This document shows, piece after piece, positions 1 to 36,738 of a stretch of DNA of 36,738 nucleotides (position 1 is the stretch's first letter; every line of letters begins with the position of its first letter). The stretch lies in the IMG/VR virus record IMGVR_UViG_3300005527_000134, positions 1-36,738 of that record; one strand, 5' to 3'. The notes beneath the pieces were generated by a model. That model did no database searches. It saw only the letters and a list, made by a program, of their open reading frames with translations, and was not told the DNA's origin. A program made the translations under genes and the position numbers. The stretch is from a virus.

Positions 1-2
1 GG

Positions 3-3000
3 ACTGATGATAACCTATTGACCGTGGGCAATGTTTCAGTCACTGGCAACATAGATGGCGGTAATCTACGCACAGCAGGGCAGGTTACAGCTACTGGTAA
101 CGTCACTGGTGGTAACTTGAATGCCACAGGCTTGAGCCTAAGTGGCAACGTTGTCAGTGCATTAGTGTCTGCGGCAAATATAACAACCACAGCCAACATC
201 AGTGGCGGATACATTTTAGGTAATGGCAGTGCGTTGACTGGCTTGCCAGCAGGATATGCCAACTCAGATGTTTCAACATACTTGGCCAGTGGTACTGAAA
301 CTGCTAATATTATCACAACTGCCAATGTCAGTGGCGGAAATTTAGTTTCAACTGGTTTGGTCAGCGTTGCTGGCAACGTTATTGCTAACAACATTAATAC
401 AACTCAAAGCGTAACTGGCACAGTAATCAGTGCTTCGGGCAACATCACAGGTGGGAATGTAAACACAGGCGGCCAAGTGGTTGCTACTGCTAATGTGTCA
501 GGTGGCAATTTAACCACAGCAGGACAAGTAAGCGCAACAGGCAATATTACTTCAGCAGCCAATGTGTCAGGTGGAAACTTGACCACAGGTGGTCTGATTA
601 GTGCAACTGGTAACATCACCGGTGGTAATATCTTAGGTGGTGCTAATGTTAATGCAACCACTCACACAGGTACTACAGTATCAGTAACTGCCAACGTAAC
701 TGGTGGAAACTTGACCACAGCAGGATTGATCACTGCTACAGGCAACATTGACGGCGCAAACATACGCACTCAAGGTACAGTAAGTGCCGCAGGTAATATT
801 ATCACTACAGGTTACTTTGTGGGTAACTTTGCCGGCAACATTACTGGTAACTTAACTGTTCCTGGTTCAAACACACAAGTGCTTTACAACGCCAATGGCA
901 ATGCTGGCGCAGTAGCAGGATTTACATATAACACAGACTCCAACACAATGACTGTGTTGGGAGTTGTATCTGCACAAGGAAATGTGATAGCTGGCAACGT
1001 GACCACAGTTGGTCAAGTCAGTGCCACAGGCAACGTGACTGGCAATTACTTTGTTGGTAATGGTGCATTGTTGACAGGCGTTGCAACAGGTACACCCACA
1101 CAAATTGTCAGCGGAACATCAAATGTTTCTATTGTAAGCTCAGGTGGCAACGTAGCAGTTGGGGTTGGCGGAACTGCCAATGTGGCGGTATATGCTGCAA
1201 CTGGCGAATATGTTACTGGCTTGATCAGTGCTACAGGCAATGTGTCAGGTGGTAATTTGACCACAGCAGGACAAGTTGTTGCTACAGCCAACGTGTCAGG
1301 TGGTAATTTGACCACAGCTGGCGAAGTAAGTGCTACAGGCAATGTAACTGGTGGCAACATCATGGGTGGCGCTAACGTTAACGCCACAACTCACACAGGT
1401 ACCACAGTCAGTGTAACTGCCAACGTGTCAGGTGGCAATCTAACTACAGCAGGTCAAATAAGTGCTACTGGTAACATTACTGGTGGTAACTTGAATATTG
1501 CTGGCAATATTGTAGACACTGGTGCTTTAACAATTATTACAGGTAGCAACGGCAACATTGCGTTGGCACCAAATGGTACAGGTATAGTCACAGCGTCTGG
1601 CGCATTTAGTGCTGTTGGCAACATCACTGGTGGTAATATTTTAGGTGGTGCTAATGTCAACGCAACTACCCACACAGGTACTACAGTATCAGTAACTGCC
1701 AACGTGACTGGTGGCAATCTAACCACAGCAGGACAAGTAAGTGCTACTGGCAACATCACTGGTGGCAATATCTTAGGTGGTGCTAACGTTAATGCAACCA
1801 CTCACACAGGTACTACAGTCTCGGTAACTGGCAACATCACTGGTGGCAATATCTTAGGTGGCGCCAATGTCAACGCAACCACTCACACAGGTACCACAGT
1901 ATCAGTAACTGCCAACGTAACTGGTGGTAATTTGGTAACAGCTGGTACGGCCAACGTAGCAAGCATAGTCACAAGCGGCACTGCAATTGTAACTGGTAAC
2001 GTAACTGGTGGCAATTTGTTGACTGCTGGCGTAGTTTCTGCAACTGGTAACGTCACAGGTGGCAACATTGTTACCACAGGCGCTGGCGGCAACATTACTG
2101 GTGCCAACGTTATCACAGCAACAACATTGAGTGCAACTGGTGTTGTTGTTGCAACAGGCAATGTCAGCGGTGGCAATTTGACCACAGTTGGCAATGTCAG
2201 CGCATCAGGTAACGTAGCTGGTAATTACATTTTGGGTAACGGTGCATTGCTGTCAGGCATTGCAGCCGGTACTCCTACAAAGATTGCTAACGGTACTACA
2301 GAAGCCAATATTGGTGTCACTGGTGGTAACGCCAACATTTCTGTTGGTGGTATTGCCAATGTGGCAGTGTTTGCCAATACTGGTGCGTTTGTAACTGGAC
2401 TGATCAGTGCTACTGGTAATGTAACCGGTGGCAATTTGGTAACTATTGGAACTGGTAACATAGCTGCATTGGTAGTTTCTACTACAGCCAATATTACAGG
2501 TAACGTAACTGGTGGTAATTTATTAACTGCTGGATTGATTTCTGCAACTGGCAACATCACTGGCGGCAATTTGAATGCTACCGGCTTGAGTCTAAGTGGC
2601 AATGTTGTAAGTGCATTGACCAGCGCGGCAAATATCACAACCACTGCCAACATCAGCGGTGGATACGTGTTAGGCAATGGTGCTCTGTTAACTGGCGTTG
2701 TGGCCACCAGCATTGGTACACTGCCAAGTGTGAGTGTAACTGGCAATACTGTAACTGGCAACTTGAATGCATTGGAACAAGTTAGTGCCGTGGGCAACAT
2801 CACCGGTGGCAACATTTTGTTTGGCACATTCAAATTACTTGGTAATGGTGATGCACAAGTTGGTAATTTAACAGTTACTAATGGCCCAGGTACTGGCAAC
2901 ATTGTTGCTGGTAGCATCATAAGTGCCACAGGTAATATATTAAGCGGTAGTAATATCATTGCAACTGCCAATGTCACTGGCGGCAATATTACCACTGCTG

Positions 3001-6000
3001 GATTGATTTCTGCAACTGGCAACATCACCGGCGGTAACATATTGGGCGGCGGAGTTGGTACTCAAATCAGCACAGGCGGCAATGTTAATGGCGCGGCGTT
3101 CAATGGTAATGTATATTTTGGCACTGGTATAGTAACAGGCACTGGTAACATCACCGGCGGCAATATTGCAGTTTCGGGTGTGTTGTTGTCTACTAATACA
3201 GTTTCAGCAACTGGTAATATCACTGGCGGCAATATTGGAACAGCTGGAAATATCACTAGCACAAACACTGTTATTGCTGAAAATATCATAGTTGGACCAG
3301 GCATCACCGGTGGTAACATCAGTGCACTGGCCAATATCACAGGTGGCAATTTGCTCACAGGTGGTATAGTAACTGCTACAGGCAATGTAACTGGTGGCAA
3401 TTTGGTCACAGGTGGATTGATCAGTGCCGCAGCCAACGTCATTGGCGGTAATTTAATCACAGTTGGAACAGTCAACGGCGCCACACTTAACATCACTGGT
3501 AATGCAGTTGTGGGTGGTGACTTGACTGTTGATGGCAATGTTATCTACATTAACATCACAGACTTAAATGTTCAAGATCCAATTATTGGATTAGGCCGTG
3601 GTGCCAACAACACACCTCTTACAGTCAACGATAACAAAGATCGTGGCGAACAAATGTGGTATTATACCACTGCTGAGAATTCAGCGTTTATTGGTTATCA
3701 AAACTCCACAGGCAATTTGATTGCAGCCAGCAACGTAAGCATTGCTAACGAAATTGTCACAGTCAACAGCTACGGTACATTTGTGGTTGGTGCATTGGCA
3801 GCAGCATCTGTAACTTCTACTGCTACCATAGCAGCCGGCAACGTGACCACAGCAGGATTGATCAGTGCCGCAGGCAATGTCACAGGTGGTAATGTTAGAA
3901 CTGTTGGACAAGTTAGTGCCACAGGCAACATCACTGGTGGCAATGTTGGTACTGGTATCTTAACAGCAACCACAGTTAGCGCAACAGCCAATATCACTGG
4001 TGGTAATATTCTTACTGGCGGAGCAATTAGTGCAACTGGTTTGATTGTAGCAACTGGCAATATCACCGGCGGAAATATTGACACCACAGGAACAATCAGT
4101 GCATCTGGACTGAATGTAACTGCTAACACAGCCACTGGAAATTTAACCACAGCGGGCATAGTAAGTGCAACTGGCAACATCACTGGTGGCAACATCACTG
4201 GTGGTATTTTGTCAGCCACAGGCAACGTAGTTGGTGGAAATGTATCAACTGCAGGTTTGATCCTGGCAACTGGCAACATCACAGGCGGTAATTTGAATGC
4301 CGCAGGATTGAGTTTGAGTGGTAATGTTCAGAGTGCATTGAACTCTACTTCTAACGTCACAACCACAGGCAACATCAGTGCCGGCTACTATGCTGGTAAT
4401 GGTAGTTTGTTAACTGGCGTGGTTGCCACTGCAATTGGTACTTTACCTAGCTTGAGTGTAACTGGTAACGTTGATAGTGGAAATCTACGCACAGCAGGGT
4501 TAGTTTCAGCCACAGGCAACATTGACGGTGGCAACTTGCTGACAGGTGGCACAATCACAGCCACAGGCAACATTTTTGGTGGTAATCTGCAAGGTGCATT
4601 GATTTCTGCCACAACAGCAATATCAGCTACTGGCAACGTGATTGGTGGCAACATTGTCACAGGTGGATTGATCACAGCCACAGGCAACATTGTTTCTACT
4701 GCCAACGTTGCAGGTGGTAATGTGGTTGCTACCACTTTGGTACAAGGTGCTGGACTTAGTGCTACAGGCAACATTGATGGCGGCAACTTAACAGTTAGCG
4801 GTGGAGTAACAGCCACAGCCAATGTGTCAGGTGGCAATTTGGTCACTGGTGGTTTGGCTGCAATCACTGGCAACGTAACTGGTGGCAATTTACGCACAGT
4901 TGGTTTGGTAACAGCAACTGGTAATGTCACTGGCGGCAATATCACAACAGCTGGTGAAGTAAGTGCAACAGGTAATGTAACTGGTGGCAATGTCAACGGC
5001 AGTATTGTTAGTGCAACAACCAATGTCACAGCAGGCGGCACAGTAAGTGCGCAAGGTAATGTAACTGGCGGTAATATTGTTACTGGTGGATTGATCACTG
5101 CTACTGGTACTATCACTTCTGCTGCTAACGTAGCAGGTGGAAACTTAACAACTGGTGGTGCTGTTAGCGCAGCTGGTAATATCACAGCCGCAGCCAACAT
5201 TGCTGGTGGCAATATTTCAACTGCTGGGTTGATTGTAGCAACAGGTAACATCACAGCTATAGCTAACATTGCTGGCGGCAATATTTCAACAGGCAATGCA
5301 ATTGCAGGTGGCAGCATATTATCAAGTACCACTCTCAGTGCAGTGGGCAATGTGATTGGTGGCAATATCAATACTGGCGGACAAGTTAGTGCTACTGGTG
5401 CCATTACAGGCGCAAATATTTCTGGTACAAATTATACAGGTACCACACTCAGTGTTACAGGCAATATTGACGGCGGCAACATCAGAACAGTTGGTCAACT
5501 TTCAGCAACAGGTAACATCACTGGTGCAAATGTCATAGCAACCACATTTATTGGTAACTTGCAAGGTAATATCTCCCTAGCAGGCAGTAATACTCAAGTG
5601 TTGTTTAATGACGGCGGCATTGTTGGTGGTACTGCTGGCATGGTGTTTGACAAAACTACCAATGCACTCAGCATCACTGGCACATTTGCCACAAACGGTG
5701 TGGCAGCAGACATCAACGTTGGCGGCAGAATTTCAGTAGCTGGTAACATTTTGACTGGTACTGGCAACATCAGTGGCGGCAACGTTTTGAGTGGTGCTCA
5801 AATTAGCGGTATTGGTAACGTCACAGGCGGTAACATTGTCACAGGTGGATTGATAACTGCAACAGGTACAATCACTTCTGCTGCCAACGTTGTGGGCGGA
5901 AACATCACCACAGGTGGTCAAGTAAGTGCAACAGGTAACATCACTGGCGGTAACATTATTACCGCAGGCGCAAGTGGTAACATCACTGGTGCCAATGTAA

Positions 6001-6566
6001 TCTCGGCTACCACATTGAGTGCAACTGCCAACGTAAATGGCGGCAATGTTATCAGTGTAGCATTGGTACAAGGTGCAACGGTCAGCGCAACTGGTAACGT
6101 GATTGGTGGCAATGTAACCACAGCAGGTTTAGTGTCAGCAACTGGCAATCTTGCTACTGGTGCCAACGTAGTAGCATCTGGATATGCTACCGTAACTGGC
6201 AATATCACAGGCGGCAATATTATCACTGCAGGAACAGCCACAGTAACTGGTAACATAACCAGTGGAAACATAGCAGCTACAAATCACACAGGAACCACAG
6301 TCAGTATCACTGGCAACGTGATTGGTGGCAACTTGACCACAGGTGGATTAATAACTGCAACAGGCAATATAACTGGTGGCAATGTCAACGCCACAGGATT
6401 GAGCTTGAGTGGCAACGTGGTTTCTGCAATCACAATGACTGCAAATATCACCACTACAGGCAATATTTCAGGTGGAAATATCTCAGCTACAGGTAACATA
6501 AATATTGCTGGACAGTTGGCGGCAACCATAGCAGACGCAACAGCATTGGCAATAGCATTAGGATAA
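3..6566 (+). CDS. Giant repeat-rich tail fibre/virion protein, 5' end missing
   Basis: The reading frame is open to the left edge (codons from base 3 read T-D-D-N-L-L), so the TTG at 18 is not a credible start and the N-terminus lies outside the window. The visible part, about 2187 residues, is almost entirely a degenerate repeat of about 17 residues, such as SATGNITGGNLxTAGxV. Rarer cassettes interrupt it: SLSGNVVSAL...GGYxLGNG (four copies), GSNTQVLxN (two copies), GGANVNATTHTGTTVSVT (five copies) and one non-repeat domain around bases 3500-3790 (NVQDPIIGLGRG). The composition is very rich in Gly, Asn, Thr, Ala and Val, with almost no Cys. Low-complexity beta-repeat fibres of this kind are common in marine myoviruses. 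A role as a long tail fibre or host-contact filament is inferred from composition and from the fibre genes that follow. It ends 3 bases before the next gene, suggesting one operon. Confidence 0.8.
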   Translation, partial: TDDNLLTVGNVSVTGNIDGGNLRTAGQVTATGNVTGGNLNATGLSLSGNVVSALVSAANITTTANISGGYILGNGSALTGLPAGYANSDVSTYLASGTETANIITTANVSGGNLVSTGLVSVAGNVIANNINTTQSVTGTVISASGNITGGNVNTGGQVVATANVSGGNLTTAGQVSATGNITSAANVSGGNLTTGGLISATGNITGGNILGGANVNATTHTGTTVSVTANVTGGNLTTAGLITATGNIDGANIRTQGTVSAAGNIITTGYFVGNFAGNITGNLTVPGSNTQVLYNANGNAGAVAGFTYNTDSNTMTVLGVVSAQGNVIAGNVTTVGQVSATGNVTGNYFVGNGALLTGVATGTPTQIVSGTSNVSIVSSGGNVAVGVGGTANVAVYAATGEYVTGLISATGNVSGGNLTTAGQVVATANVSGGNLTTAGEVSATGNVTGGNIMGGANVNATTHTGTTVSVTANVSGGNLTTAGQISATGNITGGNLNIAGNIVDTGALTIITGSNGNIALAPNGTGIVTASGAFSAVGNITGGNILGGANVNATTHTGTTVSVTANVTGGNLTTAGQVSATGNITGGNILGGANVNATTHTGTTVSVTGNITGGNILGGANVNATTHTGTTVSVTANVTGGNLVTAGTANVASIVTSGTAIVTGNVTGGNLLTAGVVSATGNVTGGNIVTTGAGGNITGANVITATTLSATGVVVATGNVSGGNLTTVGNVSASGNVAGNYILGNGALLSGIAAGTPTKIANGTTEANIGVTGGNANISVGGIANVAVFANTGAFVTGLISATGNVTGGNLVTIGTGNIAALVVSTTANITGNVTGGNLLTAGLISATGNITGGNLNATGLSLSGNVVSALTSAANITTTANISGGYVLGNGALLTGVVATSIGTLPSVSVTGNTVTGNLNALEQVSAVGNITGGNILFGTFKLLGNGDAQVGNLTVTNGPGTGNIVAGSIISATGNILSGSNIIATANVTGGNITTAGLISATGNITGGNILGGGVGTQISTGGNVNGAAFNGNVYFGTGIVTGTGNITGGNIAVSGVLLSTNTVSATGNITGGNIGTAGNITSTNTVIAENIIVGPGITGGNISALANITGGNLLTGGIVTATGNVTGGNLVTGGLISAAANVIGGNLITVGTVNGATLNITGNAVVGGDLTVDGNVIYINITDLNVQDPIIGLGRGANNTPLTVNDNKDRGEQMWYYTTAENSAFIGYQNSTGNLIAASNVSIANEIVTVNSYGTFVVGALAAASVTSTATIAAGNVTTAGLISAAGNVTGGNVRTVGQVSATGNITGGNVGTGILTATTVSATANITGGNILTGGAISATGLIVATGNITGGNIDTTGTISASGLNVTANTATGNLTTAGIVSATGNITGGNITGGILSATGNVVGGNVSTAGLILATGNITGGNLNAAGLSLSGNVQSALNSTSNVTTTGNISAGYYAGNGSLLTGVVATAIGTLPSLSVTGNVDSGNLRTAGLVSATGNIDGGNLLTGGTITATGNIFGGNLQGALISATTAISATGNVIGGNIVTGGLITATGNIVSTANVAGGNVVATTLVQGAGLSATGNIDGGNLTVSGGVTATANVSGGNLVTGGLAAITGNVTGGNLRTVGLVTATGNVTGGNITTAGEVSATGNVTGGNVNGSIVSATTNVTAGGTVSAQGNVTGGNIVTGGLITATGTITSAANVAGGNLTTGGAVSAAGNITAAANIAGGNISTAGLIVATGNITAIANIAGGNISTGNAIAGGSILSSTTLSAVGNVIGGNINTGGQVSATGAITGANISGTNYTGTTLSVTGNIDGGNIRTVGQLSATGNITGANVIATTFIGNLQGNISLAGSNTQVLFNDGGIVGGTAGMVFDKTTNALSITGTFATNGVAADINVGGRISVAGNILTGTGNISGGNVLSGAQISGIGNVTGGNIVTGGLITATGTITSAANVVGGNITTGGQVSATGNITGGNIITAGASGNITGANVISATTLSATANVNGGNVISVALVQGATVSATGNVIGGNVTTAGLVSATGNLATGANVVASGYATVTGNITGGNIITAGTATVTGNITSGNIAATNHTGTTVSITGNVIGGNLTTGGLITATGNITGGNVNATGLSLSGNVVSAITMTANITTTGNISGGNISATGNINIAGQLAATIADATALAIALG
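611..1930 (+). repeat. Five dispersed copies of a THTGTT cassette in the fibre gene
   Basis: The coding cassette GGANVNATTHTGTTVSVT recurs five times with high nucleotide similarity, near 635-690, 1362-1416, 1643-1700, 1773-1829 and 1854-1910. Differences are mostly synonymous third-position changes (for example GCTAATGTTAATGC against GCTAACGTTAACGC). This suggests in-frame duplication followed by drift under selection on the protein. Boundaries are approximate because the flanking repeat is itself similar. Confidence 0.75.
1044..2420 (+). repeat. Pair of 198-nt direct repeats (1044-1241 and 2223-2420)
   Basis: Both segments are 198 nt and encode a related 66-residue cassette starting NYFVGNGALLTGV or NYILGNGALLSGI, passing through GTPTxI and GGxANVAV, and ending TGLISATGN. 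They are 1179 nt apart and in the same frame. The protein pattern is conserved more than the DNA, so this is an older duplication than the 81-nt pair. Confidence 0.7.
1749..1910 (+). repeat. 81-nt perfect-period tandem duplication
   Basis: Two adjacent units, 1749-1829 and 1830-1910, each 81 nt (27 codons), encode GNITGGNILGGANVNATTHT followed by GTTVSVT. They differ at only a few positions. This is the clearest recent tandem duplication in the fibre gene and keeps the frame. Confidence 0.8.
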
Positions 6567-6569
6567 AAA

Positions 6570-6905
6570 ATGGCAAACACTTTTACACGAAAACTCAGCA
6601 GACTTGTTGGAACCACAGCTACCTCAGTTGGTGCGTACACAGTTGCGGCAAATACAACCGCAGTTGTGGTTGGACTTTCTTTGACCAATGTCACATCAAG
6701 TGCAATTGCAGCCAACGTGATTATTTTAGATAACGCAGCGCAAACCACTCGATTGGCAGTAAATGCACCTATTTCAGCAGGGTCAAGTTTGGTTGTAGGA
6801 GGCGGCGATCAAAAGATTGTGTTGGTCACAGGAGATCAATTGCAAGTTCAAAGTAGCGCAGCTACCAGTATTGATGCAGTAATGAGCATAATGGAAATCA
6901 CATAA
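6570..6905 (+). CDS. Small conserved virion protein
   Basis: This 111-aa protein begins MANTFTRKLSRLVGTTATSV and is rich in Ala, Val, Thr and Ser in alternating patterns expected of a small beta-sandwich. It contains LVVGGGDQKIVL and ends DAVMSIMEIT. From memory, proteins of this shape (MANTFTRK start, VGGDQKVVL middle, short acidic-hydrophobic end) recur beside fibre genes in T4-like marine phages and are called virion structural proteins; no precise role is known to me. It has no Cys, no signal peptide and no membrane segment. It starts 3 bases after the giant fibre gene, and its TAA overlaps the next ATG as TAATG, so translation is probably coupled. A fibre-base adaptor or decoration role is possible but not shown. 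Confidence 0.75.
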   Translation: MANTFTRKLSRLVGTTATSVGAYTVAANTTAVVVGLSLTNVTSSAIAANVIILDNAAQTTRLAVNAPISAGSSLVVGGGDQKIVLVTGDQLQVQSSAATSIDAVMSIMEIT

Positions 6906-9900
6906 TGAGTTACGTTGGCCTAAATCCGCAACAACAACTGCTGAACACCAGCACACAGACCTTTAGTGGCAATGCGGTAGCATATCAGTTCACTTTGGGT
7001 CGAGCCGTTGCATCAGCGTCTGACTTGGACGTGATGATTGACCAAACTCTACAACGTCCATTCACTGACTACGAAGCCGAAAATGTAAGTTTGTTGTTTC
7101 AAACACCACCTCCTAGTGGTACCAACAACATCACGGTTACCTATCGTGCAGGCGCACTTAACTCTTTAAATCTCACAGCCAACGCATTTGGCGCTGGCAC
7201 AGTTGGCGCACCTAGTGTGTACTCAGTAGCAGCCAACAACACTGGTATATATTGGCCAAATGCTACCACAATGGTCATGACTGTGGCAGGTGGCAATCGT
7301 GCCACTTTCAGTAGTAATGTTGAATCAACCAGCAATGTAACAGGTGCGTTGACAGTAACAGGTGGAGTTGGCGTTACTGGTAATATCAACACCAGCGGAG
7401 CAGTGACCATTACCAATGCTACTAACAGTGGCAATGTAACCACTGGCGCATTAACTGTGGCAGGTGGTGCAGGCATTGTTGGTAACTTAAATATTGGCGG
7501 CGACATTACCTGTGTGGGCGATTTTACAGTTAATGGAACATTTACCACAACAGGCACAGACAGTTTAGAGGTAAACGATCCGTTTATCTTCTTGGCCAAT
7601 GCCAATCCGGGTGACACATTCGATTCTGGTGTGATCACTGAATACTTTGATGGCGTCAACACACGTTATTCTGGATATTTCCGTGACATCACAGATGCCA
7701 AATACAAACTCTTTGGTAATCTAATCGTCAAACCAACCACAGTTGTTGACACAGCCAATGCCAGTTTCACATACAATGATTTGATTCTGGCCAATTTGAG
7801 TGCTACAGGCAACGTTAGTGGAACATATATTTTGGGCAACGGTGCATTGCTGAGTGGTATTACAACTGAGACCAGTCAAATTTTCAATGGTACCAGTCGA
7901 GTTATTATTCCATCAGCAGCTGGTAATATTGTTAACAACGTTAATGGAGTAACAATTGCCACAGTTTGGTCAGGCGGCCTTGTTGTAACTGGTGCCATAA
8001 GTGGATCAACTACACTTTTGGTAACTGGCAACGTCACAGGTGGTAACATAACCACAGCTGGCGAAGTAACTGGCACAGGCAACATAACTTCAGCAGCTAA
8101 CATATCTGCTGGTAACATTTTAACAGGCGGCATGTTCAGCGCCGCAGGTAACATTACTGGTGCAAACGTCAACACTGGCGGTTTGGTATTGGCCACTGGC
8201 AATGTCACAGGTGGTAACTTGCGCACAGCTGGTCAAGCCAGCGCTGGTGGTAACGTCATTGGTGGTAACGTAACCACAGCTGGATCAGTTTCGGCAGCTG
8301 GTGTTGTATACGGAGACAGTTTTAGTGCAGCAAATGGTGTTAGTGCTGGCACAACAGTTGCGGCAACTACAGATATCACTGCTGGTGGCACAATATCAGC
8401 GGTGGGAACAATCACTGGTGACGGTGGCGTAACATCTTCTGCAAACATAGCAGGCGGCAACATCACAACTGGTGGTGTAGTTAGCGCCACTGCTAACGTA
8501 ATTGGTGGTAACATAACCACAGCTGGTCAGATAATATCATCTAAACTTGGCAGCTCAGCGGCTAATGCAGGCCAAATTTTCTTGAATGGTGCTGGTAACA
8601 ATCGAATTGATTTCAACACAAACGGTACCGATGCTCCGGCATATACCACAAGAAGTGCTGGTACTAAAATTACATTATTCCCTTCGGTGGGTGCAACCAA
8701 TGCAGATTATGCCATTGGTATTGACATCAGTACGCTATGGAACAGCGTGCCAGGCAATGACGGTTCGCAATTTTTCAAATGGTACGGCGGCACAACACTG
8801 GTTGGAAGTTTAAGTAGCACAGGTATATTGTCAATTGTGGGTAATGTGATTGGTGGTAACATCAATACTGGTGGAATAGTTTCATCTACAGGTAATGTGG
8901 TTGGCGGAAACGTAATTGCAACCACATTGGTTCAAAGTACTTCAGTCAGTGCCACTGGTAACATCACAGGTGGAAACGTACTTACTGGTGGAATTGCCAG
9001 TGCCACAGGTAATATCACAGGCGGCAACATTATCACAGGTGGTGCTATATCTGCAGGTGGTGCTGTTAGTGCCACAGGCAACGTGGTTGGTGGCAATGTC
9101 ACTGCAACCACAGCAGTCACAGCAGGTTCAGGTGGTGTGAGTGCAACAGGCAACGTCACAGGCGGTAATTTAGTTACTGCTGGAATTATTACATCAACTG
9201 GTAACATAACATCAGCTGGCAACATTGCTGGCGGTAATATTTTAGGCACCACACTAGTGCAAGGATCAATTGTTAGTGCCACAGCCAACGTGTTGGCAGC
9301 AGCTAACATTTCAGCAGCTGGCACTGTGTTGGCAGCTCAGTTGAGTTTGAGCGGTAACATTATCAGTGCTGTAGCAACCACAGGCAATATCACAGGCGCT
9401 AACGTCAATGCCACGCTTGCATTGAGTGCAGTTGGCAACATCACAGGCGGCAATATTTCAACTGCTGGTAACTTGGCAGCACCAACCGCAGCTCAAAATA
9501 CCAATACTACACAAGTGGCAACTACTGCATTTGTTATTGGTCAAGCCAGCTCAACTTCACCAGGTGCAGTTGGGTCAGCCGCAGTTGGAACAGGTACAAC
9601 TTTTGCCCGAGCAGACCACACTCACTCAGGTGTTACAAACATCACCACCAGCAGTGGATTAAGCACCAATACCAATGCTACTGGTGCAGTTTCAATTACC
9701 AACACTGGTGTTACATCAGCTGTGGCTGGCACAGGTGTTGGCGTAAGTGGAGCAACAGGTGCTGTTACAATTAGTATTGGACAGTCAGTAGCAACAGGTG
9801 CAACTCCAACATTTGCTGGATTAACAGTTGGCACAGGATCAATTACTGGCGGCAACATTATCAATGGCAACGGCAACGGCGTTGGTAACATTGGTAGTTC

Positions 9901-10321
9901 AACAGTGTATTTCAACACTGGTTTCTTGAAAGCAACCACAGCACAATACGCTGACTTGGCAGAAAATTATTCTGCCGATGCCGTGTATGCACCAGGCACT
10001 GTGTTGGTGTTTGGCGGTGACAACGAAGTCACAATGGCAAACAAGGTCAGTGACCCCAAAGTGGCTGGTGTGGTTTCTACCAATCCTGCACACTTGATGA
10101 ACAGTGTGATGGAAGCTGAACACATTGTGGCAGTGGCACTAACTGGACGAGTTCCAGCGCAAGTGATTGGACCTGTGAAGAAAGGCGACATGATGGTGTC
10201 AGCAATCAACGGTCGTGCGCAGGCCTGTGCTACTCCTGCAATGGGCACAGTGATAGGCAAAGCATTGCAAGACTTTGATGGCGATCAAGGTACGATTGAA
10301 ATTGTTGTAGGAAGATTATAA
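6905..10321 (+). CDS. Tail fibre protein with conserved C-terminal domain
   Basis: This 1138-aa protein has three parts. Residues 1-85 or so (MSYVGLNPQQQ...LQRPFTDYE) form a compact module also seen in the next gene and are probably the virion-attachment end. The middle is the same SATGNITGGN repeat as the upstream giant fibre. It is interrupted near bases 7490-7790 by a non-repeat domain containing SLEVNDPFIFLANAN and RYSGYFRDITDAKYKLFG, a motif set frequent in marine phage fibres. Near bases 9478-9640 come PTAAQNTNTTQVATTAFV and GTGTTFARADHTHSG, classic fibre-tip motifs. Residues 1007-1138 (YADLAENYSADAVYAPGTVL...GTIEIVVGRL) form a globular C-terminal domain common at the ends of such fibres, possibly for trimerisation, self-processing or receptor contact. 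It starts on a TAATG overlap. Confidence 0.85.
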   Translation: MSYVGLNPQQQLLNTSTQTFSGNAVAYQFTLGRAVASASDLDVMIDQTLQRPFTDYEAENVSLLFQTPPPSGTNNITVTYRAGALNSLNLTANAFGAGTVGAPSVYSVAANNTGIYWPNATTMVMTVAGGNRATFSSNVESTSNVTGALTVTGGVGVTGNINTSGAVTITNATNSGNVTTGALTVAGGAGIVGNLNIGGDITCVGDFTVNGTFTTTGTDSLEVNDPFIFLANANPGDTFDSGVITEYFDGVNTRYSGYFRDITDAKYKLFGNLIVKPTTVVDTANASFTYNDLILANLSATGNVSGTYILGNGALLSGITTETSQIFNGTSRVIIPSAAGNIVNNVNGVTIATVWSGGLVVTGAISGSTTLLVTGNVTGGNITTAGEVTGTGNITSAANISAGNILTGGMFSAAGNITGANVNTGGLVLATGNVTGGNLRTAGQASAGGNVIGGNVTTAGSVSAAGVVYGDSFSAANGVSAGTTVAATTDITAGGTISAVGTITGDGGVTSSANIAGGNITTGGVVSATANVIGGNITTAGQIISSKLGSSAANAGQIFLNGAGNNRIDFNTNGTDAPAYTTRSAGTKITLFPSVGATNADYAIGIDISTLWNSVPGNDGSQFFKWYGGTTLVGSLSSTGILSIVGNVIGGNINTGGIVSSTGNVVGGNVIATTLVQSTSVSATGNITGGNVLTGGIASATGNITGGNIITGGAISAGGAVSATGNVVGGNVTATTAVTAGSGGVSATGNVTGGNLVTAGIITSTGNITSAGNIAGGNILGTTLVQGSIVSATANVLAAANISAAGTVLAAQLSLSGNIISAVATTGNITGANVNATLALSAVGNITGGNISTAGNLAAPTAAQNTNTTQVATTAFVIGQASSTSPGAVGSAAVGTGTTFARADHTHSGVTNITTSSGLSTNTNATGAVSITNTGVTSAVAGTGVGVSGATGAVTISIGQSVATGATPTFAGLTVGTGSITGGNIINGNGNGVGNIGSSTVYFNTGFLKATTAQYADLAENYSADAVYAPGTVLVFGGDNEVTMANKVSDPKVAGVVSTNPAHLMNSVMEAEHIVAVALTGRVPAQVIGPVKKGDMMVSAINGRAQACATPAMGTVIGKALQDFDGDQGTIEIVVGRL

Positions 10322-10713
10322 TGGCTTATGTAGGTTATTCACCTGTATTGGGACAATACCGTAAAATGGATGCGTTGACTTTTAATGGATCCACGCAGAC
10401 ATTCAACATCACTGTGGGTGGTGTGAGTTTTACACCACCAACTGCGTATGCAATGTTGGTAGTGCTAAACAACATTCCATTAAATCCTGGTGTAGATTTC
10501 AGCGTAACAGCTTCTACCATAAGTTTTTCTGTAGCACCTGTAAACAACACACCGTTCTTTGCGTTGTTGTTTGGCGACACACTATATACAGGCACACCCA
10601 GCGATGCCACTGTTATCAACAGTAAAATAGCCACAGGTGCTGTGAGTTATGACAAGTTCAGTGCTAGTACACAAGCTAGACTAACTGCCGGACAAATTAT
10701 ATTTGGAGTTTAA
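10321..10713 (+). CDS. Stand-alone fibre-attachment-like module
   Basis: This 130-aa protein begins MAYVGYSPVLGQYRKMDALT and resembles the N-terminal module of the preceding fibre. Both have MxYVG at the start, then F-x-G-x(4)-F, an A-x(3)-L-x-V segment, and a short run describing a hydrophobic strand and an N/R-P-x(3)-D/Y turn. Its C-terminal part (INSKIATGAVSYDKFSAST) matches the stalk-like segments that end many fibre proteins. I infer an adaptor or short fibre subunit that docks to the same site as the larger fibre. There is no enzymatic motif, Cys or membrane segment. It overlaps the fibre gene by one base (TAATG), which supports co-translation. The exact function is unknown. Confidence 0.75.
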   Translation: MAYVGYSPVLGQYRKMDALTFNGSTQTFNITVGGVSFTPPTAYAMLVVLNNIPLNPGVDFSVTASTISFSVAPVNNTPFFALLFGDTLYTGTPSDATVINSKIATGAVSYDKFSASTQARLTAGQIIFGV

Positions 10714-10716
10714 AAG

Positions 10717-13700
10717 ATGGCAAGAAAAAGATTATACGAGTATTCGTTTACCCCAGGAACTGCTGGTTTAGGCACAGTGAAGGTGCCAGACAGATACAAC
10801 CTGGCTGACATTCTGGCTATCTATGATACAACATACAATGTTGCTATCTACAACTTTGCCGATCCTACCATGGGTGGTACAGTGTCATGGGCAGCGGGCC
10901 CAACTGCAACATTCCCCACAGCCTATGCTGGTGTAACAACTATCACTTTGGATTTAGATACCAGTGCATACGTTAACACTGATAAATTAGCAGTTTATGT
11001 TGAAGAACGTAGTTTAGTAGTTGAACCTTGGGCGTTTGGCGAAGACGCAATTGGACGTAATCGTATTTCAAATCCAGAAGCCTTGATTGACGCTGACTTT
11101 GAATATGGTTTGCAAAACACCAAGTGGCAAAACGTTTCAACCAACAACAACATTCCTGGGTTTTTTGAAGACATTGGAGGTGATTTAACAATCAATACCA
11201 ATGGTTATATTAGTTTGATAGCCGGCGATGATGTTATTACATCCAACGTTGATACCAGTCTCAAATTGCAAAATCCTGGCACTGCCCAATGGGTAGCCAA
11301 TGACTATGCGTTGATCATCAGTCAAACACAAGGTAATGTCACACCATTTACTAGCAACTATCTCACAACCGCAGTCAACAGTTCAGCAGAAAGAACATTT
11401 ACTTTGGCCAGTACCACTGGGTTCACTGCATTGGATAACGTGATATTGATTGGCAGACCCACTTCTGGTGGTACCACAATTGCAGTAGCCAATATTACCA
11501 GCACTGCAACAACCACAGTTAACGTGGCCAATGCGTCAGGTATTGTGGATGGTTCTTATGTTATTGCTGAAACAATCACTGGCAACGTGTATGAAGTCAT
11601 GGCAGTGACTAACGTAGCTGCTAATGCTTTAACAGTTACTCGACAGACCAACAACACTAACGGTGCTGGCGCAAACATCATCATTGGCGCAAACATCTAT
11701 CCTGTAAGTACTTTAGAAATTGCGCAAGTGCAGAGTGTGGGCAACGGCACAGCTATTAACTTGAACAGAGGTTGGTACAATACCACTGCTGCTAATGCTT
11801 TTGCTACAGGCACAGTCATGCAAAAACTCAGCAGTAACGTAGAAATTGTGCAACATACTGTGATCAGCACTGCTGTAAACGGAACTCAAACAATTTCTAG
11901 AGGCATCAATAATACCACAGCATTGACAGCAGCCGGCGCAGGATCACCAATGGTGAGATTGACTGGAATATTTTATGCCACAGGATCTAACAATCTTCCT
12001 CAAGTTGGCGTTAATCAAAGTGACACTCCAATTGATGTGAACGAGTATGTAAGCAATCAAAATTCAGCCAGTTCTAATGCTGAAGGTATTGGTTTGGTAT
12101 ATTCTGCAAACACCAACAATTTCTTTTACTATCCACGTAGAAGTTTGAATCTAGCACCTGGTTATCCAATCAATCAATTTGATTCCACAATCAGACAGGC
12201 ATTCCCGTATACTGGTGCAGATTTGGACGTTGTGTCTATTGTGAGTGATGGCGGCAATCCTAGCACAATCACAGTGACCACAACCTATGCACATGGCATG
12301 GTACCTGGCACTCCAATCTTGGTCAGTCTGAGCTCAGGTACTAACGAAGCTTATGCTGAAGGATCGTTTTTTATAATTTCTGTGCCCAGCACAACTACAT
12401 TTACATACACTGCCAAAACTGGAGCCGCAGTAAGCGGTAGTTTGGCTGGTACAATTAATGTGCGAAGTAACGCAGTGTTTTTACCAAGACCATTTGACGG
12501 CGGCGTTATATTAGGCCCAGGCACTCCCACACGTGGTGCTTCCGCTACTAGACAGACCAAAAAATATTTCCGTTATCAATCTGGTAAAGGTATCCTGTTT
12601 TCATCTGGTACCATGCTCAAGCCAACATTTGACATTTCTGCTCTGAGTGCTGACGGAACAACAGTCAACAGCAATATCACAGTTACCACAGATGTTGAAC
12701 ACGGTCTCAATGCTGGCGCAACAGTAACCATCAGTGGTATTACTACTAGTGGTTACGATGCTTCAGGGTATATTGTGACCAGTATCACATCAGATGTCAG
12801 TTTTGTTGTACAGGCGCAAGGCTCGCTAGGAAGTGTTGCACCAGAGTTAGGGCAACAACCAAGATTGTTTATCACAGCCTGGCACGGTTCAAGCATCCGT
12901 GCTGGAATTTTTGATGATCAAAACGGACTATTTTGGGAATCTGATGGCATATCATTGAATGCAGTTCAACGCACCAGCACGTTCCAAACAGCTGGCCTTG
13001 TGTCAGTTGGAGTGGGATCCAACCTTGTTACAGGTGATGGAAACTGTAGATTCCAAGATCAACTCAACAACGGTGACGTAGTGGTAATCAAGGGCATGAC
13101 TCACACAGTGACCAGTGTGATTGACAACAATGCCATGACCATTGTGCCCACTTTCCGCGGAGTGAGCAATCAGACTCGTGTAAAAATGACTTTGCGTAAT
13201 GAAATTAGAGTTCGTCAAAGTGACTATAACATTGATCCAATTGATGGCACAGGCGCAAGCGGGTATACTATTGATACCAACAAAATGCAGATGTTGGCAA
13301 TTGAGTATTCATGGTACGGTGCTGGCTACGTGACTTGGATGGTGCGTGGACAAGATGGCAGATTTATTCATGCACATCGTCGTCCTAACAACAACTTGAA
13401 CAACGAAGCTTACATGCGTTCAGGTAACTTGCCAGCAAGATACGAAGCCATTAACGAAACTGCTACCAGCAGTCTTGATGGCGGCATTACAGATGCAGAC
13501 ACCACAATTAGTTTACGTGACGCAACAGACTATCCTGCGGCCAGCGTAACATATCCAGTGTATGTGATGATTGACAGTGAGATTATTAAGTATTCAGGTA
13601 AGAGTGGCAATGACCTAACTGGTTGCACACGAAATGCAACGTTTACACAATGGGTTGAAGGTGCAAGTCGCAGCTTCACAGGAGGTCCAGCTGCTTCGCA

Positions 13701-14670
13701 TACTGACAACACTGGTGTGATATTGATCAGCAATACTTGTACTCCGCTGGTTAATCACTGGGGTAGTTCAGTGATCATGGACGGTAATTTTGATGGTGAC
13801 GAAGGCTATCAATTTACCTACAATAGATCAAACTACGGCTTGCCAGCCACAATTGGTGCAAAGCAAGTGGCATTTGCCATGCGATTGGCTCCTAGCGTTA
13901 GCAATGGTATCATTGGTGACTTGGGAGTAAGAGATTTGATCAATCGTGCGCAGTTGACACTGATCGATCTAAACGTGCAAGTGGGAGCTGGTAGATATCT
14001 AATTGAAGGTATTTTGAATCCCAACAATATAGATTCTGCCAACACTTCTTGGCAGGGGCTGAACAATTCGGGCGGTGGCTTCCAGCCTAGCTTTAGTCAA
14101 TTCTCAGTGGCGCCTCGTTTCACTTCAGAATCAACTGGTGGTTTGACTGGTGCTCCTTTTAATACCACTGGTGGTATGAGTCGCTCGGGCGTAAAAGTAA
14201 CCACCAGTGGCCAAAGAGTGTATGCTAACCTTGCTCCAACCAACATATCAAGTTCTGGAACAGGTGCAAATTTAACAGTGACACTGACTGCTGCTGGCAC
14301 CGCATATAATACCACAACCACTCAAATTTCAGTTCAAGTAGCTGGTACTGGATATGCTGTGGGAGATACTATTAAAATTCTTGGTAATGCGCTAGGTGGA
14401 TCAACCACTGCTAATGATTTAACGCTGACAATTCAAGCTATCACTGCTGACATTAATGGTGGCGAGCGACTGTTTGCTATTCCAGTCAGTTCTACAAACC
14501 AAGGAGTGTTGAACCTAAGCTCAGTCAAACAAATTGGTACCAGTGCAGTGCCTGGCACAGGAACTTTCCCAAATGGACCAGAAGTGTTGGCTGTACAAAT
14601 TACTGCACTGTCAACTCAGTCAACTCCAGTGGGTGAAATTCAACTGAGCTTCCAAGAAAGTCAGGCTTAA
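10717..14670 (+). CDS. Large virion structural protein with marine-phage fold
   Basis: This 1317-aa protein starts MARKRLYEYSFTPGTAGLGT. Residues about 95-155 carry RNRISNPEALIDADFEYGLQ and TKWQN, a pattern I associate with large virion proteins of marine myoviruses. Residues about 250-600 contain Ig-like or bacterial adhesin-like beta segments (TITVTTTYAHGMVPGTPILV; VTTDVEHGLNAGATVTISGI). Residues about 611-912 (KKYFRYQSGKG ... GIFDDQNGLFWESDG ... DGTGASG ... YSWYGAG ... YMRSGNLPARYEA) form a domain shared with the gene at 35350. Residues about 919-1005 hold a module with SEIIKYSGKSGNDLTGCTR. It is probably a baseplate-attached fibre or tail-surface protein; no catalytic residues are evident. 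It is the last plus-strand gene of the left block, and its TAA lies in a TTAA shared with the converging Nudix gene. Confidence 0.8.
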   Translation: MARKRLYEYSFTPGTAGLGTVKVPDRYNLADILAIYDTTYNVAIYNFADPTMGGTVSWAAGPTATFPTAYAGVTTITLDLDTSAYVNTDKLAVYVEERSLVVEPWAFGEDAIGRNRISNPEALIDADFEYGLQNTKWQNVSTNNNIPGFFEDIGGDLTINTNGYISLIAGDDVITSNVDTSLKLQNPGTAQWVANDYALIISQTQGNVTPFTSNYLTTAVNSSAERTFTLASTTGFTALDNVILIGRPTSGGTTIAVANITSTATTTVNVANASGIVDGSYVIAETITGNVYEVMAVTNVAANALTVTRQTNNTNGAGANIIIGANIYPVSTLEIAQVQSVGNGTAINLNRGWYNTTAANAFATGTVMQKLSSNVEIVQHTVISTAVNGTQTISRGINNTTALTAAGAGSPMVRLTGIFYATGSNNLPQVGVNQSDTPIDVNEYVSNQNSASSNAEGIGLVYSANTNNFFYYPRRSLNLAPGYPINQFDSTIRQAFPYTGADLDVVSIVSDGGNPSTITVTTTYAHGMVPGTPILVSLSSGTNEAYAEGSFFIISVPSTTTFTYTAKTGAAVSGSLAGTINVRSNAVFLPRPFDGGVILGPGTPTRGASATRQTKKYFRYQSGKGILFSSGTMLKPTFDISALSADGTTVNSNITVTTDVEHGLNAGATVTISGITTSGYDASGYIVTSITSDVSFVVQAQGSLGSVAPELGQQPRLFITAWHGSSIRAGIFDDQNGLFWESDGISLNAVQRTSTFQTAGLVSVGVGSNLVTGDGNCRFQDQLNNGDVVVIKGMTHTVTSVIDNNAMTIVPTFRGVSNQTRVKMTLRNEIRVRQSDYNIDPIDGTGASGYTIDTNKMQMLAIEYSWYGAGYVTWMVRGQDGRFIHAHRRPNNNLNNEAYMRSGNLPARYEAINETATSSLDGGITDADTTISLRDATDYPAASVTYPVYVMIDSEIIKYSGKSGNDLTGCTRNATFTQWVEGASRSFTGGPAASHTDNTGVILISNTCTPLVNHWGSSVIMDGNFDGDEGYQFTYNRSNYGLPATIGAKQVAFAMRLAPSVSNGIIGDLGVRDLINRAQLTLIDLNVQVGAGRYLIEGILNPNNIDSANTSWQGLNNSGGGFQPSFSQFSVAPRFTSESTGGLTGAPFNTTGGMSRSGVKVTTSGQRVYANLAPTNISSSGTGANLTVTLTAAGTAYNTTTTQISVQVAGTGYAVGDTIKILGNALGGSTTANDLTLTIQAITADINGGERLFAIPVSSTNQGVLNLSSVKQIGTSAVPGTGTFPNGPEVLAVQITALSTQSTPVGEIQLSFQESQA

Positions 14671-15107
14671 TGTTCAGTGGCAAGATAGCGTTCAACAATG
14701 TCTATCTTGTCCTGAATTGCTACAATATTCACAGTTGACCACAAGCCTGGATGCATGGGCTTGGGCCAGGTGCCTTTGTCTATCCATGCATATCCTAAGT
14801 GTTCGTGATTTAGTGTGGGTTGAAATTCTTCAGCAACCACACATACCCAGGTGTGATATTCAAAGTTTAAATCTGCTGATGTGAATTTTTCCAAAGGAAC
14901 CAGGCGTTGGTAAACAGGAAAACTTCCCAGTTCTTCAATGCATTCGCGTTCCATACCACCCAGTAGAGTTTCGCCAGTTTCCACTTTGCCCCCCGGCAAT
15001 CCCCATGCACCTGGATGTTTTGAATCGTTGCGCAACAAATAAAGATAACGGCCAGTGTTGCTGGCTCTAAACCAAACACCCACAGCTTTTACAGCACCAG
15101 TCTCCAT
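14667..15107 (-). CDS. Nudix hydrolase
   Basis: From the chosen ATG at 15107 the protein is 146 aa. It has a complete Nudix box (residues 40-61): G-x5-E-x7-RE-C-I-EE-L-G, preceded by AWGLPGG. The glutamates of REx2EE bind the metal used to hydrolyse nucleoside diphosphates linked to another group X. The substrate cannot be read; NTP cleansing, ADP-ribose or dinucleoside polyphosphates are known for phage members such as T4 NudE. A longer frame from ATG 15146 adds 13 residues. I prefer 15107 because GGGAGG lies just upstream (close spacing, 3 nt) and the overlap with the gp15-like gene is smaller (19 rather than 58 nt). It is the last gene of the minus-strand gp14-gp15 late operon, an odd place for a nucleotide enzyme. 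Its stop shares TTAA with the converging structural gene. Confidence 0.85.
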   Translation of the reverse strand: METGAVKAVGVWFRASNTGRYLYLLRNDSKHPGAWGLPGGKVETGETLLGGMERECIEELGSFPVYQRLVPLEKFTSADLNFEYHTWVCVVAEEFQPTLNHEHLGYAWIDKGTWPKPMHPGLWSTVNIVAIQDKIDIVERYLATEH

Positions 15108-16486
15108 TGGCCTCCCGGGTAGTATCCTTGATAACTTTTCATCCATGCGTCACCAGTCCACATATACTGTTGACTGGTGGTTATGTTGGTCACATACTGG
15201 CCAGCAGGTTGTCCATTGGCTCTAAAAACCACACGCCAGTAGTTGTTTGAGTACTCAATTACATCATTGGCTTCGGCAACAAGTGGCCTGCCATTGGCTC
15301 CTATCCAGGCCTCAGCAGGTCCTGAATTGCCAGCAGATCCTGTGCTTTCGGTAAGCAAATATCTTTGCCCTTCTAGCGCACTGTCTAATCCGTTTAACGG
15401 GCCACTTGCTTGTGGGTTAATCACAGCGTCAATTGCATCCAGTGTGTTTTGTGGCGCAGTGTCAATGTCTATATCATACAACACAAATCGATCATCATTT
15501 GGGTCAAGGGCAATGGTACCAACAACCTCAGACCCATCTGGTTGTTCTAAATAAATTTGACTTATTCCGGGCCGCAGAACACCGTATGCATCAATAACTG
15601 CTGGCCACAACAAGTTGCTGTTGCCTACAATGTTAGTTGGAGTAAGACTGCTGTTGCTGGGTTCTTCTACAGAACTTGGAGGTCGCAAAATTTGTATTTT
15701 GTTGCCAATCAACACTGTGGCATAGTTGTAGGGTGTGATCACTTGTCTAGTACCCAACAACAAATCATTGTTTGTGATAGCATCAACAGCATCGCCTTGT
15801 GCATCAAACACACTGGCAATAACTCTTTCCACCACACCCAATTTTTTAACTTTGGCAGGTGAACTGATCCAGATTGGCAATGTGAATCTCAGTGTGCATA
15901 TATCTATGGGATTTTCTGCACCCATGGGGATAGTTCTAGACGTCCAAGTGGTGCCATCTAGTTCTACCACACTCAATGAAGTCCAGTCAATGTAATTGTC
16001 TGTGCTTTGAATTTCCAAACTGGGGTTGAACAGCGTTAGAATTTGCTCAAGCAATTGCAATTTTTGATTGGTATTTGAAGTCCACAAATCTAAATTCAAA
16101 GTCAGCTTGTACGGAACAGGCATCAGGCGTTCAATGGTAAATGCATTGCCTTGAGTGGTTTCGTAAGTTTCAGTGCTGGTATCGTAGGTGCGTTGACGTA
16201 CAGAAACCTTACTCACATGGTAAGGCTCTTGGATTCTGGGTCTATCATAATCTAGTGCAGTGATGTAAAATGTCATCAACGGAGTTGACGGCAAGCTGTT
16301 GCGTGAGTTGTCCTGCAATATGGTTTGTGCGTTTCTACTTGAATCACCATATCTGATTGGAACTCTAAGCAAGGCCGCATTCTCGCTGCCTTCTTCTCTG
16401 CCATACTCAATTTGGAACCCCGAAAAGATTCTAGTGAATTGCAGTAAGAATCTGCGTATCTGTTCGTCGTAAAAAAATTGTTGCAT
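15089..16486 (-). CDS. gp15: Tail sheath stabiliser/completion protein, gp15-like
   Basis: This 465-aa protein begins MQQFFYDEQIRRFLLQF, the characteristic opening of T4 gp15 relatives (xFYNxxIRRYxxLF). It continues with family features: VPIRYGDSSR near 42-51, a P-x-M-x-F-x-I-T-x-L-x-Y-D segment at 68-81, and PVPYKLTLNLDLWTSNTNQK near 123-142. gp15 forms a hexameric ring that ends the tail tube and sheath and docks to the neck. T4 gp15 is about 270 aa. The extra 200 or so residues here lie after position 215 and include an aspartate-rich stretch and a tryptophan-rich end (NDVIEYSNNYWRV; YMWTGDAWMKSYQG; GQWRLVL). Long C-terminal extensions are typical of aquatic T4-like phages. It starts 2 bases after the gp14-like gene and overlaps the Nudix gene. 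Confidence 0.88.
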   Translation of the reverse strand: MQQFFYDEQIRRFLLQFTRIFSGFQIEYGREEGSENAALLRVPIRYGDSSRNAQTILQDNSRNSLPSTPLMTFYITALDYDRPRIQEPYHVSKVSVRQRTYDTSTETYETTQGNAFTIERLMPVPYKLTLNLDLWTSNTNQKLQLLEQILTLFNPSLEIQSTDNYIDWTSLSVVELDGTTWTSRTIPMGAENPIDICTLRFTLPIWISSPAKVKKLGVVERVIASVFDAQGDAVDAITNNDLLLGTRQVITPYNYATVLIGNKIQILRPPSSVEEPSNSSLTPTNIVGNSNLLWPAVIDAYGVLRPGISQIYLEQPDGSEVVGTIALDPNDDRFVLYDIDIDTAPQNTLDAIDAVINPQASGPLNGLDSALEGQRYLLTESTGSAGNSGPAEAWIGANGRPLVAEANDVIEYSNNYWRVVFRANGQPAGQYVTNITTSQQYMWTGDAWMKSYQGYYPGGQWRLVL

Positions 16487-16488
16487 TG

Positions 16489-17859
16489 TTAACTTGACTT
16501 TTGTCCAGGTTGTGTGCCAGGTCTAGGGTTAGCAGGTTTGTCCCCACCTTGATCACCGTTGTCAGCACGGGGTTTCAATATCTCGCTGAGACTCTGTCTA
16601 CTTGGTATGTTACCCAGGTCTGTAGTATTCACAGTGTATGTATTGTTCACAAAGGTCGAGCGCAAAGTATCATTGGTAGGACCATTGTTAAGATTTGTAC
16701 GCACATTGCTTTCAATTTTGACCCAGCGTCGGCCATCATAGCGGAACAGTCGATTTGGTTGATAATCTAGTCGCAAGGCATAATCTCCACTTACAGGATT
16801 GGTTGGGAAACTCACGCCAGGTGTAACAGGCAGGCCATTTGGTGCCATATCGTCGCCAGTGAGGTAACCCATGGTATAACCAAATGACTTTGGTGTGACA
16901 TTCATGCCACCTTGTGTGCCATCTACTGTGACAGTGCTTTCTGACCCAAGGCCTACTGGATTGGCAGGTTGACCATCTTGTGTGGGCTCAATGTAAAATT
17001 TAGTTACGTCATAGCCACTCAATGGAACTTCTGCGTCGGCCTGTGTGAGTATGGCGTCATTGATCTGAGTGTCTTTGGCACGAGTTCCTTGAACATCACT
17101 AATGGTGGCAGGAGTATAGGGCACCCAAAATTCAGTGTTGGTTATTTCTGTGCCTGCTGGCGTATTTTTCTGAGCTTGATAATACACATCTCCATAGTTC
17201 ACAATAGAACCCATGGGGTAAAAATCGCCCGGATCCCAAATGTACTCAGCCACAAAAGGTTTATCAGTGATTGATTTGTATTCTTGTTGATCGTTCAGTG
17301 GCGTGGCTTTCACACGCCACAAGTGTGGCAACCAAGTTTGGCTAAATCCTTCAGAAGCAAACGACGCATCTTGTATCACGTAGTATTTTGGAAATGCTTT
17401 TGGGATAGCAGGATTCAGTGGATTGTAATCTTTTAAATTTGGAATCTCAAGCACATCGCCGTTCATGAGTTTACGACCAAATGTGTCAATCATGTCGTTG
17501 TAGTGGAACGTGATAAACAGCGTGTCGTTGTTCAAAAACAAACCAAATTGTGTGAGATCAAAGTCAATATCTTGTGTGTTGTACACACCACGCATGACAT
17601 AAACATCTGTGTCATACACTCTATCTCTGTTTTCCAGCAACAGCAAGTCTTGAATGTTCAGTACACTTTGCGTTTCATAAACAGGTTGTGTAGCATCAGC
17701 ATTGCCGCTGAATGCAGAATCTTGGCCGCCAGTTTCTGGCCCTAGATACTTGTGAACAAGGATATCCAAGCCGCCCACAGTGTACATTTCACTGATAGTA
17801 CGGTCAAAAAATTGGTAGTCTCTTGTGCGATTTGGGCGGTATAAACTTAGGCGTGGCAT
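16489..17859 (-). CDS. gp14: Neck protein, gp14-like
   Basis: This 456-aa protein is placed in the T4 gp14 neck family by its N-terminal half: FFDRTISEMYTVGGLDILVHKYLGP (residues 18-41), DTDVYVMRGVYNTQDIDFDLTQFG (83-106), LFITFHYNDMIDTFGRK (114-130), and a GDVLEIPN turn before FPKYYVIQDASF. gp13 and gp14 complete the head so that the tail can attach. T4 gp14 is about 256 aa; the extra 200 residues contain a module at about 205-249 (YIWDPGDFYPMGSIVNYGDV, YYQAQKN, FWVPY) resembling CBM5/12 carbohydrate-binding folds. A second W-rich piece at 359-381 reads YALRLDYQPNRLFRYDGRRW. The C-terminus is Gly/Pro/Asp-rich and probably flexible. It is the first gene of the minus-strand operon, immediately behind a CATAAATA late promoter whose predicted start lies one or two bases before the ATG. 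Confidence 0.85.
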   Translation of the reverse strand: MPRLSLYRPNRTRDYQFFDRTISEMYTVGGLDILVHKYLGPETGGQDSAFSGNADATQPVYETQSVLNIQDLLLLENRDRVYDTDVYVMRGVYNTQDIDFDLTQFGLFLNNDTLFITFHYNDMIDTFGRKLMNGDVLEIPNLKDYNPLNPAIPKAFPKYYVIQDASFASEGFSQTWLPHLWRVKATPLNDQQEYKSITDKPFVAEYIWDPGDFYPMGSIVNYGDVYYQAQKNTPAGTEITNTEFWVPYTPATISDVQGTRAKDTQINDAILTQADAEVPLSGYDVTKFYIEPTQDGQPANPVGLGSESTVTVDGTQGGMNVTPKSFGYTMGYLTGDDMAPNGLPVTPGVSFPTNPVSGDYALRLDYQPNRLFRYDGRRWVKIESNVRTNLNNGPTNDTLRSTFVNNTYTVNTTDLGNIPSRQSLSEILKPRADNGDQGGDKPANPRPGTQPGQKSS

Positions 17860-17865
17860 AACATA

Positions 17866-17873
17866 TATTTATG
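17866..17873 (-). promoter_or_regulatory. T4-like late promoter for the gp14-gp15-Nudix operon
   Basis: CATAAATA on the minus strand matches the T4-type late -10 element (TATAAATA) at 7 of 8 bases. Only six bases separate it from the ATG at 17859, so transcription would begin at about the start codon. Confidence 0.65.
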
Positions 17874-17879
17874 GGCAGG

Positions 17880-17908
17880 TTGACCAATAATTCCAAACCT
17901 GCTATACT
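17880..17908 (+). promoter_or_regulatory. Sigma70-type early promoter, extended -10
   Basis: TTGACC (17880-17885), a 17-nt spacer and TATACT (17903-17908), with TG one base upstream of the -10 (extended -10). The predicted start site is about 17915, which is the A of the ATG of the downstream gene. It lies 7 bases from the divergent late promoter at 17866-17873. Confidence 0.8.
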
Positions 17909-17914
17909 TTGGGC

Positions 17915-18184
17915 ATGAAAGTAGTTAAACTGAACAACCGATTCCGCCAATTCAAACAGCATGGGCATGTGATTGCTGTGCGATGTGATAGTTGGCTGGG
18001 AGAAGGCACATCTTTTGAACAAGTATGCAAAGCCAAACTGGGAGGCCAAGGTTACATGCCCACCAACGACTGGCATGCTTACTTTGGTAAAAACAACGGC
18101 CGCGCCAATCGTCCATTCTGGATTTCCTTCCGCAGGGAATCAGATCTTACTTTAGTACTACTTTCTGCCTGCTTGACCAAATAA
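17915..18184 (+). CDS. Small protein of unknown function (early)
   Basis: This 89-aa product starts MKVVKLNNRFRQFKQHGHVI. A TTG 6 bases upstream also keeps the frame open, but the ATG at 17915 coincides with the predicted transcription start of a strong sigma70-like promoter. The protein is basic and aromatic, with a pattern W-x-A-Y-F-G near residues 65-70, RPFWISFR near 80 and a hydrophobic end LTLVLLSACLTK. It has no recognisable catalytic motif, zinc site or membrane helix. The promoter type implies expression soon after infection, so a small host-takeover or early regulatory role is possible, but that is inference. Its last codons contain the -35 region of the next promoter (18173-18178). 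Confidence 0.7.
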   Translation: MKVVKLNNRFRQFKQHGHVIAVRCDSWLGEGTSFEQVCKAKLGGQGYMPTNDWHAYFGKNNGRANRPFWISFRRESDLTLVLLSACLTK

Positions 18185-18201
18185 TCAAAATCTGCTATAA
18201 T
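18173..18201 (+). promoter_or_regulatory. Sigma70-type early promoter, near copy of the one at 17880
   Basis: TTGACC (18173-18178), a 17-nt spacer and a perfect TATAAT (18196-18201), again with an upstream TG. Much of the spacer matches the promoter at 17880, including the CTGC before the -10. It overlaps the end of the upstream gene and drives the gene at 18229. Confidence 0.85.
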
Positions 18202-18228
18202 ACACACTTGTTCACTACAGGAGTCTGT

Positions 18229-18516
18229 ATGCAAAAGGCAGCAAAATTTGTTGCAAAGTACTCTACTGCCAACAAGTCCAAAGCAGTGGTTCCTTATGAT
18301 CGTATACAAGCCACAGAAAAATGGGTGGAATACAGCCTGGACATTGTGGATATGAATCGTATTTTGATGCAGTCAGACTTTGACACCAAATGGCGTCTAA
18401 TGGAGGCTTTGGACATTGCAGAGCGCAAGAGAAAGTACATGTACAACCACAAAAACTTTAAACTCAAACGTGCTACGGAATTGTTTGAACTCTGCCGAGA
18501 TTTACCTGTAAAATAA
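18229..18516 (+). CDS. Small basic protein of unknown function (early)
   Basis: This 95-aa product starts MQKAAKFVAKYSTANKSKAV. I reject the TTG at 18208 in favour of ATG 18229 because CAGGAG ends 5 bases upstream of it. The sequence is helical and strongly basic (AERKRKYMYNHKNFKLKRAT), with acidic patches near the middle (SLDIVDMNRILMQSDFDTKW), which would suit a nucleic-acid- or protein-binding helical protein. No family is recognised. It lies directly behind a near-consensus sigma70 promoter and 12 bases before the next gene, which has its own ribosome site (TAAGGA). The two are probably transcribed together early. Confidence 0.75.
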   Translation: MQKAAKFVAKYSTANKSKAVVPYDRIQATEKWVEYSLDIVDMNRILMQSDFDTKWRLMEALDIAERKRKYMYNHKNFKLKRATELFELCRDLPVK

Positions 18517-18528
18517 GTAAGGACACAC

Positions 18529-19665
18529 ATGAGCACCACATTCAAAATTAAACTGCTAAACCCTCGCAGTTCTGACACTAACATCCTAGGTATGGAGCCT
18601 ACTTGGCAAATCCAGCCCACAGAGTATCGCACCAGTCGACTGAGCAAAGCGTTCTCTTGGTACAACTATTTCTACGGCAAAAAAGATGCCCGGGACATGA
18701 TTGTAAACTATCTCGAAGCACATGACCGCAAAGCCGATGTGCGGTTACTCAAAGGCATTCCAGACTCAGCAATTCGACTGACCACAGGTTGGCTGTGTCG
18801 CATGAGTATGGTGGGCTTGGAACTGCATGGCGAGGAACAGCTCAAGCTGGAAAACCAACTGCGAGAAATCCTGGACAGCAAGCAGAATGAAGTTGCGTCC
18901 GAAGCAGTAGTGGAAGACGCTACACCAAGAATTACCATCCAAGACCGACTGCGCGAAAAGGCAGCAGAGTGTAACGGTGAATTGGAAGGCTTATTTGATG
19001 AATTTATGTTGAGTGGCGCTAAGATGACTGCTGACTTCAAGCCTGTGGTAATCATGCGTGGATTGAACATAGCACCACAACTGATCAGTCAAATTTCTGA
19101 CAACTGGAAACGCAAGCTCGCAGAGTTTGAGCGTGTGGCAGAAGGCAAAGACCCTCAATTGGTTGAAGGCTACAGTTACCTTTCTAAAATACAACTGCGC
19201 AATGTGATCAAGTTTTGCGAAGCTGTGGTCAACGACTGTGGTGCTTATGTGCAGATCAAGAAAGTGGAACGCAAGCCACGCAAGGTCAAGGCAGTGCCAC
19301 CTGAAAAACGTGCGGCCAAGTTCAAGATTTTGGCAGAATTTGCAGAGCTCAAACTCAAGAGTTTGCCCGCCGCAAGCCTTGTGGACAAAACAGAAGCCTG
19401 GTTGTATGACAGCAAAAAACGCAAGCTCATCCACCTTGTGGCAGACAGCCACACACAGGCATTCACTGTGAAGAACAACTCAATCATTGGGTTCTCAACT
19501 GTGGAAACCATGCAAAAAACTCTGCGGAAACCAGCAGAACAACTGAAAGGTATTACAGGTGCTGGCAAGCCAGCCGCCCGCAAAGCATTCAAGGATATCA
19601 AAGCCACAGAAACTGCATGGAATGCCCGTGGCACAGAGAACTTGATCATACTCAAGAGCTGGTAA
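18529..19665 (+). CDS. Conserved phage protein of unknown function, 378 aa
   Basis: The protein starts MSTTFKIKLLNPRSSDTNIL behind TAAGGA. It is charged and mainly helical. Two regions look family-like: ERKPRKVKAVPPEKRAAKFK (about 243-262) followed by a compact domain with WLYDSKKRKLIHLV, and KTLRKPAEQLKGITGAGKPA (about 330-349) before KAFKDIKATE. I recall the pattern of a basic linker, a short beta domain (AWxYDxKxRKL) and KTLRKPxEQL from uncharacterised proteins of T4-like marine phages. No catalytic residues, zinc site or membrane segment is visible. It is preceded by early promoters and followed 10 bases later by the radical SAM gene. A role in DNA or RNA handling is conceivable because of the basic linker, but it is not demonstrated. 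Confidence 0.8.
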   Translation: MSTTFKIKLLNPRSSDTNILGMEPTWQIQPTEYRTSRLSKAFSWYNYFYGKKDARDMIVNYLEAHDRKADVRLLKGIPDSAIRLTTGWLCRMSMVGLELHGEEQLKLENQLREILDSKQNEVASEAVVEDATPRITIQDRLREKAAECNGELEGLFDEFMLSGAKMTADFKPVVIMRGLNIAPQLISQISDNWKRKLAEFERVAEGKDPQLVEGYSYLSKIQLRNVIKFCEAVVNDCGAYVQIKKVERKPRKVKAVPPEKRAAKFKILAEFAELKLKSLPAASLVDKTEAWLYDSKKRKLIHLVADSHTQAFTVKNNSIIGFSTVETMQKTLRKPAEQLKGITGAGKPAARKAFKDIKATETAWNARGTENLIILKSW

Positions 19666-19668
19666 ATA
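19661..19668 (+). promoter_or_regulatory. Candidate late promoter (GGTAAATA class) before the radical SAM gene
   Basis: GGTAAATA overlaps the stop codon of the 378-aa gene and is 7 bases from the ATG at 19676. The same octamer precedes the gp13 and gp19 genes. No Shine-Dalgarno sequence is evident between it and the ATG. Confidence 0.45.
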
Positions 19669-19675
19669 TGGCTAT

Positions 19676-20593
19676 ATGAAATTGAAATTTGATGAAAAAG
19701 TAGAATTTTACATTACCAATGTCTGCAACTACACCTGCGATAATTGCAACCGTTTTAACAATCATAAATTTTCAGGATGGCAACGCTGGAGCGATTACGA
19801 AGGCATCTATCAACAGTGGGCAAAACAAATTGAACTACGTGCCATAACTATCTTAGGTGGCGAGCCCACACTAAATCCCACACTGTCAGAATGGGTAGTG
19901 GGCTTGAATGAAATATTCAATTGCGATGTAGAAATACTGACCAATGGCACTCGACTGAATCATGTCCCAGGACTGTATGAGGCAATGACCAGACCCCGAC
20001 CGCCAGAAAGGCCAGTGAATCACATTGGAGTGAGTCTGCACAACATAGCAGACTTTGAAATGTTGCGTCAAAACATATTGGATTTTCTTGATACCGTTGT
20101 AGTAGAATTTGGTTTTAAATTAGACCTCCCCCCACCACCAAATTGGCAAGGATGGGATTCATACTGGACTGTGGTTGATAAAAATGGTGTGATTGTTTGC
20201 ATGCACCTAGCCAACAATTTCCAAACATCCGCTGTGCAGTTAAACAACACTGGCCGATTTATTGTTCATGACAGCGACCCTATACGCAGTCATCAACAGT
20301 GCGGATTTGTTAAATTTAAATGCTATCACTTTGTTCGCGGAAAAATATACAAATGCGGCCCCGCGGCGCTGTTTCCAGAATTTGATGAACAAAATCAATT
20401 TGACATTTCTGAATCAGATCGCCAGATCATGAACAGCTACCGACCACTGACCTTGGACAACTTTGAACTCTACAAAGATGATTGGGTGGAAAGTTTAAAG
20501 CACCCAATTCCACAATGTAAATTTTGTCCAGACAAAGGAATCAATAGAATTATTACCCCCACAGTCAAAGGCACTGCATCCAATGACACATAA
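19676..20593 (+). CDS. Radical SAM enzyme with auxiliary cysteine cluster
   Basis: This 305-aa protein carries the radical SAM signature C17-x3-C21-x2-C24 (NVCNYTCDNCNRF), which binds the 4Fe-4S cluster that cleaves S-adenosylmethionine. It also has the GGEP motif (61-64, in ITILGGEPTLNP) that contacts the SAM amino group, and a TNGTRL strand near 89-94. Five further cysteines (C209, C216, C227, C281, C284) suggest a SPASM-like auxiliary cluster, found in enzymes that modify peptides or proteins. The substrate is unknown. It overlaps the next gene, an SGNH hydrolase, by 11 bases, so the two are probably translated together. Radical SAM genes of this NRFNN type occur, as far as I recall, in other marine phages but without a known role. 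An alternative is a cofactor or nucleotide-modifying enzyme; the sequence does not match QueE. Confidence 0.85.
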   Translation: MKLKFDEKVEFYITNVCNYTCDNCNRFNNHKFSGWQRWSDYEGIYQQWAKQIELRAITILGGEPTLNPTLSEWVVGLNEIFNCDVEILTNGTRLNHVPGLYEAMTRPRPPERPVNHIGVSLHNIADFEMLRQNILDFLDTVVVEFGFKLDLPPPPNWQGWDSYWTVVDKNGVIVCMHLANNFQTSAVQLNNTGRFIVHDSDPIRSHQQCGFVKFKCYHFVRGKIYKCGPAALFPEFDEQNQFDISESDRQIMNSYRPLTLDNFELYKDDWVESLKHPIPQCKFCPDKGINRIITPTVKGTASNDT

Positions 20594-21257
20594 AACGTTA
20601 TTAACATTTGGCGACAGCTGGCCACAAGGCGGAGAGCTAACCCCACCCCATGAGGTACCATACGGCGACCTACTGCAACGTCAAATGGGTTTTGATAAAT
20701 TTTTCAACTACGGATCTGCTGGAGCCAGTAATGAGGACATGTTGTATCAGTTTCAAGAATACATTGCTGATCATCACAACACTGATGACGAAATCACTGC
20801 TGTGTTTTTTTTAACAAATCCAGGTAGGTCTACACACTGGCCTAGATTTGGAACATGGAACGAACAAGATCGTGAGTGGAAACACTGGCCTACAGACGCC
20901 AAAGAATGGGCACGTGAGGTGTTCATGCACTTTCATCGCAAAGGACACGAAGTCATGCGTTCTTCGGCCACAATAACAGCCTTGCAATCTTGGTCCAAGC
21001 ATTACAAAATCAATGACTTTTACTTTGCTGGATGGGTGCGATATCCTGAATGGCTGCCTGGAGTTGACACAAGTAAAATTTGGAAACAAGGAACAGAAAC
21101 AGCCGCAGACTGGTTTGGTGCAACAGACTACCACGGAGAACACCTACTAAATGTTGCAGACAATGAATTTATTAGACCTAATTTTGCACACCCCAATCAA
21201 CTTGGGCATGAACTGATTGCATCCAAGCTAGAAAAATGGATAACCCCTGGTAAATAA
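20583..21257 (+). CDS. SGNH/GDSL-type hydrolase
   Basis: This 224-aa protein has the SGNH blocks in order: GDSW (10-13, nucleophile S12), the glycine/asparagine block NYGSAGASN (42-50), a TNP at 78-80 for the oxyanion asparagine, and FAHPNQLGH (201-209) with the catalytic His at 203. The residue usually Asp three before that His is N200 here. Family members cleave ester bonds, often acetyl groups on sugars or lipids; the phage substrate is unknown. No signal peptide is seen, so it would act in the infected cell or be built into the virion. The start overlaps the radical SAM gene by 11 bases and lacks its own clear ribosome site, so translational coupling is likely. Its stop forms part of the GGTAAATA element in front of gp13. 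Confidence 0.8.
   Translation: MTHKTLLTFGDSWPQGGELTPPHEVPYGDLLQRQMGFDKFFNYGSAGASNEDMLYQFQEYIADHHNTDDEITAVFFLTNPGRSTHWPRFGTWNEQDREWKHWPTDAKEWAREVFMHFHRKGHEVMRSSATITALQSWSKHYKINDFYFAGWVRYPEWLPGVDTSKIWKQGTETAADWFGATDYHGEHLLNVADNEFIRPNFAHPNQLGHELIASKLEKWITPGK
21249..21256 (+). promoter_or_regulatory. Candidate late promoter (GGTAAATA class) before gp13
   Basis: GGTAAATA spans the stop codon of the SGNH gene and continues ACATTATCGGAG, ending in the ribosome site. The same arrangement, with two base changes, is seen before gp19 (28052). The ATG at 21275 is 18 bases downstream. Confidence 0.5.
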
Positions 21258-21274
21258 CATTATCGGAGTCCACA

Positions 21275-22045
21275 ATGGCTGAACAGCAACAAGATACACT
21301 TTCCACGCTCAAGCAAAATCTCATAGATTATGCACAGCTTCAGCTGGGCAGTCAAATTATCGATCTTGAACTAGATCCCGAACATTACGAAGCAGCATAT
21401 CAAAAGACCATTGGCACCTATCGTCAACGTGCCAACAATGCCTATGAAGAAAGCTACAGCTTCATGTACCTGGTCAAGGACGAAAACATCTACCAGCTGC
21501 CGCAAGAAGTCATAAGTGTGCGTCAGATATTTCGCAGAACATTTGGTGACTCAACTGGACCCTTTGCATCAAACTTTGATCCGTTTAGTCAGGCCAGCTT
21601 GAATGTGTATCTGATGAACTTCAACGTGGCAGGCGGCTTGGCCACATACGACTTTTACTCACAGTATGTGGAACTGGCTGCCAGAATGTTTGGTGGCTAC
21701 ATGAACTACACATACAATCCTGTAACCAAAAAACTGCAATTGATTCGTGATCCCAAAGGCACCGGCGAAGCTGTGTTGTTGTGGACTTACAATCTAAAAC
21801 CTGAAATCAACTTGTTGAGTGATTTCCAAATCCAACAATGGATCAAAGACTACATGGTTGCCAACTGCAAAATGATCATTGGTGAAGCCCGTGAGAAGTT
21901 TGGTCAAATTGCAGGCCCACAAGGCGGCGGCACTCTAAATGGCACTGCCATGAAAGTCGAAGCGCAAACTCAAATGGATGCTCTTCTTGAACAACTCAAA
22001 ATGTATGTAGACGGCTCACAACCGTTGACTTGGGTAATTGGTTAA
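21275..22045 (+). CDS. gp13: Neck protein, gp13-like
   Basis: This 256-aa protein matches the T4-type gp13 neck family as found in aquatic phages. It opens with TLSTLKQNLIDYAQLQLGSQ and IIDLELDPEHYEAAYQKTIG, then YRQRANNAYEESYSFMYL, VISVRQIFRR, NVYLMNFNVAGGLATYDFYS and ELAARMFGGYMNYTYNPVTK. It ends with IKDYMVANCKMIIGEAREKF and LTWVIG. gp13 works with gp14 to finish the packaged head and form the surface that accepts the tail. T4 gp13 is about 309 aa, so this is somewhat shorter. CGGAG lies 5 bases upstream of the ATG. Its partner gp14 is on the other strand about 3.4 kb to the left, unlike the adjacent order in T4. Confidence 0.92.
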   Translation: MAEQQQDTLSTLKQNLIDYAQLQLGSQIIDLELDPEHYEAAYQKTIGTYRQRANNAYEESYSFMYLVKDENIYQLPQEVISVRQIFRRTFGDSTGPFASNFDPFSQASLNVYLMNFNVAGGLATYDFYSQYVELAARMFGGYMNYTYNPVTKKLQLIRDPKGTGEAVLLWTYNLKPEINLLSDFQIQQWIKDYMVANCKMIIGEAREKFGQIAGPQGGGTLNGTAMKVEAQTQMDALLEQLKMYVDGSQPLTWVIG

Positions 22046-22052
22046 CACACAG

Positions 22053-22081
22053 TAGACACATAGTCATAAATCTGTTATAAT
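22053..22081 (+). promoter_or_regulatory. Sigma70-type early promoter before the exonuclease
   Basis: TAGACA (22053-22058, 5 of 6 to consensus), a 17-nt spacer and a perfect TATAAT (22076-22081), with CTGT just upstream of the -10 (extended -10). Only six bases separate the -10 from the ATG at 22088, so the predicted start site is at about the A of the ATG, a leaderless arrangement like that at 17915. Confidence 0.75.
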
Positions 22082-22087
22082 CATCAA

Positions 22088-22609
22088 ATGGACCTGATGA
22101 TTGATCTTGAGGGCTTGGGAACAGGCCCCGACACTACTATTCTTACCATTGCTGCTCAGGCGTTTGATCCGTTTGGCTCTGGCTGTTACGAACAATCATT
22201 TTATGCTAGAGTCACACTGGAAAGTCAAGAAACTCGTAGCATACAGCAAGGCACCATAGAATGGTGGGCCACACAACCTGCTGTGGTGCGTGACGAAGCC
22301 TTTGCTGATGAAGATCGCATACCATTAGACCAAGCACTGGATGGACTAGGCCGATTAATTTGGCATGCCAAGCGTGTGTGGGCGCAAGGACCGACATACG
22401 ACATGAACATCCTGGAGCATGCCTACAAGAGCTACAACAAACCCTTACCCTGGCAGTACTACATGGTACGAGACAGCCGCACAGTGTTCAGTTTATGGCC
22501 CGGCCAACCCATGCCTCCCACCACTCACCATGCACTAGAAGACTGCCGCAGACAAATAGGCATGTTACAAAATACACTTAAATATCTCAATGTTCGGGAG
22601 TTGAAATAA
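22088..22609 (+). CDS. DEDDh 3'-5' exonuclease (Rv2179c/DexA-like)
   Basis: This 173-aa protein shows the four exonuclease acidic sites: D6-x-E8 in MIDLEGLGTGPD, D105 in WAQGPTYDMNILE, and H147-x4-D152 in TTHHALEDC, which is the DEDDh pattern. These residues bind two metal ions that hydrolyse the 3' phosphodiester bond. The SFYARVTLESQ and GTIEWWATQ segments are typical of the Rv2179c-like/T4 DexA group. Substrate (DNA or RNA) cannot be decided from sequence; T4 DexA degrades single-stranded DNA. It has its own early-type promoter and no Shine-Dalgarno sequence, as the ATG falls at the predicted transcription start. It sits between gp13 and a gene of unknown function, breaking up the structural order. 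Confidence 0.88.
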   Translation: MDLMIDLEGLGTGPDTTILTIAAQAFDPFGSGCYEQSFYARVTLESQETRSIQQGTIEWWATQPAVVRDEAFADEDRIPLDQALDGLGRLIWHAKRVWAQGPTYDMNILEHAYKSYNKPLPWQYYMVRDSRTVFSLWPGQPMPPTTHHALEDCRRQIGMLQNTLKYLNVRELK

Positions 22610-22615
22610 GTTGCT

Positions 22616-23689
22616 ATGACTCAGGTGGTTACGTTTGATTTTGGCGGAAAATTTAGCCCGGTATCCTATGAAAACTTGTTGACCAGCATTGCTGTTCTTG
22701 CTAAAAAAAGCAAAGATGTTTTGGTATTAGGTTGTCGGGAAGAAGATTGCAATCCATTAGAGCACTATGCTCAAACTCTTGCACTGCAAGAACACATACA
22801 CAATCTAGGCATGAAATTTTGTGTGTTTTTTAATTTTTACACTCAATACACTCAAGAACATTTGCCAGGAATAGATGTTGATTATATTGACTTCATGTTG
22901 TTAAAAACAATCCACAATGCTCCTGCGCCTGTTGCAAAGCAAGGCAGTCGCATTTTATTTTTAATTGGCAAACCTGATAGACCACATCGAGCACCACTGT
23001 TATACAAGTTTTATGAGCGTGAGCAACTGGATAAACTGAGCTGGTCGTTGTTTATACCTGTTCAAATTGAAAATCAAGTACGCAAGTTGATTCCTCATGC
23101 AGCTGATCAGCAATGGCAAGAGTTTATGCAACTGCAAGGCAGTCCTGATGGGGTGACACCAATAGTGAGTGGGTCCAGCATTCACGTTTGTAATTATTGT
23201 GATTATGATGCAAAAATATTTGCTGATACCAGCGTGAGTTTGGTCAGTGAAAGCATGTTTGAACAATCCAATGCGTTGACTGCTCGGGCCACAGAAAAAA
23301 CTTACAAAGCAATCAACAATCGCCATCCTTTTGTGATTGCCGGCCCAGCAGGAACCTTGGAACGATTGCAGTCGCTAGGCTACAAAACGTTTGAAAAACA
23401 CCTACCCAATCCAGGGTATGATCAGGAAGTTAACAATGACATCCGTTTGGAACTAATTTATGAAAACATTTTGGCGTTGCATAAGTTGGCCACAGAGCAT
23501 CCAGAATCTCTTGCAAATGATATAGAACATAACTATACTGTCAACAAGCAACGATATCAACAACAACTTGATCGTGCCGCTGCCATGTTAGCAAAATACG
23601 GTTACAACGGATCAGCAATTGACGTTCTCATGCTGCATGACCAAGTGGCCCCAAACACACTGACAGAAAAATTTATGGAACTTGTATGA
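22616..23689 (+). CDS. Uncharacterised phage protein, weakly glycosyltransferase-like
   Basis: This 357-aa protein starts MTQVVTFDFGGKFSPVSYEN. Two regions recur in uncharacterised marine viral proteins as I remember them: KPDRPHRAPLLYKFYEREQL (119-138) and a block from 209 to 259 with LVSES, TEKTYKAINNRHPFVIAG and LERLQSLGYKTF. The second block resembles the nucleotide-sugar-binding end of GT10-like fucosyltransferases (TEKxxxA...P...G), but the similarity is faint and I cannot assign a reaction. It has one CxxC (192-195, CNYC) and a helical, charged C-terminus. It follows the exonuclease by 6 bases and overlaps the dNMP kinase by four (ATGA), so it probably belongs to the same early transcript. 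Modification of phage DNA or of host surface sugars would both fit; neither is shown. Confidence 0.7.
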   Translation: MTQVVTFDFGGKFSPVSYENLLTSIAVLAKKSKDVLVLGCREEDCNPLEHYAQTLALQEHIHNLGMKFCVFFNFYTQYTQEHLPGIDVDYIDFMLLKTIHNAPAPVAKQGSRILFLIGKPDRPHRAPLLYKFYEREQLDKLSWSLFIPVQIENQVRKLIPHAADQQWQEFMQLQGSPDGVTPIVSGSSIHVCNYCDYDAKIFADTSVSLVSESMFEQSNALTARATEKTYKAINNRHPFVIAGPAGTLERLQSLGYKTFEKHLPNPGYDQEVNNDIRLELIYENILALHKLATEHPESLANDIEHNYTVNKQRYQQQLDRAAAMLAKYGYNGSAIDVLMLHDQVAPNTLTEKFMELV

Positions 23690-24336
23690 TCATTGGTATA
23701 TGTGGATTCATTGGGTCTGGCAAAGACACCATAGCTGATTATCTTGTAAACTTGCACCACTTTCGTAGAGAAAGTTTTGCGAGCACATTAAAAGATGCTG
23801 TGGCACAAGTGTTTGGGTGGGACAGAACCATGCTGGAAGGCCGCACAAAAATGGCCCGTGAATGGCGAGAACAAGTGGATCCGTGGTGGGCAGAACGCTT
23901 GCACATGCCCACTCTAACGCCTCGTTGGATACTACAATACTGGGGCACAGAAGTGTGCAGAGCCGGGTTTCATGATGATATTTGGATTGCCAGCTTGGAA
24001 AACAAACTGCGCCACAGCCAGGATGATGTTGTGATCTCAGACTGCCGTTTCCCCAATGAAATTTTAGCCATTAAGAACGCAGGCGGACGTGTGGTGCGTG
24101 TGGTGCGTGGTCCTGAACCTGCTTGGTATAATGCAGCCGTAAGTGTCAATCGTGGTGCCAATGGCAATTCAACCTGGGCGCTGAGTCAACGCAAACTGGA
24201 AAAACTAGCAATTCATGCGTCAGAAACTGCCTGGGTGGGAACTGAATTTGATGCTGTGCTAGACAACAACGGCACACTAGACGACTTGTATCAACAGGTC
24301 AAGAGTCTGGTTCAAGATCCCCGGGCTTCCACGTAG
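23686..24336 (+). CDS. Deoxynucleoside monophosphate kinase (T4 gene 1 family)
   Basis: This 216-aa protein begins MIIGICGFIGSGKDTIADYL. The Walker A loop is G7-x4-GKD (GFIGSGKDT), with the Asp after Lys typical of T4-type dNMP kinases. Other family features are ESFASTLKDAVAQVFGWDR (34-52), WILQYWGTEVCR, DDIWI near 98-102, and ISDCRFPNEI with GGRVVRV, a conserved phage dNMP kinase segment. The enzyme uses ATP to phosphorylate deoxynucleoside monophosphates for phage DNA synthesis; which bases it accepts cannot be read. It overlaps the upstream gene by four bases (ATGA) and runs 38 bases into the converging minus-strand HNH-like gene. Confidence 0.92.
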   Translation: MIIGICGFIGSGKDTIADYLVNLHHFRRESFASTLKDAVAQVFGWDRTMLEGRTKMAREWREQVDPWWAERLHMPTLTPRWILQYWGTEVCRAGFHDDIWIASLENKLRHSQDDVVISDCRFPNEILAIKNAGGRVVRVVRGPEPAWYNAAVSVNRGANGNSTWALSQRKLEKLAIHASETAWVGTEFDAVLDNNGTLDDLYQQVKSLVQDPRAST

Positions 24337-24643
24337 AATCTGTGCGTTTTAAATCCGCCACACAGTTCATACACACAGTCTTTAAATTACGAAGCTCACA
24401 GTTATTGAGGTTGCCATCCACATGGTATACCAGCAACTGACTGTGATGTCTGGCCTTAAACCCACATCGATCACATGTGGGTTTTTTCTTATATCCGCTT
24501 GACTGCCAGCGCGGCACCGGTGCTTTGATTTTGCGATTTTTCTTCGTGCAAGTTTCGCAACGACTGCGATAGTATATCTTGCCATCTCTATGGCAGTTTA
24601 CAGCTCGAGGTCGTTGATTGCAGGCCGGGCACATGGGTCTCAT
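24299..24643 (-). CDS. Small four-CxxC HNH-like protein, probably degenerate
   Basis: This 114-aa basic protein has four CxxC pairs (C5/C8, C29/C32, C57/C60, C91/C94), enough for two zinc sites. The second half follows the HNH endonuclease layout: CDRCG, then YHVDGNLNN, NLKTVC and CMNC. In active HNH enzymes the segment usually reads HH-x-DGN and the last CxxC is followed by His. Here the first His of the pair is Tyr and the position after the last CxxC is Val, so catalysis is doubtful and DNA or RNA binding is more likely. I recall very similar short proteins in T4-like marine phages. It is transcribed alone on the minus strand from a CATAAATA element 4 bases before the ATG, and its 3' end overlaps the dNMP kinase gene by 38 bases. 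Confidence 0.8.
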   Translation of the reverse strand: MRPMCPACNQRPRAVNCHRDGKIYYRSRCETCTKKNRKIKAPVPRWQSSGYKKKPTCDRCGFKARHHSQLLVYHVDGNLNNCELRNLKTVCMNCVADLKRTDSTWKPGDLEPDS

Positions 24644-24647
24644 GGTG

Positions 24648-24655
24648 TATTTATG
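24648..24655 (-). promoter_or_regulatory. T4-like late promoter for the HNH-like gene
   Basis: CATAAATA on the minus strand, four bases upstream of the ATG at 24643. The predicted transcription start would fall on or within the start codon, so either the message is leaderless or translation begins at Met4 (24634). Confidence 0.6.
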
Positions 24656-24705
24656 CTCAAACCTTACGGTAAGGGCAGTCTACGACACCGTTTTTTGAAT
24701 CTACC

Positions 24706-24713
24706 CATAAATA
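24706..24713 (+). promoter_or_regulatory. T4-like late promoter for the tail sheath gene
   Basis: CATAAATA followed by TCTACAACTTG, with a normal leader of 25 bases and a ribosome site (AAAAGGA) before the ATG at 24739. Unlike the sites at 17866, 24648 and 30703, this one leaves a standard 5' untranslated region. Confidence 0.7.
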
Positions 24714-24738
24714 TCTACAACTTGAAAAGGAACCCACC

Positions 24739-27700
24739 ATGGCTCTAGTATCCCCAGGCGTAGAAGTAACAGTAATTGACGAAAGTCAATATATCCCTTC
24801 AGCCGTTAACACCGTACCGTATTTCCTCATTGCCACTGCACAAAACAAAGTGTCAGGCGATGGAGTAACTGTTGCTGCTGGCACAACTGCTGCCAACGCC
24901 AACAAAACCTATTTAATCACCAGTCAACGAGATTTGGTGGCCACATTTGGTGTGCCATTCTTTTATTCTACCACAACTGGCACTCCAATCAACGGTTACG
25001 AACTCAACGAATATGGTCTACTGGCTGCTTATTCGGCACTAGGCGTTACAAATCGTGCCTATATCCAACGTTGTGATATTGATCTCACAGAGCTTACTGC
25101 TAGTTTGACTCGTCCGGTAGGTGAGCCAGCTGACGGTACCTATTGGTTAGATACTTCAACATCAGTTTGGGGCATCCAAGAGTGGAATGAAACTACCAAT
25201 GTTTTCACTGTCAAAACACCAATTCAAATCATTAGCGAAGATGATGTTGTTGATGCCGCAGGCGGAGACTATGAGCCATTGCCATCAATTGGCAGTGTTG
25301 GTGACTATGCTGTAATTGCATTTGCGCAGTTTATACCAGGCTACTACAAAAATTCTAGCAATCTTTGGGTGCAAATTGGTACTGATGAGTGGAAAACATC
25401 GTGGGCCACAGTGGCAGGCACAGCAAGTCCTGCCACATTGACTGTTGGTGCAAGCATGTTTATCAACGATACGTTGATCACAGTGGGTGCTACCAATACT
25501 GTTGCTGGACTAGCGGCAGTTATTACTGCTGCTTCTATAACTGGTGTAACAGCCGCCGCAGTAAGTGGTAAGTTACAAATTTTTGCCACCAGCGACGCTA
25601 CCAATGACGGATCTACTGGCTCAGGTGGCATTGTGTCAATTGAAGCTGGACCAACCAGCGGTGCAGCATTACTGACAGCATTAGGCATTGAAGCTAAAGA
25701 TTATCTTGCACCCACATACTTTGTGGGGTACAGTTATCAAGCTCCACGCTGGAGAACCACTGATACAAGTCCTCGTCCAACTGGATCTATATGGAACAAC
25801 ATCAGCTCTGCCAACAATGGCATGAGTTTGAAAGTGCAAAAATACAGCACCACCTTGGGTGCTTGGGTAAGTCAAGTTAGTGGCGTTTATACTTCAGACC
25901 GTGCTGCCAATTATGATCTAGATCCATCTGGTGGTGGTAAAAATATTCCAGTAGGAACGACCTATGTGCTAACACAAGCTGTAGAATCTGCTTCTGGATT
26001 CCCACAATTTAATTTTGAAATCCTTGAAAGAATTGCACTTGGTGCTACTGTAGTTACTGGTACTACTGTGCCTCCATCGTTTACTGTTGGTGATTCGCTT
26101 CTTATAAGAGCGTCTGTTGCTGGATCAGCAACTACAGTTAACCAAGGCACTGCAACTGTTGGTGGTACTGGAACAGTGGCTGATTTTATTGCAGCAATAA
26201 GTGCTGCCAATGTGCCTTATGTATCAGCCAGTGTGAACTCAGCTGGTAACATTGTGTTTTCACACAGTCAAGGCGGATCTATTGCATTGCAAGAAGTTTC
26301 AGGGACACCAATTCTTGAAGCTGGATTTACAGACGCAACACCCAAATGCCGCCTTAATAAAACTGATGACACGTTTTTAGATTTGAGCAACTGGGTCACA
26401 GCTGACTTGTTCACTTACACAGCCAGCGACACTGCACCTGACGTTGATCCAGATGACGGACGTTTGTGGTATTACAGCACTCCAAGTCAAGTTGATATCA
26501 TGATTCAAAACAACGGCAGCTGGATTGGATATCAAAACGTAACTAATGATGTTCGTGGTTACGATTTGACAATTACCAATGCAAGTGGACCTATTGTGGC
26601 TGCGACTGCACCAACAACACAAAATAATGCTGCTGAATCTCCTTTGGAGTACGGTGATTTGTGGATTGATTCAAGTGATCTTGAAAACTATCCATTGATT
26701 TATCGTTGGGAATCAGTAAACAACGTTGATCAGTGGGTAGCAATCAATACCACTGATCAAGTTACAGAAAATGGTATACTATTTGCCGACGCTCGTTGGG
26801 CCACAAATGGTACCACAGATCCGATCAGTGATCCATTCCCAACCATTGAAGCATTGGCAAGTTCTAACTATTTAGACTTGGATGCTCCAGATCCTGCCCT
26901 GTATCCACAAGGCATGTTGTTATGGAACACTCGTCGATCAGGATACAATGTCAAGAGCTATCAAAGCGACTACTTTAATGCCACAGACTTCCCAGATGAT
27001 ACATTGCCAGCTGTGAAGAATACCTGGTTGACAGCTAGCGGCAACAAAGATACTGGTGCAATGTTTGCTGGACGTCAAGCACAACGCAAGATGGTTGTGG
27101 CAGCAATGAAGTCAGGTATTGATACCAGTGCTGCTGCAAGAGAAGAGCAGAATGGATTCAACTTGATTTCTGCCACAGCATATCCTGAGTTGACACCAAA
27201 CATGATTGCACTCAGCAACGAGCGCAACAACACATTGTTTGTGGTTGGTGATACACCAATGCGTCTTGGACCAGATGGCAACAGCTTGGTTAGCTGGGCT
27301 ACCAACAACCTTGGACTTGGTTTAGATACTGAAGATGGATTGACATCAACCAGCAACTACGCCGCCAACTTCTACCCAAGTTGCCAAACAAGCGATCTCA
27401 GCGGAAACACTGTGGTTAGTGCGCCAAGTCACATGATGATGCGTACAATTCTACGATCAGACGCTGTGAGCTATCCATGGTTGGCACCAGCAGGCACACG
27501 TCGTGGTGTTGTTGACAATGCTGTGGCCATCGGCTACATCAATGCCGCAACTGGCGAATTTGAACAACTCAGCGTTGGACAAGCTGTACGTGACATCCTG
27601 TATGAGCGTAACATCAACCCAATCACCTTTATTCCAGGTGTGGGTATTACCAACTTTGGTAACAAGACATCGACCACTGTTACCACAGCATTGGATCGTA

Positions 27701-28014
27701 TCAACGTTGCACGACTGGTTGCATTCTTGCGTGGACGTCTTGAAGAAATTGGTAAACTGTATTTGTTTGAGCCCAATGACGAAATCACACGCAATGAGAT
27801 CACCAACACTTGCAACAGTTTGATGATTGACTTGATTGCTAAACGTGCAATCTATGACTACTTGGTAGTGTGCGACTTGAGTAACAACACTCCAGCTCGT
27901 ATTGACCGTAATGAGTTGTGGGTTGATATTGCCATAGAACCAGTGAAGGCAGTGGAGTTTATCTATATTCCATTGCGTATCAAGAACACTGGTGAAATCG
28001 CTGCTGGAGGCTAA
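24739..28014 (+). CDS. gp18: Tail sheath protein, gp18-like, with large insertions
   Basis: This 1091-aa protein is the contractile sheath. The N-terminus (MALVSPGVEVTVIDESQYIP, then VPYFLIATAQNK) and C-terminus (LDRINVARLVAFLRGRLEEI, LFEPNDEITR, VCDLSNNTPARIDRNELW, VEFIYIPLRI) match T4 gp18, whose ends form the arms linking neighbouring subunits. T4 gp18 is about 659 aa. The extra 400 or so residues lie between about 125 and 750, the outward-facing part of the subunit. They include W-rich repeats (TYWLDTST, GRLWYYSTPS, YGDLWIDSSD, GMLLWNTRRS) and two segments at about 228-322 and 445-540 that look like flagellar hook-associated motifs. The subunit stacks around gp19 and shortens to drive the tube into the host. 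It is expressed from a CATAAATA promoter, and a hairpin lies after its stop. Confidence 0.93.
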   Translation: MALVSPGVEVTVIDESQYIPSAVNTVPYFLIATAQNKVSGDGVTVAAGTTAANANKTYLITSQRDLVATFGVPFFYSTTTGTPINGYELNEYGLLAAYSALGVTNRAYIQRCDIDLTELTASLTRPVGEPADGTYWLDTSTSVWGIQEWNETTNVFTVKTPIQIISEDDVVDAAGGDYEPLPSIGSVGDYAVIAFAQFIPGYYKNSSNLWVQIGTDEWKTSWATVAGTASPATLTVGASMFINDTLITVGATNTVAGLAAVITAASITGVTAAAVSGKLQIFATSDATNDGSTGSGGIVSIEAGPTSGAALLTALGIEAKDYLAPTYFVGYSYQAPRWRTTDTSPRPTGSIWNNISSANNGMSLKVQKYSTTLGAWVSQVSGVYTSDRAANYDLDPSGGGKNIPVGTTYVLTQAVESASGFPQFNFEILERIALGATVVTGTTVPPSFTVGDSLLIRASVAGSATTVNQGTATVGGTGTVADFIAAISAANVPYVSASVNSAGNIVFSHSQGGSIALQEVSGTPILEAGFTDATPKCRLNKTDDTFLDLSNWVTADLFTYTASDTAPDVDPDDGRLWYYSTPSQVDIMIQNNGSWIGYQNVTNDVRGYDLTITNASGPIVAATAPTTQNNAAESPLEYGDLWIDSSDLENYPLIYRWESVNNVDQWVAINTTDQVTENGILFADARWATNGTTDPISDPFPTIEALASSNYLDLDAPDPALYPQGMLLWNTRRSGYNVKSYQSDYFNATDFPDDTLPAVKNTWLTASGNKDTGAMFAGRQAQRKMVVAAMKSGIDTSAAAREEQNGFNLISATAYPELTPNMIALSNERNNTLFVVGDTPMRLGPDGNSLVSWATNNLGLGLDTEDGLTSTSNYAANFYPSCQTSDLSGNTVVSAPSHMMMRTILRSDAVSYPWLAPAGTRRGVVDNAVAIGYINAATGEFEQLSVGQAVRDILYERNINPITFIPGVGITNFGNKTSTTVTTALDRINVARLVAFLRGRLEEIGKLYLFEPNDEITRNEITNTCNSLMIDLIAKRAIYDYLVVCDLSNNTPARIDRNELWVDIAIEPVKAVEFIYIPLRIKNTGEIAAGG

Positions 28015-28022
28015 ACCAAATT

Positions 28023-28045
28023 GGGGGCGGTTTTAATCCGCCTCC
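28023..28045 (+). terminator. GC-rich hairpin between sheath and tube genes
   Basis: GGGGGCGG (28023-28030) pairs with CCGCCTCC (28038-28045) over 8 bp with one G-T wobble and a TTTTAAT loop. No run of T follows (ATTCC comes next), so it may be a weak or processed terminator, or an mRNA-stabilising stem that sets the sheath:tube ratio. It is followed by a GGTAAATA element. Confidence 0.5.
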
Positions 28046-28051
28046 ATTCCA

Positions 28052-28059
28052 GGTAAATA
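28052..28059 (+). promoter_or_regulatory. Candidate late promoter (GGTAAATA class) before gp19
   Basis: GGTAAATA continuing ACAATATAGGAG, differing in two bases from the element before gp13. The AGGAG ribosome site follows, and the ATG is at 28082. It lies just after the hairpin, which fits an end-and-restart arrangement for the abundant tube protein. Confidence 0.5.
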
Positions 28060-28081
28060 ACAATATAGGAGATTACTACAA

Positions 28082-28714
28082 ATGGCAGTTTCATCACTAC
28101 AGAGAATGACAGTACCACTGGCAAGCGACCAAAGCTCGAATGCTCAGGGTCTGTTGATGCCCAAACTCAAATATCGCTTTCGAGTGTTTTTTGAGAACTT
28201 TGGTGTTTCAAAACCAACTACAGAACTTACAAAGCAAGTTGTCAGCGCCACACGCCCAAATTTGACTTTTGAAGAAATTACAATTCCAATTTATAATTCA
28301 ACATTGAAATTGGCCGGCAAGCACACCTGGGCCGACATCACAGTGTCGCTGCGTGATGATGCATCAGGACAAATTTCACGCTTGATTGGCGAGCAACTTC
28401 AAAAGCAAATGGACTTTTTGGAAATGGCTTCTGCTGCATCTGGTATCGACTACAAGTTCTTGACCAAGATTCAAGTGCTTGACGGCGGCAATGGCGCAAC
28501 AGAAATCAACGTTCTTGAAACTTGGGAGTTGTATGGTTGCTACCTCAAAGGTGCCAACTATGGTGACTTGAACTATGGTACCAACGAAGCAGCCACAATT
28601 GAAATGAGCATTGCTTACGATAACGCCAACCAGACACCTGAAGGCTCAGGAGTTGGCAGTGCAATTGGCCGCACAATTAACGATGTTGTAACAGGCGCTG
28701 GTCAAGGCGCATAA
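28082..28714 (+). CDS. gp19: Tail tube protein, gp19-like
   Basis: This 210-aa protein is the inner tail tube subunit. Its family features are LMPKLKYRFRVFFENFG (25-41), TKQVVSATRPNLTFEEITIP (50-69), NSTLKLAGKHTWADITVSLR (72-91), a helical segment LIGEQLQKQMDFLE, and TWELYGCYLKGANYGDLNYG (148-167) followed by EAATIEMSIAYDNA. T4 gp19 is about 163 aa; the difference is mainly N- and C-terminal extension here. Stacked hexamers form the channel for DNA ejection inside the gp18 sheath. It has its own AGGAG ribosome site and a candidate late promoter, and is followed 9 bases later by a second tube-like protein. Confidence 0.92.
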   Translation: MAVSSLQRMTVPLASDQSSNAQGLLMPKLKYRFRVFFENFGVSKPTTELTKQVVSATRPNLTFEEITIPIYNSTLKLAGKHTWADITVSLRDDASGQISRLIGEQLQKQMDFLEMASAASGIDYKFLTKIQVLDGGNGATEINVLETWELYGCYLKGANYGDLNYGTNEAATIEMSIAYDNANQTPEGSGVGSAIGRTINDVVTGAGQGA

Positions 28715-28723
28715 GGATAACTT

Positions 28724-29908
28724 ATGGCCAACGGTGGCGGCCCTTTTGGCATTGGTAATGAAATCCTTCAGGGATTCATTGGCAACAATACCTTGCGTGA
28801 CTACACTCACGCAAGTAAAACTTTCACCACGAACAGTTACGAACTTAAACCTCGGTTTAAGTTCTTGTTCCACGTTAGTTTTACCATAAACACAGATGCC
28901 ATTCCTTATTTGAGATCAGCAGGCGTATTTGGAAATCAAGAACGCAATGACCTCAGTCTCTTGGTCAAAACAGCTGAACTGCCAAAATACAAAATGGCCA
29001 CTGAGACGCTGAATCAATACAATCGCAAAAGAATAATTCAAACCAAAATTGATTACCAGCCAGTGACTCTCACCTTTCATGACGATGGTGGAGACAATGC
29101 TCGCAAGTTGTGGTACTATTACTATTCCTACTACTACAAAGATCCGACCCAACAGTATTTGGCAGCATCTGCTACCAACGGCACTAATGGTACAGTAAAC
29201 AATCAAACCACTGGATCGAGTCTCAACACCAGAGACATCTATTCTGATACCATTCAAAATCGCAACGGCTGGGGATATTCAGGTGAAAGCTGGCTGGATG
29301 GCACTGGTTCAGGCACCGGCGGTGGCAAGCCTCCTTTCTTTAGAGACATCCGAATCTACGGCCTGGATCAGCGCAAGTTTGCTGAGTATGTGCTAATCAA
29401 TCCTGTAATATCAAACTGGAACCACGATACCTATAACTACACTGAAGGTGGTGGCATCATGGAAAATACCATGACTATAGATTATGAAACTGTAAAATAC
29501 TATGATGGCGCAGTTGGCAGCAGTAGACCTGATGTTAACGTGCAAGGATTTGCTGATCGCAGTCACTATGACACCACAGTCAGTCCAATTGCTCGTCCGG
29601 GTGGCAATCGTACAATTTTTGGTCAAGGCGGCTTGCTAGATGCAGGTGCAGGCATCATTGGTGATTTGCAAAGCGGCACAGTGGGTGGACTAATTGGAGC
29701 AGCACAAAAAGCCATGCGCACATATCAAACTTTTGGCGGCAACAAGGGCCCAGGCCTGGCAGCAGTGGTAAAAAGCGAAGCCACTGCACTTGGAACTCAA
29801 GTGTTGTTGGGCGGAGTAGCATCTGCCACACGATCAGTGATGAACCGTCCTACTGGTGTGTTTATTCCAACTCCAAAGACATCACCATCAACTCCTAATG
29901 GAACATAA
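28724..29908 (+). CDS. Tail tube-like/baseplate tube protein
   Basis: This 394-aa protein starts MANGGGPFGIGNEILQGFIG behind AAGGA. Its first half has a tube-fold pattern: LKPRFKFLFHVSFTIN (42-57), LSLLVKTAELPKYKMATETL (77-96), NQYNRKRIIQTKIDYQPVTL (97-116) and TFHDD. This resembles gp19 and the tube-initiator family (T4 gp48/gp54), where a beta-barrel is joined to family-specific extensions. After an aromatic stretch (LWYYYYSYYYKDPTQ) comes RDIRIYGLDQRKFAEYVLIN with NPVISNWNHDTYNYTEGGGI. The C-terminus is Gly/Ala-rich. I favour a tube terminator or initiator at one end of the tail tube, from its fold and its place right after gp19. A specialised neck-tube adaptor is the alternative. Confidence 0.72.
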   Translation: MANGGGPFGIGNEILQGFIGNNTLRDYTHASKTFTTNSYELKPRFKFLFHVSFTINTDAIPYLRSAGVFGNQERNDLSLLVKTAELPKYKMATETLNQYNRKRIIQTKIDYQPVTLTFHDDGGDNARKLWYYYYSYYYKDPTQQYLAASATNGTNGTVNNQTTGSSLNTRDIYSDTIQNRNGWGYSGESWLDGTGSGTGGGKPPFFRDIRIYGLDQRKFAEYVLINPVISNWNHDTYNYTEGGGIMENTMTIDYETVKYYDGAVGSSRPDVNVQGFADRSHYDTTVSPIARPGGNRTIFGQGGLLDAGAGIIGDLQSGTVGGLIGAAQKAMRTYQTFGGNKGPGLAAVVKSEATALGTQVLLGGVASATRSVMNRPTGVFIPTPKTSPSTPNGT

Positions 29909-29911
29909 CAC

Positions 29912-30271
29912 ATGAGCACTGTAAACGCCGTTAACCCTAACATTGATGCAACTGTAAGAGTTTTTGATAACTTTTACAAATTTGAAGTCAACGTGCCGGC
30001 TGCTGAATATGATGTGGTCTACAGCTATTTCTTAAAAGAAATGGGCAACAAAAATTCAGCTGGAAACTTTACATCAAGTTTGTTTCAAGTTGCTTCAAGT
30101 ACTAACATTCCAGCCTTGACATTGCTCAAAGAATTTCAGGGCACCAATGGAGTAAATCTAAATGCCAGCTTGGCCTACTACCTCAATCAAATACGCAGCC
30201 GTGCCACACTGCTGGGTGTGGGTGTGGCAGTGGTACCAAACGCATACGTGGCTAGAAACGTATTGCAATGA
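29912..30271 (+). CDS. Conserved small protein next to gp4, function unknown
   Basis: This 119-aa protein begins MSTVNAVNPNIDATVRVFDN. Its pattern is FYKFEVNVPAAEYDVVYSYF, a helical segment (NFTSSLFQVASSTNIPALTL), LAYYLNQIRSRATLLGVG, and PNAYVARNVLQ at the end. I recall closely similar proteins beside tail tube and head-completion genes in aquatic T4-like phages. They have no described function, though the location suggests a virion assembly part. It has no enzymatic motif, Cys, signal peptide or membrane segment. It starts 3 bases after the tube-like gene and overlaps gp4 by four bases (ATGA). Confidence 0.78.
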   Translation: MSTVNAVNPNIDATVRVFDNFYKFEVNVPAAEYDVVYSYFLKEMGNKNSAGNFTSSLFQVASSTNIPALTLLKEFQGTNGVNLNASLAYYLNQIRSRATLLGVGVAVVPNAYVARNVLQ

Positions 30272-30699
30272 GTCGCTGGGCCCAAGGTCAATACGTAGTT
30301 CAAAACCCTGCCAAATACGTGGGCAAGGGCACACCTAGATTTCGTTCTGGGTGGGAACACAGCTTTATGAGATTTTGTGACAGCAACGATCACATACTGC
30401 AATGGGCCAGTGAAAGCATAGCCATACCATACCGCCATCCGCTCACAGGTAAAATGACCCAATACATACCTGATTTTCTGATTACCTATCGCAATAGAGA
30501 CAACACTGTGCGAGCAGAGTTGATTGAAATCAAGCCCAAAAAGCAAAGTGTAGTGGAATCAAAAATGAGCAGTAGAGACCGAGCAGTGGTAGCAATCAAC
30601 TATGCCAAATGGGACGCTGCAACCAAATGGGCTAGACGCAATGGTATGACGTTTCGAGTCATCACCGAAAATGACATGTTTCATAACGGTCGTCCGTAA
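30268..30699 (+). CDS. gp4: Head completion protein, gp4-like
   Basis: This 143-aa protein is a good match to T4 gp4 (also called gp50): PAKYVGKGTPRFRSGWEHSF (14-33), ILQWASESIAIPYRHP, YIPDFLITY (66-74), AELIEIKPKKQS (83-94), INYAKWDAATKWARRNGMTF (110-129) and VITENDM. P68-D69 with E87-x-K89 gives a PD-(D/E)xK nuclease pattern, as in other members. gp4 acts late in assembly on the packaged head, and a nuclease role in trimming or sealing DNA at the portal has been proposed for the family. It overlaps the upstream gene by four bases and is followed by a late promoter for gp16. Confidence 0.9.
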   Translation: MSRWAQGQYVVQNPAKYVGKGTPRFRSGWEHSFMRFCDSNDHILQWASESIAIPYRHPLTGKMTQYIPDFLITYRNRDNTVRAELIEIKPKKQSVVESKMSSRDRAVVAINYAKWDAATKWARRNGMTFRVITENDMFHNGRP

Positions 30700-30702
30700 G
30701 TC

Positions 30703-30710
30703 CATAAATA
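30703..30710 (+). promoter_or_regulatory. T4-like late promoter before gp16
   Basis: CATAAATA followed by TGGCATGACACG. Four bases separate it from the ATG at 30715, so the predicted transcript would begin at or within the start codon. Confidence 0.6.
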
Positions 30711-30714
30711 TGGC

Positions 30715-31200
30715 ATGACACGAAAACTAGAAGAACTCTTCGATTTACCCCCTTCTGACAAAGAAATAGACTTGGCTGTTCCTGCCTTAGAGGAAAATCG
30801 CAACACCATCGTTGCATTAGATCAAGCCATTGACAAAATAGATGCGGCCTTGCCGGCTGTGCGAGGCTTGGAATCTACTGATAAAGAAATGGACGAGCTT
30901 AGTGACCTCGCCACTTCCAGTTACCGAGACCTAATGGATCTTGGCATGCAGGTAGACAGTCGATTTGCCAGCGAAATATTTTCAGTAGCATCAAACATGC
31001 TGGGACATGCAATCACAGCCAAAACTGCCAAGCTGGACAAAAAACTCAAGATGATCGATTTGCAAATGAAAAAAGCACGATTAGATCAGCAACAACCTGA
31101 AGAAAAACAGCCACAGCAAGGCCAAGGCCATGTGCTCAGTCGCAATGAGTTGTTGGACAGAATTATTGGTGCCAAGAACCAAAAAGCACAAAATGAATAA
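30715..31200 (+). CDS. gp16: Small terminase subunit, gp16-like
   Basis: This 161-aa protein begins MTRKLEELFDLPPSDKEIDL, the usual opening of T4-like small terminases. It has a central helical region AALPAVRGLESTDKEMDELS (43-62), then YRDLMDLGMQVDSRFASEIF and ASNMLGHAITAKTAKLDKKL, which fit the family's coiled-coil oligomerisation core. The end (LSRNELLDRIIGA) is the conserved tail. The protein forms rings that recognise phage DNA and stimulate the large terminase gp17 during packaging. gp17 is not in this window, whereas in T4 gene 17 follows gene 16 directly. No zinc site or catalytic motif is seen, as expected. Confidence 0.88.
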   Translation: MTRKLEELFDLPPSDKEIDLAVPALEENRNTIVALDQAIDKIDAALPAVRGLESTDKEMDELSDLATSSYRDLMDLGMQVDSRFASEIFSVASNMLGHAITAKTAKLDKKLKMIDLQMKKARLDQQQPEEKQPQQGQGHVLSRNELLDRIIGAKNQKAQNE

Positions 31201-31203
31201 ATA
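31196..31203 (+). promoter_or_regulatory. T4-like late promoter at the end of gp16
   Basis: AATAAATA overlaps the gp16 stop codon and is followed by TATCACAGGAACC, with a ribosome site (CAGGAA) before the ATG at 31221. This leaves a short leader of about 10 bases. Confidence 0.5.
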
Positions 31204-31220
31204 TATCACAGGAACCTGAC

Positions 31221-31829
31221 ATGAAACCATTTGCCAAATATCTAGCAGAAAGCGAACGCACATACGACTATCGTATCAAAATGTGCGGCCGCATTCCAGA
31301 CGATCTTGTGCGTCAACTCAAAACCAAGCTGGATCAATTTGATCCAACTAAGTTGGGCGATGCCAAGACCACTCCTATTCAAAAGATCCTCACAGACTTT
31401 CCAAACAATCAGAATGATGCTGTGACAATGTTTGATGTGAGTTTCAAGTATCCTGCTATTGAGCCGCAGATCAAACAACTGTTTCAAATGCTCGGTGGCA
31501 ATCCCAATCTTATTGTGATGCAGACTCAAGCTCACGTTGATGGCCTGGTTGATGAAGCAGACAAGATTGAAGCTGAAAACAAAAACTTGTTGGCTGACAC
31601 AGACTATCCAACACCTGATGCTGCTCAGCGAGCACTTAGCAAAGACTACTCAACTGGTCCATACGATCATGCTGTGTTGAAAAATGCTTACCGCAGTGAT
31701 TTTACTATTGCTGGAGAAAAGACTCCACCTGCTAAAACCACTAACCAACTTCCCCAGGGCAACAAGAGCCCTATGACCAATATCAAACGTCAACCCAAGC
31801 CTGCAACCGGCGCCAACCCAAGAGGATAA
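31221..31829 (+). CDS. Conserved protein with capsid-targeting-like N-terminus
   Basis: This 202-aa protein starts MKPFAKYLAE-SERTYDYRIK. The first ten residues resemble the T4 capsid-targeting sequence, ending in L-A-E, which fits the (I/L)-x-E cleavage rule of T4 prohead protease gp21. After this it has a compact domain: YDYRIKMCGRIPDDLVRQLK (15-34), KTTPIQKILTDFP, VTMFDVSFKYPAIEPQIKQL. It then has an acidic helical part and a Pro/Lys/Asn-rich tail. I recall a family with the RIKxCG start and FDPxxxxxxKxTPxQ pattern next to gp16 in aquatic T4-like phages, of unknown function. A head-interior role is inferred from the N-terminus only. It starts behind an AATAAATA element and CAGGAA. Confidence 0.78.
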   Translation: MKPFAKYLAESERTYDYRIKMCGRIPDDLVRQLKTKLDQFDPTKLGDAKTTPIQKILTDFPNNQNDAVTMFDVSFKYPAIEPQIKQLFQMLGGNPNLIVMQTQAHVDGLVDEADKIEAENKNLLADTDYPTPDAAQRALSKDYSTGPYDHAVLKNAYRSDFTIAGEKTPPAKTTNQLPQGNKSPMTNIKRQPKPATGANPRG

Positions 31830-31834
31830 TCAAA

Positions 31835-33766
31835 ATGACATTTTTTTACGACTTAAACAAAAAGCTGGATTCCATTCGTGAGAAGCCAGAAACCACACAC
31901 GGTCAACTTAACGAACGTGACATGAGCCGTGCAGCCAAGGGTTATGAAAAGTATGGCAAGCAAGGTATGGAAGCATTGGCCAAAGCTGGACGTGAAGGCA
32001 AGGCATTAGATCCTGTTCGCAAAAAATACGACAAGTATGACGAAGGCGCCACTGGTGCTGCTGTTGGTGGCGGATTAGGAGCATTGGCTGCCGGACCGCT
32101 GGGTGGCGCTGCTGGAGCTGCTCTTGGTCACTATGCTGAAAAAGGCATGGACACTGAAAAAACTGCCAAAGAAAGCATGGGCGACATGGCCAAGAAAGTT
32201 GGCGGTATGGCCAAGAAAGTTGGCGGCGCTGTGTTAAACAAACTAGGCCACGGCGACGATGCTGACATGATGCGTGACCTACAACGCAAGATGGGTGTTC
32301 CGCAGACTGGTATGAAGCCAGGCGCAGAACCCAATCCCAAGCAAGTTAAAGAAAAAATGTCACCAGCCAAGGCCAAGAGCTTTGCTGCACTTGCTGAACC
32401 TAAAGACAAAATTACTTTTGCTGACAAGATTGCCGGCGCCAAGAAAGAAGTTGACGAGCGTTTGGGCGATGTAGCTGCTGAAGCAATGAAGGCTGCACTT
32501 AGTCCCAAGCAAAAGAAAATTGACATGAACAAAAATGGCAAACTAGATGCCAACGACTTTGCTATGTTACGCAAAGGCGGCAAACAAGAAACTGCCGAAG
32601 ACGATGATAACAATCCGTTTACATCATGGAAAAAGCCACGTGCTGATCGACCAAAGGTTGGATCAGTTGAACGCGGTCACAAACACGACATTGAACACAC
32701 TGCCACTGGCCGTAAAGTAACTCGTAGAGTGGATGACCAAGGTCATTCAGTGGGCGCAGATGACACTGCTGATGCTCAACCAGCCAAGCGCGGCCGTGGA
32801 CGTCCTGCAGGAACAGGTAGCAAAATGGGCGCCAAAGGACCATCAGGTCGTTCAAAGTTGATGACCAAAGAAAACGACATTGATCCTGGTGAAGACCACG
32901 GCGATCTTAAAGCTGCAATGGCATTGTTGAAGAAAGCTGGCTACAAAGTTAGCAAGTCTGACAGCAAGCCTGAAAGCAATAATGACTCTGCACCAAAGAA
33001 AAAATCTTCTGGCAGCAAGCCTGATTTTGCCGATGTTGATGGCGATGGCGACAAAAAAGAACCTATGAAAAAGGCCGCCAAAGAAAAAGGATCTTCAGAA
33101 GACAAACCTAAAAAAGTCAAAGAAGAAGGCGGTACTGGAACACCAACAGCGTCTAGCGGATTTGGGTTTGGCAAAGGCATCTATGATTCATTGAATCGTG
33201 ACTTAGAAGCCATGATTGCTGAATCAATGAGCATCAACATGAGCGACTCCACAGAAGGCGGCAAGAGCCTGACCATTACAGCGTCTGACGAAGATGCACT
33301 TAAATTAGGCATGCTGTTGAAAAACGCAGGTCTTGGTGGCAGTGGTGATGAAGGCAGTTACATGGGCAGCAAAGTTTCTTGTCCAACTTGTGGCAGCGGC
33401 GATTGCGGATGCGGTGATATTGAAAAGGCTATTGATGAAAATGCTCCTGATTGGCCCACAGAAGAAGAAGGCACAGAAGATGCCATGATGTACAGTGGCG
33501 GTCTGAACGGTCCCAAGTCAACTGGTCAAACCACTGTGCCTGTGATTGCCAGCCAAGAAAATCGTCAACACACCTACGAAGCAGAGTTACAGCGCATGCG
33601 TGACATTGCTGGTATTAAGGAAGCCAAGAAACCTGATTTTTTAGATGTTGACAAAGATGGCGACAAGAAAGAACCTTTCAAGAAAGCCGTTGATGACAAA
33701 AAAGAAAAAAAAGTTGAAGAAAGTATTTTTGATTTGACCAATCAATGGAAAGCCTACAAGGGGTAA
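31835..33766 (+). CDS. Charged AT-hook protein, probable head-interior component
   Basis: This 643-aa protein is lysine-, aspartate- and alanine-rich and low in hydrophobic core. Landmarks: start MTFFYDLNKKLDSIREK; a glycine-zipper segment at 71-99 (GAAVGGGLGALAAGPLGG, then AAGAALG) of the kind seen in membrane-inserting proteins; IDMNKNGKLDANDFAMLRKG (229-248), like a degenerate EF-hand or dockerin loop; an AT-hook (KRGRGRPAGTGSK, 318-330); two copies of KPDFxDVDxDGDKKEPxKKA (395-414 and 599-618); LEAMIAE-S near 457-464, with a gp21-like (I/L)xE site; and a possible zinc site (CPTCGSGDCGCGD, 516-528). Such proteins occur in many marine T4-like phages near the scaffold and head genes. I infer a DNA-contacting head-interior protein, processed on maturation, but that is unproven. 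GAGG precedes the ATG by a few bases. Confidence 0.75.
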   Translation: MTFFYDLNKKLDSIREKPETTHGQLNERDMSRAAKGYEKYGKQGMEALAKAGREGKALDPVRKKYDKYDEGATGAAVGGGLGALAAGPLGGAAGAALGHYAEKGMDTEKTAKESMGDMAKKVGGMAKKVGGAVLNKLGHGDDADMMRDLQRKMGVPQTGMKPGAEPNPKQVKEKMSPAKAKSFAALAEPKDKITFADKIAGAKKEVDERLGDVAAEAMKAALSPKQKKIDMNKNGKLDANDFAMLRKGGKQETAEDDDNNPFTSWKKPRADRPKVGSVERGHKHDIEHTATGRKVTRRVDDQGHSVGADDTADAQPAKRGRGRPAGTGSKMGAKGPSGRSKLMTKENDIDPGEDHGDLKAAMALLKKAGYKVSKSDSKPESNNDSAPKKKSSGSKPDFADVDGDGDKKEPMKKAAKEKGSSEDKPKKVKEEGGTGTPTASSGFGFGKGIYDSLNRDLEAMIAESMSINMSDSTEGGKSLTITASDEDALKLGMLLKNAGLGGSGDEGSYMGSKVSCPTCGSGDCGCGDIEKAIDENAPDWPTEEEGTEDAMMYSGGLNGPKSTGQTTVPVIASQENRQHTYEAELQRMRDIAGIKEAKKPDFLDVDKDGDKKEPFKKAVDDKKEKKVEESIFDLTNQWKAYKG

Positions 33767-33770
33767 TAAC

Positions 33771-33941
33771 ATGGTATACAAGCCTTATAACGAAAACTTG
33801 AACACGCCCACACAGCAGAACCCTCACAGTCCTGCTACCAGTGGGTACCGACAACAGCCAGTAGAAATTCCTGGAGTGTTGCATCAAACACGTGAGTTGT
33901 TTCGCCCTGTGGTGATTCAACCCAATCAGGATAGCAAATAA
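33771..33941 (+). CDS. Tiny 56-aa proline-rich protein
   Basis: The frame from ATG 33771 to TAA 33939-33941 encodes MVYKPYNENLNTPTQQNPHS and then a Pro/Gln/Asn-rich chain ending FRPVVIQPNQDSK. It starts 4 bases after the AT-hook gene and its stop overlaps the next ATG as TAATG, so it sits cleanly in a run of tightly coupled genes. The composition suggests a flexible linker or virion-attached peptide. I do not recognise a family with certainty. The spacing and coding character make it a real gene rather than a chance frame. Confidence 0.65.
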   Translation: MVYKPYNENLNTPTQQNPHSPATSGYRQQPVEIPGVLHQTRELFRPVVIQPNQDSK

Positions 33942-34231
33942 TGGCCAATGTATATACTACCTTAAGCAATACTACTGTTTACACTGACAAACTTGAAATC
34001 AGCACCAGTACAGCCAATGCTTGGTTGCAGGTGTATGCTGTTGCGTTAGGAACAGCCAACGCAGTTGGCAATTTGTATTCTGTACCAGTTAATATCCCAG
34101 CCAACACTGTGTATCAAACTTATTCTGGTGCTGGCAACAAAGTAACAGTGATATCTACTGCCCCGTTTACCGCAACAGAACTTGGCACAGCCAGTTCAGC
34201 CACATCTGGAGTGATTGGCGGAGGCAGCTGA
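33941..34231 (+). CDS. Small beta-rich protein, probable virion component
   Basis: This 96-aa protein begins MANVYTTLSNTTVYTDKLEI and is rich in Thr, Ala, Val and Asn in alternation, suggesting a small beta-sandwich. It contains NAWLQVYAVALGTANAVGNL and PVNIPANTVYQTYSGAGNKV, and ends in a glycine run (SGVIGGGS). It resembles in style the 111-aa protein at 6570 and may be a head or tail decoration protein, but no family assignment is certain. No Cys or membrane segment is present. It starts on a TAATG overlap with the 56-aa gene; its own GGAGG near the end serves the next gene. Confidence 0.7.
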   Translation: MANVYTTLSNTTVYTDKLEISTSTANAWLQVYAVALGTANAVGNLYSVPVNIPANTVYQTYSGAGNKVTVISTAPFTATELGTASSATSGVIGGGS

Positions 34232-34233
34232 TT

Positions 34234-34605
34234 GTGCGAGCACAAGAGTTCATTGCAGAAGACAAAGTTGGCACGATTAGCAAACGCAATCAAAATGCCA
34301 CAGTAGGCTTGAACAAGTTTCGAGACAAGCAGTTTGCTGACCGCGTGTATGAACTCAACAGAATCATGATGGCAGTGGCATCTACTGATGGCACGTTTGT
34401 ACCTGATCTTGACGGCGAATCATGGAGCGGTCGCAACAATGTGGCAGCACCATACACTCCTGAAGAACAGGCCATGTTGAAAAAGGCCTATCAAGCAGTG
34501 GGCAGTCATCACCAAGACCTAAATCATGGCGATTTGGCTTCGCAAGAACATCCAGCAGTGAATGCCACCAGTCCAGTCAAAGCATTCCAGGGCTATCCAA
34601 GATGA
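34234..34605 (+). CDS. Capsid-targeted protein candidate A (MRAQEFIAE ... GYPR)
   Basis: This 123-aa protein starts with GTG at 34234, with GGAGG nine bases upstream. Its N-terminus MRAQEFIAE-D closely resembles the T4 internal-protein capsid-targeting sequence (as I recall, MKTYQEFIAE for IPIII), and I-A-E fits the (I/L)-x-E rule of prohead protease gp21. The middle has a helical segment (FADRVYELNRIMMAVASTDG), an acidic loop (PDLDGESWSGRNN) and YTPEEQAMLKKAYQAVG. The end, TSPVKAFQGYPR, is shared with the next gene. I infer that it is packed into the prohead, cleaved after residue 9 and possibly ejected with the DNA. There is no known fold, Cys or membrane segment. It overlaps the next gene by four bases (ATGA). 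Confidence 0.75.
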   Translation: MRAQEFIAEDKVGTISKRNQNATVGLNKFRDKQFADRVYELNRIMMAVASTDGTFVPDLDGESWSGRNNVAAPYTPEEQAMLKKAYQAVGSHHQDLNHGDLASQEHPAVNATSPVKAFQGYPR

Positions 34606-34991
34606 GAGCACGAGAATTCATTACTGAACAAGCAGCTATTTTGCCACCAGAGCAATCTGACCCCATGCGTTACACTTATGTGATTCCAGGACTGAGTGCA
34701 GCCGACCCCTATCGCAACTATAGATTTGGTGTGGCATTGGCACGAGCCAGAAGTGATGCTGGCAAAGATGGAATTACCAATCACATTCCCAATTGGCATG
34801 ATGAAACAGCATTTGGTGAACATGGTGTGGTCGAAGGCATGGGTCCTAACGTTGCTGAAATTATTGATCAAGCGTTGGCAATGACCAACACACCTGGTGG
34901 CAAAAAACTAGTGTCAACACCTGACAGCACAGAACCCAGCTTTGTAAGCACAACCAGTCCTGTAAAGGCATTTGCTGGCTACCCTCGCTAA
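34602..34991 (+). CDS. Capsid-targeted protein candidate B (MRAREFITE ... GYPR)
   Basis: This 129-aa protein has N-terminus MRAREFITE-Q and C-terminus TTSPVKAFAGYPR, matching gene A in both tags while the middle differs. The middle contains MRYTYVIPGLSAADPYRNYR, FGVALARARSD, HIPNWHDETAFGEHGVVEGM and a helical EIIDQALAMTNT. I-T-E fits the (I/L)-x-E cleavage rule. The pattern of fixed ends and a variable centre suggests two cargo proteins using one packaging route and perhaps one C-terminal interaction site. No enzymatic motif or fold is recognisable. It is translationally coupled to gene A by an ATGA overlap. Confidence 0.75.
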   Translation: MRAREFITEQAAILPPEQSDPMRYTYVIPGLSAADPYRNYRFGVALARARSDAGKDGITNHIPNWHDETAFGEHGVVEGMGPNVAEIIDQALAMTNTPGGKKLVSTPDSTEPSFVSTTSPVKAFAGYPR

Positions 34992-35003
34992 ACTTTTTTT
35001 TTG

Positions 35004-35010
35004 CTAAATA
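35004..35010 (+). promoter_or_regulatory. Possible late promoter variant (CTAAATA)
   Basis: CTAAATA follows a run of nine T (34994-35002) and is 18 bases from the ATG at 35029. It departs from the CATAAATA form and I rate it as weak. The T run itself has no stem before it, so I do not call a terminator. Confidence 0.3.
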
Positions 35011-35028
35011 ATTCAAATTGGAATTATA

Positions 35029-35307
35029 ATGGCAAACCCACCCCCACCATACGACAACATCACAGGCATAAGCCGTGCTGTAATGAAAGACAACGCACAA
35101 GTAACATTGGCAAATTACAATGGCAATGCTAGACCTGGTGAACTGGTAGTTGATCAAAGTACTGATCAAGTGTATATTGGCAACAGCTCTGGCGCACTAA
35201 CACAGATTGCTGCCGGTATTAGTAACGGCGGTAGTTCAGGACTTCCTGCAGGATTTTTTCAATTGGCTTACAATCCCACCACTGGTGAAATTGTATATTA
35301 CACTTAA
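35029..35307 (+). CDS. Small fibre-like/virion surface protein
   Basis: This 92-aa protein begins MANPPPPYDNITGISRAVMK. It carries NARPGELVVDQSTDQVYIGN, a motif common in marine phage fibre and head-fibre proteins for a single strand-turn unit, and ends FQLAYNPTTGEIVYYT. The proline run after the start is typical of short virion-anchoring tips. It would act as a small fibre or decoration subunit. It is followed 10 bases later by a ten-codon frame whose peptide (FNPLIGF) echoes its YNPTTGE end. No enzymatic motif. Confidence 0.7.
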   Translation: MANPPPPYDNITGISRAVMKDNAQVTLANYNGNARPGELVVDQSTDQVYIGNSSGALTQIAAGISNGGSSGLPAGFFQLAYNPTTGEIVYYT

Positions 35308-35317
35308 AGAATAATCA

Positions 35318-35350
35318 ATGATACAATTTAACCCACTGATAGGATTTTAA
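35318..35350 (+). CDS. Ten-codon upstream peptide (MIQFNPLIGF)
   Basis: ATG at 35318 reads ten codons to a TAA (35348-35350) that overlaps the ATG of the next gene as TAATG. It has the spacing of a leader peptide for translational coupling, and its FNP(L)xG resembles the FNPxTG endings of nearby virion genes. It may be a degenerate gene remnant or a coupling device rather than a functional protein. Confidence 0.3.
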   Translation: MIQFNPLIGF

Positions 35351-36738
35351 TGGCAATCCCAGACCCAACTCAAGTAGCACCGTGGTATCTACGGAATATC
35401 AATCAAGCCCTGGAGCTTGACGACGCGACTGGCAATGTTTTTATTCGAACCAATGCTGCTATTATAGGCAACGTATCTGTAGGCAATGTAGCCATTGGTA
35501 GTTTAGGCAACGTTGATCTCACAGGCAACACACTGCCAGTTACTGTGGTAGGCAACATCACAGGCATCACTGGCAACATAGCAGGCATCACTGGCAATGT
35601 TACTATCAACCCCATTACTGGCAACGTAGGCATTGTCGGCAACGTCAACGTCACACAAGGCACCAGCCCTTGGGTAGTATCTGGAAATATCAATGCCACG
35701 CTCAACAACGACGCCAATGTGATCATATCAGGATTCTCGGGTGCAGTATCTGATGCGTTTGGACGACTGCGTGTAAGCAATCCTTTTACTCTATTTGACA
35801 CACAGTCACGTTATTACGATCATGGACAGTTTGCAAGCAACGTCACAGGCACAGGCAACGTGGTATATGTGCAAAATCAAAGTTCGTACCAACTCAACGT
35901 GGGCACAGCGTCGGGCGATTCAGTGTTGCGAGAAACACTGAAACCATTCCCTTATCAGCCTGGCAAAAGTCAACTCACACTGAACACATTCTGTATGAAC
36001 ACTCCCAAAACAAATCTACGCCAGCGTGTGGGCTTGTTTGATGCCAACGACGGTGTGTTCTTTGAAAACGACGGCACATACAACTACATGGTGATCCGTT
36101 CAGGATCATACGGTGTAGAAGAGCGTGTGCGTCAAGATGCCTGGAACGGTGACCAACTCACCGGAGTCGGTGGTGCAACAAACCCATCAGGTATCACATT
36201 GTACCCACAACGTACACAAATTTATTATGCTGATGTAGAGTGGCTGGGTGTAGGATCAGTGCGTGTGGGTTTTGTGATTGACGGTGCTTACATTATTTGC
36301 CACACCTTCAATCACGCCAATCAGCCGGGCAACACCAAAGTCTACATGACCACAGCCAGTTTGCCCATTCGCTATGAAATAACCAACACAGCAACAGTGG
36401 CCAGTGTTAGTCAGATGACACAGATTTGTAGCAGTGTAATTTCAGAAGGTGGCTTCCAACTGTCAGGCTCAGGCAATCCGCGTGCAGCTAGTCATGTATT
36501 GGGCACTCCAGTGCGGTTGCCTAATGATCAAAGTTTTAAACCTGTGATTGCTATCCGTCTCAAGAGCACCAATCTCAACGCTGTGGTCATACCCATAAAC
36601 TACAGTTTAATTCCAATAGCTGCCAGTGTGTTTGCATTCCGTGTGTATAAAAGAGCTATCACGTCAGGTGGAACTTGGGTAGATTCAGCCGCAGATAGTT
36701 CAGTTCAATACAATCTTGCGCCCACGGCCTTGGTGTCA
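35350..36738 (+). CDS. Virion structural protein of the AFGRLRVSNPF family, 3' end missing
   Basis: The frame is open from ATG 35350 to the right edge (463 codons visible). Residues 1-115 or so carry short GNV/GNI repeats like those of the large fibres (VTVVGNITGITGNIAGITGN). Residues about 136-345 form a domain common in marine phages: AFGRLRVSNPFTLFDTQSRY, QPGKSQLTLNTF, RVGLFDANDGVFFENDG, WNGDQLTG, YYADVEWLGVGSVRVGFVID, YMTTASLPIRYEITN. The core is shared with the 1317-aa protein at 10717. It is probably a tail-fibre or head-surface protein for cell contact. The start overlaps the ten-codon frame at TAATG. Its length and C-terminus cannot be given. Confidence 0.85.
   Translation, partial: MAIPDPTQVAPWYLRNINQALELDDATGNVFIRTNAAIIGNVSVGNVAIGSLGNVDLTGNTLPVTVVGNITGITGNIAGITGNVTINPITGNVGIVGNVNVTQGTSPWVVSGNINATLNNDANVIISGFSGAVSDAFGRLRVSNPFTLFDTQSRYYDHGQFASNVTGTGNVVYVQNQSSYQLNVGTASGDSVLRETLKPFPYQPGKSQLTLNTFCMNTPKTNLRQRVGLFDANDGVFFENDGTYNYMVIRSGSYGVEERVRQDAWNGDQLTGVGGATNPSGITLYPQRTQIYYADVEWLGVGSVRVGFVIDGAYIICHTFNHANQPGNTKVYMTTASLPIRYEITNTATVASVSQMTQICSSVISEGGFQLSGSGNPRAASHVLGTPVRLPNDQSFKPVIAIRLKSTNLNAVVIPINYSLIPIAASVFAFRVYKRAITSGGTWVDSAADSSVQYNLAPTALVS

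Follow-up and report, generated by a model that had tools for sequence, protein, structure and literature searches.

The window, which is the whole stretch of DNA that was analysed here, spans 36,738 bases and is a virus record of IMG/VR; its genes include those for the tail sheath, tube, head-tail adaptor and head closure of a T4-like myovirus. Its source is an uncultivated giant (jumbo) freshwater phage of the T4-like kind, and contigs whose gene 1 is 99% identical reach up to 364 kb. Two small genes, referred to as gene 1 and gene 2, overlap by 4 bp (ATGA) and encode proteins that begin and end alike; a neighbouring gene encodes a protein with a further leader of similar character (Table 1). 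Elsewhere in the window, an ORF at positions 19676-20593, with a C-x3-C-x2-C motif near its start, resembles by eye a radical SAM enzyme.

Table 1. Coordinates of the gene pair, its conserved ends and the leader-bearing neighbour.
Feature	Position	Strand	Basis
Gene 1, family protein type 1	34234..34605	+	ORF, GTG start, 123 aa
Gene 1 leader MRAQEFIAE, predicted capsid-targeting sequence, predicted cut after Glu9	34234..34260	+	T4 ipII/ipIII likeness, conservation, displaced-site variants
Gene 1 conserved C-terminus TSPVKAFQGYPR	34567..34602	+	Motif searches, C-terminal scan
Gene 2, family protein type 2	34602..34991	+	ORF, ATG start, 129 aa; middle homologous to gene 1
Gene 2 leader MRAREFITE, predicted capsid-targeting sequence	34602..34628	+	Same basis as gene 1 leader
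Gene 2 conserved C-terminus TSPVKAFAGYPR	34953..34988	+	Motif searches, C-terminal scan
Neighbour protein starting MKPFAKYLAE, further CTS-like leader (31221-31250)	31221..31829	+	EST35_0202 homolog

Within the window, a six-frame motif search confines SPVKAF, GYPR-stop and EFIxE to genes 1 and 2. When the two ends were scanned separately in IMG/VR each retrieved the other, and a count over 18 large relatives, of which six are near-identical to the window, gave 44 MRAxEF-type starts, as opposed to 0 for the reversed pattern; the shared starts and ends described in an initial sequence-only reading of this DNA are thus real and far beyond chance. Searches for relatives in IMG/VR confirmed 108 stretches related to gene 1, of which 80 were kept, and 79 loci related to gene 2; of the 80 gene 1 loci, 76 have a gene 2 next to it. 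Adjacent family pairs overlap by 4 bp (n=211) or by 1 bp (n=22), in counts made per locus in which the same contig may appear twice. The pair is syntenic and shares a late operon with genes of head closure and small-terminase-like genes; this fixed pairing and synteny suggest that its function is of importance to each infection, with the two products perhaps forming a hetero-oligomer.

The middles of the two proteins, which the sequence-only reading had taken to be unlike, prove to be related once profiles are compared. In 129 distinct gene 1/gene 2 pairs, the first nine residues are on average 77% identical and the C-terminal motifs 69%, as against only 22% for the middles, where a shuffled control gives 21%. 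Nevertheless, alignment by hhalign of profiles built from 65 members of each type and trimmed to the middles yielded a probability of 99.1 (score 98.6, E 1.1e-18), against scores of at most 14.7 for 100 column-shuffled decoys and 12.8 for a reversed profile; with the S-x-E region removed the probability was still 98.3, while an earlier, shallower comparison had reached only 62.6. Invariant or nearly invariant residues recur at equal spacing (Y39-R43-A47-A49...S103-E105-S113 in one type and Y37-R41-A45-A47...S109-E111-S119 in the other). AlphaFold2 models of the two proteins (mean pLDDT 82.5 and 82.2; pTM 0.50 and 0.54) place the main helices in the same order, with the first ten residues poorly ordered, and have the same best match in BFVD, the uncharacterised protein A0A6J5KNQ7 (E 0.019 and 5.6e-4). 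Since homologous profiles, residue spacing, models and common match all agree, genes 1 and 2 are, as judged from these comparisons, tandem overlapping paralogs of one family. This family comprises two main types and a small third type (4 of 350 members), with up to four members at a locus (L340, L295); tandem arrays of three or four divergent members are seen at L340:2014-3495, L295:7370-9789 and L336:1695-2850. It is of note that identical residues of the shared ends are encoded by different codons in genes 1 and 2 in 49% of cases at the N-terminus and 53% at the C-terminus, so that the likeness of the ends appears to be best explained by selection on the peptide rather than by recent swapping of centres.

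The C-terminal motif was scanned in IMG/VR as S-P-V-x-x-F-x-G-Y-P only. Among the matches listed it occurs in 146 distinct ORFs, lying within 16 residues of the stop in 141, and 139 of the latter are matched by middle-only profiles built from other loci, the two others being fragments with 32 and 19 residues visible. A scan for both ends added 48 distinct ORFs, 47 of which end in the motif and one of which has a longer tail. The proposal that this end marks a wider family is hence borne out, while its use as a fixed docking end around changing centres is contradicted by its restriction to one family, and a role as a portable or mobile tag was rejected on the same counts. Other tails exist, since 10 of 363 family members end in K-x-N-K-Y-G-V or similar. 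A loose expression for the C-terminal tag flagged 22 of the 94 listed ORFs of the N-terminal scan described below, a number that falls to 16 once six that are by eye other proteins (L189, L210, L223, L228, L254, L276) are removed. SPVxxFxGY(P)R is thus, by these scans, an integral conserved end of the family, and perhaps a docking surface.

The leader, by comparison, has a recognizable precedent. The QEFIAE of gene 1 is identical to residues 5-10 of T4 ipII and ipIII, both of which start with MKTYQEFIAE, so that the resemblance to the capsid-targeting sequence of T4 internal proteins noted in the sequence-only reading is genuine. In T4, gp21 follows the site rule L/I-x-E, and leader residues 4, 7, 8 and 10 have roles, according to excerpts of PMC9026906. 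Targeting by the IPIII leader depends on its residues 4 and 7; Phe7 is matched by Phe6 in the present leaders, and Tyr4 finds no clear counterpart. The sites of the window pair are IAE (gene 1) and ITE (gene 2), as the sequence-only reading had recognized, and leaders of relatives also show V-x-E and F/M-x-E, which is looser than the T4 rule. Because the searches for relatives of both genes partly used peptides that include Glu9, and a larger set of 437 proteins was selected by MRAx[ED]F, conservation of Glu9 is argued from scans that leave it free. In a scan of IMG/VR with M-R-A-x-E-F-I, with position 9 free, the matches listed include at least 120 hits and 101 distinct translations, of which 7 were dropped as shorter than 40 aa; Glu9 is present in 80 of the 94 remaining ORFs. 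Among the matches listed for the C-motif scan, the start is visible in 136 ORFs, and every one of these begins with M[RK][AS]xEF, 131 of them as MRAxEF; Glu9 is carried by 129, six show an (I/L)-x-E four positions further on, and in one an IQE lies one position further on. MRAxEF[ILV]xE is best read as a putative capsid-targeting sequence of the T4 type that includes a cleavage site for gp21.

The proteins that have lost Glu9 are informative in this respect. Within the 437-protein set, Glu9 is present in 409 and absent in 28, of which 11 have [IL]xE exactly at residues 11-13, nine have a site at another place between residues 7 and 24, and eight have no such site. By contrast, [I/L]-x-E at residues 11-13 is found in 0 of the 409 Glu9 proteins (Fisher p 9e-15, a value overstated since the sequences are related). 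By eye, the 11 displaced sites fall on five different middles: six belong to one type 1 lineage and one to a type 2 protein, and the others are those of the L248/L221 subtype, of L194 and of L255. Leaders extended by four residues, with Glu9 lost and (I/L)-x-E at 11-13, were recorded at L283, L291, L307, L357, L386, L145, L248, L221, L194 and L255. T4 itself offers a precedent for a displaced site, ipI having K-E-F followed by ITE at residues 17-19; its mature form of 76 residues (excerpts of PMC3012670) equals 95 minus 19 and fits a cut after this ITE. Such variants amount to a natural experiment on the protease site, in which a longer leader is accompanied by re-creation of the site four residues on, and the (I/L/V)-x-E site looks selected.

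Use of the leader is modular, in that it also caps proteins with other middles. The 437 proteins form 24 components, 15 of which have Glu9 members, and a stricter leader set of 425 splits into 360 family members and a remainder of 65 that form 18 clusters. A Pfam scan of 20 non-family leader proteins detected GNAT acetyltransferases in L453 and L429 (above the curated cut-off) and in L197 and L216 (below it), an ADP-ribosyltransferase (PF03496, 2.1e-14) with leader MRAQEFIPE in L272, GH19 in L246 (1.4e-12), DUF6321 in L428 and L245, and a single sub-cut-off match in L201; 11 of the 20 had no match at E 0.01. The enzyme-like proteins of related phages that carry MRAxEFxxE lie at L453:1501-2505 and L429:2-706 (GNATs), L272:1878-2480 (ADP-ribosyltransferase) and L246:971-2020 (GH19). 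In the wider group the leader thus caps unrelated middles. The idea of variable centres between fixed ends is not supported for the pair, whose centres are one diverged homologous domain. In cyanophage isolates with a DUF6321-type domain (L516-L519), the leader was found on none of the four proteins read. There, the domain closes long hypothetical proteins, which are followed, in S-CREM2 and P-TIM68, by a gene annotated as large terminase subunit.

Numbers of leaders differ between phages, with seven MRAxEF-type starts in the 300-kb contig G008, and five in G015; the six contigs near-identical to the window each have a single ATG-type start, which belongs to gene 2. A proteome-wide N-terminal excess of the site motif was not found in the near-identical contig of 364 kb, residues 6-10 carrying it in 6 of 489 crudely predicted proteins and other bins in 1 to 11; the crude gene caller missed gene 2, which the start count of the large contigs includes. 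This points to a CTS-like leader on only three genes there, and by these counts the large 'cargo set' belongs to the phage group at large, the window's own phage having only three leader-bearing genes.

If the leader is a gp21 substrate, its phages should have the corresponding head machinery. The prohead protease gp21 (PF03420) was detected in 16 of the 18 large related contigs, including the six near-identical to the window, in a region beyond the window fragment, and the capsid protein gp23 (PF07068) in all 18, the same six among them. All 17 capsid proteins that could be aligned (the remaining one is cut before this region) have L-x-E in their N-terminal arm, as YLKE in 16 and LLAE in one. 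In T4 gp23, FLTE ends at residue 65, the position of the cut that removes a propeptide of 65 residues (excerpts of PMC9026906); in a MAFFT alignment the capsid L-x-E falls about a dozen columns after FLTE because T4 has extra residues there, and it matches the T4 site, by alignment, in place along the arm and not in column. Among the matches listed, the 32 N-scan contigs of 30 kb or more include seven with gp21, eight with gp23 and 17 with a contractile sheath, whose model also matches two control bacteria, the union being 17 of 32. At least one such marker occurs in 13 of 20 of these listed contigs with a Glu9 leader, in one of six without Glu9 (a contig that has LDE further on) and in three of six whose hit lies outside the 94 ORFs. 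In seven of the 20 listed contigs with a Glu9 leader, gp21, gp23 and sheath were all unseen, many being fragments. This test backs a T4-like head context in a supportive manner only.

Additional indications come from the neighbour at 31221, which lies upstream of the pair at a distance of a few genes, and from phage PA5oct, whose capsid protein, like that of Vibrio phage 2.275.O, is approximately 65% identical to that of a contig near-identical to the window. The neighbour matches PHROG 14802 'virion structural protein' (E 0.00075) and PA5oct EST35_0202 (BLASTP 6e-8), and its YLxE is kept at 40 of 45 loci of its homologs, the other five being cut or read from a different start. Between positions 20,000 and 269,999 of the 286,783 bases of PA5oct, the pattern M[KR]xx[polar][hydrophobic][ILVM]xE occurs at three starts. 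Two of them, EST35_0150 and EST35_0238, are marked as detected by ESI-MS/MS in the record and start with M-K-x-x-D-I-[I/L]-x-E, like the leader of genes 1 and 2; the third, EST35_0271, has no MS mark and is annotated from another start. EST35_0202 is homologous to the neighbour and marked as MS-detected, yet it lacks the site. The PA5oct marks favour leader-bearing virion proteins, in a supportive and not a conclusive way.

The family is common in IMG/VR contigs. Elsewhere, tblastn searches of isolate records, in which both window proteins and two distant family members served as queries, gave no relative, and in species genomes the double-end pattern had 0 matches and 48 stretches matching the gene 2 pattern gave 0 confirmed relatives. 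Pfam and PDB searches found no relative of the family, and Pfam and PHROG scans gave scattered weak hits and nothing firm. A named fold was sought by PDB-sequence profile searches and discarded, the best E values (0.1 and 0.039) being weak; Foldseek against the PDB gave 0 matches for the gene 2 model, and VIA returned 0 chains for gene 2 and, for gene 1, eight that all fell below Z 2. Among the PMC papers listed on capsid-targeting sequences, none dealt with this leader in environmental phages, an absence that does not amount to proof; excerpts of PMC7824862 discuss ARTs and GNATs of jumbo phages and do not mention 'capsid targeting'.

Taken together, genes 1 and 2 probably encode small internal-head proteins of a T4-like jumbo phage that are loaded by their leader, cut by gp21 after Glu9 and possibly ejected. 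The first nine residues would serve as a capsid-targeting sequence, binding the core and recruiting the protein into the prohead core; a gp21-type prohead protease would then cut after Glu9, at [I/L/V]-x-E, and mature proteins of 114 and 120 residues would remain inside the head. Ejection with the DNA may follow, although both this step and any action in the host are a guess. We infer the head loading and the cleavage of the pair from sequence, and by a mechanism already known from T4: the proteins would work like IPI, IPII and IPIII, each with an N-terminal leader ending in (I/L)-x-E, with no common descent claimed. Database searches gave no relation of the mature products to T4 internal proteins, from which they differ in their nine-residue MRA-type leader, in being two conserved paralogs with a conserved C-terminus, and in charge, being near neutral (mean net charge +0.6 for type 1 and -0.8 for type 2) as opposed to basic. 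This charge argues against plain DNA condensation; assembly, DNA organisation and action in the host are candidate roles.

Other explanations deserve consideration. The pair could consist of head structural or assembly proteins, of the core or inner capsid, whose leader serves incorporation and, once cut, release, with no delivery to the host, a serious possibility that we place somewhat short of an even chance. Its conservation, synteny and late operon context are in keeping with such a role, and T4 IPIII itself affects head assembly (excerpts of PMC9026906); however, the same leader on GNAT, ADP-ribosyltransferase and GH19 enzymes makes little sense as head structure. It is unlikely that the leader is merely the conserved start of a diverged gene family, with no targeting role and a T4 likeness due to convergence of a short motif. 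Paralogs need no special cause for shared ends, short motifs do recur, and packaging and cleavage of the pair are read from sequence, but neither the leader on unrelated middles nor the (I/L)-x-E variants four residues on would thereby be explained. Finally, portable fixed ends around exchangeable unrelated centres, as proposed in the sequence-only reading, agree with the shuffled-level pairwise identity of the middles and are very improbable in view of their homologous profiles, of the family middle in nearly all listed ORFs with the C-motif (the rest being fragments), and of the codon differences at half of the identical end residues.

The reading of the pair as internal-head proteins would bear on the wider phage group. 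The T4 leader is seen as letting T4-like phages package various proteins, and T4 Alt is a head-packaged ADP-ribosyltransferase with gp21-cut ends (both from excerpts of PMC9026906); the L272 ADP-ribosyltransferase, a protein of the wider group and distinct from genes 1 and 2, would follow the same logic. That MRAxEF[ILV]xE serves uncultivated T4-like jumbo phages as a general label for head loading, marking delivered proteins, with the C-terminus of the pair as a second docking point, is a tentative proposal whose chances we put at slightly under even. If true, the label would cover acetyltransferases, ADP-ribosyltransferases, a chitinase-family enzyme, DUF6321 and other basic proteins, and a neutral two-paralog family, and much of the injected proteome would be predictable from DNA alone. 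An N-terminal motif would then read out the head-carried proteins of an uncultivated jumbo phage group, provide a predicted role for a family that has no database annotation, and name candidate factors of early takeover or counter-defence that can be put to the test.
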